Assembly: GCA_035477215.1 (NCBI GenBank)
Contig: DATIKU010000049.1
Location: forward strand, 1-64,000
Direction of reading: 5' to 3'
DNA length: 64,000 bases
From: Spirochaetota bacterium
GTDB lineage: Bacteria > Spirochaetota > UBA4802 > UBA5368
Within the stretch, counting starts at the first letter, position 1. Every line of letters starts with the position of its first letter. Below, in pieces: positions 1 to 64,000 of the stretch. Below the pieces are notes generated by a model that worked only from the letters and a program-made list of their open reading frames with translations, was not told where the DNA came from and ran no database searches. Made by a program: the position numbers and the translations under genes.

Positions 1-1672
1 CCGGATCGTACTCGAACCCCTTCCCGTCGTCCCACACTGACAGCGTGAGCCGACCGGCCCGATGCACCAGCACGGCCTCGACCGCGCGCGCGCCGGAGTG
101 CTTGAGCACGTTGTTAAGAAGCTCGTTGTAGACGGCCATCACGCAATATACGCTGTCCGGATCCAGTTGCTCGTACGGCGACTCGAGGTTGGTGACCAGA
201 CGGAAGGATACCTCCTGGAGATAAAGCGCCATCTCGCCGCGGAAGCGGAGCTCCTGCGCCAGGCGCTCGGCGGCGCAGCCTGAATTTTTCAGCGTGAACA
301 GGATGTTCCTCCCCTCGCTGCTGCAGTGCGAGAGCAGCCTCTGCGCGTACGAGAGCTTTTCGGACGAAAGGCCGCCCGAGTCGATCTGAGCGCGCAGGTA
401 GTTTCCGGCGGCCTCGAGCTTGTTGAGGAGCGAGTTGTGCAATACGACCGTAAGCCGCGTGAGGTCGCCCCTGGCCTCCCGGTAAGAGCGCGTGACGCTC
501 CTCAACCGGTCGGCGAACGAGGAGCTCAGGATGAACGACATGCAGAGCGTACCCACGTAGGGGCTTACCCGTATGAACGAGGAGTCCTCGAGCACGGCGA
601 GGTCGCGGAGCATGAGAAGGACCGTGGTGACGCACACCGGAAGGAGCGCGAGCAGAAAATCGCGGGCGCGCCGCACCGCGCGAAGATACAGCGCGATCCC
701 GGTCGAGATTCCGATAAGCGCGGTGGATATCATGAGCACGCGCGTGAGCGTGAACACGTCCGCGAAGAGCGCCAGCGGCAGGACGAGCGCGGACGCCGCT
801 GCGGCGATCACGAGCGCGCGGTCGAAGCGCGGAAGGTTCCGCGGCGTGTCGAGGTAGCTGCGGGCGAAGAGCAGGAAGAGCGAGTTCTCTATAAGCACCG
901 CCGGGATGTGCCCGCCGAGGAGCAGGGTGTGCGGAACGAAGGGGTAGAGGACGGCGGCGCTGCCGTCTATCGTGGGGAGGAACACCAGGAAGGACAGCAC
1001 GAACATGCTCAGGTAGAGCGTCGCGGCCTCGCGCAATTTGTAGACCAGGACGAGCGCGTTGAGGAAGAGGATGATGAGCCCCCCGTAGAAGAGCCCGAGA
1101 GCGGCGAAGGTGATCATGCTCTCGGCGTGAAAATCGGCCTTGGAATGCACTATGCAGGGAAAGATCTTCCAGACGCGGCTCTGAATGCGGAGATAAAAGA
1201 CGGCGGTCTCGCCGGGGGCCAGCGTGAGAGGGAACGCCGGTTTGAGGTGGCGTACGGGACGCTCGGAGAAGGGCACCGCGTATCCAGCGCGCATTACGGA
1301 GCGCACGCCGTCCGGGCCGGTGATGTACAGCTCAACGAGCTCGAGCGGCGCGAAGCCGATTTCGAGCACGAGCTCGCGCGGGCGGTCGAGCGGGTTGCTC
1401 AGGCGGAAGCGCGCCCAGCAGGCCGCGCTGTCGTTTGAGGCGTAGGGGGTCTTTTCCGACGGCCTCGCGAAGTCGCGCGCTCTCTCGCCGGAAAGGACAT
1501 CTTCAATTGATAGGTTCCCCGCGGGGTCGTCGAGGACTTCAATGGAGCGGCCGATGGGCAGGCTCCGTACGCTCTCGCCGAGAACCAGGGCCTCCGGGGC
1601 GGAGTGGGCCGTCGGCGCGCGGGCGAGGACGAGGAGTACGAGGAACAGGTAGAATTTCGGCCGCGTTCGCAT
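1..1672 (-). CDS. 7TMR-DISM sensor histidine kinase (3' end outside window)
   Basis: Reading the minus strand from an ATG at 1672 gives 557 codons without a stop to the left edge. There is an N-terminal signal-like hydrophobic stretch, then a periplasmic beta-rich domain of the 7TMR-DISMED2 type (about residues 25-150). About seven hydrophobic helices follow (residues 155-370). The C-terminal part has a dimerisation region with VLHNSLLNKL and an ATPase domain with N-box ELLNNVLKHS and G1 box WDDGKGF. These support a membrane-bound histidine kinase of the NarX/LytS-like kind, sensing an unknown extracytoplasmic ligand. The usual phosphoacceptor His sits in VLHNS, which is atypical. No partner regulator is visible in the window. 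The family call is strong; the signal sensed is unknown. Confidence 0.85.
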   Translation of the reverse strand, partial: MRTRPKFYLFLVLLVLARAPTAHSAPEALVLGESVRSLPIGRSIEVLDDPAGNLSIEDVLSGERARDFARPSEKTPYASNDSAACWARFRLSNPLDRPRELVLEIGFAPLELVELYITGPDGVRSVMRAGYAVPFSERPVRHLKPAFPLTLAPGETAVFYLRIQSRVWKIFPCIVHSKADFHAESMITFAALGLFYGGLIILFLNALVLVYKLREAATLYLSMFVLSFLVFLPTIDGSAAVLYPFVPHTLLLGGHIPAVLIENSLFLLFARSYLDTPRNLPRFDRALVIAAAASALVLPLALFADVFTLTRVLMISTALIGISTGIALYLRAVRRARDFLLALLPVCVTTVLLMLRDLAVLEDSSFIRVSPYVGTLCMSFILSSSFADRLRSVTRSYREARGDLTRLTVVLHNSLLNKLEAAGNYLRAQIDSGGLSSEKLSYAQRLLSHCSSEGRNILFTLKNSGCAAERLAQELRFRGEMALYLQEVSFRLVTNLESPYEQLDPDSVYCVMAVYNELLNNVLKHSGARAVEAVLVHRAGRLTLSVWDDGKGFEYDP

Positions 1673-1965
1673 GTGCGATGTCTCGATGCCCGTATATGTC
1701 TGTCCGCGCCGCATGGATGCGGTTAGTCCGAAAGAGAACTCACTTATTTTCAATGCCCTCCGAATACCATGTCAAGAGAATAATGACGAATCGCATCAGG
1801 TGGAGGGAGGCCGAAAATTACGCGGTCGTCATATTGTTTGACAGACGCGGTGTGGAATTCGTGCGAGCCTGATACGAAATCCGAGTCGGCCTCCGAGGCG
1901 GTGGAAGCTCACGCCGTCACCGCGGCGCGACCGGATGAATGACAACGGTGCGACGGGAGGATGCG
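1673..1965. other. Intergenic region between divergent genes
   Basis: About 290 bases between the histidine kinase (leftward) and the LSm-like outer-membrane protein (rightward). A TTGACA lies at 1838-1843, but no good -10 follows at 16-18 bases, so I do not call a promoter. No convincing ORF or repeat is seen. Confidence 0.5.
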
Positions 1966-3107
1966 ATGGCGCGAACGGTTACAGCGGCCGCGTGGTCGGC
2001 GGTTATGGTCGTACTCATTATGTATCCGGCCGCGCTGGCGGCGGAGTCGGTCTTTCTGAAAGACGGAAGCATCGTAGAGGGCAGAATTGTGAGGGAGAAC
2101 GACCGCGATGTCCAGATCGCGCTTTCGGCCGGCGGGAGGAAGTCGATCCCGCGCGGCGAAATACTGCGCACGGTGTATCACGACGAGTACAAGCAGAGGC
2201 GCTTCATCTATCTGATGAGCGGGGAGATGATAGAGGGGTTTATCGTGGATGAGGACCGCGAGACTTATACGTACCGGAGAGATCTGGCCTCCGCCGGGGA
2301 GAACCGTGTCGCGCGCTCGAAGGTCGATTTCATATCGAAGAGACGGCTCGAGGTGAAAGAGAAAAAAAGAAGGAAGAGACCGCGCCGGCGAAGGGCGGAA
2401 AAGAGCTGGCGGCCGAAGGGCGCACTTCCATTGGGACGAGACGTGGCGAGATGGTTTCGCGGGCGCCGCGGGTGCGCGTCGGCGGCGGGCCCGGGCCTCT
2501 TGGAGGCGGTCTTGGATGGAAGGACATCGACGGCAGAGGCTGGAAGGACCGGATGTCGGTGCTGGTCGATGTGATTATATGGAGGGAGCGTGACGCGGGC
2601 GGAAACGGATTCGACTTTTACCTGCGGGGAGGAATAAAGGGGTACAGCGCTTATTCCATCGAGACTCTGTCCGGTCAGCTTCGACTCGGATCGCTCGTTA
2701 ACGCGTATATCGGTGAAAGCCTAATACCGGCCACCGATAACGTGAACTCCTTTGACATCAATCACTATTACCTGTCGCCCGGAGCGAGGTACAGCCGGGG
2801 GATGTATTTTCTGGGAATACTCTGGCAGGGATACGTAACGCTCCATTACCAGTATTCCCGTGTTGAACTGGACACCCAGCTTCAGGTCGATCTTGGAGGA
2901 GGAGCCTGGTCGGAGCCCAGAAGTAAAAAATATGAATACACATCACACGGGATGGCGGGCGGCGCTGGCATCGAGCTGGGCTTGTTTCGGTATTTCGGCG
3001 TGTTTGTGGAGGCGACATACGGGTACAGTCCGGCCATGCCATCGGATAGGAACCTCGAGGAATTCGCGATTAACTTCGGCCTGACGTGGCGCACCTCATA
3101 CCGGTAA
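1966..3107 (+). CDS. LSm-like / outer-membrane beta-barrel protein, split by a -1 frameshift
   Basis: The first part (1966 to about 2366) encodes a signal peptide and two copies of a small beta motif, with AESVFLKDGSIVEG and LRTVYHDEY. The second part, in the -1 frame, runs to 3107 and encodes a barrel-like domain with NAYIGESLIPATD and FGLTWRTSYR. Both parts match the intact paralog at 4577-5638 in order. Frames 1 and 3 join at seven A bases (2362-2368); reading the last A twice restores a charged linker like the paralog's. GGGAGG five bases before ATG 1966 supports this start over 1939. The lesion may be an indel, a sequencing undercall of A8, or slippage or programmed -1 frameshifting on AAAAAAAG. 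Function is unknown; a surface location is inferred. Confidence 0.7.
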
Positions 3108-3411
3108 TCGCGGGAATGCGCACCGATCGGGCGCGGTTGTGGCGCGCTCGAGGCGGCAGAGATGCCGGTAGTGCGGCGCTTTTCGAAATCTGGGATGAGC
3201 GTTCGCTCGGTATCCGCTGGCGGGCGGGCGAATTAGTACTTGAAATTATGAACAGCCGCCCGCATTGTGTATCGTGAAATGCGACGTTGCGAGAATTCCA
3301 CGGGTTCGAGCGGATATATTCCCGGTCCGGGGCCGTCATTTTGTTGCGCGTCACGGTGGCCGGTTTGTATCACTATTGGAAAGCTATACCATCGGCGGAG
3401 AGTAAACGGCA
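3108..3411. other. Intergenic region, nothing recognised
   Basis: About 300 bases between the frameshifted paralog and the FecR lipoprotein. I see no confident promoter, terminator or repeat. Short ORFs here have no recognisable protein character. Confidence 0.4.
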
Positions 3412-4425
3412 ATGAAAATCGAAACGATGAATTCTCGTTTTGTCTCGGCGTTCGTCATGACGCTTCTGTGCGCGTGCGTGGGACTGGTCTCGTGCGCGAA
3501 AAAGGAGGGCCCGCCGCTCGCGGCGGTGATCGTGTTCCTGGCGGGGGATGTAAAGGTCGAACCGGCGGCCGGAAGTCCCCGCAACGCGGACCTGGGGGAG
3601 CGGCTTTCCGCGGGTGATGTTATAACCACCGGCGACAGGTCGCACGCCACCATACAGATCGGCGACCGGGGCGTGACGCGCGTCGAGCGTAACTCGCGCG
3701 TGGAGATCAAAAAGCTCTTTTCCGCGGGCGAGGGCGAAATGTTCCTCCACAAGGGAGAGGTCGCGGCGAAGATCGCGCGCCTCCAGCGTTCGGAAAGCTT
3801 CAAGGTGAAGTCGCCCACGGCGATCGCGGCCGTGCGCGGAACCGAGTTCATAGCGAGCTATAGAAACGGCTCCGGGAAGGTGGCCGTGCGCGAGGGGAAA
3901 GTGGCCGTAACGCCGCTTGAGGAAGGGAAAGAGACGGAGGCCCGCGAAACGCTCGTTGAAAAGGGAAACACGGCCGAGATCCGGGTGGACGATTCGGCGC
4001 CGGCCGAGGCGAAGACCACCGTTGAGGTGCGTCCGATCAGCGAGCTCGAGGTGATGAAGATCGAGATCGTGGCGGCGGCCCCCATCATCCCCGATATCGA
4101 GATGGCGAAAGTGGAGCAGATCGTTGTCGCCAGCGCCCCCGTGGTCGAGAAGCAGAAGGAGCTCGAGCCGAAGATCGTGGTCGAGGAGAAGAAGGTACAG
4201 GCCGCCGAAAAGGCCGAGAAGATCGAAAAGCTCATCCAGAAGCAGTCGGCCACCATGGAAGAAATAAAAGAGGCATTCGACCGTATCGACGAGATATCGC
4301 TGTACAACGGCAAAGTGCTGCGCGGCGCGATCATCGAGCGCGGAAAGCAGTATTCGATTCTCACCACGGGCGGAACGGTGCGCGTGCCGGAGAACCAGGT
4401 GCGTTCGGTCAGGGTGATTCGCTGA
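3412..4425 (+). CDS. FecR-domain lipoprotein with C-terminal LSm-like motif
   Basis: The 337-residue product has a lipoprotein signal ending LVSC (Cys28), so it is probably lipidated and exported. Residues about 40-180 are a FecR-type domain: LSAGDVITTGDRSHATIQI, then a stretch containing AAVRGTEF. A long charged, probably coiled region follows (about 200-280). The last 45 residues contain LYNGKVLRGAI and GGTVRVPENQV, the same small beta motif found in the two flanking genes. The flanking paralogs and this shared motif suggest one envelope complex. FecR domains in spirochaete lipoproteins such as LipL45 are not tied to iron uptake, so no iron role is proposed. An alternative ATG lies at 3427. 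Confidence 0.8.
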   Translation: MKIETMNSRFVSAFVMTLLCACVGLVSCAKKEGPPLAAVIVFLAGDVKVEPAAGSPRNADLGERLSAGDVITTGDRSHATIQIGDRGVTRVERNSRVEIKKLFSAGEGEMFLHKGEVAAKIARLQRSESFKVKSPTAIAAVRGTEFIASYRNGSGKVAVREGKVAVTPLEEGKETEARETLVEKGNTAEIRVDDSAPAEAKTTVEVRPISELEVMKIEIVAAAPIIPDIEMAKVEQIVVASAPVVEKQKELEPKIVVEEKKVQAAEKAEKIEKLIQKQSATMEEIKEAFDRIDEISLYNGKVLRGAIIERGKQYSILTTGGTVRVPENQVRSVRVIR

Positions 4426-4481
4426 CACCTTGTCCTCCTCTGTAAAAAAGGGTGGGGACGACAGTACGTTTATATATACAG

Positions 4482-4502
4482 GCCCCCCGCGGCACGGGGG
4501 GC
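4482..4502 (+). terminator. Hairpin downstream of the FecR lipoprotein gene
   Basis: GCCCCCCG (4482-4489) pairs with CGGGGGGC (4495-4502) around a five-base loop, followed by GTTTG. It lies 57 bases after the stop codon. The T run is short, so termination may be partial. Confidence 0.5.
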
Positions 4503-4576
4503 GTTTGCGCGCTTCGGGGATTCTTCCCCGCGCGCGCATAAAGGACGCGTATAAATAAAACTCCAGGGATATATGG

Positions 4577-5638
4577 ATGAAAAACGGGATCACCTTTTCC
4601 GGATTCGTGTTCGTATGCGCCGTCGCGCTCCTCCTCCCCGGGCCGGGCGCGCTGTTCGCCGAGTCGGTCTTCCTTAAAGACGGAAGCATAGTAGAGGGGA
4701 ATATCGCAAAGGAGACTGACACGGAGATTCAGATAACGCTCAAAACGAAGGAACAGCGATCGCTTCCGCGCAGGGACGTTCTGCGCACCGTCTATCACGA
4801 TGAATACAGGCAGCTCCGGTATATCCACCTGTTGAACGGCGATGTGCTCGAAGGGTATATCGTGGACGAGGACCGGGAGAGCTACACCTATCGGAAGGAC
4901 CTCGCCTCGAATAAAGAGAACCGGGTGGCGAAGACCAAAGTCGATTTCGTCTCGAAGAACAGGGTCGCGGCGCGTGCCGGAAAGGACGGCGCCGAAAAGC
5001 GCGAAGAGAAGGTCGCGCCGGCCGGAAGCAGGCAGGAGGGCATCGTCTCGCGCGCGGCGAAGCTGCGGGCGGGCTACGGTTTCGGGACCGACCTTGGTTT
5101 TGAACAATGGGACAACAAGGATATCTTCAATCTCGACTATTTTCCCTCCAGCTACCGGAACAGTCGCGCGAACGGCTTTGATATGCTTGCGCGGATTAAG
5201 ATGCATAAATTGCAACAATATGATAGCGCCATCGGTGATGCCGATTTTCACAATTGGATTGGAGAATCCCTGTTGCCGGCGACTTCCACAATAAATGAAA
5301 TAGAAATGACCCATCTCGGAGTCGGTTTAGGCGGGCGGGCTGTTTATGGGTGGTATATTTTCGGTGTGTTGTGGCAGGGGTATACTTCGGCTCTTATTCA
5401 ATACTCCAGCGTTGATTTATGGTGTAAATATCAGGATGTGGGGATCAGTTACAGTCGATCCATCAGCAAGAACGCGGTGGGCGTTGTTTCGGCAATTGGG
5501 ATAGAACTTGGATTGACGAAGTATATAGGCGTGTATGTCGAAGGTAATATCGGTTATGTGCCGGTGTTCCATTCCAATCAGAATCTGGAAGAGCCGTCCT
5601 TGCTTTTCGGCGCGGTGTGGAGGATGTCGTATCTGTAG
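4577..5638 (+). CDS. LSm-like / outer-membrane beta-barrel protein (intact paralog)
   Basis: The product has 353 residues. A signal peptide ends near LFAES. Two tandem small beta motifs follow: FLKDGSIVEGNI to LRTVYHDEYRQ, and LLNGDVLEGYIVDEDRE to KVDFVSKN. A charged linker (about residues 140-165) leads to a C-terminal domain rich in aromatic and alternating hydrophobic residues, ending VWRMSYL, typical of an outer-membrane barrel. It is the uninterrupted paralog of the gene at 1966-3107 and a good reference for that frameshift. I do not recognise a named family. The beta motif resembles the LSm/SH3-like small barrel seen in many secreted spirochaete and deltaproteobacterial proteins. A role in surface structure or anchoring is inference. 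Confidence 0.75.
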   Translation: MKNGITFSGFVFVCAVALLLPGPGALFAESVFLKDGSIVEGNIAKETDTEIQITLKTKEQRSLPRRDVLRTVYHDEYRQLRYIHLLNGDVLEGYIVDEDRESYTYRKDLASNKENRVAKTKVDFVSKNRVAARAGKDGAEKREEKVAPAGSRQEGIVSRAAKLRAGYGFGTDLGFEQWDNKDIFNLDYFPSSYRNSRANGFDMLARIKMHKLQQYDSAIGDADFHNWIGESLLPATSTINEIEMTHLGVGLGGRAVYGWYIFGVLWQGYTSALIQYSSVDLWCKYQDVGISYSRSISKNAVGVVSAIGIELGLTKYIGVYVEGNIGYVPVFHSNQNLEEPSLLFGAVWRMSYL

Positions 5639-5766
5639 AATCCCCTCGGCCTCCGGCGGCTCCCCTTCAGTAAAGGGGAGCCTTATCAAGGTGGCTGGTG
5701 TGTATATATAGTTACCTTAACAGGAGCCCCCTTTATCAAAGGGGGCGGCCCGGCGGGCCGGGGATT
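5639..5766. repeat. Palindromic intergenic element with AATCCCC/GGGGATT ends
   Basis: The element starts one base after the preceding stop codon. AATCCCC (5639-5645) and GGGGATT (5760-5766) form inverted ends. Inside are two strong hairpins: GGCTCCCCTT/AAGGGGAGCC near 5658-5682 and GCCCCCTTT/AAAGGGGGC near 5726-5746. A related pair of ends occurs at 15141-15334. It is probably a miniature, non-coding repeat element, and may also end transcription of the upstream gene. Confidence 0.5.
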
Positions 5767-5794
5767 TAAATTATTCAGCCAGGTAAACACACCA

Positions 5795-5995
5795 ATGCTT
5801 CTCCGCCATTGCCGTACCTGCGAGTGCTATCTTATGGACGACGGCCGCGAGGTGTCGTGCCGTTTTTCGAGCGATATCGCCTATTACGAGATAAAGCCGG
5901 CGACCGCGGGCGCCCGGGTGGGCCGCTGTCCGCTCGCGGGGCAGTCGCCCCGCCGCGCCGCCGAGAAGGCCCGCGCGGAGCGCGGGACCGCCTGA
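5795..5995 (+). CDS. Small cysteine-rich hypothetical protein
   Basis: A 66-residue ORF with HCRTCECYL near the N-terminus, VSCRF at about residues 20-24 and GRCPLAG near residue 43. The spacing suggests a metal-binding or disulfide-stabilised knuckle. The C-terminal 20 residues are basic and low-complexity. No strong ribosome binding site is visible, and the gene sits between a repeat element and the thioredoxin-like gene. It may be real, but I cannot assign a family. Confidence 0.4.
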   Translation: MLLRHCRTCECYLMDDGREVSCRFSSDIAYYEIKPATAGARVGRCPLAGQSPRRAAEKARAERGTA

Positions 5996-6049
5996 GGCGG
6001 GCCGCGCGCGACGCAAGGCCGTATCCCGTTCATTTTTCTGGAGGCAGTG

Positions 6050-6544
6050 ATGCGCACTCGACCCTGTCGTGTGGTACTCGCCGTTCTGCTCGCAGTCGTA
6101 TGCGGTATCGAGGCCGACGCGAAGCCCGCGCCGAAGTTCGCGCTGTTCAACGCGGACGGAAAGCTCGTCACCTCGAGCGCTCTCTACGGGAAAGGCAACA
6201 CGATCGTATCCTTCTGGGCGACCTACTGCGTTCCCTGTAAAAAAGAGATGCCTCAGCTCGTTGATTTCCAGCGGAAACACGGCGAGGCTAAAAAGCTCGG
6301 GCTGGTGTTCATCAACATCGACAGAGAGGGGAAGGACAGGGCGCTTCCGGTATTAAAGGAGCTCGGCGTGGAGAACGAGTGCCTGTACGACATGTACCAG
6401 CTGACGGCGAAGAAATACATCTCGGACCTTAAAATTCCCGCGGTCTTTCTGATTGACCGCAGGGGCGAGATCGTCTTTCAGGCCGTGGGCGAGAGCGCCG
6501 AGACCATGAGCCTGCTCGAAAAGGCGATTGAACGCTTGAAATAG
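6050..6544 (+). CDS. TlpA/ResA-type thioredoxin-like protein
   Basis: The product has 164 residues with an N-terminal hydrophobic signal or anchor, then a TlpA-like thioredoxin fold. The active-site motif is FWATYCVPCKKEMPQ, a CxxC with preceding Trp. A cis-Pro region appears as KIPAVFLIDRRG. Such proteins reduce or exchange disulfides outside the cytoplasm, for example during cytochrome c maturation; a tetraheme cytochrome gene lies about 10 kb away. GGAGG five bases before ATG 6050 favours this start over GTG 6047. The substrate is unknown. Confidence 0.85.
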   Translation: MRTRPCRVVLAVLLAVVCGIEADAKPAPKFALFNADGKLVTSSALYGKGNTIVSFWATYCVPCKKEMPQLVDFQRKHGEAKKLGLVFINIDREGKDRALPVLKELGVENECLYDMYQLTAKKYISDLKIPAVFLIDRRGEIVFQAVGESAETMSLLEKAIERLK

Positions 6545-6587
6545 CCCGCGCCGCTTTCGCCTCTCCTTCGTTTTTCAGCCCGGCGTA

Positions 6588-7490
6588 TCACACGATGGTG
6601 ATATACCTGTCCGTTATCGAAAAAACACAGGGCGTTGTGCCGACGTACTCACCCTCCACGTCGATGGGCACGCCCGGCGTCTCGATTTCGAGCCTGCGGA
6701 CCTCGCTCTCGTCCACATGGCGCACCTTGAGGTGGGAGCCCGAATAGACGCGCGGAAACACGGTGAGAAAGACGGGCCGCGACATCCATTTGAGGAAGAT
6801 CATGCGCGCGCTGTCGGAGAGCGGATCGGAATTCGGAGACACCTTCATGCCGCCGGCATAGTATTTGCTCCGCGCAAACATCACCATGAGCGCCCGCTCC
6901 TTTCTGGGCTTTCCGTCGATACTGATGACCGCCTCGATCGGTTTGATTTTCATCAAAGTTTGCAGCACGCCGAGCACGTAGCCAAACTTGCCGAGACGCC
7001 GGTAGCGGTCGAAGGTGCCGGCCACCATTGCGCCGAAGCCCGCGTCGCCCACCCCCACGAAGTAGCGGCCGGTCCCGTTCGCCTCGACCAGGGAGAGCAG
7101 CATGCGGATGCCGCCGCCCGAAAGAAGGCGATCGTAAATTTCATCCACGCGCTCTCCCGCCGCCTTTGCGATTCCGAAAAGACGGCTGAGGTCGCAGCCG
7201 GAGCCGCCGTATGTCGGCGCCACCGCTATATCGGAGCGATGCGCCACGCCGTTCGCCACCTCGTTGATGGTGCCATCGCCGCCGCAGACGATGATGACGC
7301 CGCCGGAGGCTTTTCGCGCAAGCTCGACCGCGTGGCCCCTTCTTTCGGTAAAATGAGCGGCGTAATCGAAATAGCGTCTCAGGTGTTCCTTCAGCGCCTC
7401 GAATATCTTCGATCCCGAGCGCGACGCGGGGTTGACGATGATGGTTGCGGCGAGCCGCGGCTCTGCGGCGGTTGCGGTGCCTGTATTCAT
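6588..7490 (-). CDS. Diacylglycerol/sphingosine kinase-family lipid kinase
   Basis: The product has 300 residues with a DAGK catalytic domain. The nucleotide-binding signature is CGGDGTINEVANG (about residues 69-81). The usual second motif (P-G-GTGND-F-AR type) reads PTYGGSGCDLSRLFG, with Cys in place of the common Asn. A C-terminal beta-sandwich, as in YegS/LCB5-type kinases, covers roughly residues 140-300. It probably phosphorylates a membrane lipid such as diacylglycerol using ATP on the cytoplasmic face. It is transcribed alone, convergent with the thioredoxin-like gene. Confidence 0.85.
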   Translation of the reverse strand: MNTGTATAAEPRLAATIIVNPASRSGSKIFEALKEHLRRYFDYAAHFTERRGHAVELARKASGGVIIVCGGDGTINEVANGVAHRSDIAVAPTYGGSGCDLSRLFGIAKAAGERVDEIYDRLLSGGGIRMLLSLVEANGTGRYFVGVGDAGFGAMVAGTFDRYRRLGKFGYVLGVLQTLMKIKPIEAVISIDGKPRKERALMVMFARSKYYAGGMKVSPNSDPLSDSARMIFLKWMSRPVFLTVFPRVYSGSHLKVRHVDESEVRRLEIETPGVPIDVEGEYVGTTPCVFSITDRYITIV

Positions 7491-7696
7491 GGGCGGGCCT
7501 GCTCCTGGAGTCTGGTGTGATGAAAATTTTATAAAGGCCCGGCGCTATTTGTTCAACTCATTTTATAACGACCGCCGGATAAAAATAGCGATCCGGGGCA
7601 ATTCCGCTTGAACTCTCCGTATGGCGGGTATAGCGTAACGGGTGCCGTCGGTTGTCGCGAGACGGAACGGTTTTCGCCGAATTTGGAAAGCGCACA

Positions 7697-8293
7697 ATGG
7701 ACGAACGATACAAAAAGGCCCTCTCGCTCGAATATTTCACCGTGGGATACAACATCATCGAGGCGGCGGCCTCTATCATCGCCGGGGGGATGGCCAACAG
7801 CATCGCGCTTATCGGCTTTGGACTCGACAGCATAGTCGAGTCGTTTTCGGGCCTTGTGCTGATCTGGCGGCTCAAGAAACACGGTACGATCTCCGCGGAG
7901 AAGGAAGAGGAGATAGAGGAGAAGGCGTCGCGCTTCGTCGGAGTCACGTTTTTTGTCCTTGGCGCGTATGTGCTTTTCGAATCGGTCAGAAAGATTGTCA
8001 CAGCCGACGTTTCCGAGCCATCGCTCTTCGGTATCGTCATCGCCGTTCTTTCGCTCGTCGTCATGCCGGTGCTCGCGTACCGGAAATACAAACTGGGTAA
8101 GGACCTCGGCCTGCGCTCGCTCGTCGCCGATTCAAAGGAGACGCTTGCATGCTCGTTCCTTTCCATCGCATTGCTCGCCGGTCTTGTCACAACGTATTTT
8201 TTCGACTTTCCGCTTGCCGATCCCATCGTCGGCATCGTCATCGTACTCTTTCTCTTCAGGGAAGGTTATGAGCTTCTTTTTGAGAAAGAGTAG
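7697..8293 (+). CDS. Cation-efflux (CDF)-like membrane protein
   Basis: The product has 198 residues and five to six hydrophobic helices. Characteristic features are EYFTVGYNIIEAAASI, IALIGFGLDSIVES and ADSKETLACSFLS, which align with transmembrane helices 1, 2 and 5 of cation diffusion facilitators. The GFGLDS and ADSKET acidic residues occupy the usual metal-site positions. It lacks the C-terminal cytoplasmic domain, making it a short member of the family. ATG 7697 with GGAAAG upstream is preferred over an upstream start at 7652. Metal specificity cannot be told. Its end abuts the broken response regulator on the other strand. Confidence 0.8.
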   Translation: MDERYKKALSLEYFTVGYNIIEAAASIIAGGMANSIALIGFGLDSIVESFSGLVLIWRLKKHGTISAEKEEEIEEKASRFVGVTFFVLGAYVLFESVRKIVTADVSEPSLFGIVIAVLSLVVMPVLAYRKYKLGKDLGLRSLVADSKETLACSFLSIALLAGLVTTYFFDFPLADPIVGIVIVLFLFREGYELLFEKE

Positions 8294-8319
8294 GTGGTTG
8301 AAGATTAGGCAGTGCGAGG

Positions 8320-8867
8320 GCACTGATGGCCGGCCGGTCGGCGAGTCGATATCCCGTCCCGTCAGCGTTCCGGCGGCCGCGTTCATGAAGGTGATCGTCC
8401 CGGCGGTGTCGGTGGAGATGATCGCTTCGTCGAGGCTCGCCAGAAGCGCGGAGAGCAGACTCTGCCGGTAGCGAAGCTCTTTTTCAATGCGGTGTTTGCG
8501 CAGCGCGATCTCGATGACCGGCCGCAGCTGATTGAGCTTCAGGGGCTTCAGGATGATCCCGCTTATGTCGGTTATATTGACGTGCTCGATGGTGTCGTCC
8601 TTCGCCGTGGGGGGCGAGATAAATGACCGGGATGTCGAGCGTGTCGATTATTTTCCGCGCGGCCTCAATGCCGTCGAGGTTTCCTTCGGGTACTATGTCC
8701 ATGAGCACCAGATCGGGCGTTAGTTCCGCGGCCGCTCGAACGGCCTCTTCTCCGGAGCTTGCCGTTCGGCTGACCTCGCAGTCAATGGACTGGAGCATCC
8801 GCTCGAGCTGTACGGCGGTGACGCGTTCGTCTTCGGCGATGAGAATCCTGGGGCGGATGATATGCAT
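8320..8867 (-). pseudogene. Response regulator-PAS remnant, frameshifted and truncated
   Basis: From ATG 8867, preceded by GAGGAG, a receiver domain reads RILIAEDERV, then DLVLMDIVPEGNLDG (phosphoacceptor Asp) and IPVIYLAP. At a run of six G on the plus strand (8609-8614) the frame is lost. The family sequence continues in another frame as DDTIEHV, GIILKPLKLNQLRPVIEIAL and a PAS start with ITFMNAAAGTLTG. Homology stops near 8320, inside the PAS domain, next to the end of the CDF-like gene. One frameshift plus a lost 3' end indicate a decaying gene, formerly a receiver-PAS protein, perhaps with a kinase domain. Confidence 0.8.
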
Positions 8868-8942
8868 ACACGTCTCCTCGCGTTCGAATGGAGCTGCGAA
8901 GCCATGGCCCAAACAGCCGCGCGACCGGATTATCAAGAGCAT

Positions 8943-9443
8943 ATACGTCGGTTAATGTACGTCCGCGATATGCCGTTGTCGTGGCGGCGATTTCTCCGAT
9001 AGAGTTGATGCATAACCGGGAAATCCGATATCCCCGGTACTGCAACAAGATATAAGTATATAACGGGATGGGGGCTTTACACAATTACTTTCCTATGCCG
9101 GGAAGCGTTCTCGCCCGTCCGGTACGAGCGGAATACGTTGACACGCGTACTTTGGAACAGGCGAGCCGGTGTTTAATAAATCAATATATAAATAAATTAT
9201 AGGGCACTACTGTCTCATGAAATTCAGAAGTGCGGCCTCGCGTAAATGGCGCCGTTCACGCTACCGTCGGCGTCCGCCGTCGCGAGGACTCCCGTCTTCG
9301 GTGTCGATTCAAAATGCTGTTCGGTTTCCATATAGCCCCGGAGGCGGAAAGATTTCCAGAAAATTATTGTTTACAAAATCCCCCCGCCGTATCGAAGGTC
9401 TCTAGCATATGGGGCCAGTTCTGAACACCAATGGAGGAACGGA
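8943..9443. other. Gene-free region holding one hairpin repeat
   Basis: About 500 bases upstream of the carbonic anhydrase gene. It holds a copy of the GTTGCA/TGCAAC hairpin repeat at 9001-9050, then a stretch with an AT-rich patch around 9170-9205. No convincing coding potential is seen on either strand. Confidence 0.5.
9001..9050. repeat. Intergenic hairpin repeat, copy A
   Basis: Left arm GTTGATGCATAACCGGG and right arm CCCCGGTACTGCAACAAG form a nested stem with one mismatch. It is one of five related copies; the others are at 14877, 23604, 27123 and 47895. Confidence 0.6.
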
Positions 9444-10058
9444 ATGATCCATAAAAACGTCGTTACCGATTTTTCTTCTAAAGAGTACTCCCCGACCATC
9501 GACGAAACCGCCTATGTGCACCCGCTTGCCGCGGTGATCGGAAACGCCATAATCGGGAAAAGGGTGATGGTGTCGCCCTTCGCCTCGGTGCGCGGCGACG
9601 AGGGCCAGCCGCTCATCGTCGACGACGAGGCCAACGTGCAGGACGGCGTGATCATCCACGCGCTCGAGACCGAGCACGAGGGCCATGTAATCGAGAAGAA
9701 TCTCGTTGAAAGCGAGAAGGGCAAATGCGCCGTTTACGTGGGCAAGCGCGTTTCGCTCGCCCACCAGGTGCAGATCCACGGGCCGTCGTACGTCGGCGAC
9801 GACACCTTCGTCGGTATGCAATCGCTGGTCTTCAAGTCGCGCATCGGCAAGGGCTGTGTTATCGAGCCCGGCTGTACCGTGATGGGGGTGAAGGTCCGGG
9901 ACGGCCGCTATGTACCGGCGGGCACGGTGCTGAAGGACCAGAAGACCGCCGACGCGCTGCCGGAGATAACGCTGGACTACGCGTTCAAAGACCTCAACAA
10001 GGGAGTGGTGCACGTCAACACGCATCTTGCCGACAAGTACCGGGTGATGAAGCCGTAG
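9444..10058 (+). CDS. cam: Cam-type gamma-class carbonic anhydrase
   Basis: A 204-residue left-handed beta-helix protein that follows the Methanosarcina Cam enzyme closely. The three metal-binding His are His72 (IIHALE), His107 and His112 (SLAHQVQIHGP). The Cam-specific proton-transfer acids are also present: Glu53 in RGDEG and Glu75 in HALETE, with the acidic loop that other gamma homologues lack. This supports real CO2 hydration rather than a YrdA-like role. GGAGGAAC lies just before the ATG. There is no export signal, so it is probably cytoplasmic. It is followed by a gap rather than an operon partner. Confidence 0.9.
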   Translation: MIHKNVVTDFSSKEYSPTIDETAYVHPLAAVIGNAIIGKRVMVSPFASVRGDEGQPLIVDDEANVQDGVIIHALETEHEGHVIEKNLVESEKGKCAVYVGKRVSLAHQVQIHGPSYVGDDTFVGMQSLVFKSRIGKGCVIEPGCTVMGVKVRDGRYVPAGTVLKDQKTADALPEITLDYAFKDLNKGVVHVNTHLADKYRVMKP

Positions 10059-10216
10059 GGGGATGGCCCTTCACTGCCGGTCAGATAAGCTGTGTGTACT
10101 CGGACCGCTCTCCCTCGGCGGGTTGGTGAATTAAAACGACCCTTACTGGGGCGATTCGATGTTGGCTTCGGGCGGGTGCTTATCAGGAAGCCAGTATCGC
10201 GCATAATAAAAACAGC

Positions 10217-10239
10217 GAGCCCCCGCGGTGCGGGGGCTC
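10217..10239 (-). terminator. Rho-independent terminator of the Yip1 gene
   Basis: GAGCCCCCGC (10217-10226) pairs with GCGGGGGCTC (10230-10239). On the minus strand it is followed by TGTTTTTATTAT, a good U tract. It lies about 27 bases past the stop of the leftward gene. Confidence 0.85.
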
Positions 10240-10265
10240 GAACATGCGCGGCAATCCGACGGGGC

Positions 10266-10979
10266 CTACTGCTTTTCCTGCTGTTTCTTGAGATCTTCCA
10301 TCATCTTGTTGAAGTCCTTCAGCGTGTCCTCGTTCTGCTTGAGATATTTTTCTGTATCGGCCTGATACCTGTCGCCTATGGTCGAGACGGCCCTGTAGCA
10401 GGTCAGCGAGGAAATCAGTATAAGCCCTACGAGCGCCGCGAGGACGATCGTGATGATCTTGGCCGTTCCCTCTTTCGCCTTCAGCCCGCTTACGAGCGCA
10501 TTATAGAGCAGGTAGAGACCGTAGAGCAAGACCGCCAGGCTGATGAGCCCGCCAAGCCACAGGTTGATGCCCGAGGCGAACGAGAGCAGTGCGTTGATCG
10601 GAGAGAGCACCAGGAGCGCCGCGGTAACGCGGACATTCGCCTCATAATTGGTGTTTCCGCCGCAGATCGCCGACACGATAAGAAGAATGACCCCGCCGAT
10701 GAAAAGTCCGATGATCGCGCCGATGATTGAGCCGATGAGCGCCATCACGCCCACCCCGCCTCCGATCGCTCCCCCGAACATGCCCGCGGCCGCGGTCAGA
10801 TTCAGTACGCTCCAGATGAGCGCGAACACCCCGGCGATCGTTCCATAAATGACCGCCTTGATTAGCGGCTCAACAAACCCGCCTTCGGTGGGCATGGAGG
10901 CAAAGTACTCCTTCGGAGTAGTGAGGACCGCTTTTGAATCGTCGATCAACTTTTTAAAATCAAAACCGCCTTCAGCCAT
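10266..10979 (-). CDS. Yip1-family membrane protein
   Basis: The product has 237 residues. The soluble N-terminus has FKKLIDDSKAVLTTPKEYF, the conserved opening of bacterial Yip1-domain proteins. About five Gly/Ala-rich transmembrane helices follow (about residues 37-205). A charged, coiled C-terminal tail ends in KKQQEKQ. GGGAGGGA lies three bases before the start. The molecular role of bacterial Yip1 proteins is unknown. It has its own terminator and appears monocistronic. Confidence 0.8.
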   Translation of the reverse strand: MAEGGFDFKKLIDDSKAVLTTPKEYFASMPTEGGFVEPLIKAVIYGTIAGVFALIWSVLNLTAAAGMFGGAIGGGVGVMALIGSIIGAIIGLFIGGVILLIVSAICGGNTNYEANVRVTAALLVLSPINALLSFASGINLWLGGLISLAVLLYGLYLLYNALVSGLKAKEGTAKIITIVLAALVGLILISSLTCYRAVSTIGDRYQADTEKYLKQNEDTLKDFNKMMEDLKKQQEKQ

Positions 10980-11343
10980 ACGTCCCTCCCTTTTTATATG
11001 TTGATTGAGGATTTATGCCGTCAATAAAGCGTGCTGAACAAAAATCCCACCGATTCGCGACCATACCAAACCGGTGGCCTTATGTTCGAAAACACCGTAT
11101 CAACGGGTTCCATCCAGCCTTCAGAAATGCGCGCAAAGAATCCATGCCGGAAACAACTCATGATAGGCATGCCTGCGGTGCAATTTCAATAAAAAAATAA
11201 TACGGCCTTCATTTCCACCAAGGCCAGGCCGAAGAACGGCTGAAAAAGAATTGACTGCGCAGCGGCGGACGCTATACTTCAGGCCAGTCGCGCACACTCG
11301 CGAAAAGGGAAAAGGGCCGAGGCCTTATATCGAGGAGAACCAT
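10980..11343. other. Divergent intergenic region with promoter for the ACT gene
   Basis: About 360 bases between the Yip1 gene (leftward) and the ACT-domain gene (rightward). It holds the promoter annotated at 11251-11278. Nothing else is recognised. Confidence 0.5.
11251..11278 (+). promoter_or_regulatory. Sigma-70-type promoter for the ACT-domain gene
   Basis: TTGACT (11251-11256), a 16-base spacer and TATACT (11273-11278). It lies 65 bases before the ATG at 11344. Confidence 0.7.
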
Positions 11344-11799
11344 ATGCTCGCACATCAGCTCACGATACCAGCCGAAAACAAGCCCGGCATGCTGGCCAGG
11401 GTTACCTCCATCCTCGCGAGGGAAAAAATAAACCTTCGGGCCATAAGCATCTCCTCGTTCGGTGATCACGGATTTTTCAATCTGATCGTTGACGAGCCTA
11501 AAAGGGCGCACAAGGCGCTTTCAAAAGAGGGGCTCGCGGTGACATTGAAGGAAGTGGTCGCCGTTCTCATCGACGATCATCCCGGCGGACTGGACGGGCT
11601 GGTGCAGGTGCTCGCAGCCGAAAAGATCAACGTCGAAAATGCCTATGGTTTCGTCCTCGAGGCGCATAAAAACGCCGTCTTCGTGGTCGAGGTCGACGAC
11701 CGCGAAAAGACGCAGAAGATACTGGCGACCAAAGGCTATAAAACGCTCGACGCCGACGCGCTCAACGCCATCGAGCCCTTCCATTATATGAAGTACTGA
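11344..11799 (+). CDS. Tandem ACT-domain protein
   Basis: The product has 151 residues and two ACT domains. The first begins LTIPAENKPGMLARVTSIL (about residues 5-70); the second covers about residues 73-145 and includes LDGLVQVLAAEKINVENAY. ACT domains bind amino acids or similar small ligands. Stand-alone double-ACT proteins of this kind often sit near aryl- or acyl-CoA ligases, which is not so here. GAGGAGAACC before ATG 11344 fixes the start, and the promoter at 11251-11278 suits it. The role is probably regulatory, with unknown ligand. Confidence 0.85.
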   Translation: MLAHQLTIPAENKPGMLARVTSILAREKINLRAISISSFGDHGFFNLIVDEPKRAHKALSKEGLAVTLKEVVAVLIDDHPGGLDGLVQVLAAEKINVENAYGFVLEAHKNAVFVVEVDDREKTQKILATKGYKTLDADALNAIEPFHYMKY

Positions 11800-11802
11800 G
11801 AC

Positions 11803-11824
11803 ACGGTCCCCGCACGGGGACCGT
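11803..11824. terminator. Hairpin between convergent genes
   Basis: ACGGTCCCC (11803-11811) pairs with GGGGACCGT (11816-11824). It lies four bases after the ACT gene and 52 bases beyond the end of dctM. The T tract is weak, so it may serve both directions imperfectly. Confidence 0.5.
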
Positions 11825-11875
11825 CCGGCCAGTTTGACATTTCTCTGCAGGGCCGCGCAATAACGCGCATAACGT

Positions 11876-13177
11876 TTATCGCAAAAGCGACGGCAGGAAG
11901 AGTACGATCTGCGGAAACGGTATCAGGATGAGCGTGAGCACGATCAGCGCGATGAGCATGGGCACCACCCCGCGGAATATCACCTCCAGCGGAACGTCGC
12001 GCGCCACGCCGCTGACCACGTAAACGTTTATGCCCACCGGCGGCGTGATTACGCCGATCTGCGTTACAAGAACAATAATAACGCCGAACCATATCGGATC
12101 GAAGCCGAGGTGCGTTACAACCGGGTAAAAGATCGGTATGGTGAGCATGATGAGCGCGAGTGAATCGATGAAGCAGCCGCCGGCGATATACATGGCGATG
12201 ATGAGCAGCATGATCAGCCACGGATGCAGGTCGAAATGAGCAATCCAGGAGGCGATGTCGAAGGGTATGCGCGAGACCGCCAGGAAATGTCCGAAGATCG
12301 TGGCGCCCGCCACGATGACCATGATCATGCACGAGATGCGGGTGGTCTCCATAAGCGCGTCCGAAAATCCCTTCCAGTTGATGGTTCGGGTGATGAGTGA
12401 GAGAAGGAGTGTTCCCGCCGCGCCGATGCCGCCCGCTTCGGTTGGGGTGAAAATTCCCGCGAAAAGCCCGCTCATCACCATGATGAACAGTGCCAGGGTC
12501 TCGATGACGCCCCCGAGCGATCGAATCTTCTCTTTGAATGTGGTCTTCGGTCCGCGAGGTCCGAGTTCTGGATTAAGCGAGGTCCAGATGAGGATTGCGG
12601 TGATGAACATCAGTGTGAGCAGTATGCCCGGAACGATCCCGGCCAGGAAAAGCGTTCCGATCGACTGCTCGGTGAGGATGCCGTAAACGATGAAGATGAC
12701 GCTGGGGGGGATCAATATCCCGAGGCTGCCGCCGGCGGCGACGACCCCTGTGGCGAGGCTCGGCTTGTAGTTGTAGCGCTTCATCTCGGGCAGGGCGACC
12801 GCGGCCATCGTTGCGGCGGTCGCGTTGGTCGAGCCGGAGATGGCCGAAAAGCCCGCGCACGCGCCGATGGTGGCGATGGCGAGTCCGCCCGGCAGATGGC
12901 CGATCCAGGCGTATGCGGTATCGAACAGGCGCCGGCTGATGCCGGAGTGGAAGGCGATCTGCCCCATGAAAATAAAGAGGGGGATCACCGTCAGATTGTA
13001 GGACCCGAAAATGGAAAAGAGGTCCTTGGCCGTTATACTGAACGCGGCCTCCGGCGAGACGATCCAGGCGAAGCCCGCGAAGCCGAGTATACCCATAAGG
13101 AAACCCACGGGAATACGGGTGAAGATGAGCGTGAAAAGCATGCCGAGGCCGATAAGGCCGATGACTGTAGGGCTCAT
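11876..13177 (-). CDS. dctM: TRAP transporter large permease DctM
   Basis: A 433-residue, very hydrophobic protein with the DctM/SiaM layout of about twelve helices. Conserved stretches include FTRIPVGFLMGILGFAG near the N-terminus, SGSTNATAATMAAVALPEM and GGSLGILIPPSVIFIVYGI. It forms the main Na+-coupled channel of a tripartite ATP-independent periplasmic transporter. ATG 13177 overlaps the dctQ stop as ATGA, showing translational coupling; longer in-frame upstream sequence runs through dctQ and is not used. The substrate is probably an organic acid, which the sequence alone does not identify. Confidence 0.92.
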   Translation of the reverse strand: MSPTVIGLIGLGMLFTLIFTRIPVGFLMGILGFAGFAWIVSPEAAFSITAKDLFSIFGSYNLTVIPLFIFMGQIAFHSGISRRLFDTAYAWIGHLPGGLAIATIGACAGFSAISGSTNATAATMAAVALPEMKRYNYKPSLATGVVAAGGSLGILIPPSVIFIVYGILTEQSIGTLFLAGIVPGILLTLMFITAILIWTSLNPELGPRGPKTTFKEKIRSLGGVIETLALFIMVMSGLFAGIFTPTEAGGIGAAGTLLLSLITRTINWKGFSDALMETTRISCMIMVIVAGATIFGHFLAVSRIPFDIASWIAHFDLHPWLIMLLIIAMYIAGGCFIDSLALIMLTIPIFYPVVTHLGFDPIWFGVIIVLVTQIGVITPPVGINVYVVSGVARDVPLEVIFRGVVPMLIALIVLTLILIPFPQIVLFLPSLLR

Positions 13178-13659
13178 CTTTTCAGGACCTCCCCGGAGGT
13201 CCTGAAAAAGGCGAGCGCAAGCACCATGGTAAGAAGCGCACTTCCGAGAGACATTCCGAATACGAACGGGTATACGGGCATCTTGATGGTCATGGATACC
13301 TCCCCGCTGCGATAGAAATCGAGTGCGTAAACAGCGAGGCGCCACGTCGCCATGGCGAAAAAGAGCGTGGACAAAAGCCCGGTGATGGCGTCGATGACCG
13401 ACCTGGCCTTGTCGGGGAGCTTCTGCACGATAAATTCCACGGCTATATGCCCCTTCTCCACCGAGGTGTACGCAAGTGAGAAGGATATCATCACGGCGCC
13501 GAGGAGCCCCACGATATCGTAGGCGCCGGGCATGGACATGCGTAAAAACCTGAGAATGACGTCCGCGACGGTGAGCGCCATCATGGCGAACACGGCCGCC
13601 ATCGATATCCAGTTTATGCGTGCGGCCGCGGAGTGCAGTATCTTTTCAATCCGGTACAT
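13174..13659 (-). CDS. dctQ: TRAP transporter small permease DctQ
   Basis: A 161-residue protein with four predicted helices. DVILRFLRMSMPGAYDIVG and YTSVEKGHIAVEF match the conserved central region of DctQ. It associates with DctM in the membrane. GGAGGTAA precedes the start at the expected spacing. The gene is 65 bases after dctP and overlaps dctM by four bases, so the three form one operon. Confidence 0.9.
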   Translation of the reverse strand: MYRIEKILHSAAARINWISMAAVFAMMALTVADVILRFLRMSMPGAYDIVGLLGAVMISFSLAYTSVEKGHIAVEFIVQKLPDKARSVIDAITGLLSTLFFAMATWRLAVYALDFYRSGEVSMTIKMPVYPFVFGMSLGSALLTMVLALAFFRTSGEVLKR

Positions 13660-13724
13660 GGGGTTGTCTTACCTCCGGGCATGCGGACGGCCGGCCCCGG
13701 TACGGAGCCGGCCGCCGGTGATCG

Positions 13725-14753
13725 TCACATGCCGTATTTAGCCGAATAATCGGATATCAGCTTTTTAAGCGTCGCGACCGCCTTTTCGCCGGGAAGTCCC
13801 TTCGCACTGACGGCCTTGGTGTATTCGTTGATGACGGGCTGGACCGCGCCCTTCCATTTCGCGTTCTCCTCGGGAGAGAGGGCAATTATCGAGTTCCCCA
13901 GCTTCAGCGAGAACTCGCGGCCCTCGGCATCCACCCTGTCCCAGGTCTTGCCGTGGACATCCACCCATTCTTCGCTGACGTCGGTGAAGATTTTTTTAAG
14001 ATCGTCGGGAAGGGCTTCCCACTTTGCTTTGTTCATCACCACGTACATGGCGGTGGTATAGCCGATATCACGGCAGTCAGTGGTGTATTTGATCACCTCG
14101 GCCTGCTTCCATCCCTTGAGCGTCTCGATCGGGGTGAAGGTCCCCTCGACCACGCCCTTCTGGAGCGCTTCATATGTCGCGCCCTGCGGCATGGCGACGG
14201 GCACTCCTCCGAGCGCCTTGACGACTTTCGAACTCAACCCCGTTGAGCGGATTTTCATGCCCTTCAGCGCGGCAAGGTTCTCCACCGGCTTTTTGGTGTG
14301 CAGAAGCCCGGGGCCGTGCGCATGGATGTACAGCAGCTTGACTTCGTCGAGCGCCTTGGGTGTCATCGCCTTGTAAAACTCGTGCGCGACGCGGGTCGCG
14401 ACCCGGCCGTTGGGGTATCCAAGGGGAAGGTCGATCGCTTCCATTTCTACGAACCTGCCGAGCGTGTAGGCGAAGCAGGACATGCCGATGTCGGTGATGC
14501 CCTTTAAAACCCCGTTATAGGTTTCGTCGGCCGATACCAGTGTGCCGCCGGGGTAGATGTTGATTTTGACCCTGCCACCGCTTTTACTCTCGATCTCTTT
14601 GGCCCAGTCGGTGGCCACCCTGCACTGTTCGTGCGCCGGGGGGAAGAAGATGCTGTAGCTCAGGGTGAACTCGGCATCCTTTTTGGCGCCGCAGGCGGAG
14701 AGCGCCACCGCCGTGACGATTGCCAGTGCGAAACAAAGGATTGTTTTTTTCAT
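13725..14753 (-). CDS. dctP: TRAP transporter solute-binding protein DctP
   Basis: A 342-residue product. The signal ends LSAC (Cys21), so it may be a lipoprotein rather than a free periplasmic protein. The DctP fold shows YSIFFPPAHEQCRVATDWA, YPGGTLVSADETYNGVLKG and LKGMKIRSTGLSSKVVKALG, the last containing the conserved Arg that binds substrate carboxylates. This predicts an organic-acid ligand, without naming it. GAGGAG six bases before ATG 14753 sets the start. It is the first gene of the dctPQM operon. Confidence 0.9.
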   Translation of the reverse strand: MKKTILCFALAIVTAVALSACGAKKDAEFTLSYSIFFPPAHEQCRVATDWAKEIESKSGGRVKINIYPGGTLVSADETYNGVLKGITDIGMSCFAYTLGRFVEMEAIDLPLGYPNGRVATRVAHEFYKAMTPKALDEVKLLYIHAHGPGLLHTKKPVENLAALKGMKIRSTGLSSKVVKALGGVPVAMPQGATYEALQKGVVEGTFTPIETLKGWKQAEVIKYTTDCRDIGYTTAMYVVMNKAKWEALPDDLKKIFTDVSEEWVDVHGKTWDRVDAEGREFSLKLGNSIIALSPEENAKWKGAVQPVINEYTKAVSAKGLPGEKAVATLKKLISDYSAKYGM

Positions 14754-14876
14754 GATTCGCTCCTCTATGCGCGTATAAATGGTATTCCGCTGTTTCGGAA
14801 TCGCAGCTCTACGGGATGTATTCGCCGACTCCCGGCGCGGTCCATCGGCATTGTGAACGCGATGCGGCCGGCATAA

Positions 14877-14919
14877 GACCTGTTGCACGACCCGAGTATT
14901 CCCGATTTTGCAACACGCT
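14877..14919. repeat. Intergenic hairpin repeat, copy B
   Basis: TGTTGCA at the left pairs with TGCAACA at the right; inside, CGAGTATTCCCG matches the inner stem region of the other copies. It lies about 125 bases upstream of the dctP start. Confidence 0.6.
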
Positions 14920-15140
14920 CTACCGAACATTATTCCGGAATAAAATCAAGTAAAATATATTCGCCGCACTCTGTGCAGAGCGGAGCGAATATGCAAATAT
15001 AGATGAACACGTCCCCCGGCACGGACCCGCGTTTGGGCGTCTGACCGCAGAGCAAAGCGCCATGCTGGCGGGCAAAGCGCTCCGCCGGGATTCGATGTTC
15101 CGCGGTAATCACTGATAGTGCATGGCGCCGCCCGCGGAGG

Positions 15141-15334
15141 AATCCCCTCGGCCGCCGGGCCGGCTAATGACGCTACCTCCTGTCGCGACGTCGGCATCAG
15201 CACGTCGTGTGCGTCGGCTCGATCGAGAAGGATTGTTTCGTCTCTTGCCACAAGTGGGAGACGAAAATACTGCAAGAAGTTTTATGCTCAGGAACACACT
15301 TTATCGAAGGGGGTGGCCCAAAGAGCCGGGGATT
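15141..15334. repeat. Possible second AATCCCC/GGGGATT-bounded element
   Basis: AATCCCCTCGGCC begins at 15141 and GAGCCGGGGATT ends at 15334, matching both ends of the element at 5639-5766. The interior differs and is longer. It may be a diverged copy, or two half elements side by side. Confidence 0.4.
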
Positions 15335-15466
15335 TAAAATCGTTGCGGCGCGCCGGCCTGTTTCGAGCGCAGTCGAAGAGCAGCGGGGGGTGCGGTAAAA
15401 TGGTTGACCCGAAGACGCACTATGTGACATAATATGCCCCTGTGGGATCGGCCCGCTGAAAGGAAA

Positions 15467-16450
15467 ATGAAAGAGATACGACTGTATACGCGAAATAACC
15501 CGCTTTATAGAGATTCTTTTCTACGGGCGGGGTGCACAGTGGCTGAAGGAGACGGGCCGCCGGCCGCAACGGGCGGCGTTGCGCACGAAAGTCCGTCGGA
15601 CCGCATCGCGGTGCTTGAAATTTCGGATGATTCCCTTGAGGAATGTTCGGTTGTGGCCGGGAGGCTGTGCGGCGATGACATCCGCGTGGTCTGCGTGGCG
15701 GCGGGGGACACGGACTGCGTGCGGGGCTTTCTTTTACGCGAGGGAATAGCCGATCTGCTCCCCGCGGGGCAGCCGCAGCGGCTCGTCGAATCGGTGGCGG
15801 CCGTTGGGGATGGGGTCGCGGAACCAGTCGGAACCTTCATCGCGCTCGATGATTGCGCGCCGCGGCTTCGTATCATGCGTTCGGTCGCGGAGAGGTTTGG
15901 TTTCGGGCTTAGGGCGGTTGGCAGTGTCGAAGATTTCTTCGCGGTGCTCGGCAACGATTGCGCGGCGACTTTCGTTAACCTGGGAGCGGCCGGATTCGAG
16001 ATAAACCGTTTTATCAGGATGTCGCACGCGTGCGGGAAGGTGAAGCTTGTGCCATTTATCCCCTACAAGGACGCGTGCGAAGGGATTTTCGTTCACGAAA
16101 TGATTTCGGGGCTCAACCGCCTTACGAGGGTAATCCTTTCCTGCGGGGAGATGCTGAGCTTCCTGGCGGGCATGCTTTTTCGCAAGGCGCTCGTGGGGCC
16201 GATAGACGACCTCGCCCGGGTGTTGCGCTATCCGGACAGCGCGGTGTTCGCCCGCGAGAGCTTCAGCCGGCTGTATTACACGCTCGGAATGGACGCGTTC
16301 GAGATGGACAACGTCCTCGGCGAGGAGGACCACGCGCGGATGCGCGGCACGGTTGCGCGGATGCAGCGCGCGCTGGTGAAGGCCGACGGCGTTCGCTGGC
16401 TGATCAGGGAGGCCGGACGGGCGCCTACCTGCGGCGTATCGGGTGTTTGA
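15467..16450 (+). CDS. Tandem pseudo-receiver-like protein
   Basis: A 327-residue protein of no family I can name. The N-terminal part (about 1-115) and middle part (about 120-210) both look like degenerate response-regulator receiver folds: RIAVLEISDDS, then FIALDDCAPRLRIMRSVAER with an acidic pair at the end of strand 1. In the second copy the expected phosphoacceptor Asp is replaced in ATFVNLGAAG, so phosphorylation is unlikely. The C-terminal third is helical (LSFLAGMLFRKALVGPIDDL). ATG 15467 is preferred over 15434. The 3' end overlaps the convergent cytochrome gene by 26 bases. Confidence 0.65.
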   Translation: MKEIRLYTRNNPLYRDSFLRAGCTVAEGDGPPAATGGVAHESPSDRIAVLEISDDSLEECSVVAGRLCGDDIRVVCVAAGDTDCVRGFLLREGIADLLPAGQPQRLVESVAAVGDGVAEPVGTFIALDDCAPRLRIMRSVAERFGFGLRAVGSVEDFFAVLGNDCAATFVNLGAAGFEINRFIRMSHACGKVKLVPFIPYKDACEGIFVHEMISGLNRLTRVILSCGEMLSFLAGMLFRKALVGPIDDLARVLRYPDSAVFARESFSRLYYTLGMDAFEMDNVLGEEDHARMRGTVARMQRALVKADGVRWLIREAGRAPTCGVSGV

Positions 16451-17027
16451 AAACGAAATCGGCTATGAGCCCCAGCGGGAGCTTCTGGCGCTTGCGCTCC
16501 TCGGCGCTTTCAGGATAACAGGGGCGTTCCTCCGTGTGGCAGTACCGGCACAATCGCTCCCGCGTCTTTATGCCGTCGTATCCGAGGATCGGGTACATGC
16601 CGAGCGAAACGGCCTTCCTGTACGAGTTCTCGCGAGCCTCGAACGAGGCGTGATTGCTGAACTCATGGTAGAGACTGCCCGGTCCATGGCAGGCCTCACA
16701 TCCCACGCCCTCGGTCTTGGCGGCCTCCGTCTTCCCGCCGCCGGTCGTATGGCATTTAAGGCAGGCAAGGCTCTGGGCGGGGGCCTCCACTCCGGCCTTC
16801 CGCGCGATCTCGAGGCCCTTATCAAGCGAGAGAGACTGATAGGCCCGTGCGTGGGGCGACCCCAGCCATATCTTGTGCTGGTTGCCGATGCTGTCGGCAT
16901 CGTGGCATTTTTTGCATTCAGAAACACCGATAAAAGAGGGGAAGTTCCGCCTGGACTCGATCGGCTCAGTCGGTACGAGCGCCAGGATGGCAACGGCCGA
17001 AGCCGCGACTGCGAGCTTTTTCAGCAT
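16425..17027 (-). CDS. Tetraheme cytochrome c-type protein
   Basis: A 200-residue product with a signal peptide and four CxxCH heme-attachment motifs: CKKCH, CLKCH, CEACH and CRYCH. GVSECKKCHDADSIGNQHK and EGVGCEACHGPGSLYHEFS resemble the cytochrome c-554 family. It is therefore a periplasmic electron carrier or subunit. No oxidoreductase partner is adjacent. ATG 17027 precedes the signal sequence; the longer reading from 17111 lacks signal character. Its end overlaps the convergent pseudo-receiver gene. Confidence 0.85.
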   Translation of the reverse strand: MLKKLAVAASAVAILALVPTEPIESRRNFPSFIGVSECKKCHDADSIGNQHKIWLGSPHARAYQSLSLDKGLEIARKAGVEAPAQSLACLKCHTTGGGKTEAAKTEGVGCEACHGPGSLYHEFSNHASFEARENSYRKAVSLGMYPILGYDGIKTRERLCRYCHTEERPCYPESAEERKRQKLPLGLIADFVFKHPIRRR

Positions 17028-17262
17028 GGCCTGTTTCCGTTGATGATATTCGGCGCGGTGAAAGTGAACGCGCTCCACGAAACAGGTTACGCCATACTCC
17101 CGTACGGTCAAGAATTTAAACTTGACTTTGCCATTCCATCATGTACCATTTTCTACAATGGATCGTCAGGGTCGGGGCGATACGGAGTATCGCTTTGCGG
17201 CCGACGCGGCCTGCCTCCACGGCAAGGCTGAAAATTCCGGGCCGGACCACAGGGAGGTTCGC

Positions 17263-17556
17263 ATGGATCAAAAGCCGATGGCCGATCTCAGGGTTGGGGA
17301 GTTCCTCGTAGAGAGCGGGATCATCTCGGAAAAACAGCTGGATGAGGCCCTGTCGCTTCAGAAGGATAACGTGGAACGCCTGGTCGGCGAGATACTGGTC
17401 ACGCTCGGGGTGCTCAGCAAGGAGGACCTCATAATGGCGATGGAGATGTATCTGATGACCACCAACAATCAGCCGAGGCACGTGGATGAATGGCTGGACC
17501 AGGACGAGATCGACATGCTTCTTGAAAAGTTGAGGGGTAAAAACAGCGGCTACTGA
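17263..17556 (+). CDS. MshEN/GspE N-terminal-like small protein
   Basis: A 97-residue product. LRVGEFLVESGIISEKQLDEAL and LGEILVTLGVLSKEDLIMAM-like spacing show two helical repeats, as in the N-terminal domain of type II secretion/pilus ATPases (MshEN, some of which bind c-di-GMP). No ATPase domain is attached. The tail is acidic (DEWLDQDEIDMLLEKL). GGGAGG just before ATG 17263 fixes the start. It could be a signalling adaptor; this is inference. Confidence 0.7.
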   Translation: MDQKPMADLRVGEFLVESGIISEKQLDEALSLQKDNVERLVGEILVTLGVLSKEDLIMAMEMYLMTTNNQPRHVDEWLDQDEIDMLLEKLRGKNSGY

Positions 17557-17652
17557 GCCCGTTGAACTTGCACGGTTTCCCGATCTCGGACTTGCCGTAC
17601 TAACCGTAAAAAGTAATTGACAAATAAAATCCCTTATTAAAGGATTGCGCCC

Positions 17653-18069
17653 ATGATTGAGTATGAGGATAAGACGTGTTTTGGCTGCGGTGTGGACAAC
17701 GAGCACGGTTTACGGCTGAAGCTCAAGTTTGACGAAGACACCAAGACGGCGTACGGCGAATACAGGGCGCACCAGAAACTCGAAGGGCCTCCCAATATCA
17801 TCCACGCCGGCATCGTAGCGGTGCTGCTTGATGAGACCATGATGACCGTCAACAAGTACATGGAGCTCATGGCGTTGACGGGGGAACTCACGATCCGCTA
17901 TTTGCAGCCGGCGTTCGTCAACGAGAACCTCTACATTCGCGGCTGGTACGTGAAGAAAAACAAGCGGGTGATCGAAAACCGGGCCGAAATAGAGAATGAG
18001 ATGGGAAAGATCGTTGCCCGTGCCAAGGGCAAGTACATAGAGATGGATGAAATCCCCCAGCCCGAGTGA
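17653..18069 (+). CDS. PaaI-type hotdog thioesterase
   Basis: A 138-residue product with the opening [16 protein letters not shown] typical of a PaaI-like acyl-CoA thioesterase subgroup. The hotdog helix region is [17 protein letters not shown], where HAG replaces the common HGG. The closing strands include [17 protein letters not shown]. It probably hydrolyses an acyl- or aryl-CoA in the cytoplasm. AAAGGA precedes the ATG. It is followed by tRNA-Leu. Confidence 0.85.
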
Positions 18070-18122
18070 CGCCTGCCGAAGGGGCCGGTTGCACCGGGCC
18101 CGCGAGTGATGATCAATACAAA

Positions 18123-18206
18123 GCCGAAGTGGTGGAACTGGTAGACGCAGCGGACTCAAAATCCGCCGGGGGCAACTCCATGAGGGTTCAAGTCCCTCCT
18201 TCGGCA
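18123..18206 (+). tRNA. tRNA-Leu (anticodon CAA)
   Basis: Acceptor arms GCCGAAG (18123-18129) and CTTCGGC (18199-18205) pair, with A as discriminator. The anticodon stem GCGGA/TCCGC encloses CTCAAAA, giving CAA. The long variable arm and GGTTCAAGTCC T-arm are as expected for a class II tRNA. CCA is not encoded. Confidence 0.95.
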
Positions 18207-18217
18207 GAGTACCAAAC

Positions 18218-18244
18218 AGCCCTTTACAATGAAGGGCTTTTTTT
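18218..18244 (+). terminator. Rho-independent terminator after tRNA-Leu
   Basis: AGCCCTT (18218-18224) pairs with AAGGGCT (18232-18238), followed by a run of T to 18244. Confidence 0.9.
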
Positions 18245-18358
18245 CGCCCTGTGTGCGGGGGAGAAATCGGGGACAGGGCTCCATGGATGGTGCGGGGTTT
18301 GGGGGATAAAGGGATACGATATCTCCGAAACCCTGTCCCGCGGGGGAAGTGGGGGAGG

Positions 18359-18688
18359 TTACAGTTCGCAAAGTTTATACAGAGGCGTCGCATTGAGTCG
18401 CGCGAGCGATTCCGCGGCGCCGCTTTGAGCATTGATTAAAAGTCCCGAAGAAACGGTGTGCGCGTGCCCGTGGATGTCTCCATCCCCCGCCGGCCGTTCG
18501 GGCTTACGGTTTTCGATTACGGTGCCGCCAAACATGGCAATAAGGATGCCGATGGTTTCATCGACGGCGGGGCACTTTTTCGGATGACTACAATGTGCTT
18601 CTTTTCCGAAGAACATATCCTGATTTCTGTTGTTCTGCCCGCAACTTTTATGAAGAAAACGACTCTTTGCCTGTCCATTCGCTTTCAT
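18359..18688 (-). CDS. Hypothetical small cysteine-containing protein
   Basis: A 109-residue ORF starting at ATG 18688, with AGGAG four bases upstream. It has Cys in KSCGQNN, AHCSHPKKCP and a C-terminal KLCEL, and one hydrophobic patch (ETIGILIAMFGGTVI). It lies 31 bases downstream of the zinc-ribbon mini-gene on the same strand and may share its transcript. I do not recognise a family, and coding is not certain. Confidence 0.4.
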   Translation of the reverse strand: MKANGQAKSRFLHKSCGQNNRNQDMFFGKEAHCSHPKKCPAVDETIGILIAMFGGTVIENRKPERPAGDGDIHGHAHTVSSGLLINAQSGAAESLARLNATPLYKLCEL

Positions 18689-18719
18689 GGGGCTCCTTGT
18701 ATTTTTTCGAAGTGTCCGT

Positions 18720-18845
18720 TCATGCCACACAGATGGAAAAACCGCATGAGCGGCAGTAGAAGCATCCCGATTCGGGGAGGAGGGACGCTCCGCAATCGGG
18801 ACAGCGGCGAATGATCATCGGTCCGGTATATACTGCTGCTGTCAT
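18720..18845 (-). CDS. Stand-alone zinc-ribbon mini-protein, NrdJ-tail-like
   Basis: A 41-residue ORF from ATG 18845 with GGAGG upstream. IIRRCPDCGASLLPESGCFY followed by CRSCGFSIC is a four-Cys zinc ribbon. It resembles the C-terminal ribbon of class II ribonucleotide reductase NrdJ, which relays electrons to the active site. Here it is a separate gene with no reductase nearby. The AT-rich palindromic region just upstream (18865-18900) is probably its promoter. Function as a detached reductase tail is a guess. Confidence 0.55.
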   Translation of the reverse strand: MTAAVYTGPMIIRRCPDCGASLLPESGCFYCRSCGFSICVA

Positions 18846-19437
18846 ACTACACCTCCGTAACGGCAACAAATATATAGTATATATATGTGTAGTATTTTGC
18901 AAGCGTTTTTTAAGTATTTTTGTAATTTTTTTAAGGCCTTGCTGGTGCCCGTTGAAAGGGGGGAGCGGGCCTCATGGTTCGGAAAAGTCCGTTAAATCGA
19001 CAGGACAAGGGGTTGCAATATCTTGTCCTCCGGGTCGGGAGGCTGAATTGTATATAAGCCTGTCGCCTCCTTCCCCGCGGAAGGCGCGTCGGACGAAATG
19101 CACCGTCATCGTAAAATTATTATGAGAATACGGTTGAATTATACTTCGCTTTCCGGATGATTGTCACTATATTGTTAAAATGCCGTAGCAATGTGATATA
19201 CTGGTCGGTGGGTGGTGTGATTGTAGTGTCACAACAAGGTTTCACCGTATGCGTTAAGTGAACGCATGCACAGTCGGCGACGAAGATGAAGCGAGTAACA
19301 TTCGCTGAAGTTTGGAGACATATTGAAACAGAAAATAAACTGACAGACTTGGTGTAAGTCCGCCGAGTCGCCTGCCTCCGCAGGGTCGAGGGCCGGGAGG
19401 GGCGTTGAGGCGGATGCAGTAAGTTAACGAGGAGAAA
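18846..19437. other. Long gene-free region upstream of the ClpX-like gene
   Basis: About 590 bases. The left part is very AT-rich (18865-18935) and includes alternating AT palindromes in front of the zinc-ribbon gene. A perfect ATGCGTT/AACGCAT hairpin lies at 19249-19267 in the probable leader of the AAA+ gene. No coding ORF is supported. Confidence 0.5.
18865..18892 (-). promoter_or_regulatory. AT-rich palindromic promoter/operator of the zinc-ribbon gene
   Basis: On the minus strand ACACATATATATACT and TACTATATATTTGTT overlap just upstream of the ribosome binding site. They resemble NrdR boxes (ACACTATATATAGTGT type), with mismatches. The low-complexity AT core makes chance likely. Confidence 0.3.
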
Positions 19438-20925
19438 ATGGCGAAACCATCGATAGACCCAAACAGGGATTGGGAAGAGCTGCTGAAGTCGGAGTTCACC
19501 GAGGTGATCAACCCCAATGCCGAGACGACGGGTGCGAAGCCCGGAACGGCCGCGCATCAGTCAGACATCAATTTCGATATAAAACCCGAGGAGCTGGAGA
19601 GTTATCTCAACCGCTACGTCGTGGGGCAGGAGTCGGCGGTGGAGATCATCGCCACCAAGGTGTGCACCCACTTCAACAGGATGAAGCTCGACAAGTCCAT
19701 CCCCGAAGAGGACCGCATGGTCGGAAACATCAAGAGCAATATGCTGCTCATCGGCCCAACGGGAGTCGGGAAGACCTACATCATCAAGCTCATCGCAAAA
19801 CGCATCGGCGTGCCCTTCGTCAAGGCCGACGCAACCAAGTTCAGCGAGACCGGTTACGTGGGCGGCGACGTTGAGGACCTGGTGAGGGAGTTGGTGCACG
19901 AGGCGGACGGCGACATCGCCAGGGCCGAATACGGCATTATCTACCTCGACGAGATCGATAAAATCGCCTCGACGGGGAATGTTTACGGGCCCGACGTATC
20001 GCGCACCGGCGTGCAGCGCAATCTCCTCAAGCTCATGGAGGAGTCCGAGGTCGATTTAAAAACGCCGCACGACCTCGCCTCGCAGGTGGAGGCGGCCATG
20101 GAGGCCCAGCGTACCGGCAAGGTGACGCGAAAGAAGATCAACACGCGAAACATCCTCTTCATCGTGTCGGGCGCGTTCGGCGGGGTTTCGGACATCATCA
20201 AGAAGCGGCTCAACATGCAGTCCATCGGTTTTGAGCAGGGCGAGGCGCAGCGGGACGACCGGCAGAATATGCTCAAGCGGGTTAAGACCGAGGACCTCAT
20301 CCAGTTCGGCTTCGAGTCCGAGTTCGTGGGGAGGCTTCCCGTTACGGTCGTGCTGAACGAGATGACCGAGGAAGGTCTGTATAACATACTGAAAAACAGG
20401 TACAGCACCGTGGTGCTGGGAAAGAAGCTCGACTTCAGGGCGTACGACATCGACCTCGAGTTTTCCGACGAAGCGCTGCGGGTTTTCGCGAAGCAGGCAC
20501 ACTCCGAACGCACCGGCGCGCGCGGGCTCCTGAGCGTGTTCGAGAAGGCGCTCATCAAGTTCGAGAAGACGCTTCCGTCCACCGAAATCAGGAAACTGGT
20601 CGTCGACATGGACGTCGTCGAGCATCCCGAAGAGACGTTGAAAAAAATGCTCCTCAGCGACAGCATCAAGCATTATCAAAAGGACTTTTTGTTGAAAAAC
20701 GGGATATATCTCGATTTCAAAAAGGAAGCGGCGGAGCGCGTTCAGGACATGGCGCAGGCGAACAACCGCAGCATCAAGCAGCTTTGCGAGGAACTGTTCC
20801 ACGATTACGCCTACGGTATCCGCCTGATGTCGCTGGAGCACTTAACCATCACGAAGGAGGCCGTCGAGAACCCGCAGGCATACCTGGACAACTACATTCG
20901 CGAGAATTACAAGAAGAAGGATTGA
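19438..20925 (+). CDS. ClpX-like AAA+ ATPase lacking the zinc-binding domain
   Basis: A 495-residue AAA+ unfoldase of the ClpX/HslU group. Walker A is GPTGVGKT (residues 106-113), and Walker B is IIYLDEIDK (about 163-171). KADATKFSETGYVGGDVEDL and FESEFVGRLPV match ClpX. SIGFEQG carries the IGF tripeptide that docks ClpX to ClpP. The N-terminal zinc-binding domain is absent; 50 different residues take its place. A C-terminal extension of about 95 residues, beyond the ClpX-type small domain, is helical and unlike ClpX. No clpP or hslV is adjacent. The ATG follows GAGGAGAAA. It may be an auxiliary ClpP-partner unfoldase with different adaptors. Confidence 0.85.
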   Translation: MAKPSIDPNRDWEELLKSEFTEVINPNAETTGAKPGTAAHQSDINFDIKPEELESYLNRYVVGQESAVEIIATKVCTHFNRMKLDKSIPEEDRMVGNIKSNMLLIGPTGVGKTYIIKLIAKRIGVPFVKADATKFSETGYVGGDVEDLVRELVHEADGDIARAEYGIIYLDEIDKIASTGNVYGPDVSRTGVQRNLLKLMEESEVDLKTPHDLASQVEAAMEAQRTGKVTRKKINTRNILFIVSGAFGGVSDIIKKRLNMQSIGFEQGEAQRDDRQNMLKRVKTEDLIQFGFESEFVGRLPVTVVLNEMTEEGLYNILKNRYSTVVLGKKLDFRAYDIDLEFSDEALRVFAKQAHSERTGARGLLSVFEKALIKFEKTLPSTEIRKLVVDMDVVEHPEETLKKMLLSDSIKHYQKDFLLKNGIYLDFKKEAAERVQDMAQANNRSIKQLCEELFHDYAYGIRLMSLEHLTITKEAVENPQAYLDNYIRENYKKKD

Positions 20926-20930
20926 CGCTA

Positions 20931-20962
20931 AACCGGGCCGGCATTCAAACCCGGCCCGGGTC
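20931..20962 (+). terminator. Hairpin after the ClpX-like gene
   Basis: ACCGGGCCGG pairs with CCGGCCCGGGT around CATTCAAA with one bulge, followed by TCTTCTC. It begins six bases after the stop codon. Confidence 0.6.
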
Positions 20963-21159
20963 TTCTCATCGGGACGGGTTTCCAGCCGTTTATGGACGCA
21001 CTGTCCCCCGTAATAAATGTAGCGGCCGGGTCGGGTCTCCCCGGCGTTTCTTCCCTTCCCTCCAGGCGCCGTTTAACAGTGGCGAATATTCCTTCCTTCT
21101 TAATGACTTCCTCCTTCCGATCCGCCACCGCCTACGGAGGCCCGCCGCCGGGAGTACGG

Positions 21160-21684
21160 TCAGTCAATCCTCTTGAACGATGCCCGGTACTGCGCGGTGA
21201 GGTCGATGTAGACCTGTTTGCCGAGCTCCCAGGTCTGGCGGTGCTTGTCCTTCACGTCGCCGATCTCCTTCGCGGGCACTCCCGCGAATATCTTGTTATC
21301 GGGCACGACCATGCGGTTCACCACAAGGGCGTGCTCGCCGATTATCGCCCATTCGCCGATGACGGCGTAATCGGTGACCGTCGCCATCATGCCGATGACG
21401 CAGGAATCTTTAAGCGTGCAGGTGTGGAGCATGGCGTTGTGGCCGACGGTGACCCTTCTGCCGATTGTGGTCCTGTCCATCGGCCGGGCATGGATGGTGA
21501 CCCCCTCTTCGATGGCGCTTTCATCGCCGATGGTGATGGTGCCGTAGTCGCCGCGCAGGATGGCGCCGAAGCCTATGTAACAGTTCTTTCCGATGCGAAC
21601 ATCGCCGATGACCTCGGCCGACGGTGCGATCCAGGTGCCCTCGCCGATCTCGGGCCTGCGTTTGTTGATCTCGTACAGCGGCAT
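21160..21684 (-). CDS. Gamma-carbonic anhydrase-like hexapeptide protein (YrdA/PaaY type)
   Basis: A 174-residue left-handed beta-helix protein. GAILRGDYGTITIG, TIHARPMDRTTIG and VTVGHNAMLHTCTL carry the three His ligands of the gamma-CA fold. It lacks the acidic loop and second proton-transfer Glu of Cam, unlike the gene at 9444-10058. Such homologues often have weak or redox-sensitive carbonic anhydrase activity or act as hydrolases. It begins 44 bases after metF ends and has GGAGGGG before its start, so it is probably co-transcribed with metF. Confidence 0.85.
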   Translation of the reverse strand: MPLYEINKRRPEIGEGTWIAPSAEVIGDVRIGKNCYIGFGAILRGDYGTITIGDESAIEEGVTIHARPMDRTTIGRRVTVGHNAMLHTCTLKDSCVIGMMATVTDYAVIGEWAIIGEHALVVNRMVVPDNKIFAGVPAKEIGDVKDKHRQTWELGKQVYIDLTAQYRASFKRID

Positions 21685-21728
21685 CGTCTCCCCCCTCCTC
21701 TCTGTATGGTGTCCGGTTGTCGCGACGG

Positions 21729-22586
21729 CTACAGCCCCGTGGCGTCCATGATGCGTTTAACCGCCTGCGCCCTGTTGAGCGTGTAGAAGTGGAGTCCCGG
21801 CACCCCCCACGATTTAAGCTCGACACACTGTTTAATGGAGTATTCGATTCCCGCCTCACAGATGGAGTCCCCGCCCGTGCAGGCGTCGAGACGCCGTATG
21901 AGCTCGTCGGGGACCTTCGCGCCGCACATGGAGGTGACACGGTCGACCTGCGAGAGGTTCGTAACCGGCATGATGCCGGGTATGACGGGCACGGTTATGC
22001 CCAGTCGCGCGAGGCGATCCATGAATCGGTAATAGTCCTCGTTACTGTAAAAAAGCTGGGTGATGATGAAGTCGGCCCCGGCGTCGACCTTGCGTTTGAG
22101 GTTTTCGAGGTCGGCTTCCATGCTTGGCGCTTCGAGGTGCTTCTCGGGATAGCCGGCTACGCCGATGGCGAAGCCGTCGATGGAGCGGATGAACGAAACG
22201 AGCTCGTTCGCGTATGCGAAGCCGTCGGGCGGGGGGGTGAATCGGGCCTCGCCCTTCGGAGGATCGCCTCGCAAGGCAAGGATGTTTTCGATGCCGTTTT
22301 TCTTCACCTCGTCGAGGTAGCGGCGTATCTCGTCGCGTCCCGCGCCGACGCAGGTGAAGTGCACCAGCGGGAGTATCCCCAGCGCGTCGCGGAGCCTGAG
22401 CGCGAGCTCCAACGTCTTCTCCTGGGTTGACCCGCCCGCGCCGTAGGTCACCGAGATGTACTGCGGCTGGTAGCCCGAAAGCTCCGCCAGCGCCTGCTTG
22501 AGTCCGTCTTCGCCCTGTTGGGTTTTCGGAGGGAAAATTTCGAACGAGACGACAAAGCGCTCGCGATAGAGGTCGATTATCTTCAT
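21729..22586 (-). CDS. metF: Methylenetetrahydrofolate reductase
   Basis: A 285-residue protein spanning the MetF TIM barrel. VSFEIFPPKTQQGEDGL at the N-terminus carries the catalytic Glu. YISVTYGAGGST and FIITQLFYSNEDYYRF are conserved flavin/folate motifs. It reduces 5,10-methylene-THF to 5-methyl-THF for methionine synthesis. It is cytoplasmic and the first gene of a probable pair with the gamma-CA-like gene. The ribosome binding site is weak. No riboswitch was recognised in its leader. Confidence 0.95.
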   Translation of the reverse strand: MKIIDLYRERFVVSFEIFPPKTQQGEDGLKQALAELSGYQPQYISVTYGAGGSTQEKTLELALRLRDALGILPLVHFTCVGAGRDEIRRYLDEVKKNGIENILALRGDPPKGEARFTPPPDGFAYANELVSFIRSIDGFAIGVAGYPEKHLEAPSMEADLENLKRKVDAGADFIITQLFYSNEDYYRFMDRLARLGITVPVIPGIMPVTNLSQVDRVTSMCGAKVPDELIRRLDACTGGDSICEAGIEYSIKQCVELKSWGVPGLHFYTLNRAQAVKRIMDATGL

Positions 22587-22997
22587 CTGGATTTCATTGG
22601 CTCTCGATGACGGGCGCCCGAGGGATCAGCCTCCGGTCCTTGCGTGGACGCTCCCGGCGCGGCGCCGGCCGCGGGAAGGCGATTCGTCTTCGACGCGCGA
22701 CGACCACCGGGCCCCATTCTCGCATCCCGGCGTGATCCATCAAGTCTTTTTTAAAGGCCCGGTTTGATTGGTATGCTCAAAATATATCATCATTATTTGA
22801 ATAGTGTAAGTTAGATATGGATTATTATTTTTAAATTTTAGTCGTTGTTTTCTTGACAAATTTGTTATGAGGGATGACATTCCGTCCGGTCGGTTTATAT
22901 TCCGGCCGGTCGGAATACGCATAATCCGGTGTTGTTGGTGAAGCGCTACGGGGAACGGAAGCGTGGCAGGCATGCAAATAATTAGGAGATTGCCGGG
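22587..22997. other. Divergent regulatory region between metF and tetR
   Basis: About 410 bases. The metF-proximal half is GC-rich; the tetR-proximal half is AT-rich (22745-22870) and ends in the TTGACA and palindrome annotated separately. Confidence 0.6.
22853..22916 (+). promoter_or_regulatory. Promoter with TetR-type palindromic operator
   Basis: TTGACA lies at 22853-22858. ATTCCGTCCGG (22879-22889) and CCGGTCGGAAT (22906-22916) form an inverted repeat that covers the expected -10 region. The TetR gene starts about 80 bases downstream, so autoregulation and control of the operon are likely. Confidence 0.7.
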
Positions 22998-23594
22998 ATG
23001 AACCAATGTAACGATCTGGAAGAGATCAGGCGGGAGCAGATAATCGCGGCCGCCCTTCGAAAGATAGCCGAGGTGGGGATATATACGGTCACATTGGAGG
23101 AAATAGCGAAAGAAGCGGGATTTTCAAAGGGGGGCATCGCCCATTATTTTTCGACAAAAGAGACGTTGTGCAAGGAAGCATTCAAGTCTTTTTTCGAGGG
23201 GATATTCAAGCGCAGCAGGGACACCATGGGTATGTACGGCGATCCCCGCGAAAAAATTCTCTCTTTCGGATGGCTGTACGACCGGACCGACCCGGATGTC
23301 AATATGGGTTACCAGCTTCTTTTCGATTTTACGTCGATGTCCGTGCGGGATGAGGAATGCAGAAAGATTTATCACGATTGGGTGGACAACTGGATCGTCC
23401 TCCTGAAAGAGGCGATCAGCGATGGAGTAAAACAGGGAATATTCAGGGACATGGATGCCGAATTCATGGCACGATCCATTTCCGCCATATATCACGGTAT
23501 CGCCATGAGGTGGTACCTCGACAGAAGCTCTCATCCGGCGGAGTGGGCCGTCAAAGCTTTCACGGAATCTATTACCCGATTGTTGGGTGTGTAG
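22998..23594 (+). CDS. TetR-family transcriptional regulator
   Basis: A 198-residue protein. The N-terminal helix-turn-helix has VTLEEIAKEAGFSKGGIAHY then FSTKETL (about residues 32-57), close to BetI/AcrR types. The C-terminal ligand domain is helical and resembles TetR_C_6/BetI-like domains. AGGAG lies upstream of the ATG. It sits between its own palindromic operator and eight catabolic-type genes on the same strand, so it is probably their repressor. The inducer may be an acyl-CoA or free acid substrate; this is inference. Confidence 0.9.
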   Translation: MNQCNDLEEIRREQIIAAALRKIAEVGIYTVTLEEIAKEAGFSKGGIAHYFSTKETLCKEAFKSFFEGIFKRSRDTMGMYGDPREKILSFGWLYDRTDPDVNMGYQLLFDFTSMSVRDEECRKIYHDWVDNWIVLLKEAISDGVKQGIFRDMDAEFMARSISAIYHGIAMRWYLDRSSHPAEWAVKAFTESITRLLGV

Positions 23595-23603
23595 ATAAAA
23601 AAA

Positions 23604-23690
23604 TAGAGTTGCTGCATAACCGGGGAATATAGAGGCCTTCCCCCGCCCGCGGCGGGGAAAGGCGATATTCCCGGGATTTGCAGCAAGCCT
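23604..23690. repeat. Intergenic hairpin repeat, copy C (long form)
   Basis: TTGCTGCA pairs with TGCAGCAA; then CCGGGGAATAT with ATATTCCCGG; then an internal hairpin TTCCCCCGCC/GGCGGGGAA. The outer pair uses C-G where the other copies use T-A, a compensatory change. It lies between tetR and the SCP2 gene. Confidence 0.75.
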
Positions 23691-23711
23691 AATAAAAAAA
23701 GGAGGTACTCC

Positions 23712-24113
23712 ATGGCGGTTTTTAAAAATGCGGAAAGCATGCTGGAGATTCTCGGGGGGATGTTTTCGATAGTTTTACAGGATAAGGAGGCCGGGCCAAA
23801 ATTCAAGGATGCGGGTGTCGTTATAAGATTCAATATAACCGATCCTGACGCAATTCTCTGGGTTGATACGGTGAATATGCAAGTCCTGAGCGGCAATCAG
23901 GACATTAAGGCAAACGTGGAAATGGATTTAAGCGGCGATTCATGCCACGAGTTTTGGCTGAAAGAGTTAAAGCTCCCGATAGCCCTGGCCAAAGGTAAAA
24001 TCAAAGCGAGGGGTCCCATGCCTACCATATTAAAGCTCCTGCCCCTGTTAAAACCCGCATATGATATGTACCCCGGTATCGCCAGAAAGAACAATCTTCC
24101 GGTACGGGGATAG
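23712..24113 (+). CDS. SCP2 sterol-carrier domain protein
   Basis: A 133-residue protein. VVIRFNITDPDAILWVD, VEMDLSGDSCHEFWLKEL and KLPIALAKGKIKARGPM follow the SCP2 fold, which binds lipids or acyl-CoAs in a hydrophobic tunnel. It is the first structural gene after tetR, separated by hairpin repeat C. AGGAGG precedes the ATG. It probably carries or presents a hydrophobic CoA substrate to the enzymes encoded downstream. Confidence 0.85.
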   Translation: MAVFKNAESMLEILGGMFSIVLQDKEAGPKFKDAGVVIRFNITDPDAILWVDTVNMQVLSGNQDIKANVEMDLSGDSCHEFWLKELKLPIALAKGKIKARGPMPTILKLLPLLKPAYDMYPGIARKNNLPVRG

Positions 24114-24142
24114 TTCAATCACACAAGGGAAAGGAGATCATT

Positions 24143-24820
24143 ATGAGCAAAGAGAAAGCGATGAAACAATTCGAAGAGGACCGTATCCAGGCGGCAAAGA
24201 TTGCGGCAAGGCTTCTTCTCGCGTCATGCACGACTTCCCCCCGCGTGGGGGGTGTGGGCGAGTGCACGACTCATATCCTTGATGATGAGTGCGCCATCGA
24301 GGATCTCTGTCAGAAAACCGAGGAGTTGTCCGGTGAAAAGGCAAGCTGGGGTTTTTTCAAGAGGGATGCCGCGATGCTGCGCGATGCCGACGCGGTGCTT
24401 CTGGTAACGTCCCTTAGAAGCCTTACCGACCCGGCGGACATCAGTTGTAATATGTGCGGATATATGACCTGCGATTACATGCGGGAGGTAAAGAAAATTG
24501 AGAAGGGACCGGGTATCGCCTATACGGGGCCTCTGTGCTCTTTCAGGGCGACCAATATCGCCTATGCCGTAAGCGGCATCGTGACCCAGGCCCGGAATTT
24601 AGGCATCGACCATGGAATATTCTGGTCGGCCGGAGCGGCGGCGATGCGCATGGGGATTCTCCCAAGGGATACCGGTTTTGCGCTGGCTGTCGGTATCTCG
24701 GTGACCGAAAAGTCGCCCTTCAGGGATATTCCGCTGCGCTACGATGAAATAAACGACAGAACCATGAATGACCGGATAATTCGGAGACTGTGGCCCATAT
24801 TCCGGTCAATATACAGCTAA
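24143..24820 (+). CDS. DUF2148 ferredoxin-like domain protein (first copy)
   Basis: A 225-residue protein of the DUF2148 type. SCNMCGYMTCDYM (about residues 111-123) then GPLCSF supply four Cys suited to an Fe-S cluster or zinc. An N-terminal segment has additional Cys in LLASCTTSPR and GGVGECTTH. It is 30 bases after the SCP2 gene and followed within 12 bases by a diverged second copy. The biochemical role of the family is unknown. Its place in a CoA operon suggests an electron-transfer or scaffold role, which is inference. Confidence 0.8.
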   Translation: MSKEKAMKQFEEDRIQAAKIAARLLLASCTTSPRVGGVGECTTHILDDECAIEDLCQKTEELSGEKASWGFFKRDAAMLRDADAVLLVTSLRSLTDPADISCNMCGYMTCDYMREVKKIEKGPGIAYTGPLCSFRATNIAYAVSGIVTQARNLGIDHGIFWSAGAAAMRMGILPRDTGFALAVGISVTEKSPFRDIPLRYDEINDRTMNDRIIRRLWPIFRSIYS

Positions 24821-24831
24821 AGGAGGGTACC

Positions 24832-25482
24832 ATGGTAAGAATTGAAATGAAGGAATTAATCGATAATGGTCTTGCCAGGGCCGTGGAGCTTATGGCCGTG
24901 GCGGCCTATAACGCGATAAAATTCAGCGACAGAAACACGATTAAAATCGTCGCGTTGGGAAAGGACGACATGGAACTGATCTCTGAGTTTTGTTTTTCCC
25001 TCGGGGACATGTCGCCCCTGGGCTCCAGGGACGGCCGTGCGCTCCAGGCCATGATGAAGGAGCCAATGGCCATGATGGTCATCGGCGATAAAAGAAAATC
25101 CGATTTTAACTATAACTGCGGCGCCTGCGGCTACAAAACCTGCGCGGAATTGAACAAGTCCGAATTAGTCGAAGCTCTCACATCCAATGGCCCCTACTGC
25201 CTGTTCAAGTCGATCAACCTGCACATGGCCGCCAACGCAGCGGCCGCCATGGCATGGCAGCTGGGCCTGCAATGCAGGGTGTTCAGCACCTTTGGATTTG
25301 GCGCGAAAAGCATGGAAGTTATGTCGGACATCGATACCGCGGTTGCCGTGCCGGTAAGCGTGGCGAAGCGTGATCCCTACTTCGACAGGCACCAGTATTG
25401 GACCAAGGAGCATTGGGATGCAATCTTCGAAAAAGAATTCCCTACGTTCGTCCGGGGGTTTATCGGCGCAATTGAAGAATAG
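24832..25482 (+). CDS. DUF2148 ferredoxin-like domain protein (second copy)
   Basis: A 216-residue paralog of the preceding protein. NYNCGACGYKTCAEL and GPYCLFKSINLHMAANAAA match SCNMCGYMTC and GPLCSFRATNIAYA at the same spacing. It lacks the N-terminal Cys of the first copy. AAAGGAGG before ATG 24832 fixes the start; the longer reading from 24790 overlaps the first copy's end. The conserved pair suggests a heterodimer. Confidence 0.8.
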   Translation: MVRIEMKELIDNGLARAVELMAVAAYNAIKFSDRNTIKIVALGKDDMELISEFCFSLGDMSPLGSRDGRALQAMMKEPMAMMVIGDKRKSDFNYNCGACGYKTCAELNKSELVEALTSNGPYCLFKSINLHMAANAAAAMAWQLGLQCRVFSTFGFGAKSMEVMSDIDTAVAVPVSVAKRDPYFDRHQYWTKEHWDAIFEKEFPTFVRGFIGAIEE

Positions 25483-25514
25483 GAAGCGAGGAATTTTTAC
25501 GGAGGTGTATTCTA

Positions 25515-27125
25515 ATGGGCAAGGAACATTTAAATCAGGCGATCTGCTCTCATAACATCGAGATCAAGGCGGATGAATCGCCCGACAGGGAGATATTGAC
25601 TTTTATCGGAGGGGTGGAAGACGAGCACCTGACCTATAAAGATGTATATGAGAATTCGAACAAGGCGGCGCGGTTACTTCTGGATAGCGGCATAGACAAG
25701 GGTGATAAATATATCGTGCTGATGCATAACTATCCTGAGTTCGTATATTCGCTTTTGGCGGGGCCGACGGTGGGGGCCATGATGATACCCGTCGATCCCC
25801 GGTCAAAGGGCGGCAGGTTGGAATACTATTTCCGAAATTCAGGAGCGAAAGGCGTAATAGTCTCTGATGTTTGCCTTCCGCAGATAGAGGAAGTATTGCC
25901 GAATCTGCCGAAATTGAATCTGATTTCTGTCGTATCGAGGCCGGAGTCCAAGATCGCTCCAACAACCAGGTTCCATAACTTCAATGAGGTAATTCAGAAA
26001 ACCTCCTGGCAGCGGGTCGACCAGCAGATATTCGATGTCCGCCAGCCCATGCAGATCATCTACACATCCGGCACCACCGGAGATCCCAAGGGAGTGATGG
26101 TCCGAAACAGCAGGACCGGTGTATTCAATATCATGACCCGTCTGATATGGAGATATCACAGGGACAATGATAAACTGTACACAGGACTTTCACTCACCCA
26201 CGGCAACGCGCAGGCGGTAACGCTCTTTCCCGCGATGTACCTGGGAGTGAAGGCCGTGTTCAGCCATCGGTTTACAAAAAGCAGAATATGGGACATCTGC
26301 CGCAAATACGGGTGTACGTCCTTTTCGCTCCTCGGCGGTATGCTCGCCGGCATTTTTATGGAACCGGAACGGCCGGAAGATTCCGAGAATCCCGTAAACC
26401 TCGTCATCAGCGCCGGCACCCCAATGGTGCTATGGGAGGCCTTTGAGAAGAGATTCGGGGTTAAGATCCTTGAGTGGTACGGTGCGGTTGAGGGAGGATT
26501 CGCCTGCAACCAGGTCGGCAAGGGTCCTATCGGATCTTTCGGAAAACCGGTGCCGGGAGTGATGGAAATGAAGGTCGTCGATGAGAATGAAAATGAAGTG
26601 GCCCCGGGCGAGAAAGGGGAGCTTATATGTAGAAATATCAAGGGCGAAACCAGGGTTGATTACTGGGGCATGCCCGAGGAATCCGAAGCGAAGACGCGGG
26701 GCGGATGGCTCCGCACCGGCGATATCGTTCATAAAGACGAGGACGGATGGCTCTACTTCGATCATCGCAAGGGATCGGAGTTAAGGAGGTCGGGCGATTT
26801 CATACAACCGGAACATGTTGAAAAGATCATCGGAGAGCACCCCGATATCAGCGACATTTGCGTGTATGGCGTTCCGGCGGCATCCGGCGCTCCCGGAGAA
26901 AGCGATATCGTCGCGGCAGTTGCGCCCTTTGAAGGGAAATCCATCAATCCGGCGGCGATATACGACAAGTGCAAGAAGGATCTGGAAGCGAACTTCATCC
27001 CTTCATATCTGCAAGTTGTAAGTGAAATCCCGAAAACCGTTTCTGAAAAGAACCTGGATCGGAAGCTCAGGGAGGATTTTCAAAAGGGCGAGGGCGTTAT
27101 TTATAAGTTTGATGATTATAAATAG
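25515..27125 (+). CDS. CaiC-like acyl-CoA synthetase (AMP-forming)
   Basis: A 536-residue adenylate-forming enzyme. Motif A3 is IIYTSGTTGDPKGVMV, A5 is LEWYGAVEGG, A7/A8 are GWLRTGDIVHKDEDGWLYFD and RRSGDFIQP, and the A10 Lys region is PKTVSEKNLDRKL. It resembles crotonobetaine/carnitine-CoA ligases and related acid:CoA ligases. It would activate a carboxylic acid with ATP and CoA and thus start the pathway encoded by the operon. The stop codon overlaps the start of hairpin repeat D. The true substrate cannot be inferred. Confidence 0.88.
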   Translation: MGKEHLNQAICSHNIEIKADESPDREILTFIGGVEDEHLTYKDVYENSNKAARLLLDSGIDKGDKYIVLMHNYPEFVYSLLAGPTVGAMMIPVDPRSKGGRLEYYFRNSGAKGVIVSDVCLPQIEEVLPNLPKLNLISVVSRPESKIAPTTRFHNFNEVIQKTSWQRVDQQIFDVRQPMQIIYTSGTTGDPKGVMVRNSRTGVFNIMTRLIWRYHRDNDKLYTGLSLTHGNAQAVTLFPAMYLGVKAVFSHRFTKSRIWDICRKYGCTSFSLLGGMLAGIFMEPERPEDSENPVNLVISAGTPMVLWEAFEKRFGVKILEWYGAVEGGFACNQVGKGPIGSFGKPVPGVMEMKVVDENENEVAPGEKGELICRNIKGETRVDYWGMPEESEAKTRGGWLRTGDIVHKDEDGWLYFDHRKGSELRRSGDFIQPEHVEKIIGEHPDISDICVYGVPAASGAPGESDIVAAVAPFEGKSINPAAIYDKCKKDLEANFIPSYLQVVSEIPKTVSEKNLDRKLREDFQKGEGVIYKFDDYK

Positions 27126-27176
27126 AGTTGTTGCATGACCGGGGGATGCCGCATTCCCGAAATTTGCAACAAGCCT
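27123..27176. repeat. Intergenic hairpin repeat, copy D
   Basis: TTGTTGCA pairs with TGCAACAA, with an inner CGGGGGATGC/GCATTCCCG stem. It starts in the stop codon of the ligase gene and ends 44 bases before the acyl-CoA dehydrogenase start. Confidence 0.75.
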
Positions 27177-27219
27177 GATGAACATCTCAAGACCATGTGG
27201 TAAAAACAGGGGGAAATAT

Positions 27220-28455
27220 ATGGGATACAGAGAGCTGAATCTGCAACTAACGGACGAACAGATGATGTTAAAGGAGAGCGTGCACAAGTTCGCCGTCAAT
27301 GTGTTAAAACCAGCGTCCATCGAGCTGGATAAAATGACCCCGGAAGAGGTGGTGAAAAAAGGCTCGCCCTTCTGGAAGGTCATGAAGCAGATGTACGAGA
27401 TGAAATATCATACCGTGCTGGTTCCCGACGAGTACGGGGGAATGGGGCTTGATCCCCTGAGCCTTCATATTTTTTTCGAGGAGCTTTCCTATGGCAGCGT
27501 CGGATTTGCGGTCGCATCGGGTGTCGCGTGTTTTCCCTCATTCTACGCTTCCATGGTTCCGGAAGATCATCTGATTGAAAACATCATACTGCCGTACGTT
27601 AATTGCACTGACGCCACCAATGTTGGCTGCTGGGCCATAACCGAACCGGATCACGGCTCGGATATTTTAATGTCGGGGACGGAATTTTTTCATGACCGTA
27701 AAATAACACAAAGCGTAAAGGCGCAGAAAAATGGAGACCGGTGGATCATCAACGGTCAGACATCGGCATGGGTGTCATGCGGCCCGCTTGCGACGTCGGC
27801 GGCGCTTTCCGTGGGTATTGATCCGAGCAAGGGGATGGCCGGCGGCGGCATATGCCTGATAGACTGCACACAGAAAGGGGTAACAAAAGGAAAACCCCTC
27901 GATAAGATGGGGCAGAGGGATCTTCCGCAGGGCGAAATCTTTTTCGACAACGCGGAGGTTCCGGAAGATTACATGATTGTCGACCCCGACAGCTACGAGG
28001 CCATCACCGATACCACGCTCGCCATCGCCAACGCCTGCATGGGGGCTTTTTTCACCGGAGTCGCTCAGTCGGCCTACGACCTGGCGGTTCAGTACGCCAA
28101 AGAGAGAGTACAGGGCGGGGTGCCTATCATCAAGCATTCCACGGTAAAAGAAAAGCTCTTTTACATGTTCAGGAAAATAGAGCTGGCGCGCGCCTACTCG
28201 AGATCGACGCTGGTGTATAACTTCAGCACGACGCCGCCACACACCCAGTATTCCATCGCATCAAAGACTTACTGCACCCAGATCGCCTATGAAGTCGCCA
28301 GCGATGCCATGCAGATGTTCGGCGGTTATGGAGTTACCAGGGAATATCCCATAGAAAAGATTTTCAGGGATGCCCGGGCTGGGTTGATCGAGGACGGCAG
28401 CAACGATTCTCTGGCGCTTGCGGCGGCCGACTTGTTATTTAACGAAAAAGAATAA
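27220..28455 (+). CDS. Acyl-CoA dehydrogenase family protein
   Basis: A 411-residue flavoprotein with the three-domain ACAD fold. VPDEYGGMGLDPLSL and CWAITEPDHGSD lie in the N-terminal and beta domains, and MQMFGGYGVTREYPIEKIF is the C-terminal FAD/CoA signature. Near residue 392, where medium-chain ACADs have the catalytic Glu of YEGT, this protein reads IEDGSND, placing Asp at that position. It would oxidise an acyl-CoA to its enoyl form using an electron-transfer flavoprotein; none is encoded here. The start at 27220 follows GGGGGAAA. Confidence 0.88.
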   Translation: MGYRELNLQLTDEQMMLKESVHKFAVNVLKPASIELDKMTPEEVVKKGSPFWKVMKQMYEMKYHTVLVPDEYGGMGLDPLSLHIFFEELSYGSVGFAVASGVACFPSFYASMVPEDHLIENIILPYVNCTDATNVGCWAITEPDHGSDILMSGTEFFHDRKITQSVKAQKNGDRWIINGQTSAWVSCGPLATSAALSVGIDPSKGMAGGGICLIDCTQKGVTKGKPLDKMGQRDLPQGEIFFDNAEVPEDYMIVDPDSYEAITDTTLAIANACMGAFFTGVAQSAYDLAVQYAKERVQGGVPIIKHSTVKEKLFYMFRKIELARAYSRSTLVYNFSTTPPHTQYSIASKTYCTQIAYEVASDAMQMFGGYGVTREYPIEKIFRDARAGLIEDGSNDSLALAAADLLFNEKE

Positions 28456-28516
28456 AGTAACGGGACGAGAATAATTCCCCCGAATATTTCATCATATAGC
28501 GATATGGGAGTGTCAT

Positions 28517-29755
28517 ATGGCAAACATATATATCATTGGAATCGGCATGATCCGTTTCAACAAGTACCCGGACAGGAACGTCCGCGACATGGCGGAGGAG
28601 GTGACAAGGCTGTCCCTCCGGGACGCGGGGCTGGATACAAAGGATTTGCAGGCCGCGTATTTTTCCAACACTTTCTGGGGTATGTTCAGCAACCAGCATT
28701 CGATCCGCGGTCAGGTGGTGCTTCGCGGCATGGGTATCGATAAAATACCGGTAACGAACGTCGAAAACGCCTGCGCCGGAGCGACCACGGCGCTTCACCT
28801 GGCATACACGGGCATACGCGCCGGGATGTTCGACGTCGCCATCGCGATCGGGTCTGAAAAGATCACCGATCCGGATAAAGCAAAGTCACTGGCTTCCTAC
28901 GCAGCCTGTATGGACGTAGAGAATTTTGGAAAACAAATCCAGATGATAACGGAGGTTGGGAAAAGTTTTAAAAATATAAAACTGCCCGATTCCGATTCGG
29001 CGCCCGGGCAGGGGCGAAGCATCTTCATGGACGCCTATGCCATGGGGGCCCGGTGGCACATGGACAGGTTCGGATCGACCCAGCGGCAACTGGCGGTAAT
29101 ATGCGCCAAAAACCATTTCCATGCCTCGTTGAATCCCATGGCGCAGTATCAGGAGAACATGACCGTGGAGCAGGTCCTGGCTGACCGGCCCGTGGCCTAT
29201 CCGCTCACCCGGGCGATGTGCGCGCCGGTCGGCGACGGGGCCGCCGCGGCGATTGTATGCTCCGAAAAGTATCTGAAAAAAATGAAAAGGGCGCGTCCGG
29301 TTAAAATCCTCGCGTCGATAATGGGGCAGGGAAGCGACCGCGATCTGGACGGTAAAGACATCGGCGAGCGCCTGTCAAAAGAAGCGTATGAAAAAGCTGG
29401 TATCGGCCCCGATGATATCGATGTCGCAGAACTGCACGACGCGACCGCGTACGGAGAATTGCATCAGACCGAGGCCATGGGGTTCTGTCCCGTGGGGCAG
29501 GGCGGCCCCTACGCGGAATCAGGGGCGACGACGCTCGGAGGCAAAAAGCCCATAAATACGAGCGGAGGGCTGGAGTGCCGGGGGCATCCGATCGGGGCGT
29601 CCGGGTTGGCGCAGATCTTCGAACTGGTGACCCAGCTCAGGGGCGAGGCCGGCGCCCGCCAGGTCGAGAACGCGAGGACAGCACTCTCTGAAAACGGCGG
29701 CGGGAACATCGGCGTTGAGGAAGCGGCGATGTGCGTTCATATACTCGGCAGGTGA
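28517..29755 (+). CDS. SCP-x-type thiolase family protein
   Basis: A 412-residue thiolase-fold protein. The nucleophile Cys lies in VENACAGATTALH (about residue 86). C-terminal motifs are VAELHDATAYGELHQTEAMG and LECRGHPIGASGLAQIFEL. The HDAT-type motif marks the SCP-x/lipid-transfer thiolase subgroup rather than classical FadA. It may cleave a 3-ketoacyl-CoA or act on a ring-cleaved product. Together with SCP2, upstream in the operon, it recalls the fused sterol carrier protein X of eukaryotes split into two genes. Confidence 0.88.
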   Translation: MANIYIIGIGMIRFNKYPDRNVRDMAEEVTRLSLRDAGLDTKDLQAAYFSNTFWGMFSNQHSIRGQVVLRGMGIDKIPVTNVENACAGATTALHLAYTGIRAGMFDVAIAIGSEKITDPDKAKSLASYAACMDVENFGKQIQMITEVGKSFKNIKLPDSDSAPGQGRSIFMDAYAMGARWHMDRFGSTQRQLAVICAKNHFHASLNPMAQYQENMTVEQVLADRPVAYPLTRAMCAPVGDGAAAAIVCSEKYLKKMKRARPVKILASIMGQGSDRDLDGKDIGERLSKEAYEKAGIGPDDIDVAELHDATAYGELHQTEAMGFCPVGQGGPYAESGATTLGGKKPINTSGGLECRGHPIGASGLAQIFELVTQLRGEAGARQVENARTALSENGGGNIGVEEAAMCVHILGR

Positions 29756-29798
29756 ATCGGTGCGGAAACGCCTCAGCGGCGAAAACATGAGGAACTCC

Positions 29799-30572
29799 AT
29801 GAAAACCAGGTGTACGATTTTGATAACCGGAGCCGCATCGGGAATCGGGAGGGAGACCGCGCTCCTGTTCGCGCGCAAGGGCTGGTACGTCGGTCTCTAT
29901 GACGTGAATCGAAAAGGGCTTGAATCGCTGCGCCGCGAGATCGGCGCGCGCGACTGCTGCCGCAAGGTCATGGATGTATCGGCCGCGGAGAGCGTTGAAG
30001 AGGGCGTAAAGCATTTTTTGAGGAATACGGGCGGGGTGATGAACGTATTGTTCAACAATGCCGGAGTATTGTCGATGGGTGCCTTCGAAAATATGCACAT
30101 GCGCGACGCGATGCGCATTATCGACGTCAACCTGAAGGGGACGTTGAATTGTATTCACGCTTCCCTGGGCGCGCTCAGGAACACGAAAAATTCCCGCATC
30201 ATCAACATGTCGTCCGCCTCGGCGTTGTACGGCACTTCTTTTCTCGCTGTCTATTCGGCGACCAAGGCGGCGGTGTGTTCCCTGACCGAATCGCTCAATG
30301 TCGAGCTGGGGAAATACGGGATAATCGTGAGTGACGTAAGGGCGCCGTTCGTGAAGACGCCGTTGCTCGAAAAGGAGGTGAAGGCGCCGGTAATGGAAAA
30401 GCTCGGCGTCCATCTTACCCCGGAAGAGGTGGCGATGGTGGTGTGGAAAGCGGTGTTCAGCCGGAAGATTCACAAAAACACCAGGGGCGTCGCGCCTCTC
30501 CTGGCGCTCATCAGGCTGCCGGATTTCATCTTTTTGCGAATACTGAAGTTTCTGGTATTGCCGAGGGGTTAA
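29799..30572 (+). CDS. Short-chain dehydrogenase/reductase
   Basis: A 257-residue Rossmann protein. ILITGAASGIGRETALLFAR binds NAD(P); NNAG and the catalytic Ser...YSATK are present (VYSATKAAV). It would oxidise or reduce a hydroxyl/keto group, as in 3-hydroxyacyl-CoA or hydroxysteroid conversions. ATG 29799 with GAGGAA upstream is preferred; the frame also opens in the 3' end of the thiolase gene. It ends 16 bases before the next gene. Confidence 0.87.
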   Translation: MKTRCTILITGAASGIGRETALLFARKGWYVGLYDVNRKGLESLRREIGARDCCRKVMDVSAAESVEEGVKHFLRNTGGVMNVLFNNAGVLSMGAFENMHMRDAMRIIDVNLKGTLNCIHASLGALRNTKNSRIINMSSASALYGTSFLAVYSATKAAVCSLTESLNVELGKYGIIVSDVRAPFVKTPLLEKEVKAPVMEKLGVHLTPEEVAMVVWKAVFSRKIHKNTRGVAPLLALIRLPDFIFLRILKFLVLPRG

Positions 30573-30588
30573 CGCTGCAGAGGGGCGC

Positions 30589-31575
30589 ATGAAAAAAAGA
30601 TTCAACGTGTTCATTACCGGGGTGTCGGGTTTTATCGGGCAGAAGATCATCGAGCGGTTCAGTGAGCGGGACGATGTGGGGAAAATCATCGGGATCGATG
30701 TCGTGGCGCCCCCCCGCTTGCGCGAGAGGATCACCTTCATCGAGCACGATGTCCGCGACGATATGGCCCCGCTGATGTCCGGGTACAAAATTGACTGGGC
30801 GATACATGCCGCCTTTGTGGTGTCCATACTGCACGACAAAAAGCTCATGGAAGACGTCGATATAAACGGTACGGTCAATTTTCTCAACGCGTGCGCGAAG
30901 AATAAAATAAAACACGTGATGCATATGTCCTCGACGACCGCGTACGGCGCGCATGAGGACAATCCCCCGTTGCTGGGGGAAGATGCTCCGTTGCGCGGAA
31001 ACGAGGGCTTTATCTACGGCATGAGCAAGGCAAAGCTCGAATTGACGGCGGTGCGGGAATTTTTCGAAAGGCATCCGGACGTATGCGGATCGATCGTGAG
31101 GCCCTGCTTCGTGTGCGGCCCCCATTTTTACAAAAACACGCTTGGCCGGCACCTGATGAAAAGGATCGTGATGTTGCCCGGCGACATGAGACCGTTCCAG
31201 TTCGTTCATGAGGACGATGTCGCCGATTCCATGTATCATCTTCTGGCGAAAAGGCAGAGAGGCGCCTTCAACCTCGCCGCCGACGGCACCATGACCTTCA
31301 GGGAGATGCTCGATTTAACCGGGGGCACGCCCCTGCCGATTCATCCGGCGCTCCTCTATCCGCTGAACGACCTGGCCTGGATGCTGCGGCTTTCCTTTGT
31401 CACCGAGTTTCCGAGCGCGCCCATGGCGCTCATCCGGTTTCCATGGATCGCAAGCAACGACAAAATCAAAAACGCGGGCTACAGATTTAAATATACGACA
31501 AGAGAGGCGTTCGAGACCTTTGCGGAGCTGGTTCTGAATTTTAAGGGAAGGGGAAATTCAGTCGTATTCAAATGA
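30589..31575 (+). CDS. NAD-dependent epimerase / 3beta-HSD-like reductase
   Basis: A 328-residue extended SDR. VFITGVSGFIGQKIIERF is the nucleotide-binding motif, HMSSTTAYG and YGMSKAKLE the catalytic Ser and YxxxK. The C-terminal substrate region is hydrophobic (LYPLNDLAWMLRLSF). It fits sugar epimerases and 3beta-hydroxysteroid dehydrogenase-like enzymes; with SCP2 and SCP-x-type neighbours a lipid-like substrate is likelier. It is the last gene of the apparent tetR operon, 97 bases before tgt. Confidence 0.82.
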   Translation: MKKRFNVFITGVSGFIGQKIIERFSERDDVGKIIGIDVVAPPRLRERITFIEHDVRDDMAPLMSGYKIDWAIHAAFVVSILHDKKLMEDVDINGTVNFLNACAKNKIKHVMHMSSTTAYGAHEDNPPLLGEDAPLRGNEGFIYGMSKAKLELTAVREFFERHPDVCGSIVRPCFVCGPHFYKNTLGRHLMKRIVMLPGDMRPFQFVHEDDVADSMYHLLAKRQRGAFNLAADGTMTFREMLDLTGGTPLPIHPALLYPLNDLAWMLRLSFVTEFPSAPMALIRFPWIASNDKIKNAGYRFKYTTREAFETFAELVLNFKGRGNSVVFK

Positions 31576-31660
31576 TTTTCCCCATGTGAATTCAGGAGCC
31601 CTTAAGGCGGGCCTGTCCGATTGACCCGAGAAACTGATTGACAAAGCGTACGCCGCGTGA

Positions 31661-32791
<1,131 letters not shown>

Positions 32792-32825
32792 ACAGATATT
32801 TTGCTTTATGCCAAAATTATTTCTA

Positions 32826-32854
32826 TTGACAGACGCACGGAAAACAAATAGAAT
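32826..32854 (+). promoter_or_regulatory. Sigma-70-type promoter for the STAS gene
   Basis: TTGACA (32826-32831), a 17-base spacer and TAGAAT (32849-32854), 56 bases before the ATG at 32911. Confidence 0.8.
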
Positions 32855-32910
32855 TCAAGGCTGTTCCGGTTCCGGCATCATACTGTAATCTCAGGAAGGA
32901 GCGAGCGCAA

Positions 32911-33249
32911 ATGGACATAACCAAGCGTACGAAGGGCGAGGTCGTCTTGCTGGATATCGCGGGCGAAATAGACCTGTACAACGCGCCGGAAATAAAAGAT
33001 ATTGTAAGCAAGCTCATAGAAGAACAGAGATATAATGTAATAATCAACCTCGAAAAGGTTTCTTATATCGATTCCTCCGGTATCGGCGCCCTGATTTCGA
33101 GCCTGTCCAATCTTAAAAAATATCAGGGTGGATTGAAGATCATAAACGTCTACGCCTCCGTGAGAAAGGTGTTTGAGCTCACCAAGCTTACCTCTTTCTT
33201 CGACATTTTCGATACCGAAGAGGACGCTCTCGAGTCATTCTATAAGTAG
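32911..33249 (+). CDS. STAS-domain anti-sigma factor antagonist
   Basis: A 112-residue single STAS domain. The phosphoacceptor Ser lies in YIDSSGIGALISSL (about residues 51-62). Such proteins, like SpoIIAA/RsbV, bind anti-sigma kinases when unphosphorylated and release a sigma factor or other target. No kinase or phosphatase partner is adjacent. AGGAAGGAGCGAG precedes the ATG, and a strong promoter lies at 32826-32854. Confidence 0.9.
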   Translation: MDITKRTKGEVVLLDIAGEIDLYNAPEIKDIVSKLIEEQRYNVIINLEKVSYIDSSGIGALISSLSNLKKYQGGLKIINVYASVRKVFELTKLTSFFDIFDTEEDALESFYK

Positions 33250-33337
33250 TTCGCATAACCCTGCCGCTCGCCGGGCTTCCGCAGGGACCGCCGCCCCCGC
33301 GGGCGGATCGGGTAAAAATAATGGTTGGGGACCAGCA

Positions 33338-34723
33338 ATGAACAGACCACGAAAGACGGCAGCCGTCATCGGAATTATTATAATGACCACGCTTGCGCTC
33401 GGCTGCGGCGAGCCGATACCGGTCCGCGAGATGTCGCTGGCCAGGATGGAGATTACAAGGGCCGAATCGGTCCGGGCCGACAAGTACGCTCCCGCCGAGA
33501 TGGAGGAGGCGAAGAAACTCCTTCTGGGAACGCACGAATTCATTAAAACCGACCAGTTGGACAAGGCGAAGCAAGGCGCCCTCGATTCGTTTAAAAAGGC
33601 GCGCGAGGCGTACGAAAAATCACTGCCGCTCCTCGCCCGGGACACAATGGAGATAGCCGAGAAGAGCCTGGATGAGGCCGGCGAGGCCGGCGCCGACATG
33701 CTCGCAAAGGACGAGTTCGATCGTGCGCAGGCCGCGTTCAAGAACGCGGGTGAAAACTTCGAAAGCGGGAAATTCTACGAGTCATACCAGGCGGCCATCG
33801 AAGCCGACAAGCTGGCCAAGAGCGCGCGGAATTCCGCGCTTGGCAGACGCGCCATATTGAAAGAGGCGGTAGCCGAGGTCGATTCCGTAATAGCCGAGGC
33901 ATTAAAGTACAACGCGCGCAAGCACTCCCCGGAGAGTTTGAAGACCGCCGAGGAGAACAACAAAACGGCGTCGGAGTCGCTCGACGGCCTCCAGCTTAAA
34001 AAGGGGTTCGCGGCCGTCGCCATCGCGAAGACCAGCGCGGACGAGGCCTACCTCGACGCGCTGAAGGGCTCTTCCGCCGACGACCTCGCAGCGGCGGAGG
34101 CATCCGTCGCACGGGCCGGGAAGTCCGATGGGGCGGACCTTGCCAAAGACGAGCTTGCGGCATCGAAGGAATCGCTTGCCCGCGCGAAGGAAGCGCGCGA
34201 GCAGGGCCGTTACCGCGAATCAATGGTCCTCTCTGCCGAGGCGGCCCGGCTTGCCGCGTCGGTCGAGGGCGCAAAAAAGGCCGGTACGGTCGCCGGCGGA
34301 AAAGACAGGGACGCCGGTGTGGCCGGGGACGGGGAGCGGGACGGCAAGGAATATACGACCTACCGGGTCAAATACAACCCCTCTCGCCGCGATTGCCTGT
34401 GGCGGATAGCCGAGCGATACTACGGCAATCCGCGCCTGTGGACCCGCATCTACGAGGCGAACCGGGACAATATACGGAACCCCCATTTAATCATGCCCGG
34501 ACAGACGCTGAGAATTCCGGTGCTCAAACCGGCGATGGGGGAGCCCAAATCGTCCGGCGAGAAGGTGGTCGAGCAGAGCGCGATCCGCATGGAGGCCGCA
34601 CCCGACGAGAAAACTCCGGAAGAAGAGCCCGGGCTTGACGAAGCGCCCTCGGACGATGAGCCGGAAGGAGAGATGCCATCGGACGAAACCGAAGAGGGCG
34701 TTCCGCTCGACGAGCAGATGTAG
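33338..34723 (+). CDS. LysM-domain lipoprotein (LruA/LipL71-like)
   Basis: A 461-residue lipoprotein with lipobox LALGC (Cys23). Residues about 30-300 form long Ala/Glu/Lys-rich helices with repeated blocks, such as AEMEEAKKLLLGTHEF and DEFDRAQAAFKNAGENFESG. A LysM peptidoglycan-binding domain follows near residues 350-390 (CLWRIAERYYGNPRLWTRIY and NPHLIMPGQTLRIPV). The tail is acidic. This layout matches the Leptospira LruA/LipL71 type. It probably links the outer membrane to the cell wall. The long reading from 33173 overlaps the STAS gene and is rejected. Confidence 0.82.
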   Translation: MNRPRKTAAVIGIIIMTTLALGCGEPIPVREMSLARMEITRAESVRADKYAPAEMEEAKKLLLGTHEFIKTDQLDKAKQGALDSFKKAREAYEKSLPLLARDTMEIAEKSLDEAGEAGADMLAKDEFDRAQAAFKNAGENFESGKFYESYQAAIEADKLAKSARNSALGRRAILKEAVAEVDSVIAEALKYNARKHSPESLKTAEENNKTASESLDGLQLKKGFAAVAIAKTSADEAYLDALKGSSADDLAAAEASVARAGKSDGADLAKDELAASKESLARAKEAREQGRYRESMVLSAEAARLAASVEGAKKAGTVAGGKDRDAGVAGDGERDGKEYTTYRVKYNPSRRDCLWRIAERYYGNPRLWTRIYEANRDNIRNPHLIMPGQTLRIPVLKPAMGEPKSSGEKVVEQSAIRMEAAPDEKTPEEEPGLDEAPSDDEPEGEMPSDETEEGVPLDEQM

Positions 34724-34748
34724 GCTTGATGCATCGGGTACGCATGCA

Positions 34749-34774
34749 ATCCCCCGCCACGGCGGGGGATTTTT
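34749..34774 (+). terminator. Rho-independent terminator after the LysM lipoprotein gene
   Basis: ATCCCCCGC (34749-34757) pairs with GCGGGGGAT (34762-34770) and is followed by TTTT. Confidence 0.88.
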
Positions 34775-34891
34775 ATACCTGTAACAAATCGACTGATGAA
34801 AAACCAGATATCAGAGTCCCCTGCGATGTATCCTCTTAAAAATGTGCAGGCGTGCTAACATGTATTTTCCAATCGGATTCGTTGAGGTTAC

Positions 34892-34914
34892 GGGGGCGGG
34901 ATTTCTACGCCCCC
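34892..34914. other. Hairpin in the leader of the Bat operon
   Basis: GGGGGCG (34892-34898) pairs with CGCCCCC (34908-34914). It lies 63 bases before the MoxR start; it could be an attenuator or an mRNA-stabilising stem. Confidence 0.4.
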
Positions 34915-34976
34915 AGCGGTGCTTATGCACATTTACGGTTTATTCGGCAATGTTATAAGGCTACAGGGGAAAGCGG

Positions 34977-35960
34977 ATGGATTACGTCGAGATAGAGAAG
35001 CTTTCGGAGCGTGTGAAGGAGGCGAGTGTCTTCGCCGCGCGTATCAGGGAAGAGATCGGAAAGATCATCATCGGGCAGGAAAGGCTCGTGGAGCGCATCA
35101 TCATCGCGTTTATCTCGGGCGGGCATGTGCTGCTCGAGGGACTGCCAGGCCTCGCTAAAACGCTTACCGTTCGCGCTTTCGCCCGCTGCATCGACGCCGC
35201 CTTCAGCCGTATCCAGTTCACACCGGACCTGCTCCCGGCGGACCTCATCGGCACTCGGATCTACAATCCGAAAGAGCTCGACTTTTTTACACGCAAGGGG
35301 CCCGTCTTCACCAACATCCTCCTTGCCGACGAGGTGAACCGCGCGCCGGCGAAGGTCCAGTCGGCTCTTTTGCAGGCGATGGAGGAGCGCGCTGTAACCA
35401 TCGGCGCGGAAACGCACGTACTTCCCTCGCCCTTCATGGTGCTCGCCACGCAGAACCCCATCGAACAGGAGGGAACGTATCCGCTCCCGGAAGCCCAGGT
35501 GGACCGATTCTTCATGAAATGCCTGGTGGGCTATCCCGCGGACGGCGAAGAGAAGGAGCTGCTGCGACGCTACGGTGAAATCGATCTGGCGAGGGTGGGG
35601 GTTGTGACCGACGCCGTCGCGCTTTCCGAGGTCGCGGCGCTCGTCGCCGGCATCTATATTGACGAGCGGCTCATCGACTACATTGTAAACATCGTACGGG
35701 AAACCAGAAACCCCGCGAGCGCCACGCTGGCGGGCCTTGTAGAGTTCGGGGCCAGCCCCCGGGCCTCGATCGCGCTCATGAAGGCGGCGCGCTGCATGGC
35801 GTTTCTGCGGGGGCGTGGGTATGTAACGCCCGACGATATCAAGGAGGTGGGCGCCGACGTGCTGCGCCACCGCGTGGTGCTGAGTTACGAGGCCGAAGCC
35901 GCCCGCACGAGCGCGGACGATGTCGTGAAGATCGTCTTAGACTCGGTGGAGGTGCCGTAA
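34977..35960 (+). CDS. MoxR-family AAA+ ATPase
   Basis: A 327-residue MoxR ATPase. Walker A is LLEGLPGLAKT, Walker B NILLADEVNRAPAKVQ, and sensor-1 MVLATQNPIEQEGTYPLPEA. MoxR proteins act as chaperones for vWA-domain partners, several of which are encoded next in this operon. GGGGAAAG precedes the ATG. The stop codon is directly followed by the DUF58 start, so translation is coupled. It begins the six-gene Bat operon ending at 42127. Confidence 0.92.
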   Translation: MDYVEIEKLSERVKEASVFAARIREEIGKIIIGQERLVERIIIAFISGGHVLLEGLPGLAKTLTVRAFARCIDAAFSRIQFTPDLLPADLIGTRIYNPKELDFFTRKGPVFTNILLADEVNRAPAKVQSALLQAMEERAVTIGAETHVLPSPFMVLATQNPIEQEGTYPLPEAQVDRFFMKCLVGYPADGEEKELLRRYGEIDLARVGVVTDAVALSEVAALVAGIYIDERLIDYIVNIVRETRNPASATLAGLVEFGASPRASIALMKAARCMAFLRGRGYVTPDDIKEVGADVLRHRVVLSYEAEAARTSADDVVKIVLDSVEVP

Positions 35961-36797
35961 ATGGAGCCTGCCGAACGGGCGCTCTTTCGAAAGCTCCGGA
36001 TAAAGCTGCGCAGGAGGGTTGAGGACCTCTTTGCCGGCGAGTATCACTCCGCGTTCCGGGGATACGGGCTCCTCTTCGACGGAGTGCGCGAGTACATGTA
36101 CGGAGACGATGTCCGCAATATCGACTGGAACGTTTCGGCGCGGGCGAACAACCTGTATGTGAAGGAGTACATAGAGGAGCGCGAGCTTTCCATCGTGCTG
36201 GCCGTGGACATGTCGGCCTCGATAGACTATGGGACCTCGCGCAGCAAGCGGGACCTTCTTCTGGACGCGGCCGCGCTTCTGCTCTATCTCGCGCGCGTGA
36301 ACAACGACCGAATATCGGTTCTACTCTTCGCCGACAGTGTCGAGAAATACATCCCCCCCCGGAAGGGGCGCGGCGTCATGTACGCGCTGCACGACGAGAT
36401 CGCGCGGTTCGAGCCCGGCGCCAGAGGGACCAATATTTCAGTTGCGGTCGATTTTCTAAGAAAGGTACTTAAAAAAAGAAGCGTTATTTTTATGCTCTCG
36501 GATTTTCTCGACAGCGACTATCTTACGGGGCTTCGTCTTCTCGGCAGGAGGCACGACGTCGTTCCTGTCGTCCTTTCGGACCCCGCGGAGCGGGGCGCGG
36601 GCTTTCTCGGCCTGGCGGAATACGTCGACCTCGAAACTGGGAAAACCATTCTTACCGAAACCATTCCCACGGGCATTGCGGCTCCGGATTTTCCGGGATT
36701 CGAAACGATCCGCCTGAGCACCGACATGCCCGTTGAAAAACCGGTGCTCGAATTCTTGCGGAAACGAAGTCGCGCCCACCGCGCGACGGCCCCGTGA
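35961..36797 (+). CDS. DUF58 (vWA-like) protein
   Basis: A 278-residue protein. The DUF58 signature is YMYGDDVRNIDWNVSARANN. A vWA-like MIDAS begins VLAVDMSASIDYGTS. MSDFLDSDYL supports the same fold. DUF58 proteins are usual partners of MoxR ATPases. The start is adjacent to the MoxR stop with no gap. Confidence 0.9.
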   Translation: MEPAERALFRKLRIKLRRRVEDLFAGEYHSAFRGYGLLFDGVREYMYGDDVRNIDWNVSARANNLYVKEYIEERELSIVLAVDMSASIDYGTSRSKRDLLLDAAALLLYLARVNNDRISVLLFADSVEKYIPPRKGRGVMYALHDEIARFEPGARGTNISVAVDFLRKVLKKRSVIFMLSDFLDSDYLTGLRLLGRRHDVVPVVLSDPAERGAGFLGLAEYVDLETGKTILTETIPTGIAAPDFPGFETIRLSTDMPVEKPVLEFLRKRSRAHRATAP

Positions 36798-36804
36798 GCG
36801 GGTT

Positions 36805-37788
36805 ATGCGCAGACTGGCCGGAATCGCCCTGACCGTGCTGGTGGTTGCGTGCGCGTCGGCGCTTATTGTCCGCGCGGCGGAAGAATACCCGGCGGTGACG
36901 GCCTCGGTGTGGCCACAAAAGGCCACGGTAGGCAGCCGGCTGGAATACGTCGTTACGGTCAGCGGGGGAAATATCGAGGGTATCGAGATATCGCTTCCGG
37001 AGACGCGCGAGTATGTTCCGCCGCCGGACCACGGGACGGAGGAGGCCTCTCCGGCGGTCGGCCTGCTTCCGCTCTATGTAATTCACTCGGCGGAGAGGAA
37101 AGAGGAGGCCACGGGCCGGAAGTCCTCGGTTTCACTCGCCATGAGCGTCGCGTATTACCGCACTGGCCGGCATCCGCTTCCCGCGGTCGAGGTGCACGGC
37201 GCGGACGGCGTCGCCATCGGTTACCGAGTTCCCGAGGTGTTGATAGAAGCGAGCAATCCATCCGGGGATTTTCATGAGATAGAACCCCCGCTCGATCTCG
37301 GTGGCAATTATTACAGGCTGTTGATTGTCATTGCGTTACTGGGAGCCCTCGCCGCCGCCGCTTACCTTGCCCTCCGCCGTTACGAAAGCCGTCGAAAAAA
37401 GGATACTCCCGCCCCGTACGAAATCCCGGCGATCGACGAATTCCTGGCGCGGATGCAGACCCTTCGCGTTCTGGGACTGGTTGAAGAGGGGAGGGGCGAG
37501 GAATATGTCGTGGAGGCCTCCCGTTTCTTTCGAATGTTCCTCTCCCGTCTTATTGGCATCGACGCCATGGAGATGACAGGCCTTGAGCTTGCCGCCTCCC
37601 TGGAACGGCATCTCGGTCAGGCCGCCTTTTCCCGATTGCGCGGAGACCTCGAGCGCATAACGGGACTCTGGGACCTTGCGAAATTCGCGGAGTTCGCGCC
37701 CTCCCCCGGGGCGCTCGGCGACAACCTGGAACAGGCGATGGACCTCGGCAGAAGGATCGCCCGGGAGGAACGCGGTGGCAGGCCCTGA
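36805..37788 (+). CDS. Bat-operon membrane protein (DUF4381-like)
   Basis: A 327-residue protein with a signal peptide, a beta-sandwich ectodomain (about 30-150), one transmembrane helix (YRLLIVIALLGALAAAAYLA) and a cytoplasmic helical tail. The tail has RFFRMFLSRLIGIDAMEM, similar to the tail seen after the membrane segment of BatD-type proteins. It fills the slot held by BatA-associated DUF4381-like proteins. Its 3' end overlaps batA by 14 bases. Confidence 0.75.
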   Translation: MRRLAGIALTVLVVACASALIVRAAEEYPAVTASVWPQKATVGSRLEYVVTVSGGNIEGIEISLPETREYVPPPDHGTEEASPAVGLLPLYVIHSAERKEEATGRKSSVSLAMSVAYYRTGRHPLPAVEVHGADGVAIGYRVPEVLIEASNPSGDFHEIEPPLDLGGNYYRLLIVIALLGALAAAAYLALRRYESRRKKDTPAPYEIPAIDEFLARMQTLRVLGLVEEGRGEEYVVEASRFFRMFLSRLIGIDAMEMTGLELAASLERHLGQAAFSRLRGDLERITGLWDLAKFAEFAPSPGALGDNLEQAMDLGRRIAREERGGRP

Positions 37789-38773
37789 CTTTAAAGATCC
37801 ACTGTATCTTTTGCTATTGGTACCGTTCGCGGCGATGGTCGCCCTGTATTTGTACCGGCGCATCGGTCAGCGCGGCGCGGCGATTGCCGTCTCTTCCGAG
37901 ATGGTCGTGGGATTGCGCACATCGATCCGGGTCGCAACCTACCGGTTCCTTCCCGTTCTGCGCTTCGCCTCGATCTTTCTGCTCATCATCGCGCTTGCGC
38001 GGCCGGGGAAAAGCGTCGACCTTACAAGCATCAAAAATCCCGGTATCGATATCATGATCGTACTGGATGTTTCCGACTCCATGATGGGCGAAGATTTCGA
38101 GCCGGATCATCGTCTGGGGGTCGCCAGACGGGTCGTGAAGGATTTCATCGCGCGCAGGACGACCGACCGCCTGGGCCTTGTCGTATTCTCGGGCGATGCA
38201 TATCTGCACTGCCCGCTGACCCTGGACCACGCCGTGGTGGGGGAGCTTGTTGACGAGCTCGATTTCGATACCGTCGAGGAAGAGGGGACCGCCATCGGCG
38301 AGGCGATCGCGCTTGCGGCGGCCCGGATGATCGAGAGCACCGCGAAGAGCCGGATCATCCTGCTTCTCACCGACGGCATGAACAACCGCGGCGGGATCGA
38401 TCCCGAAACGGCGGCCGCGTTATGCGCTGAATCAGGTATCAGGGTATATGCAGTGGGAATCGGCAGGGACGGTCGTGTTCCCTATCCCGCCGGCGGCGGG
38501 CTATTCCGTTCCCGGAGGTTTCTCGTAAACCATTTCGACGAAAAAACGCTTCGCAACGTCGCCGATGTGACGGGCGGGAAGTTCTACCGCGCCGAATCGG
38601 GGGGCGTGCTCTGGGAGAACGTTCGGGACATCGACCGGCTCGAGAGGAGCGATATCGAGACGAAGGTGTACCGCGAATTTCATGACGGATTCCAGTTTTT
38701 TCTCGCGGCCGCGATGCTGCTGTTCTTCCTCGAAATTACGCTGCGCTCTGTATTTTACCGGAAGGTGCCATGA
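37775..38773 (+). CDS. batA: BatA-type vWA membrane protein
   Basis: A 332-residue protein with N-terminal transmembrane segments (LYLLLLVPFAAMVALYLY; FLPVLRFASIFLLIIAL) and a vWA domain. MIDAS residues are in IVLDVSDSMMGED and LLLTDGMNNRGG. A final helix lies near the C-terminus. BatA proteins of Bacteroides and Leptospira are linked to aerotolerance or stress, though their mechanism is unsettled. The GTG start at 37775 has GGGAGGA at ideal spacing; the longer frame back to 37676 lies inside the previous gene. Confidence 0.87.
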   Translation: MAGPDFKDPLYLLLLVPFAAMVALYLYRRIGQRGAAIAVSSEMVVGLRTSIRVATYRFLPVLRFASIFLLIIALARPGKSVDLTSIKNPGIDIMIVLDVSDSMMGEDFEPDHRLGVARRVVKDFIARRTTDRLGLVVFSGDAYLHCPLTLDHAVVGELVDELDFDTVEEEGTAIGEAIALAAARMIESTAKSRIILLLTDGMNNRGGIDPETAAALCAESGIRVYAVGIGRDGRVPYPAGGGLFRSRRFLVNHFDEKTLRNVADVTGGKFYRAESGGVLWENVRDIDRLERSDIETKVYREFHDGFQFFLAAAMLLFFLEITLRSVFYRKVP

Positions 38774-40491
38774 TGGATTTCGCGAACTACCGGTATCTGG
38801 CGTACGTGCTGCTTGCGGGGGCGATCATTCTCGCGTTTTACGCGGCCTATCTCGGGTGGAAGCGCAGGGTGCTGCGCTCCCTGGCGCCGCGGGCCGACAT
38901 GCGAGCGGCATTGCTTGCAGGATCGCCGATTGTGCGCGCACTTAAAACAGTAATGATTGCACTGTGCGTTGTACTGTTCTCCGTGGCCGTGCTTCGACCG
39001 CGGTGGGGCGAAACCATGCGCGAGTCCCGAAACGAGGGTGTCGACCTGCTTGTCGCGCTCGATGTCTCGCGGAGCATGCTCGCCCGCGATGTCCCCCCGT
39101 CGCGGCTGGAGCGCGCCAAAGACGCCGTGCGCCTGATGGCCAATTCGCTGGGAGGCGGAAGGACGGGAATGATACTCTTCGCGGGCGACGCCTTTTTGCA
39201 GTGCCCGCTCACGGAGGATGCCGGCGCCTTCATGATGTTCCTGGATTCTGCCGGCGTCGGTTCGGTGCGCAGGCAGGGAACGGATATCGGCAGGGCGCTC
39301 GAGGCCGCGGAAAAGGTCTTCGCGGCGAAACGCATGACCTCTAAAATGCTCGTTCTCATAACTGACGGCGAGGACCACGAGGGCCGGGCGGTGGATGAGG
39401 CGCGTCGCCTGCGGAAACTCGGCGTTTCAGTGCATACGGTCGGTATCGGAACGGCCACCGGCGGCGCGGTGCCGCTTGATGAGCGCTCGGACGAATACCT
39501 GCGCGACGACGGCGGTGGAACGATCATAAGCGGCAAAAATTCCGCCGTGCTCGAACGGATCGCCCGCGAGACGGGCGGAGAGCATCTCGACATAACCGCC
39601 GACCTCTCCGACATCTACCGGCTCATCCGCCTTGTGGGCGACCAGGATAAGTTGAGCCACGGCAGTCGCATTGTAAAGGAGAAGGTGGAGCGCTTTCAAC
39701 TTTTCGTGCTGGTCCTCATTGTGCTGTTGAGCCTCGAACTTATGATTCCCGAAAGGCCCCGCGTCCCGCGTTTCGGGCGTCCGGGACGCGCCGACCGTTC
39801 GCGGCGGGGAAGCATTTGGGCGGCGCCTGTCGTCGCGCTTGCGGTATGCATGTTTTTTATCTCCTGGATCGATCCGTACCGCGACGAGGTGCGGGAAGGA
39901 AACCGGCTCTTCGGTGAAAAGGATTACCAGGGGGCCGGGGAGCGCTACCGTACGGCGGAGAAGTACGCGCCGCGCGAGAAGGACAGGGACAGGCTGCGCT
40001 TCAACCACGGAGACGTCCGGTATATGCAGGGAGATTACGACGGTGCGCTGGACCATTTCAGGGGCTCCCTGCGCTCGGGCGATCCCGATGTCCAGAAGAA
40101 GGCCCTTTTCAACGCGGGTAACGCGTATTTGAAAAAAGGCGATTACCGCGCCGCGGTGGGAGCGTACATCGACGCGCTCAAAATCGACCCGGAATATCTC
40201 CCGGCGAAAAAAAATCTTGAATATATGTTGCGCATGAACAAGAAAAACCAGGATGGCCGCGGGGACACCGGAAACCAGGATGACAGAAGGGAAAAGGATG
40301 GGCACAGGGATGGCGACGGACGCGGCAGGCCGGATGGAGATTCGCGCCCGGATGGTTCCGCCTCGAAAAAGGCCGGCGGCCGGATAAGCGCCGAGCAGGT
40401 GCGAAACCTTCTGGAATCGATGAAAAACAAGCCGGTGCGCAGGGAGAAGGGAACGGGCGACGGAAGGCGGGAGCTTGATAAACAGTGGTAG
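38770..40491 (+). CDS. batB: BatB-BatC fusion: vWA plus TPR protein
   Basis: A 573-residue protein. The first 330 residues are a BatB-type vWA membrane protein with MIDAS motifs LVALDVSRSMLARD and LVLITDGEDHEG. A transmembrane helix near 360 leads to TPR repeats (about 385-490), such as GNRLFGEKDYQGAGERYRTA and FNAGNAYLKKGDYRAAVGAY, as in BatC. The tail is low-complexity Asp/Gly/Arg (about 490-573). In many genomes BatB and BatC are separate, so this is a natural fusion. The start overlaps the batA stop. Confidence 0.87.
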   Translation: MMDFANYRYLAYVLLAGAIILAFYAAYLGWKRRVLRSLAPRADMRAALLAGSPIVRALKTVMIALCVVLFSVAVLRPRWGETMRESRNEGVDLLVALDVSRSMLARDVPPSRLERAKDAVRLMANSLGGGRTGMILFAGDAFLQCPLTEDAGAFMMFLDSAGVGSVRRQGTDIGRALEAAEKVFAAKRMTSKMLVLITDGEDHEGRAVDEARRLRKLGVSVHTVGIGTATGGAVPLDERSDEYLRDDGGGTIISGKNSAVLERIARETGGEHLDITADLSDIYRLIRLVGDQDKLSHGSRIVKEKVERFQLFVLVLIVLLSLELMIPERPRVPRFGRPGRADRSRRGSIWAAPVVALAVCMFFISWIDPYRDEVREGNRLFGEKDYQGAGERYRTAEKYAPREKDRDRLRFNHGDVRYMQGDYDGALDHFRGSLRSGDPDVQKKALFNAGNAYLKKGDYRAAVGAYIDALKIDPEYLPAKKNLEYMLRMNKKNQDGRGDTGNQDDRREKDGHRDGDGRGRPDGDSRPDGSASKKAGGRISAEQVRNLLESMKNKPVRREKGTGDGRRELDKQW

Positions 40492-40501
40492 CGGGGGAAG
40501 G

Positions 40502-42127
40502 ATGATCGGCGTGATGAGGACGATAACGGTGACGACGATCACACTTCTGATCGCTGCCCCGGCCCTGTTTGGCCTTTCCGCCAAGACCGTTATCGAACCC
40601 GCCCGCGTGCGCGTGGGGGAGGCGGCGACGCTTTTGATTACAATCGACGGCGCCGACGTTCCCGATCCGGTTTCAGTTCCTGAAGTGGAGGGGCTTTCGA
40701 TCGCGTTTACAGGCACGCGGCGGAGCTTCCAGTTTATAAACGGAAAGGCTCACTCGGAAACGGCGGTGACCTTCCGCGTGGTCCCGGAGCGAAGCGGGAG
40801 CTTCGCCATCCCGCCTGTTGTGCTGAAGCGCGGCGGAGAAACGATCCGCTCGAGCGCCGTAACGTTTCTTGCGTACGCGGGAAGCGCGCACTCCCCGCGC
40901 GGCACGGGCCCGGTCGGGGGGCTGGTACGCGTATCGAAACAGAATGTGGTTGCGGGCGAGCCTGTACTTCTTCGTTTTTATCTGGTGCACACGGGGGTCG
41001 ATATAACACGGGCCACGGTTTTCGACAAAATGCCGGCGGTACGGGGATTTCTCCTTAAACAGGTCGACGAAACGCTGCCGGACGAAAGCGTGCGAACCGA
41101 AAGGGGCGAGTTCATCAAGTCGCACGTCGCCACCTTCGCCGCCGTACCACTTGAGAGCGGGCGCTTCGCCGTCGGAGGCGGTTCGGTCAGTGTCACCGTA
41201 GCCGAGACCGATCCCGGTTCGTTTTTTCCCTTCGTGGTGCCCTCGACGCGTCGCGTCGATTTCGATACAATAGCGGTCATGGTGAACCCCCTGCCGGCGG
41301 CGGGGAGGCCCGCCGGTTTCCGCGGCGATGTCGGTATCTTCTCCCTGAAGGCGGAATTTCCCGACCAGGCCTTTTCCGCCTTCACTGAATTTCGCCTGAA
41401 GGTGAAGGTGGCCGGAAGGGGAAACCTCCTTTCGCTTTCGCGGCCCGAGTATGCGAAGGTCGATGGGCTTTCGATAATTGGAAGCGACGGCGCCGTCCGG
41501 CTTGCCGTGGCCAACGGATCGATTGAGGGCGAACGGGAATTTATTTTTACGATCATTCCGCAGAGGCCGGGCTCGTTTATTCTGCCGGGTCTGGGTTTAA
41601 GCTTTTTCAATCCGGCCTCGGGGCGCTATGAGCTTGCCCGGACCGCCGACCATGCCTTCGAGGCGGCCCCGGGGGCCGGGGCGCGGAAGGGCCCCGGGCA
41701 TGATGATACCGGGGAAAAGTCGCAGGGACTGGAGTTCGACCCGCTGCCGGTGATGGGAATCATCCTGCTCGCTGCCGGGGGCGTCGCGGCGGCCGTTTGG
41801 TGGAGGCGACGGGTTTCCATGGCTTCCCCGGAACCGGGTCCGGAGGCGGAAGCATCGATCGCGCGGGCGCCGGCGCGATCGAAAGACCGGCGGGCGGACC
41901 TCGCGAACGCGGCACGCAGGAGGGATGCCGGATCATTTCTGAAAACGGCCGCCTGTATGCTCGACGAGGCGTGCGCAGCCGTGTGGTACGGCGGCGCGGA
42001 CGAATCGGTAAAACGGGGCATCGATGACCTGAAACGGCGGGTTTACCTTCACCGGTATGCCGGCAGGGCCCTTTCGGACCTGGAGATGGATGAGCTCTAT
42101 CGACGGTTAAGGGAAATATTCCGCTGA
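40502..42127 (+). CDS. batD: BatD-type oxygen tolerance protein
   Basis: A 541-residue protein. A signal peptide precedes several beta-sandwich repeats (BatD domain). Conserved pieces are VRVGEAATLLITIDG, SQ-like segments such as GTRRSFQFINGKAHSE, and VSKQNVVAGEPVLLRFYL. One transmembrane helix lies near residue 430 (PVMGIILLAAGGVAAAVWW), with a cytoplasmic helical tail. It ends the Bat operon and overlaps no gene downstream. An alternative ATG is at 40514. Confidence 0.85.
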   Translation: MIGVMRTITVTTITLLIAAPALFGLSAKTVIEPARVRVGEAATLLITIDGADVPDPVSVPEVEGLSIAFTGTRRSFQFINGKAHSETAVTFRVVPERSGSFAIPPVVLKRGGETIRSSAVTFLAYAGSAHSPRGTGPVGGLVRVSKQNVVAGEPVLLRFYLVHTGVDITRATVFDKMPAVRGFLLKQVDETLPDESVRTERGEFIKSHVATFAAVPLESGRFAVGGGSVSVTVAETDPGSFFPFVVPSTRRVDFDTIAVMVNPLPAAGRPAGFRGDVGIFSLKAEFPDQAFSAFTEFRLKVKVAGRGNLLSLSRPEYAKVDGLSIIGSDGAVRLAVANGSIEGEREFIFTIIPQRPGSFILPGLGLSFFNPASGRYELARTADHAFEAAPGAGARKGPGHDDTGEKSQGLEFDPLPVMGIILLAAGGVAAAVWWRRRVSMASPEPGPEAEASIARAPARSKDRRADLANAARRRDAGSFLKTAACMLDEACAAVWYGGADESVKRGIDDLKRRVYLHRYAGRALSDLEMDELYRRLREIFR

Positions 42128-42154
42128 GGCCGATCGGCCGCCTGGAATTTTAGA

Positions 42155-42946
42155 CTAACGCAGCTTGGCCGCCTCCCATAGCTCGTCCATCTCGGTCAGT
42201 GTCATTTCTTCGAGCTTCCTGCCCCGCGCCGAGGCCTCTTTCTCGAGCGTCCTGAAGCGGTTTATGAATTTATTCACGGTGCGGTTGAGCGCGTCTTCGG
42301 CGTTGATGTCGAGAAAGCGCGCGATATTGACCATGGAGAAGAGGATGTCGCCCATCTCATCCTCCATACGGGCCGTCCAGCCTTCATCCGGTTTCGACGA
42401 CAGCGCCTCCTTGAATTCGGCGACCTCCTCGTCGAGCTTGGCGATAACGTCTTCGGTTTTCTCCCAGTCGAAACCTACCCGGGACACCTTCTGCTGGACG
42501 CGGTAGGCTTTGAGGAGCGATGGCAGGTGCGCCGGGACGCCCTCGAGTATCGATTCCCTGTGCTCCTTCTCCTTTTTCTTTATACTCTCCCAGCGCTCTA
42601 TGACCTCGTTTGCGCTCGATGCCTTTTCTCCGCCGAAGACGTGTGGGTGACGATAGACCAGCTTCTCGACGATCCCCCGCGCCACGTCGTCGATCGTGAA
42701 CCGGTTCTCCTCGCGGGCAATCTGGGCATGGGCGTATACCTGGTAGAGCAGATCGCCCAGCTCTTCCCTGAGGTTCTCGGGATCGCCGCTGTCGATCGCC
42801 TCGTACACCTCGTACGCCTCTTCTATGAGATAGGGCTTCAGCGTCCGAGAGGTCTGCGCCCTGTCCCAGGCGCAACCGCTTTCGGCGCGCAGTATCGACG
42901 CCAGCTCTTCGAGCGCGTAGAGCGGCCGTTTTTCCTTGAATTCCAT
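42155..42946 (-). CDS. mazG: Nucleoside triphosphate pyrophosphohydrolase MazG
   Basis: A 263-residue protein with two MazG domains. The first has CAWDRAQTSRTLKPYLIEEA and REELGDLLYQVYAHAQIA, giving the ExxE...ExxD metal site. The second has DEEVAEFKEAL and MEDEMGDILFSMVNIARFL. It hydrolyses non-canonical or excess NTPs to NMP and PPi. GAGGGA precedes the ATG. It converges on batD. Confidence 0.94.
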   Translation of the reverse strand: MEFKEKRPLYALEELASILRAESGCAWDRAQTSRTLKPYLIEEAYEVYEAIDSGDPENLREELGDLLYQVYAHAQIAREENRFTIDDVARGIVEKLVYRHPHVFGGEKASSANEVIERWESIKKKEKEHRESILEGVPAHLPSLLKAYRVQQKVSRVGFDWEKTEDVIAKLDEEVAEFKEALSSKPDEGWTARMEDEMGDILFSMVNIARFLDINAEDALNRTVNKFINRFRTLEKEASARGRKLEEMTLTEMDELWEAAKLR

Positions 42947-43051
42947 GGCTGTCCCTCTTCGCCAACACCATGGACGCGTGAAATACCGGTTGTCAATAGA
43001 AAATGATCAAACGTCGCGCGGCGATGCGTTTTCGCCGCGCATTCGGAGCGG

Positions 43052-43252
43052 TCAGTCTTTCTTGGTGCTGATGCCGAACGGCACGTACAGCGGGCAGGTC
43101 GAAACGATACTGGTCGCGATGAAAATAATCGCGATGATTCCGAGTATTATAGCGGCGAGTCCGCTGATATGGCCGGCCAGGTATAAAACCCCTATGATGA
43201 TCGCGACCGTTACACGCAGTATTCTGTCCATGGTGCCCATGTTCTTCCTCAT
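43052..43252 (-). CDS. DUF2892 small membrane protein
   Basis: A 66-residue protein beginning MRKNMGTMDRILR, the standard DUF2892 opening. It has two transmembrane helices (VAIIIGVLYLAGHISGL; AIILGIIAIIFIATSIV) and ends CPLYVPFGI, the conserved YgaP-like close. GGAGGA precedes ATG 43252, chosen over 43267. In other proteins this domain accompanies rhodanese. Its role here is unknown. Confidence 0.85.
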   Translation of the reverse strand: MRKNMGTMDRILRVTVAIIIGVLYLAGHISGLAAIILGIIAIIFIATSIVSTCPLYVPFGISTKKD

Positions 43253-43402
43253 GTCCTTCCTCCGCATGGTTCATATGATGAGCGTCTCGAACCGCAGGGA
43301 CCGTTTCCATCCGGCAAAAGCGGCCCCGATAAGAAATAATACCGAGCGCGGAAGAGGATGTCAAAAAAATTGTTGTGCCGGTGGCGGGTAAAAGCGGCGA
43401 CT

Positions 43403-43726
43403 TCAGTTGAAGATGGAGATGGTATAGTCCGGGCTCGAATCTTTTACTTCGAGCCGTATGTTAGCCAGAAACGCCTGTTCAAGCTCGAACTCGAGCCTCG
43501 ATAGCCAGCGGTCGAATTTGACCAATTTAAAGTGCTTTCTTGCGATCGTCATCTCGATGTCCCGGCCGTTCACCTGGAGCTCGTATGAGACTGCTTTGCC
43601 GCCCGTCGGTACGGTCACATCGTAGATATTGACTTTCTTATGGGATGCTTTGATCTCGATGTCCTGTTCTCCGTTGAACGCCCTGGTGACGCAGGCCACC
43701 ACCTTCATGTGGTCGATCGGTGCCAT
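43403..43726 (-). CDS. Hypothetical protein
   Basis: A 107-residue protein from ATG 43726 with GAGGGG upstream. The sequence is a mixed alpha/beta pattern (VVACVTRAFNGEQDIEIKAS; SYELQVNGRDIEMTIARKHF) without signal or membrane segments. I do not recognise the family. It is divergent from the cNMP-binding gene, 71 bases apart. Confidence 0.6.
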   Translation of the reverse strand: MAPIDHMKVVACVTRAFNGEQDIEIKASHKKVNIYDVTVPTGGKAVSYELQVNGRDIEMTIARKHFKLVKFDRWLSRLEFELEQAFLANIRLEVKDSSPDYTISIFN

Positions 43727-43797
43727 CTGGCTTACCCCTCTTTTTGAAAAATCCTTGCATATCATGGCCGGATGGATCAGCATAGCGCAACAAGAAA

Positions 43798-44232
43798 ATG
43801 GAAATAGAAAAGATAATCAGGGTGCTGACCGCCAACAGCCGCTTCTTCCACGCCTTTAGCGAGGAGGAGATGATGGATTTTCTGAAGCAATGCACCAGCA
43901 AATCGCACAAGGACGGCGAGGTCATTTTTCGCGAGGATTCGAGCGGGACCGAGCTCTTCATCATCGTGTCCGGCTCGGTCAGGGTTAAAAAGGACGGTCG
44001 CATAATCGACGTCGTCCGCTCGGGTGAGTGTTTCGGCGAGATGGGTGCGCTTTCCGGTGAGAAACGCTCGGCGACCACGAAAGCGAACGGCGATGTGGTG
44101 CTTCTGGCGATAGACGAAAAAAAGATCGCGATACTTCCCGTGGAAGCGCAGGCGAAACTTTATAAAAACACGCTCATGGTCGTGTCCGAGCGGCTTCGAA
44201 AGCGCCTTGAGGAGCGAAGCCATGGGGGCTGA
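43798..44232 (+). CDS. Cyclic nucleotide-binding domain protein
   Basis: A 144-residue protein made of one cNMP-binding domain. FREDSSGTELFIIVSGSVRV and GECFGEMGALSGEKRSATTK carry the phosphate-binding cassette. It lacks a helix-turn-helix, so it is a receptor or adaptor rather than a CRP-type regulator. The end overlaps the ABC transporter ATPase gene by 11 bases, so it may be a subunit or regulator of that transporter. Confidence 0.85.
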   Translation: MEIEKIIRVLTANSRFFHAFSEEEMMDFLKQCTSKSHKDGEVIFREDSSGTELFIIVSGSVRVKKDGRIIDVVRSGECFGEMGALSGEKRSATTKANGDVVLLAIDEKKIAILPVEAQAKLYKNTLMVVSERLRKRLEERSHGG

Positions 44233-45121
44233 TCTTCCGTGCCCGGTGATCGAAGTCCGCGCGCTGATCAAGGATTTTCCCGAGGTGCGCGCCGTCGATA
44301 ACGTAAGCTTCGCGATAGAGCGGGGGAGCTGTTTCGGCCTGTTGGGGCCCAATGGCGCGGGGAAGACCACCACGATCGAGGTGATCGAGGGGATTTTAAG
44401 GCCCACCGCGGGCGAGGTGCTCTACAAGGGCGCGTCCCGGACGGCCGGCTTTCGCGGAGAGGTCGGGATACAGTTCCAGAACACCGAGCTCCCGCAGTAC
44501 CTCAGCGTCAGGGAGACGCTCCAGGTTTTCCGCAACCTGTACGACAAAAAAGCGGACCTGGAGTATCTCATAGAGATATGCCGTCTGGGCGAAATTCTCG
44601 GTCGCGACAACCGCAAGATATCGGGCGGACAGCGGCAGCGCCTCCTCCTCGCCATGGCCCTGGCGAACGATCCTGATCTTGTTTTTCTCGACGAACCGAC
44701 CACCGGCCTCGATCCCCAGGCGCGGCGCCACCTGTGGGATATCGTCGCGAAGATAAAGTCCGAAAACAAGACCGTCATCCTCACCACGCACTACATGGAG
44801 GAGGCGCAGATCCTCTGCGACACGATAGCGATCATGGACCATGGCAGGGTTATCGCCCTGGGGGCGCCCGAGGAACTCCTCGCCATCCACTGCCGGGGTG
44901 CGTCGATTTTTTTGCCCGGTAAGCTCGATGCGGGAAAGCTCGAGGGCGTTTCGTGCAGGTGGTTCGAGGTCGAGAACGGGATTGAGATACAGACCGATTC
45001 GCTGAACGGCTGCATCCACTCGCTTGTGGGGCAGGGGGTCGATCTTTCGGGGATGAGTGTTCGTTCGCAAAACCTCGAGGACCTGTTTTTAAAAATCACC
45101 GGTTCGCAGCTTCGAAGCTAA
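44222..45121 (+). CDS. ABC transporter ATP-binding protein
   Basis: A 299-residue ATPase. Walker A is GLLGPNGAGKTTTIE, the signature KISGGQRQRLLLAMALANDP, Walker B LVFLDEPTTGLDPQA. It is of the drug/ABC-2 exporter type (CcmA-like). The start overlaps the cNMP gene; the permease follows after 12 bases. GAGGAGCGAAGCC precedes the ATG. Confidence 0.92.
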   Translation: MGADLPCPVIEVRALIKDFPEVRAVDNVSFAIERGSCFGLLGPNGAGKTTTIEVIEGILRPTAGEVLYKGASRTAGFRGEVGIQFQNTELPQYLSVRETLQVFRNLYDKKADLEYLIEICRLGEILGRDNRKISGGQRQRLLLAMALANDPDLVFLDEPTTGLDPQARRHLWDIVAKIKSENKTVILTTHYMEEAQILCDTIAIMDHGRVIALGAPEELLAIHCRGASIFLPGKLDAGKLEGVSCRWFEVENGIEIQTDSLNGCIHSLVGQGVDLSGMSVRSQNLEDLFLKITGSQLRS

Positions 45122-45133
45122 AAAGGGGGGCCC

Positions 45134-46168
45134 ATGTGGAAGCGGATCCGGATTCTGTTTGTCGCGCGTAACAAGGAGTTCTACCGCGATAGATCGGCCC
45201 TGGGGTGGAACCTGCTTTTCCCCTTTCTCATCATAATAGGGTACAGCTTTCTCTTCGGCGGCAACAGCCAGGCGCTCTACAAGGTCGGTGTCGTTTACGA
45301 AACAGATGCCACCGCGAAACACCTCCCGCCGCAATTCGTCGAATTTAAAAAAACCAGGCACGTCGAGTTCGTGGAATTTACATCCGTTGACGAAGGACTG
45401 GGGAAACTCAGACATCACCGTATCGACCTTCTGGTACGGCCATCCTCAAAGCGGTACTGGATGAGCTCGACCTCTCCGAGGGGGTATGTGACCGAGCGCC
45501 TGCTTGCCTCGGCGACAGCGGGACCGCCCGGCGGTTTCGAGCGGCAGAGCGTGGCGGGACGGGAGATCCCCTATGTGGAATGGCTCTTCCCCGGTATTCT
45601 CGGAATGAACATCATGTTCAGCGCGCTCTTCGGGGTGGGATACACGGTGGTGCGATACCGTAAAAACGGCGCGCTCAAACGCCTGAGCGTTACCCCGGTG
45701 CGTCCTCACGAGTTCCTGACCGCGCAGGTGCTCTCGCGCATGTTCCTCATTCTCGTCACCACGGCGGTGGTCTACGCGGGCTGCGCCGTTCTGTACGGCT
45801 TCAGTTGCATGGGATCGTACGCCACGCTCTTCCTGGTCTTTGCCGTCGGAGGGTTCAGCATGGTGGCGCTGGGGCTCCTGGTGGCCTCGCGGAGCTCGAG
45901 CGAGGAGTTTGCCGGGGGCGTGTTGAATTTACTCAGCTGGCCGATGATGTTCCTTTCCGAGGTATGGTTCTCACTGGAAGGCGCGCGCCCCTGGGTGCAG
46001 AAGCTCGCCAAGGTGTTCCCGCTCACGCCCATGATCGACGCCGCTCGGCGCGTCATGAACGACGGCGCCGGGCTCGTCGATATCGGTCCGCAGCTTCTGG
46101 CGATGGCGGCCATGTCCGCGCTCTTTCTCTTTGCCGGATCGCTCCTCTTCTCATGGCGAAAGGAGTGA
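45134..46168 (+). CDS. ABC-2 type transporter permease
   Basis: A 344-residue membrane protein with one N-terminal helix (LGWNLLFPFLIIIGYSFLF), a soluble ectodomain and five C-terminal helices including FPGILGMNIMFSALFGVGYT and LLSWPMMFLSEVWFSLEGAR. This is the ABC-2 export permease fold. It pairs with the ATPase directly upstream. The substrate is unknown. It ends next to the convergent small membrane-protein gene. Confidence 0.9.
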   Translation: MWKRIRILFVARNKEFYRDRSALGWNLLFPFLIIIGYSFLFGGNSQALYKVGVVYETDATAKHLPPQFVEFKKTRHVEFVEFTSVDEGLGKLRHHRIDLLVRPSSKRYWMSSTSPRGYVTERLLASATAGPPGGFERQSVAGREIPYVEWLFPGILGMNIMFSALFGVGYTVVRYRKNGALKRLSVTPVRPHEFLTAQVLSRMFLILVTTAVVYAGCAVLYGFSCMGSYATLFLVFAVGGFSMVALGLLVASRSSSEEFAGGVLNLLSWPMMFLSEVWFSLEGARPWVQKLAKVFPLTPMIDAARRVMNDGAGLVDIGPQLLAMAAMSALFLFAGSLLFSWRKE

Positions 46169-46273
46169 TTACAGACGGTCCTCCCACTCCACCCCGGCGG
46201 TCGCGCGCATGAGCCCGATGAACGCGACGATGATGATGCACAGTCCGAGAAAAACAAGCCCCCCGGCAGTCAT
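46169..46273 (-). CDS. 34-residue single-span membrane protein
   Basis: A short ORF from ATG 46273 with AAGGAG four bases upstream and TAA at 46169. Residues 3-24 form one hydrophobic helix (GLVFLGLCIIIVAFIGLM) followed by a short charged tail RATAGVEWEDRL. It is convergent with the ABC permease, whose stop codon is directly adjacent. It resembles small accessory subunits of transporters in style only. Function unknown. Confidence 0.5.
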   Translation of the reverse strand: MTAGGLVFLGLCIIIVAFIGLMRATAGVEWEDRL

Positions 46274-46528
46274 GGCACTCCTTGGCGTGTCGTGATTTGA
46301 TCATAAGAGCCGGGGAGGACTCCCCGAAACCGGTTGACGTATATACCATTTCAAACACTCCGTCGAGGCAAATGCCGGCCGGCCCGCCTGTGTTGTGGCC
46401 GGCGCCATGAAAAGGCCCGTTTGTAAATATTTTCTGTTGACACGACGGGGAACCTCCGATGAAGCTGTGCGCGCGGAGGCTCTCCCCGGACCGACCATCC
46501 GCAATATCGATGCTGTGCGAGGTTAGCA

Positions 46529-47812
46529 ATGGCAGCAACATCTTCCCGATACAGATATCTTGCCCAAAACGATCCCGAGGTGGCCGCGATTATCCGCCGC
46601 GAGAACGGGCGGCAGGAGGATTCGCTCATCCTCATCGCCTCGGAGAATTACACCTCCCAGGCGGTCCTCGAGGCCTCGGCCTGCGTGATGACCAACAAGT
46701 ACGCCGAGGGTTATCCCGGAAAGCGTTATTATAACGGCTGCGCGTTCGTTGACGAGGTCGAGGTCCTTGCGATCGAGCGCATCAAAAAGCTTTTCGAGGC
46801 CGATGTCGCCAACGTCCAGCCGCACAGCGGCACGCAGGCGAACATGGCGGTGCTGATGTCGGTGCTTTCGCCCGGCGATACCTTCATGGGGATGAACCTC
46901 GCGCACGGCGGACACCTCTCACACGGCTCGCCGGTGAACTTTTCGGGCCTGTATTATCGGGTGGTCTCGTACGGGGTGAAACAGGACACCGGCCGCATCG
47001 ACTATGACGCCGCGGCGTCGACCGCGAAGGAATTCCGGCCGAAGGTCATCATCACCGGCGCCTCCGCCTATTCGCGCATAATCGACTTCGCCAGATTCAG
47101 GGAGATCGCCGACTCCATCGGCGCGCTTCTCGTGGCGGATATCGCGCATATCGCGGGGCTCGTGGCGACCGGCGACCATCCCTCCCCGGTCGGCATCGCC
47201 GATTATGTGACGATGACCACGCACAAGACGCTTCGGGGTCCGCGCGGCGGGGTCATCCTGGCGAAGAAGGACCAGGAGGCCGTCATGAACAAGTACATCT
47301 TCCCCGGCATCCAGGGCGGGCCGCTTATGAACACCATCGCCGCAAAGGCCGTCGCTTTCGGCGAGGCGCTGGAGCCCTCTTTCGGCGCGTACTCGAAACA
47401 GGTCATCAAAAACGCGAACGCGCTCGCCGAAACGCTCCTCTCGCGGGGCCTCAAACTGGTTTCTGACGGCACGGACAATCACCTGATGCTGGTGGATTTA
47501 AGAAATAAAAACCTTACCGGCCGCGATGTCGCCAGCCATCTGGACTCGGCGGGCATCACCTGCAACAAAAACGGCGTGCCCTTCGACGACAAGTCGCCCA
47601 TGGTGACCAGCGGCATCCGTCTTGGAAGCCCGGCGCTCACCACGCGCGGCCTCGGGGAGGATGAATTCAGGCGCGTCGGTGCGCTCATCTGCGACATCAT
47701 CGACAACATGGCCGACGATACCGTTCTCGTGCGCGTTAAAGCCGGTGTCGCCGAGCTCTGCAAATCGTTTCCGGCGGATTTCCTGCGCCTTCCCTTTCGC
47801 GAGGCGCGGTGA
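46529..47812 (+). CDS. glyA: Serine hydroxymethyltransferase
   Basis: A 427-residue PLP enzyme interconverting serine and glycine with THF. The PLP lysine is in [12 protein letters not shown], and [28 protein letters not shown] are signature stretches. It is cytoplasmic and supplies one-carbon units, linking to metF elsewhere in the window. An imperfect TTGACA at 46437-46442 lies upstream, but its -10 is poor. Confidence 0.96.
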
Positions 47813-47839
47813 CGAATCGGCAATAAATGCTTGACGATG

Positions 47840-47861
47840 GCCCGTTTCGGGCGTTTATTAT
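47840..47861 (+). terminator. Short hairpin after glyA (alternatively part of a promoter)
   Basis: GCCCG (47840-47844) pairs with CGGGC (47848-47852) then GTTTATTAT. TTGACG at 47831 and TATTAT at 47856 also resemble a promoter, with a 19-base spacer, for the downstream lipoprotein. Which is right cannot be told. Confidence 0.45.
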
Positions 47862-47894
47862 GGGTATCGTACGAATACTGTACATCACCATTTA

Positions 47895-47977
47895 ACTTGT
47901 TGCACAGCCGGGTAATACGGGGTGTCGCCGTGTCTTCGTCGGGGGGCGCCCCGGCAGCTTGTGGACTCGCAACAAGT
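47895..47977. repeat. Intergenic hairpin repeat, copy E (long form)
   Basis: ACTTGTTGC (47895-47903) pairs with GCAACAAGT (47969-47977), with GC-rich inner sequence. It lies in the probable leader of the FecR lipoprotein gene, 26 bases before its start. Confidence 0.6.
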
Positions 47978-48003
47978 CCATTTAAATCATACGGGAGGAT
48001 CTT

Positions 48004-48990
48004 ATGAGACGCATGCTTACACTGCTCGCCGTCGTTGCTGTTATGTTTGCGGCATACGGCTGCAAGAAAGACAAGGATGTCACCGTTGAGCGCACCGGGC
48101 TCGTGAATTTTATCGGAGGCGAGGTGTTCCTCATCGGGAAAGACGGCAAAGAGGCGAAAGCCGCTGTTGGCAGCGAAGTCAAGCAGGGTATGAAGATAAA
48201 GACCGTCGGCAAGAAATCCTTCGCCGACATCTATTTCGGCGAAAACGCCGTCAAGGTGCTCGGCGACACGGTCGTCGAAGTGCAGACGCTGGTGACGAAC
48301 GTCGGCACCAACGGCGAAGAGTCGGCCTTTTACGTGGAAAAGGGGCAGTTCTTCTCGAAGGTGGGCAAGAAGCTCGCGAAGGACGACAAGTACACGGTGA
48401 AAAGCCAGACCACCACGGCGGGCGTGCGCGGCACGGACTTCCTCATCAGCGAGGAAGAGGGCAAGGCAAATGTCGCCGTGCTCGAAGGAAGCGTTGAAGT
48501 GCTGAACAACTCGCTCGCGGGCAGGGAGCCCATAGTGGTCAACGACAAGGAAGAGGTCGACGTGCTCTCCGGCCAGGACATGGTGAAGAAACAGCTTTCG
48601 GAGGATCGCATGCGGGCGCTCGCCATTCTCCTCGAGATCAAGGCCATGCGCGAGGAGATTTGGAACAAGATGCGCGAGCAGCGCGAGGAGATCCGCAAGG
48701 CGGTTGAGGACCAGCGCCAGGTGAACAAGGATATGCTGGAAAAACAGCGCGAGGGCGACAAGGCGCTGGTCGAGGACCAGAAGCGCCGCGACCAGGAGAT
48801 GATTGGAAACATCAAGGACGAGACGAAGAGCCTCGGCGAAGCGGCGAAGGGCCTCGCGAAGGACCAGATGGCGGACGCCAAGAACGTAGACAAGGACGCG
48901 TCGAAGGACGAAGCCATCCGCCAGAAAGAGGCCATGAAACCGACCATCGAGAAGATGAAGATCGATAAGGACCAGTTTAAAACGCAATAG
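48004..48990 (+). CDS. FecR-domain lipoprotein (LipL45-like)
   Basis: A 328-residue lipoprotein with lipobox AAYGC (Cys20). The FecR domain spans about 30-185 (AKAAVGSEVKQGMKIKTVG; QTTTAGVRGTDFLISEEEGK). The C-terminal 130 residues are highly charged and coiled-coil (MREQREEIRKAVEDQRQVNK). This architecture recalls leptospiral LipL45. It is a relative of the FecR protein at 3412-4425 but lacks the LSm-like tail. GGGAGG precedes the ATG. Confidence 0.85.
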   Translation: MRRMLTLLAVVAVMFAAYGCKKDKDVTVERTGLVNFIGGEVFLIGKDGKEAKAAVGSEVKQGMKIKTVGKKSFADIYFGENAVKVLGDTVVEVQTLVTNVGTNGEESAFYVEKGQFFSKVGKKLAKDDKYTVKSQTTTAGVRGTDFLISEEEGKANVAVLEGSVEVLNNSLAGREPIVVNDKEEVDVLSGQDMVKKQLSEDRMRALAILLEIKAMREEIWNKMREQREEIRKAVEDQRQVNKDMLEKQREGDKALVEDQKRRDQEMIGNIKDETKSLGEAAKGLAKDQMADAKNVDKDASKDEAIRQKEAMKPTIEKMKIDKDQFKTQ

Positions 48991-49020
48991 CGGTTCGGTC
49001 GTTCAGTGGGGCGATACGCG

Positions 49021-49054
49021 TGGCGGCATGGGACACCGTGCCGCCATTGTTGTA
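49021..49054 (+). terminator. Terminator after the LipL45-like gene
   Basis: TGGCGGCA (49021-49028) pairs with TGCCGCCA (49039-49046), followed by TTGTTGTA. Confidence 0.65.
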
Positions 49055-49172
49055 TCGGGGCGCATGGTGGTACGTAACTCATGCGAGGTTCGTCCCCTGA
49101 CGGGGTAAAATTATTCGTTAGCCGCTTGCGCGGCGGGTGGATGATGAGGTGCCGTCCGCCGGAGGATTTGCG

Positions 49173-49661
49173 ATGAAGATACTTGCCGAAATAATGGACC
49201 TGGTCGTTTATATTTTACAGAAGCTCAGGGACCTCCTGCTGTATGCGGTCGATCGGCTGTACCGGTACGTCGAACTGGCGCTGGGGCGGTTTCGCGACGC
49301 AGGCATTGCGGAAAAGGTGATCATTCTCAACAGCGTCCCCGCTTTTTTCGCGATCATACTGTCCGTGGCGCAGTATTACATCTTTGAGACGTGGTTTTAT
49401 ATCAACAACCCTCTGGCGGTGTATCTCATTGCGATCGTCGCCGGCATGCTGGTCTCGGTCTTTTTCGAGGGGCCGGTCAAGTTTCTCGCCCGGCTTATGC
49501 TCAACGGCTATTACCTTGCCTGGGTGGTGTATCTCCCGCTTGCCGGGGAGCTCACGAAGGCCGATCCGCATACGCTGCGCTTCGGGTACTATCTCAATAT
49601 TGTCGTTCCGGTGGTGTACATGGGGGCGTCGCTGGTCACTTACTTTTTTGACGAGAGGTGA
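49173..49661 (+). CDS. Hypothetical membrane protein
   Basis: A 162-residue protein with an amphipathic N-terminus and four hydrophobic helices, including IILNSVPAFFAIILSVAQYY, AVYLIAIVAGMLVSVFF and IVVPVVYMGASLVTYFF. GGAGG lies upstream of ATG 49173. I do not recognise a family. It lies between a terminator and a convergent DUF1178 gene and looks monocistronic. Confidence 0.7.
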   Translation: MKILAEIMDLVVYILQKLRDLLLYAVDRLYRYVELALGRFRDAGIAEKVIILNSVPAFFAIILSVAQYYIFETWFYINNPLAVYLIAIVAGMLVSVFFEGPVKFLARLMLNGYYLAWVVYLPLAGELTKADPHTLRFGYYLNIVVPVVYMGASLVTYFFDER

Positions 49662-49676
49662 GGCGGTCGGTGGGAT

Positions 49677-50093
49677 TCAGTTTTCGATGTTGCCGGCCGA
49701 GGGCAGCGGAACCACGTCGATTCCTTCCTTGAGGAGCTCGTTGATCTCTTCCCTTGTGGATTGACCGTAGATGTTCCGCCCTTCCTCGACTCCGTAATAA
49801 ATGGCGCGCGCCGTTTCGGCAAAGTCGTTCCCTACGTTGTCGAAATTCTCTTTAACGTGTTTTTCCACAAGTCGCAAAACCTCGAAGAGATTGGGCGCCT
49901 TCCGGTCGATGACCGTGGCGGCCGTAGGGCGCGCCTGTATGGAACAGCCGCTGAAGAGCCGCTTGATGTCGCCGCTTTCACAGAACGGGCAGGTCACCAT
50001 TCCCCGGGCCATCTGGTCTGTGAAAGACTCGTAATCTCTGAAAATTCCCTCAAAGCGATGTTCGTTGCCGCACTCAAGGTCAAATGAGATCAT
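49677..50093 (-). CDS. DUF1178 family protein
   Basis: A 138-residue protein. MISFDLECGNEHRFEGIF and CPFCESGDIKRLF give the paired Cys of the DUF1178 zinc-ribbon-like head. The C-terminus includes FAETARAIYYGVEEGRNIYG, conserved in the family. Function unknown. ATG 50093 matches the usual family start; the upstream extension to 50159 is not conserved in style. Confidence 0.85.
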   Translation of the reverse strand: MISFDLECGNEHRFEGIFRDYESFTDQMARGMVTCPFCESGDIKRLFSGCSIQARPTAATVIDRKAPNLFEVLRLVEKHVKENFDNVGNDFAETARAIYYGVEEGRNIYGQSTREEINELLKEGIDVVPLPSAGNIEN

Positions 50094-50193
50094 CGAAAAC
50101 ACCCCGGTGATTATATTCAGGCCTTGTACAATAATACTACGGGACGACGCGCACGGCAACTTTCAATAACCGGTTCTGTCGTCCCGCGCGGCG

Positions 50194-52839
<2,646 letters not shown>

Positions 52840-53012
52840 GGCTCGGTCCTGTATGCGTAATAGTGCGCGAATTCCCGGAGAACCCGGATTTTTCCGCCCG
52901 CGCGATTATCCCCGTATAACCGGTCCCGGAAAGCGCAGGCCTGGAATGCGCGGGGAAATCGCTTTAATCATTGAAACAGGGCGCTTTCCGACGATCTCGG
53001 CACAAGGGATTA

Positions 53013-53039
53013 TTTCTATGGACCGAGACGGAGTGTCAA
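53013..53039 (-). promoter_or_regulatory. Candidate promoter for valS
   Basis: On the minus strand TTGACA (53039-53034) is followed after 15 bases by TAGAAA (53018-53013). It lies between the TPR gene stop and valS. The spacing is short, so this is tentative. Confidence 0.35.
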
Positions 53040-53046
53040 TATATTT

Positions 53047-54048
53047 TTAGCGGGGAGCTTTCGGTTCCTTGCGGTTCTTTTTGAAAAAATTCTCGAAGAG
53101 GTCACTGTCGATCTGCATGAGGCGTGAACGGATTTCGCTCAGGCTCTCGAAATTGTACTGCTGGAACTCGAAATAGTCGAGCATCCATAGATACTTGTTG
53201 ATGAGCCGGGGGGCGATGTTCGAGTTCTCGATACGCTCCCTGCCCAGTGTCTGGTAGCTCTTTTCGAGGCTGTAAATCTCCCGGCGGATTCCCTCGACCT
53301 GCTGCATGTTCAGCTGGCGCTTTACGAAAAAGATGTCCTCGATGAAGCCGATAACCGGGACCCACTCGCGCGCGTCGGTCGCTGACGGCTTTTTCTCCGC
53401 AATGGCGACCAGGGTTTCCTGTATGGGCTTGGCTTTCAGAAGACCCATCTCAATCTCGGCGGGATTTATCGAGAAAGCCTCGCGGAAAAGCAGCAGGGAC
53501 TTCGGAATCTCGTTCGTGTGATAATATGCCTCGGCGAGAAGCGAAAGCAGGCGCGCGTTGGAGCGGTATGAGCTGCGCGCGTATTCAAGCGTCTCCACGG
53601 TCTGGCGGTATTCGCCGAGGGTTAAAAAGCAGAGGCCCAGGTTGAGCAGCAGTTCGAAATTATCGGCGGTGCTCTCCTGGCTCTGGAAGGCCAGCTTGTA
53701 GTTCTCGGATGCGGTGAAGAATATGTAGCGCATCGCCGACTTGTAGACGCTGAAGTTTTGTAAATTTTTTTCCTGCGCGTAAGCCTTGAATATCTCCCAC
53801 TGCGTCATCAGAAAATCGGCCGTCTGCTTGCCGCGATCGAGCCGCGTAATCTCGCGCTGGCGGTTGTTCCAGAATTTCGCCGTACGGTAGCCTTCCATCA
53901 GCCCGGGGTATTCCGGGTTTACCGAAAGCAGTTCGTCGAACTTTTTGACCGCGCCGGTAAAATCCCCTTCCTCGATGAGTTGGTGCGCGGCATTGACGCC
54001 GACCAGGAGCGGGTCGTCGGAAAATGTGAGTTGTCCGTCGCGATCCAT
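53047..54048 (-). CDS. TPR-like protein
   Basis: A 333-residue protein of helical repeats. FELLLNLGLCFLTLGEYRQ, LLSLLAEAYYHTNEIPKSL and an N-terminal LIEEGDFTGAVKKFDELL are TPR-like. No signal peptide. It starts three bases after the ATPase gene ends, so it is probably the third member of a nuclease-ATPase-TPR operon. The TPRs may recruit the complex to a partner. Confidence 0.75.
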   Translation of the reverse strand: MDRDGQLTFSDDPLLVGVNAAHQLIEEGDFTGAVKKFDELLSVNPEYPGLMEGYRTAKFWNNRQREITRLDRGKQTADFLMTQWEIFKAYAQEKNLQNFSVYKSAMRYIFFTASENYKLAFQSQESTADNFELLLNLGLCFLTLGEYRQTVETLEYARSSYRSNARLLSLLAEAYYHTNEIPKSLLLFREAFSINPAEIEMGLLKAKPIQETLVAIAEKKPSATDAREWVPVIGFIEDIFFVKRQLNMQQVEGIRREIYSLEKSYQTLGRERIENSNIAPRLINKYLWMLDYFEFQQYNFESLSEIRSRLMQIDSDLFENFFKKNRKEPKAPR

Positions 54049-54051
54049 CGA

Positions 54052-56205
54052 TTATAGCTCTTTTTCCGCAGAACGGTCGGCAAGCGATCCGTGCTGGGTG
54101 AATACGATTATCTGCCGCTCCCGCGCCGCCTCGGCGAGCAGCCGTTTGAGGTTTTCGCCCCTCCGGTCGTCCATGAAGATAAAGGGGTCGTCGACGATCA
54201 GCGGAGGCGCGCTTCCCGACTCAAGGATAAAATCGGACAATGCAATTTTTACGGCAAGCAGTAACAGGTGCGCGAGCGCCGGATTGAGGTCGTCGATCCG
54301 GCCACCCGCTCTGATAAAGCGGATTATCGCGTCGTCGTCGATCTCGGTTATATGCCGGTTCTCGGTAATGGCATCGAACTTCCCCCTGGCCGAGCGGGCA
54401 AGCCTCGTGATCTGGCTGGCTTCTCTTCGATCGATGACCTCTTCGAATATGGCGCCGATCATATCCATTGTTTTTTTACGGGCCGTAAGCCGCCCGTATC
54501 GTTCCTCGGCCGTCGCGCGTGTTTCTCTCAATTGCCTGAGTTCGTCTTCATAATTCCCGGCGGTGTCGACCTCGCAGGCCAACTGCGCGAGTATTTTTCC
54601 CTCGGCCTGCCGCTGGCTGTCGAGGATGGCGATTTCTCTGTCGATATCCTCCATGATGGAACGAATACGAACCTCGTCGATCTCCCGCGAGCCGTAACGC
54701 GCGAGCCTCGACAGGTCGGCCAGCACCTCTTCCCTTTGCGTGTCGGCGGAACGCGACAACTCCCGCCGCTCATCCTGCAGGGCTCTCAGATAGTCGGGGC
54801 TTTTAAGCCCTTCGCGAAGCTTGAAAAGCTCCAGGAGGCCGTCGGCATATTCCCCGTATTCCTCGAAGTACTGGAGCAGAAAGCCGTACACCGCTTCGAG
54901 CTTGTAGTCGACCAATTCTATCTTATTCTCTTTTAATATCTCCCGAAGTCTTGCTTCTATCACATTCTTTGACGCGAGAAGGGTCGCCAGCTCGCGCGGT
55001 CTTCGGGGTATGAAGAGGGGCAGGTATAGTACGGCCGCCATGAGTACAAGCAGTCCCAGCAGGCCGGTAACCAGGTACATCCTGATCCTGATCGGGAGCG
55101 CGAGCAGGCCCCCGTTCACAAGGAAGTAAATAAGCGCAATTCCGCCGAAGCCGGTAAGCGCGAGGATTCCCGCGGCCTTTTGAAAGCGGGCCTTTCGCGT
55201 CGAGGTATAATTGTCAAGCGCTACGTGGATGTCCCGGATCTCGCGGTAGGTTTCCTGGAGGCGTTTGAGGTTCTGTTTTTTCTGGTCGGTGAAGTCCCTG
55301 AACTGGGGAAACCTGCTTTCGATGGATGCCTCGCGGGAGGCTATCGTTTTAATAAGATTATCCGAGTCCAGCAATTCGGCGCCGATATCGTCGATCCGTT
55401 TCTCGACCGATCGGAGGTTATCAACTATCATTGTGAGTTTGCCCGCGATTATACGCTCCACACTGAGCGCCGTGATACGGTTGTCGATACGGGCGATCTC
55501 GTTTTCCACCTGCCTGCGTTCGCGTAGAATCTTATCTCCCCGCGACTGCTGGATATCGATGATGCGTGTTTTTTTCTCGATCTCCTTGAGATCGGCTTCG
55601 GCATGGAGGAATTCATCGAGAAGCCGGTCCCCCGCCCTTCGTCCCGCCGCGCCGCCGTAGGCCCTTCGGTAAAGACCGAAGAAGCCGGAGGCATCTTGAA
55701 GGAGCATATACCGTACAATGTCGTAGGCGAGGGGCGGCGATTCCGACGCGTCGGTGGGAGACGCAATGAACGAAACGGCGCTGAACGCGTCGGCGTTGAG
55801 CGAGGCGTACATGCCGCGCAGGACGGGATCGTTAACCGTGGAGGCGAGCCGGTCGATAAGCAGGTTTCGCATGGACTCCGGAGGCGTGGCGGGATCGCCC
55901 CGGAACAGCTCGGCTTCGGGCTTCCCATTGCCGCCCAGTATGGAGAGGAGCTTGTCGCTGTTGCGTATGAAGGAATAATCGAACGACGTGGCCAGGTGAA
56001 CTTCGAGATAGAAGTTCTCCCATGTCCCCTTCTTTAACAGGGTTATCGGGTAAGCGCTCCCCCAGACGAGCTCGATTATGGCGCGCGCAAGTACGCTCTT
56101 GCCGGACCCGTTTCGCCCGTATACGATCGTAAGGCCCTCGTTGAATTCGAGGGTGCGGTTGTTGAAGAGCCCCGGGCGGGAGGCGACACATCGTTTTATA
56201 CGCAA
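54052..56205 (-). CDS. Rad50/SbcC-like ATPase with transmembrane segments (YhaN-like)
   Basis: A 717-residue ABC-type/SMC-like ATPase. Walker A is IVYGRNGSGKSVLARAIIEL near residue 35. Long coiled coils flank two transmembrane helices near the centre (ILALTGFGGIALIYFLV and MYLVTGLLGLLVLMAAVLYL). Walker B is PPLIVDDPFIFMDDRR near the C-terminus. This is the layout of the YhaN family. The start is TTG at 56205, with GGAGGA six bases upstream, and overlaps the nuclease gene's end. It probably acts on DNA ends at the membrane; the target is unknown. Confidence 0.82.
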   Translation of the reverse strand: MRIKRCVASRPGLFNNRTLEFNEGLTIVYGRNGSGKSVLARAIIELVWGSAYPITLLKKGTWENFYLEVHLATSFDYSFIRNSDKLLSILGGNGKPEAELFRGDPATPPESMRNLLIDRLASTVNDPVLRGMYASLNADAFSAVSFIASPTDASESPPLAYDIVRYMLLQDASGFFGLYRRAYGGAAGRRAGDRLLDEFLHAEADLKEIEKKTRIIDIQQSRGDKILRERRQVENEIARIDNRITALSVERIIAGKLTMIVDNLRSVEKRIDDIGAELLDSDNLIKTIASREASIESRFPQFRDFTDQKKQNLKRLQETYREIRDIHVALDNYTSTRKARFQKAAGILALTGFGGIALIYFLVNGGLLALPIRIRMYLVTGLLGLLVLMAAVLYLPLFIPRRPRELATLLASKNVIEARLREILKENKIELVDYKLEAVYGFLLQYFEEYGEYADGLLELFKLREGLKSPDYLRALQDERRELSRSADTQREEVLADLSRLARYGSREIDEVRIRSIMEDIDREIAILDSQRQAEGKILAQLACEVDTAGNYEDELRQLRETRATAEERYGRLTARKKTMDMIGAIFEEVIDRREASQITRLARSARGKFDAITENRHITEIDDDAIIRFIRAGGRIDDLNPALAHLLLLAVKIALSDFILESGSAPPLIVDDPFIFMDDRRGENLKRLLAEAARERQIIVFTQHGSLADRSAEKEL

Positions 56206-57314
56206 TGCCAGTCCTCCGCGTTCCAGGAGCCCGGTGACGCCGTCATCCTGAAAATCATGGCGGCGAGCAGGCGGCGGTCGATATCCTCGGGTAGCTCGTT
56301 ACCCTCGATCATTTCCCTCAGGCGCCCGAAAAACGCCCCTCTCAGGGAATTTTCGTCGATGTATTCGTGGGCGAGGAGGGAAAGTGTGGGTGAGGACTCG
56401 TCGATAACATCAAGCCGTTCAAAGCCGCGCCCGCGTTCCAGTACGGCGTTGATATCGAGCGGGAAGCCCCGTTCTCCCGTCAGAACGACGGTAAGCGCGG
56501 TCCGTGGCGCCGCTTTTTTTTCAACAATGTCCGCTATATCGCGCGAGGATCTGACCCCCTCGCAGGGAATGGAAAGCCGTTCTACGGTGGTGGTGTTGAC
56601 TGCGAGGCGTTTGACCTGGACTATTTCGCCGTTTTCGATCGTTATTGAAAGAACGTAGCGCTCTCCGGTTTCGCCCGCCTCGACCGCTTCGGGGCTTCCG
56701 GGATACGCGCCGATTACCCTGTTCCGGGACTTGAATATTCTGAAGTTGTGATTATGCCCCAGTGCATAGAAATCGAGATTGAGGGCTCGTATATCGTCCT
56801 TGCGCAAACTGGTAATCCCCGCACTCGAAGCGGGATCCTGGGTGCAGAAATCGGCATGTAGCAAAGCCATGTGGAAGCCGTCGGCGTCATTTCTCCTCAG
56901 GCTTCCGGGCCCCTGCTTTGCTCCCGCCGGAAGGCCGTAAACCGTGACGGTCTCGCCGCTGCGCGTTATCGAATAACAGGCGTCGCTATCATCTGAAAAA
57001 ATGTGCGTAAAGCCGTCCCGTGGAATGCCCCCCGGGGACTCTAACAGCGAGCGGTCACACTCGCCCGGCGAAAACAGAACGGCCGTTCCCCGCTCGCACA
57101 ACGCAGCAAGCTCCTGCGAGGCTGCGCTCATGACGGCGTCCATTGCCGCCGCGTTGCCCGAGTCGTGGAAGAGATCCCCGGCGATCAAGATAAGATCGTG
57201 ATCGGCCGCAAGCGCGCAGATTTTACGGAACGTGTTCATCCTTGCAGGGCCAGGGGCCGCTGCGGAGCGTTCGTCGATTCCAAGGTGGAGGTCGGATGTC
57301 AGGAGTATCCTCAT
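56196..57314 (-). CDS. SbcD/Mre11-like metallophosphoesterase (YhaO-like)
   Basis: A 372-residue calcineurin-type phosphoesterase. MRILLTSDLHLGI, ILIAGDLFHDSGN, ALLHADF and YALGHNHNF supply the metal-binding Asp, His and Asn residues of the SbcD/YhaO group. It overlaps the ATPase gene by 10 bases, indicating a nuclease-ATPase pair. ATG 57314 is preferred over TTG 57320. Confidence 0.85.
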   Translation of the reverse strand: MRILLTSDLHLGIDERSAAAPGPARMNTFRKICALAADHDLILIAGDLFHDSGNAAAMDAVMSAASQELAALCERGTAVLFSPGECDRSLLESPGGIPRDGFTHIFSDDSDACYSITRSGETVTVYGLPAGAKQGPGSLRRNDADGFHMALLHADFCTQDPASSAGITSLRKDDIRALNLDFYALGHNHNFRIFKSRNRVIGAYPGSPEAVEAGETGERYVLSITIENGEIVQVKRLAVNTTTVERLSIPCEGVRSSRDIADIVEKKAAPRTALTVVLTGERGFPLDINAVLERGRGFERLDVIDESSPTLSLLAHEYIDENSLRGAFFGRLREMIEGNELPEDIDRRLLAAMIFRMTASPGSWNAEDWHCV

Positions 57315-57557
57315 AATCAACCGTTACCGGACTGTACGCCGGATTCGCCCGAGCGCATCCCGTGTTTTTTCTTTACTCCATATAAAGAATTTATTGAAAT
57401 GTCCATACTTATTTTTTATCATATGCGTGATTTCAATCGGACATCGGCCCTGTCGCGTATCTCGAACTTTCGGTGAAGTCTTCCCCGCCGCCGGGGTTGT
57501 GCCGGTTGGTGCGTCGGCCGTCGTCGCGAAAATATTCCCGGTGAAACCACAATCGGT

Positions 57558-58910
57558 ATGGGTAACATATTAATTGTCGATGATAATCCCTCGATTCTTA
57601 AATATATTGAGGACATCCTGGAGTCGAGCGGACATACCATCGTCAAATGCGCCGATGGTATGTCCGCGATCGATGCCTTTCACTCGGATTCGTTCGATCT
57701 GGTGGTTTCCGACCTCGCGATGCCCGGCATGGACGGCTTCGAACTGGTGTCGGAGATACGGATGCTCTACCCCGACATTCCCATCGTCATTATAACCGGC
57801 GTCGGTGGCGTCGACGAGGCGGTCACGGCGATTAAAAAAGGCGCCAGCGATTTCGTGATTAAACCGTTTCAGCCCCAGGAATTCAGGGTAAAGGTCGAAC
57901 AGAACCTCGAACACTATCGCCTTAAAAAAGAGATAGAGCGGCTGAAGCGCGACCGCTCGGCCAGGGGAGGGGTCGCGATAGTAGGCGAGGGGCCCGCCAT
58001 GAAGAAGCTCAGGGCCACGATGAAACAGGTGGCGAAATCGAACGCGCCGGTGATACTGTTCGGGGAAAGCGGAACGGGCAAGGAACTCGTCGCGCGGGCG
58101 ATCCACGAGGAGAGCGAAAGGAGGGAGAAGCTGTTTCTGCCCGTTGACTGCAGCGCCCTGAGCGAGACGATCATCGAGTCGGAGCTTTTCGGGCACGTTC
58201 GCGGAGCCTTTACGGGCGCCGACAGGACGAAGAAGGGCCTCTTCGAGGAGGCGAACGGCGGCACGGTCTTCCTCGACGAGATCGGAAATCTCACCTGGCA
58301 GACCCAGAGCAAGCTATTGCGCTTTTTGCAGGAGCGCGAGATCAAGCCTGTCGGCTCGAGCAAGGTGATCAAGATCAATGTCCGCATCCTCAGCGCGACG
58401 AACGTAAACCTGCGCAAGGAGATAGAAAACGGCACGTTTCGCGAGGACCTGTTCTACCGCCTTTCGGGTATAGAGCTCGTCGTACCGCCCCTTCGCGACC
58501 GCGTGGACGACATCCCCCGCCTGGTGGAGCATTTTATACGAAAGTATTCGCGCGATCTTGGAAAGAGGATCGATTTTATCGCGGATGAGGCGCTCGAGAT
58601 TCTCAAGCGGCGCAAATGGAGCGGCAACGTCCGCGAGCTCGAGCACCTCATTGAATATGCCCTGGTTCTTGAGAGCCAAAACAGGATCGAGGCAAGCACA
58701 ATCCTGCACATCCTGCCGGAATGCAAGGAGGGGGCGTCCATACCGGCTTCGTTCGAGCCCGACCTATCGCGAGCGGTCGGTTTCTTTGAAAAGGAGCATA
58801 TAGAGCGCGTTATCGGCCTTGCCCGGAACAACAAGGCCAAGGCCGCACGACTCCTCGGCATCAGCCGCAGCGTACTCTACGAGAAGATGAAAAAATACAA
58901 TATCGAATAG
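57558..58910 (+). CDS. Sigma-54-dependent response regulator (NtrC family)
   Basis: A 450-residue protein. The receiver domain has ILIVDDNPS and the phosphoacceptor Asp in [14 protein letters not shown]. The AAA+ domain has Walker [13 protein letters not shown], sigma-54-contacting GAFTGA, and Walker [14 protein letters not shown] Fis-type HTH closes the protein ([20 protein letters not shown]). It activates sigma-54 promoters when phosphorylated. No cognate kinase is adjacent. No good ribosome binding site is visible at the ATG. Confidence 0.94.
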
Positions 58911-59104
58911 GGCCGCATAAAACCGGAGTAATCCGGCTTCGGTCTCCGTGAATCCGGCGCGAAGTCAGAATTTTTCGATGAACGGACCGCGAATCCGCGC
59001 TATACTGGTTTTTGACTGATATTCGGATTTTATCGCACCGCCGGGGGATTGTCCGCCCGGGCCTTGCGGCGGCTATTATAATTTGGAGAGCGGGGTTGCG
59101 ATCT

Positions 59105-59245
59105 ATGGCGAGGTATAAAATCGACGGAGCGAAATTTCAGAGCGTCGAAGAGCTCAAAGAGGTCCTGTGGCCTCTGTATGAGGGAAAGATGACGCGAGAG
59201 GAGTTCGAAAAATACGTTGAGGAGAAGATGGAGGTCGCGGAGTAG
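59105..59245 (+). CDS. Small conserved-looking hypothetical protein
   Basis: A 46-residue acidic protein (MARYKIDGAKFQSVEELKEV, then LYEGKMTREEFEKYVEEKME). It is predicted helical and soluble. Its short, charged style resembles small adaptor or regulatory proteins, but I cannot name a family. The start is inferred from composition, since the upstream extension to 59012 looks non-coding. It lies between the response regulator and the convergent phosphatase. Confidence 0.55.
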   Translation: MARYKIDGAKFQSVEELKEVLWPLYEGKMTREEFEKYVEEKMEVAE

Positions 59246-59250
59246 GATCG

Positions 59251-60042
59251 TTACGCGAAAAGGAGCATCACCGCCTCGGTGAAACCTTCGGGCCCTGTTC
59301 CCCCGGTTATCATCGCGTCTATTTCCGTGCCGACTACGCCTCCATCCGGCTTCCTTACCAGCACCGGGCGGTTTACGGCATGGAGCATCGGCAGGTCGTT
59401 TTCGCTGTCGCCAATCCCGGTCGTCACGATGTCCGCTTCTCCCGCCGTCGACCGGAATGTTTCGCGTATCCTCCGCACCGCGCGGCCTTTATCGACCCCG
59501 GCGGCGCCGAAATGATAAAACCTCCCGCCACGGGTAATGCCGAGGCCGTCCTTCGCCAGGAGCAGGTTTGCCGCGTGCAGATCGACCGCGGACCCATCAG
59601 TCGTTACAAACGGGATGGTGAAGGAGCGCTCGCGGGCAAGGGCGGCGGCGTCGAGGCCGAGCTTCGTCCGTTCGGCTATCTCGTCGATGCTCATGTCGGA
59701 GAAAAGCCGCACGCTTTTGCCCGTCGCCCCTGCAAGCAGATGTACGCGCGCGGCCAGGTCGTTCACTCTCATGCCATGCGCTTCCAGGCGCGAGGGTCCG
59801 CCGGGCTTTCCCGGGAAAACAATCCCGCCGCCGTTCTCGCAGACAAAAGGCCAGTCGAGACCGAGTTCGTGGTGCAGGATTTCAATTTCGGCCGCGGTTT
59901 TGCTCGAAACCAGTATGAGCGGTACTCCGATTTCTTTTAATAACCGGATGCCCGGCAGTGATCGTTCGTAACCGTAGTCGTTGTGATCGAGAAGGGTGCC
60001 GTCCAGATCGGTGAACACGATATGAAAGGCGGATTTACTCAT
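59251..60042 (-). CDS. HAD-family phosphatase, mannosyl-3-phosphoglycerate phosphatase type
   Basis: A 263-residue HAD protein. Motif I is FTDLDGTLLDHNDY, motif II ILVSSKTAAEIE, and motif IV GIGDSENDLPML. The cap and the FVCENGGGIVF segment match the MPGP/YedP group, which makes mannosylglycerate, a compatible solute. No mannosyl-3-phosphoglycerate synthase is nearby, so the substrate is uncertain. The start overlaps the end of the OmpA gene by 8 bases. Confidence 0.85.
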   Translation of the reverse strand: MSKSAFHIVFTDLDGTLLDHNDYGYERSLPGIRLLKEIGVPLILVSSKTAAEIEILHHELGLDWPFVCENGGGIVFPGKPGGPSRLEAHGMRVNDLAARVHLLAGATGKSVRLFSDMSIDEIAERTKLGLDAAALARERSFTIPFVTTDGSAVDLHAANLLLAKDGLGITRGGRFYHFGAAGVDKGRAVRRIRETFRSTAGEADIVTTGIGDSENDLPMLHAVNRPVLVRKPDGGVVGTEIDAMITGGTGPEGFTEAVMLLFA

Positions 60043-62686
60043 GGGCCTCGTCCCGTATCAGGATAAACTCCACGCGCCGGTTCCGCCGCCGATTTTCGGC
60101 GTTGGTGTTGGGCAGAAAGGCGGCGGTTTCCCCCATGCCCCTGAAGCTCAACCGCTCGCGGGCGATGCCCCTTGTTATCAGATGGTCCATAACCGCCTTG
60201 GCCCGCTCCTCGGAGAGCCGCAGGTTGTACTCCTCTTCGCCGATATCGTCCGTGTGGCCTTCTATTCGAATGCTGTAGGTACGATATCGGTTGAGGATGT
60301 CGGCCACCCGGCCGAGTATGGGGAAGGCCCTGGCGGTGAGCCCGGCGCTGTCGAACGCGAACTCGATATTACTGATTCGTATCCTGAGGCCCCGCTCGGT
60401 TACCATCACCAGTACGTCGATCGGGAGCCGCAGCCTCCTGCTTCTCGCGTGGTTCCCGGCGATATCCACCGCTTCCATCTCGATAAAATAATCCGCGGCC
60501 GATTCGACAACCTCTCCGGTTGCGCTCAGGCCGTCCCATTTTATCTCCGGGGCCGGATCGGTCTGCCCGCTGAACGATTTGAACAGGTCCCCGGCGTTCG
60601 AATAAATCAAAATTGACCAGCGAGCTATTCCGAAACCATCCGATGCCGACGGGTACAGTGTAAGAATGTCGTTCGTCCCGTCGCCATCGGGAGAAAAGAG
60701 CGAGGGCGAGAAACGCATCGAAAGTTCAGGAGGGGTGCCGTCGAAAATTATTTCCTTCGTGAACGACGAAGGGGCATTGCCGCTGTTGAATCGCGTGGCG
60801 AGGGTATAATAATACCGTCCGTCAGGGAGCGTCTTTCCCGCGGTGTCGGCGCCGTTCCATTTCACGACCCGCTCGAGCGCGGTGGTGCCCGAAAATCCCC
60901 GTACCATCTTGCGGTCGGCGTTTTCAATGGTAAGTTTCCATTCTTCCAGGCCCGAGATGGACGAAAGCAGCAGGAGGAAGGCGAGCTCCCGATGAATGGC
61001 GGGCGAGAAAATGCGCAGGGAGGCGGTAGCGTCGGCCGTCTCGTAGCGACGGGTGAGGGTGATCTCGTCGATCGATCCTCTGGCGATATTACCGGCTTTA
61101 TCAATGCATTCTATTACGTATGAATAAAGCCCTTCCGGGGCCTCCGCGCCGTCATCGGTGGTGCCGTTCCATATTATTTTCCGGGGAACTTCCATGCCGG
61201 TCCAGCGGTACTGTTTTATCGTGTTCCCCGCCGCGCTCCTGAATTCCGCGGTCCATACGTCATCCGGTTCGGTCACGATATTCTGCGCTATGGCAAGGGT
61301 GTCTTTATTGCGGTCGTCATTGGGCGAGAACAGGAGGTCGTCGCTTTTAAGTTCGACGGAGGGGGCCGTCGTGTCGACATGGGCGACACCGGTGCGCGCC
61401 GAGGAGATGTTGTCGCGCTCGTCCCATACGATAAACGAATACCGATAGCGGCCGTCGCCCACCACCCGCCCTCTGGCGTCGGTGCCGTCCCACAGCACCG
61501 ATTGCGGCACTACGGTGGATTCCTTCTTCTGCACTATCTTTTTGATAAAGGTGTTCGGCGTCAGTCTTTCTTCCATATCGCGGTCGGAAAGCCGGTACTC
61601 GCGGACAACGCCGCCATCAGGGTTCAATATCTGCAGACGCCATCCCCTGATCCGGCTGGCGTCGCGGACGGTTGTCGTGAAGATGACGTAGTCCTGCCTT
61701 CCGTCGTAGTTCGGGGAGATGTGCGTCTCGGCGGGCGCGATCGTGATGAAAGGGGGTTCGCGGTCGAGCGCGCCGTAATTCATGGTGAGTCCCAGGAAAT
61801 GCGAAAGTCCTTCGCTTCGGTGATAGCCGAGGGAGTAGTCGAGCCGGGCGTCGAATTCGCTGCGGGAGAGCCGCCATCCCGCACCGAGGCTTATCGCGTT
61901 ATGTCCGTATGCGCCGGGCACCGTGCAGCCCGCCCGTAGCGCGTAACTGTCATAAAGCCACGATTCCAACCCGAATTTTACCGGGTAGCCGCCGGCCTCT
62001 TTAATCGCGGCGATCTCGTTCAGAAATGCGATGCTATGGCGCGCCCCACGATAGAAGGTTAAACCGTACCCCGCGGAGGCCATGCCGAGGTCGGAGGATT
62101 TTTTTTTGCCGCCGAAAGGGACGCCCGCCCTGCCAGCGACGCCAAGTGAGGGATGGAAAATGCCGAGCCCTCCGCCGAGGGCGTGCGAGAATCCTGTCGC
62201 ATACCTGGCTCCGAGGCCGGCGCCAATGAAATGACCGGAGCCGTCCGGTGTGGTCCCGTGGAGCATGTCGAGGGCGGCCCCAACCGAGAGACGGTCGGTA
62301 AATTCCTTCGCACCGCCGATCGACAGGAAGCGCGCCGTGCGCAGGGTCCCCGGTCGTGACGTCGTGGAGATCGAGTTAAACGACATTCCGAAGGTGCCGT
62401 AGGATGAGGGGTAGGCCGCGGCGAGCCCGGTGTTGTTGTAGTCCCCGCCGATGCTTCCATGCCCCAGGAGCATTTCGAAACGCTCCAGCGGCGCTATCGA
62501 CGCGGGGTTCAGGAAGAACGAGTTAACGCCGGCGTCCGAAACACCGGTCCCGCCGCGCCCGAGTGACGCTGCCGAGCCGCCGGGCAGCAATATGTGCCTG
62601 CCGTCGCGCCCGTCAGCCCCCGTGGTTTTCCACAGCAGAAGGATGATCGTCAGGGATGTAGCGAGTATTCGTGGCATCTTCATCAT
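60035..62686 (-). CDS. Large OmpA-family protein with PorV-like and Ig-like domains
   Basis: An 883-residue exported protein. The first 300 residues resemble a PorV/UPF0164-like barrel (GGTGVSDAGVNSFFLNPASI). The middle (about 305-740) holds Ig-like FlgD-type repeats, each with an SPDGDGTND or SPNDDRNKD motif and a WDGTDA-type strand. The C-terminus is an OmpA peptidoglycan-binding domain (IRIEGHTDDIGEEEYNLRLS; RGMGETAAFLPNTNAENRRR). This would span the outer membrane and grip the cell wall. The start is uncertain among ATGs at 62686, 62683 and 62677; no ribosome binding site is clear. Confidence 0.8.
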   Translation of the reverse strand: MMKMPRILATSLTIILLLWKTTGADGRDGRHILLPGGSAASLGRGGTGVSDAGVNSFFLNPASIAPLERFEMLLGHGSIGGDYNNTGLAAAYPSSYGTFGMSFNSISTTSRPGTLRTARFLSIGGAKEFTDRLSVGAALDMLHGTTPDGSGHFIGAGLGARYATGFSHALGGGLGIFHPSLGVAGRAGVPFGGKKKSSDLGMASAGYGLTFYRGARHSIAFLNEIAAIKEAGGYPVKFGLESWLYDSYALRAGCTVPGAYGHNAISLGAGWRLSRSEFDARLDYSLGYHRSEGLSHFLGLTMNYGALDREPPFITIAPAETHISPNYDGRQDYVIFTTTVRDASRIRGWRLQILNPDGGVVREYRLSDRDMEERLTPNTFIKKIVQKKESTVVPQSVLWDGTDARGRVVGDGRYRYSFIVWDERDNISSARTGVAHVDTTAPSVELKSDDLLFSPNDDRNKDTLAIAQNIVTEPDDVWTAEFRSAAGNTIKQYRWTGMEVPRKIIWNGTTDDGAEAPEGLYSYVIECIDKAGNIARGSIDEITLTRRYETADATASLRIFSPAIHRELAFLLLLSSISGLEEWKLTIENADRKMVRGFSGTTALERVVKWNGADTAGKTLPDGRYYYTLATRFNSGNAPSSFTKEIIFDGTPPELSMRFSPSLFSPDGDGTNDILTLYPSASDGFGIARWSILIYSNAGDLFKSFSGQTDPAPEIKWDGLSATGEVVESAADYFIEMEAVDIAGNHARSRRLRLPIDVLVMVTERGLRIRISNIEFAFDSAGLTARAFPILGRVADILNRYRTYSIRIEGHTDDIGEEEYNLRLSEERAKAVMDHLITRGIARERLSFRGMGETAAFLPNTNAENRRRNRRVEFILIRDEAHE

Positions 62687-63132
62687 TTGATATTTGCAAT
62701 AATACGAGGCCAAGCGCCGGTTCGTCCAGCGGTTTTATCGGCATGTGGCGTTTTTCCGCGGATTGCCGCGTACATATAGTCATTTGGCTCTTTGCCTTTC
62801 GCCACCGCCGATCGGTTGGATGGATTTAGCGCGGGCGATCGACACATTGGGGCGGAATCGGCATGCCAAAAAAACCATAATACAGAATGTTTTTGATATA
62901 AAAACAAAAAGCCTTCAAAATTTAATAAAAATATAAATAAATTATAGTAAATAATTTGACTTATTTTTTTCGCACTTTCTACTATACATCAGGCTATTGG
63001 TGCGGTATCAAAACATCATGGTCGGATCGGTTTTGTCGGGCAAAAATGAGTACAAATATCGGTGATTTGTCAAACAGTGATATGATGAACGGTGGTGCCG
63101 GGTGAGGACCTGTTTGCGGGAGAGACACGGGG
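62687..63132. other. Divergent intergenic region
   Basis: About 450 bases, AT-rich from 62870 to 62990. It contains the promoter at 62956-62985 and no supported gene. Confidence 0.55.
62956..62985 (+). promoter_or_regulatory. Candidate sigma-70 promoter for the CoA-transferase gene
   Basis: TTGACT (62956-62961), an 18-base spacer and TACTAT (62980-62985) inside an AT-rich tract, 148 bases before ATG 63133. Confidence 0.5.
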
Positions 63133-64000
63133 ATGAGCCAGGAAGGCAAAAAAACAAGGCTTGATGAAATCAAAAGGCTTTTCCCCGAAAAATTTCTTCA
63201 CGAGGAGAAGGTTTTCAGTCGCATCAACCGCGGGGACCGTATTTTTATAGGGACCGGCTGCGGCGAACCGCAGCATCTGGTCAATGCCCTCGTCAACTAC
63301 GCGGCGTCGTATCCAAAGGCGTTTTTCGACGCGGAAGTGATTCACGTCTGGACCATGGGAGTCGCCCCTTACGCGGACGTAAAATTCAAGGCCAACTTCA
63401 GGCATAATTCCTTTTTCGTGGGAGATAATACGCGTGACGCCGTGAACACCGGCCTCGCGGATTATACGCCCATTTTCCTTTCGGAGGTTCCGGATCTCAT
63501 CAACCGCAAACTGGTTGAGATCGACGTGGCGCTGATACAGACTTCGCTCCCCGACGATCACGGCTACCTTAGCCTTGGAATCAGCGTCGACATCGTAAAA
63601 GCGGCGGTCGAAAACGCGCACCTCGTCATCGCACAGGTGAACTCTTCCATGCCGCGGGTTCATGGCGACGGCTTTCTCCATATCGACGACATCGATTATG
63701 TCATCCCGTACGACGAGCCTCTCCTGGAGTTCACCTCGAAGGTCCCCGACGACATCGCCGACCGCATAGGCGGGCACGTCGCGAGGATCGTTCAAGATGG
63801 CGATACGATCCAGGTCGGCTACGGCGGCACCCCCAACGCGGTGCTCTCCAATCTGAAGAACAAGAAACACCTCGGCGTGCACACGGAGCTTCTGTCCGAC
63901 GGGATCGTCGAGCTTATTAAATGCGGCGCCGTCGACAATTCAAACAAGAGCATCGACCGCGGCAAGACGGTGGCATCCTTCTGCATGGGGCATGCCGACA
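63133..64000 (+). CDS. Acetyl-CoA hydrolase/CoA-transferase family protein (3' end outside window)
   Basis: The visible 289 residues match the acetyl-CoA hydrolase/4-hydroxybutyrate CoA-transferase family: RIFIGTGCGEPQHLVNALV at the N-terminus, NSSMPRVHGDGFLHIDDIDY and the glycine-rich IQVGYGGTPNAVLSNL in the middle, and HTELLSDGIVELIKCGAVDN near the edge. The catalytic Glu region of family members follows the GG(x)PN segment, near HTELLSDG. Some members carry a C-terminal GNAT domain; the window cuts before that could be seen. Confidence 0.88.
   Translation, partial: MSQEGKKTRLDEIKRLFPEKFLHEEKVFSRINRGDRIFIGTGCGEPQHLVNALVNYAASYPKAFFDAEVIHVWTMGVAPYADVKFKANFRHNSFFVGDNTRDAVNTGLADYTPIFLSEVPDLINRKLVEIDVALIQTSLPDDHGYLSLGISVDIVKAAVENAHLVIAQVNSSMPRVHGDGFLHIDDIDYVIPYDEPLLEFTSKVPDDIADRIGGHVARIVQDGDTIQVGYGGTPNAVLSNLKNKKHLGVHTELLSDGIVELIKCGAVDNSNKSIDRGKTVASFCMGHAD

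Follow-up and report, generated by a model that had tools for sequence, protein, structure and literature searches.

The intergenic hairpins dispersed along the window, as we call the whole 64,000-nucleotide stretch of spirochaete DNA analyzed here, are very probably copies of a non-autonomous mobile element (MITE) of ~90 bases that is related to an IS5-family transposon and would be moved in trans by an IS5-family transposase. They are not a novel regulatory RNA. Mobile repeats of this sort are known; what is new is their host group, little-studied spirochaete bacteria. An earlier note on this DNA had recognized a hairpin family with several copies in the window, and all five places could be read directly: the 16-base left-end consensus TTGTTGCATRACCGGG, with up to three mismatches, gave six matches against 0.73 expected by shuffling, every one at a place named there (both ends of copy A, and copies B, C, D, and E; Table 1). 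Copies A, C, D, and E are united in a single dispersed family, to which B belongs weakly. The unit measures 86–89 bp, with internally deleted short forms of 44–60 bp, and terminates in imperfect inverted repeats (AGAGTTGTTGCATAACYGG.../...AAGTCT) of ~16–20 bp, namely AGAGTTGTTGCATAACYGG and AGACTTGTTKCAWATC, which in aligned copies also read AGAGTTGTTGCATAAC / AGACTTGTTKCAWATC; the middle is a variable G+C-rich central hairpin. The aligned window copies have the ends AATAGAGTTGTTGCATAACCGGG and TTTGCAACAAG in common. The shared architecture described in the earlier note, outer TGCA-type arms around a CCGGG...CCCG stem, fits copies A, C, and D well, but E has the ends without the right-hand CCCG, and B is weak and short, with no covariance-model match at E ≤ 1 in the scan of its own genome. 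The MITE has no coding capacity (the unit is shorter than 100 bp and stops lie close to both ends), and a tRNA was the sole match in an Rfam scan of the window.

Table 1 MITE copies and adjoining target sites in the window (corrected limits of the copies, duplicated target excluded; E, covariance-model E value)
Feature	Position	Strand	Description
Copy A left flank	8998-9000		GAT; right target copy decayed
Copy A	9001-9052	+	Short, internally deleted MITE; E 0.86
Copy B	14876-14919	.	Weak short copy, upstream of DctP-type solute-binding protein gene
Copy C left target-site duplication	23602-23604	.	AAT
Copy C	23605-23690	+	Full-length MITE in TetR-family/SCP2-family intergenic gap; E 1.2e-21
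Copy C right target-site duplication	23691-23693	.	AAT
Copy D left target-site duplication	27121-27123	.	AAT; its T is base 1 of the TAG stop 27123-27125
Copy D	27124-27176	+	Short MITE in AMP-binding enzyme/acyl-CoA dehydrogenase gap; E 1.1e-6
Copy D right target copy	27177-27179	.	GAT, differing from AAT at one base
Copy E left target-site duplication	47890-47892	.	ATT
Copy E	47893-47979	+	Full-length diverged MITE in serine hydroxymethyltransferase/FecR-domain gap; E 2.3e-5
Copy E right target-site duplication	47980-47982	.	ATT

The edges of the copies carry the mark of transposition. In the same-genus MAG G003 (Spirochaetes bacterium isolate QR_Bin.4), conservation ends abruptly at both edges of 50 copies with flanks, with AAT or ATT as the outermost triplet on each side. 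The middle base of these triplets is concordant between the two sides (A/A in 20 copies, T/T in 16, mixed in 3; Fisher p = 6e-8), as it is in the own genome, where it is the same in 29 copies and complementary in 8 (p = 0.004); the window pairs of copies C, D, and E are given in Table 1. Since a helix end would not predict an identical middle base, the A(A/T)T flank is a 3-bp target-site duplication, its two sides being identical, which is the opposite of base pairing.

A search for the same ends placed ~1 kb apart led to a 957-bp insertion sequence in G007, a genome of the same family, with ends matching those of the MITE, terminal inverted repeats AGACTTGTTGCATAACT/AGAGTTGTTGCAAAACT, and AAT on both sides (AAT, AGACTTGTTGCATAACT ... 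AGTTTTGCAACAACTCT, AAT). Its two overlapping ORFs match HTH_Tnp_4 (PF13613, E = 1.8e-8) and DDE_Tnp_4 (PF13359, E = 7.9e-13) and, weakly and below the curated cut-off, the NCBIfam IS5 transposase model NF033581 (E = 4.9e-13); the transposase is of the DDE type and of the IS5 family. Within this family, ISL2-group elements are some 0.9–1 kb long, often with two ORFs, and their 3-bp target duplication has the form ANT. By its length, two-ORF layout, and AAT duplication, the source transposon probably falls in that group, from which elements of 914–991 bp, some having two ORFs with a predicted −1 frameshift, are on record (PMC3196728), a length and layout like those of the G007 element. In contrast with an IS5-family/ISL2 element, the MITE retains the ends only and has an unrelated interior (type II MITE).

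Traces of such elements persist closer to the window. In the own genome, a truncated relative (L200, 47% identity over 86 aa) adjoins an end, AGACTTGTTTCTTAACT; in G003, a left end and the first transposase residues remain (L202); and insertion-sequence remnants in the genus carry AGAGTTGTTTCTTAACT, slightly unlike the MITE ends. No intact transposase with exactly the MITE ends was detected in the draft assemblies of the own genus, and five genus genomes contained no PF13359 match. Draft assemblies often lose multicopy insertion sequences. Other candidates were discarded: the PF01609 genes (a broken one in the own genome, L125, and L126 in G001), neither of which has MITE ends, and a locus with ends 954 bp apart (G034:C52) that encloses a regulator-type gene and no transposase. 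We infer that the copies were mobilized by a transposase of the G007 type or one closely related to it. Acting in trans, this enzyme would bind and cleave at the two terminal inverted repeats and insert the element at A(A/T)T, duplicating these 3 bp. The middle of the element is a short palindrome, rich in G+C and variable in sequence. Hairpins arise because nearly the whole element is an inverted repeat, two terminal repeats with almost nothing between them, and any effect on neighboring mRNAs would be incidental.

The family extends well beyond the window. A longer left-end pattern matched 14 times in the own 3.57-Mb genome and never in a reversed control. A covariance model, as the earlier note had proposed, was built from an alignment of nine full-length own-genome copies and revealed further copies genome-wide, at ~45 places at E < 0.05 (counted as distinct places; many of the palindromes score on both strands). 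There were at least 109 model matches in G003, 30 in G004, 22 in G001, and 6 in G002, all congeners, and mostly zero or few in genomes of other families. Among 84,980 GTDB genomes, a set that may omit the own genome, the exact left end occurred in QR_Bin.4 only. Copies in G003 are on average 74% identical in pairwise comparison (maximum 95%) and those of the own genome 55%; the former represent a more recent burst and the latter an older, decaying set. Identical ends flanked by AWT also surround other central hairpins, in several families across the order. G001 has a second MITE type (L189-L195 and L197) of ~150–215 bp, with similar ends AGACTTGTTGCTTTACT and GTCATTGCGAGCCCCGGTCGTATCGGGGCGTGGCAATCT-like palindromes inside, several copies of which lie near contig ends. 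The window contains two other kinds of repeat: a separate family, CAGGAGCCCCCTTTATCAAAGGGGGCGGCCCGGCGGGCCGGGGATTTAAA, with two copies (5721-5770 and 15289-15338, 82%), and a 98-bp direct repeat (2026-2123 and 4643-4740, 74% identical) within neighboring ORFs, which probably reflects paralogous genes.

Copies C and D lie in one operon (TetR - SCP2 - ... - AMP-binding enzyme - acyl-CoA dehydrogenase) that is syntenic in G002, G003, and G004 at 66–70% identity. Neither copy is present in the orthologous operon of these three genomes; at 67% identity the orthologous sites allow no base-level alignment, so that this is absence rather than a perfect empty site. The earlier note was right that one copy starts inside a stop codon. 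The ORF upstream of D (25515-27125) ends GAT TAT AAA TAG, the T of its stop codon coming from the end of the duplicated AAT and the AG from the first two positions of the element. Judging from the flanks, this ORF without element and duplication would end GAT TAT AAA TGA, so that the insertion of D would have swapped one stop codon for another. At the junction occupied by D (27126-27200 of the window), G002, G003, and G004 (L139, L140, and L142) have unrelated hairpins, for example GGGTTCAGGCATGCCTGAACCC. We considered the hairpin TTCAGGCATGCCTGAA of the relatives as a second repeat family and rejected it, the G002/G003 core being single-copy in those genomes; an intercistronic hairpin therefore occurs at the D junction in differing forms.

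With respect to genes in general, none of 98 copies interrupts one, as called by a simple codon-based gene caller, with 85% of the window coding. Copies are scarce in gaps between converging genes (0 of 48 in the own genome and 2 of 49 in G003; pooled p about 0.01), and in co-directional gaps they prefer the sense orientation of the next gene (36 versus 18, p = 0.02; gaps and orientations were counted for L016-L040 and L157-L176 of the own genome and L065-L104 of G003). Intergenic placement is usual for MITEs (PMC10969869); the orientation bias is mild. One copy with almost identical flanks is common to three species just upstream of a gene that, as judged by eye, is flagellin-like (L008/L022, G000:C25:4952-5045; L057, G004:C60:1675-1768; L051, G002:C244:about 954-1039), with the left end kept and the centre diverged. 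It is an old insertion that may have been co-opted in the 5' region.

The main competing explanation is a structured RNA, that is, an intercistronic hairpin governing mRNA processing, stability, or translation and selected for pairing. The window copies do fold more stably than shuffled sequence (z-scores down to −7.4, the value of copy C), and the sense-strand preference and the paucity of copies in converging gaps (2 of 97) go in the same direction. The earlier note had seen selection on structure in the outer arms, where copy C has GCTGCA/TGCAGC. That pair is present, but it is not significantly compensatory across copies: in G003 the position is T/A in 37 copies, C/A in 6, C/G in 2, and T/G in 2 (Fisher p = 0.12), so that a C in the left arm usually faces an A as a mismatch; for the own genome, p ranges from 0.10 to 0.30. 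More generally, one-sided changes in the outer arms far outnumber two-sided ones, paired changes are in weak surplus at a few other positions, and the RNAalifold covariation term is unfavorable for the nine own copies. The inner hairpin behaves otherwise, since several of its positions covary significantly among 38 G003 copies (kinship and arm-to-arm correction may contribute) and the lengths of the C and G runs of the central hairpin correlate in G003 (rho 0.44); the copies were picked by a structure-scoring model, which favors paired ones. In the G003 copies L065-L104, however, the central loop occurs in both orientations (TGC in 15, GCA in 12), as though one arm were corrected to the other or the palindrome flipped. 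Replication-linked correction or flipping of the palindrome, together with subfamilies, explains the inner covariation as well as selection would. Added to this, copy positions differ between congeners, and the structure is accounted for by the duplicated targets and by a transposon that shares the ends, which leaves a structured RNA very unlikely. A partial co-option, in which sense copies upstream of operon start codons would act as intercistronic RNA hairpins, the flagellin-side copy being ancestral in the three species and the covariation coming from selection, is also improbable, if a little less so.

Two other kinds of palindromic sequence fit the data worse than a MITE does. REPs, elements of 20–40 bp with GTAG or CGTC at one end, the GTAG ones being tied to tyrosine transposases, resemble these copies as short, often clustered intergenic palindromes (PMC3733652), and the own genome has two Y1_Tnp genes. 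Yet G003, the copy-richest genome (73% complete), has no Y1_Tnp (PF01797) match, and neither tag is present at the MITE ends. In addition, a unit of ~90 bp with two inverted ends, a 3-bp target duplication, and a DDE transposase is not what has been described for REPs, and we regard movement by a RAYT tyrosine transposase as extremely unlikely. Intrinsic terminators, or another convergent hairpin type, would account for hairpins between genes, and one terminator-like match does lie within copy C on the minus strand. Against this, the sense strand has no U-tract after the hairpin, terminator-like sites number 5 versus 6.1 in shuffled sequence (terminator and promoter scans gave no excess), copies sit within operons and hardly ever in gaps between converging genes, and they are homologous in sequence over ~90 bp. 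We consider its probability negligible.

The MITE reading agrees with what is known of such elements in other prokaryotes, where they are mobilized by IS elements (e.g., Nezha, Correia/NEMIS, and ERIC) and share with the present family a length of 50–500 bp, terminal inverted repeats, short direct repeats, the lack of a transposase gene, intergenic location, hairpin-forming transcripts, and dozens to hundreds of copies (PMC10969869). This one differs from known MITEs by its sequence family and host group and by a G+C-rich central hairpin that varies by species; our literature search found no paper on MITEs in this spirochaete lineage. Identification of the hairpins as a MITE explains a conspicuous feature of the genome and is otherwise routine annotation of mobile DNA. 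Copy D provides a clean example of how a MITE with a stop codon in its ends can land exactly at the end of an operon gene. Across many genera of a single spirochaete order, one set of transposon ends is combined with differing central hairpins, and one species has seen a strong burst.
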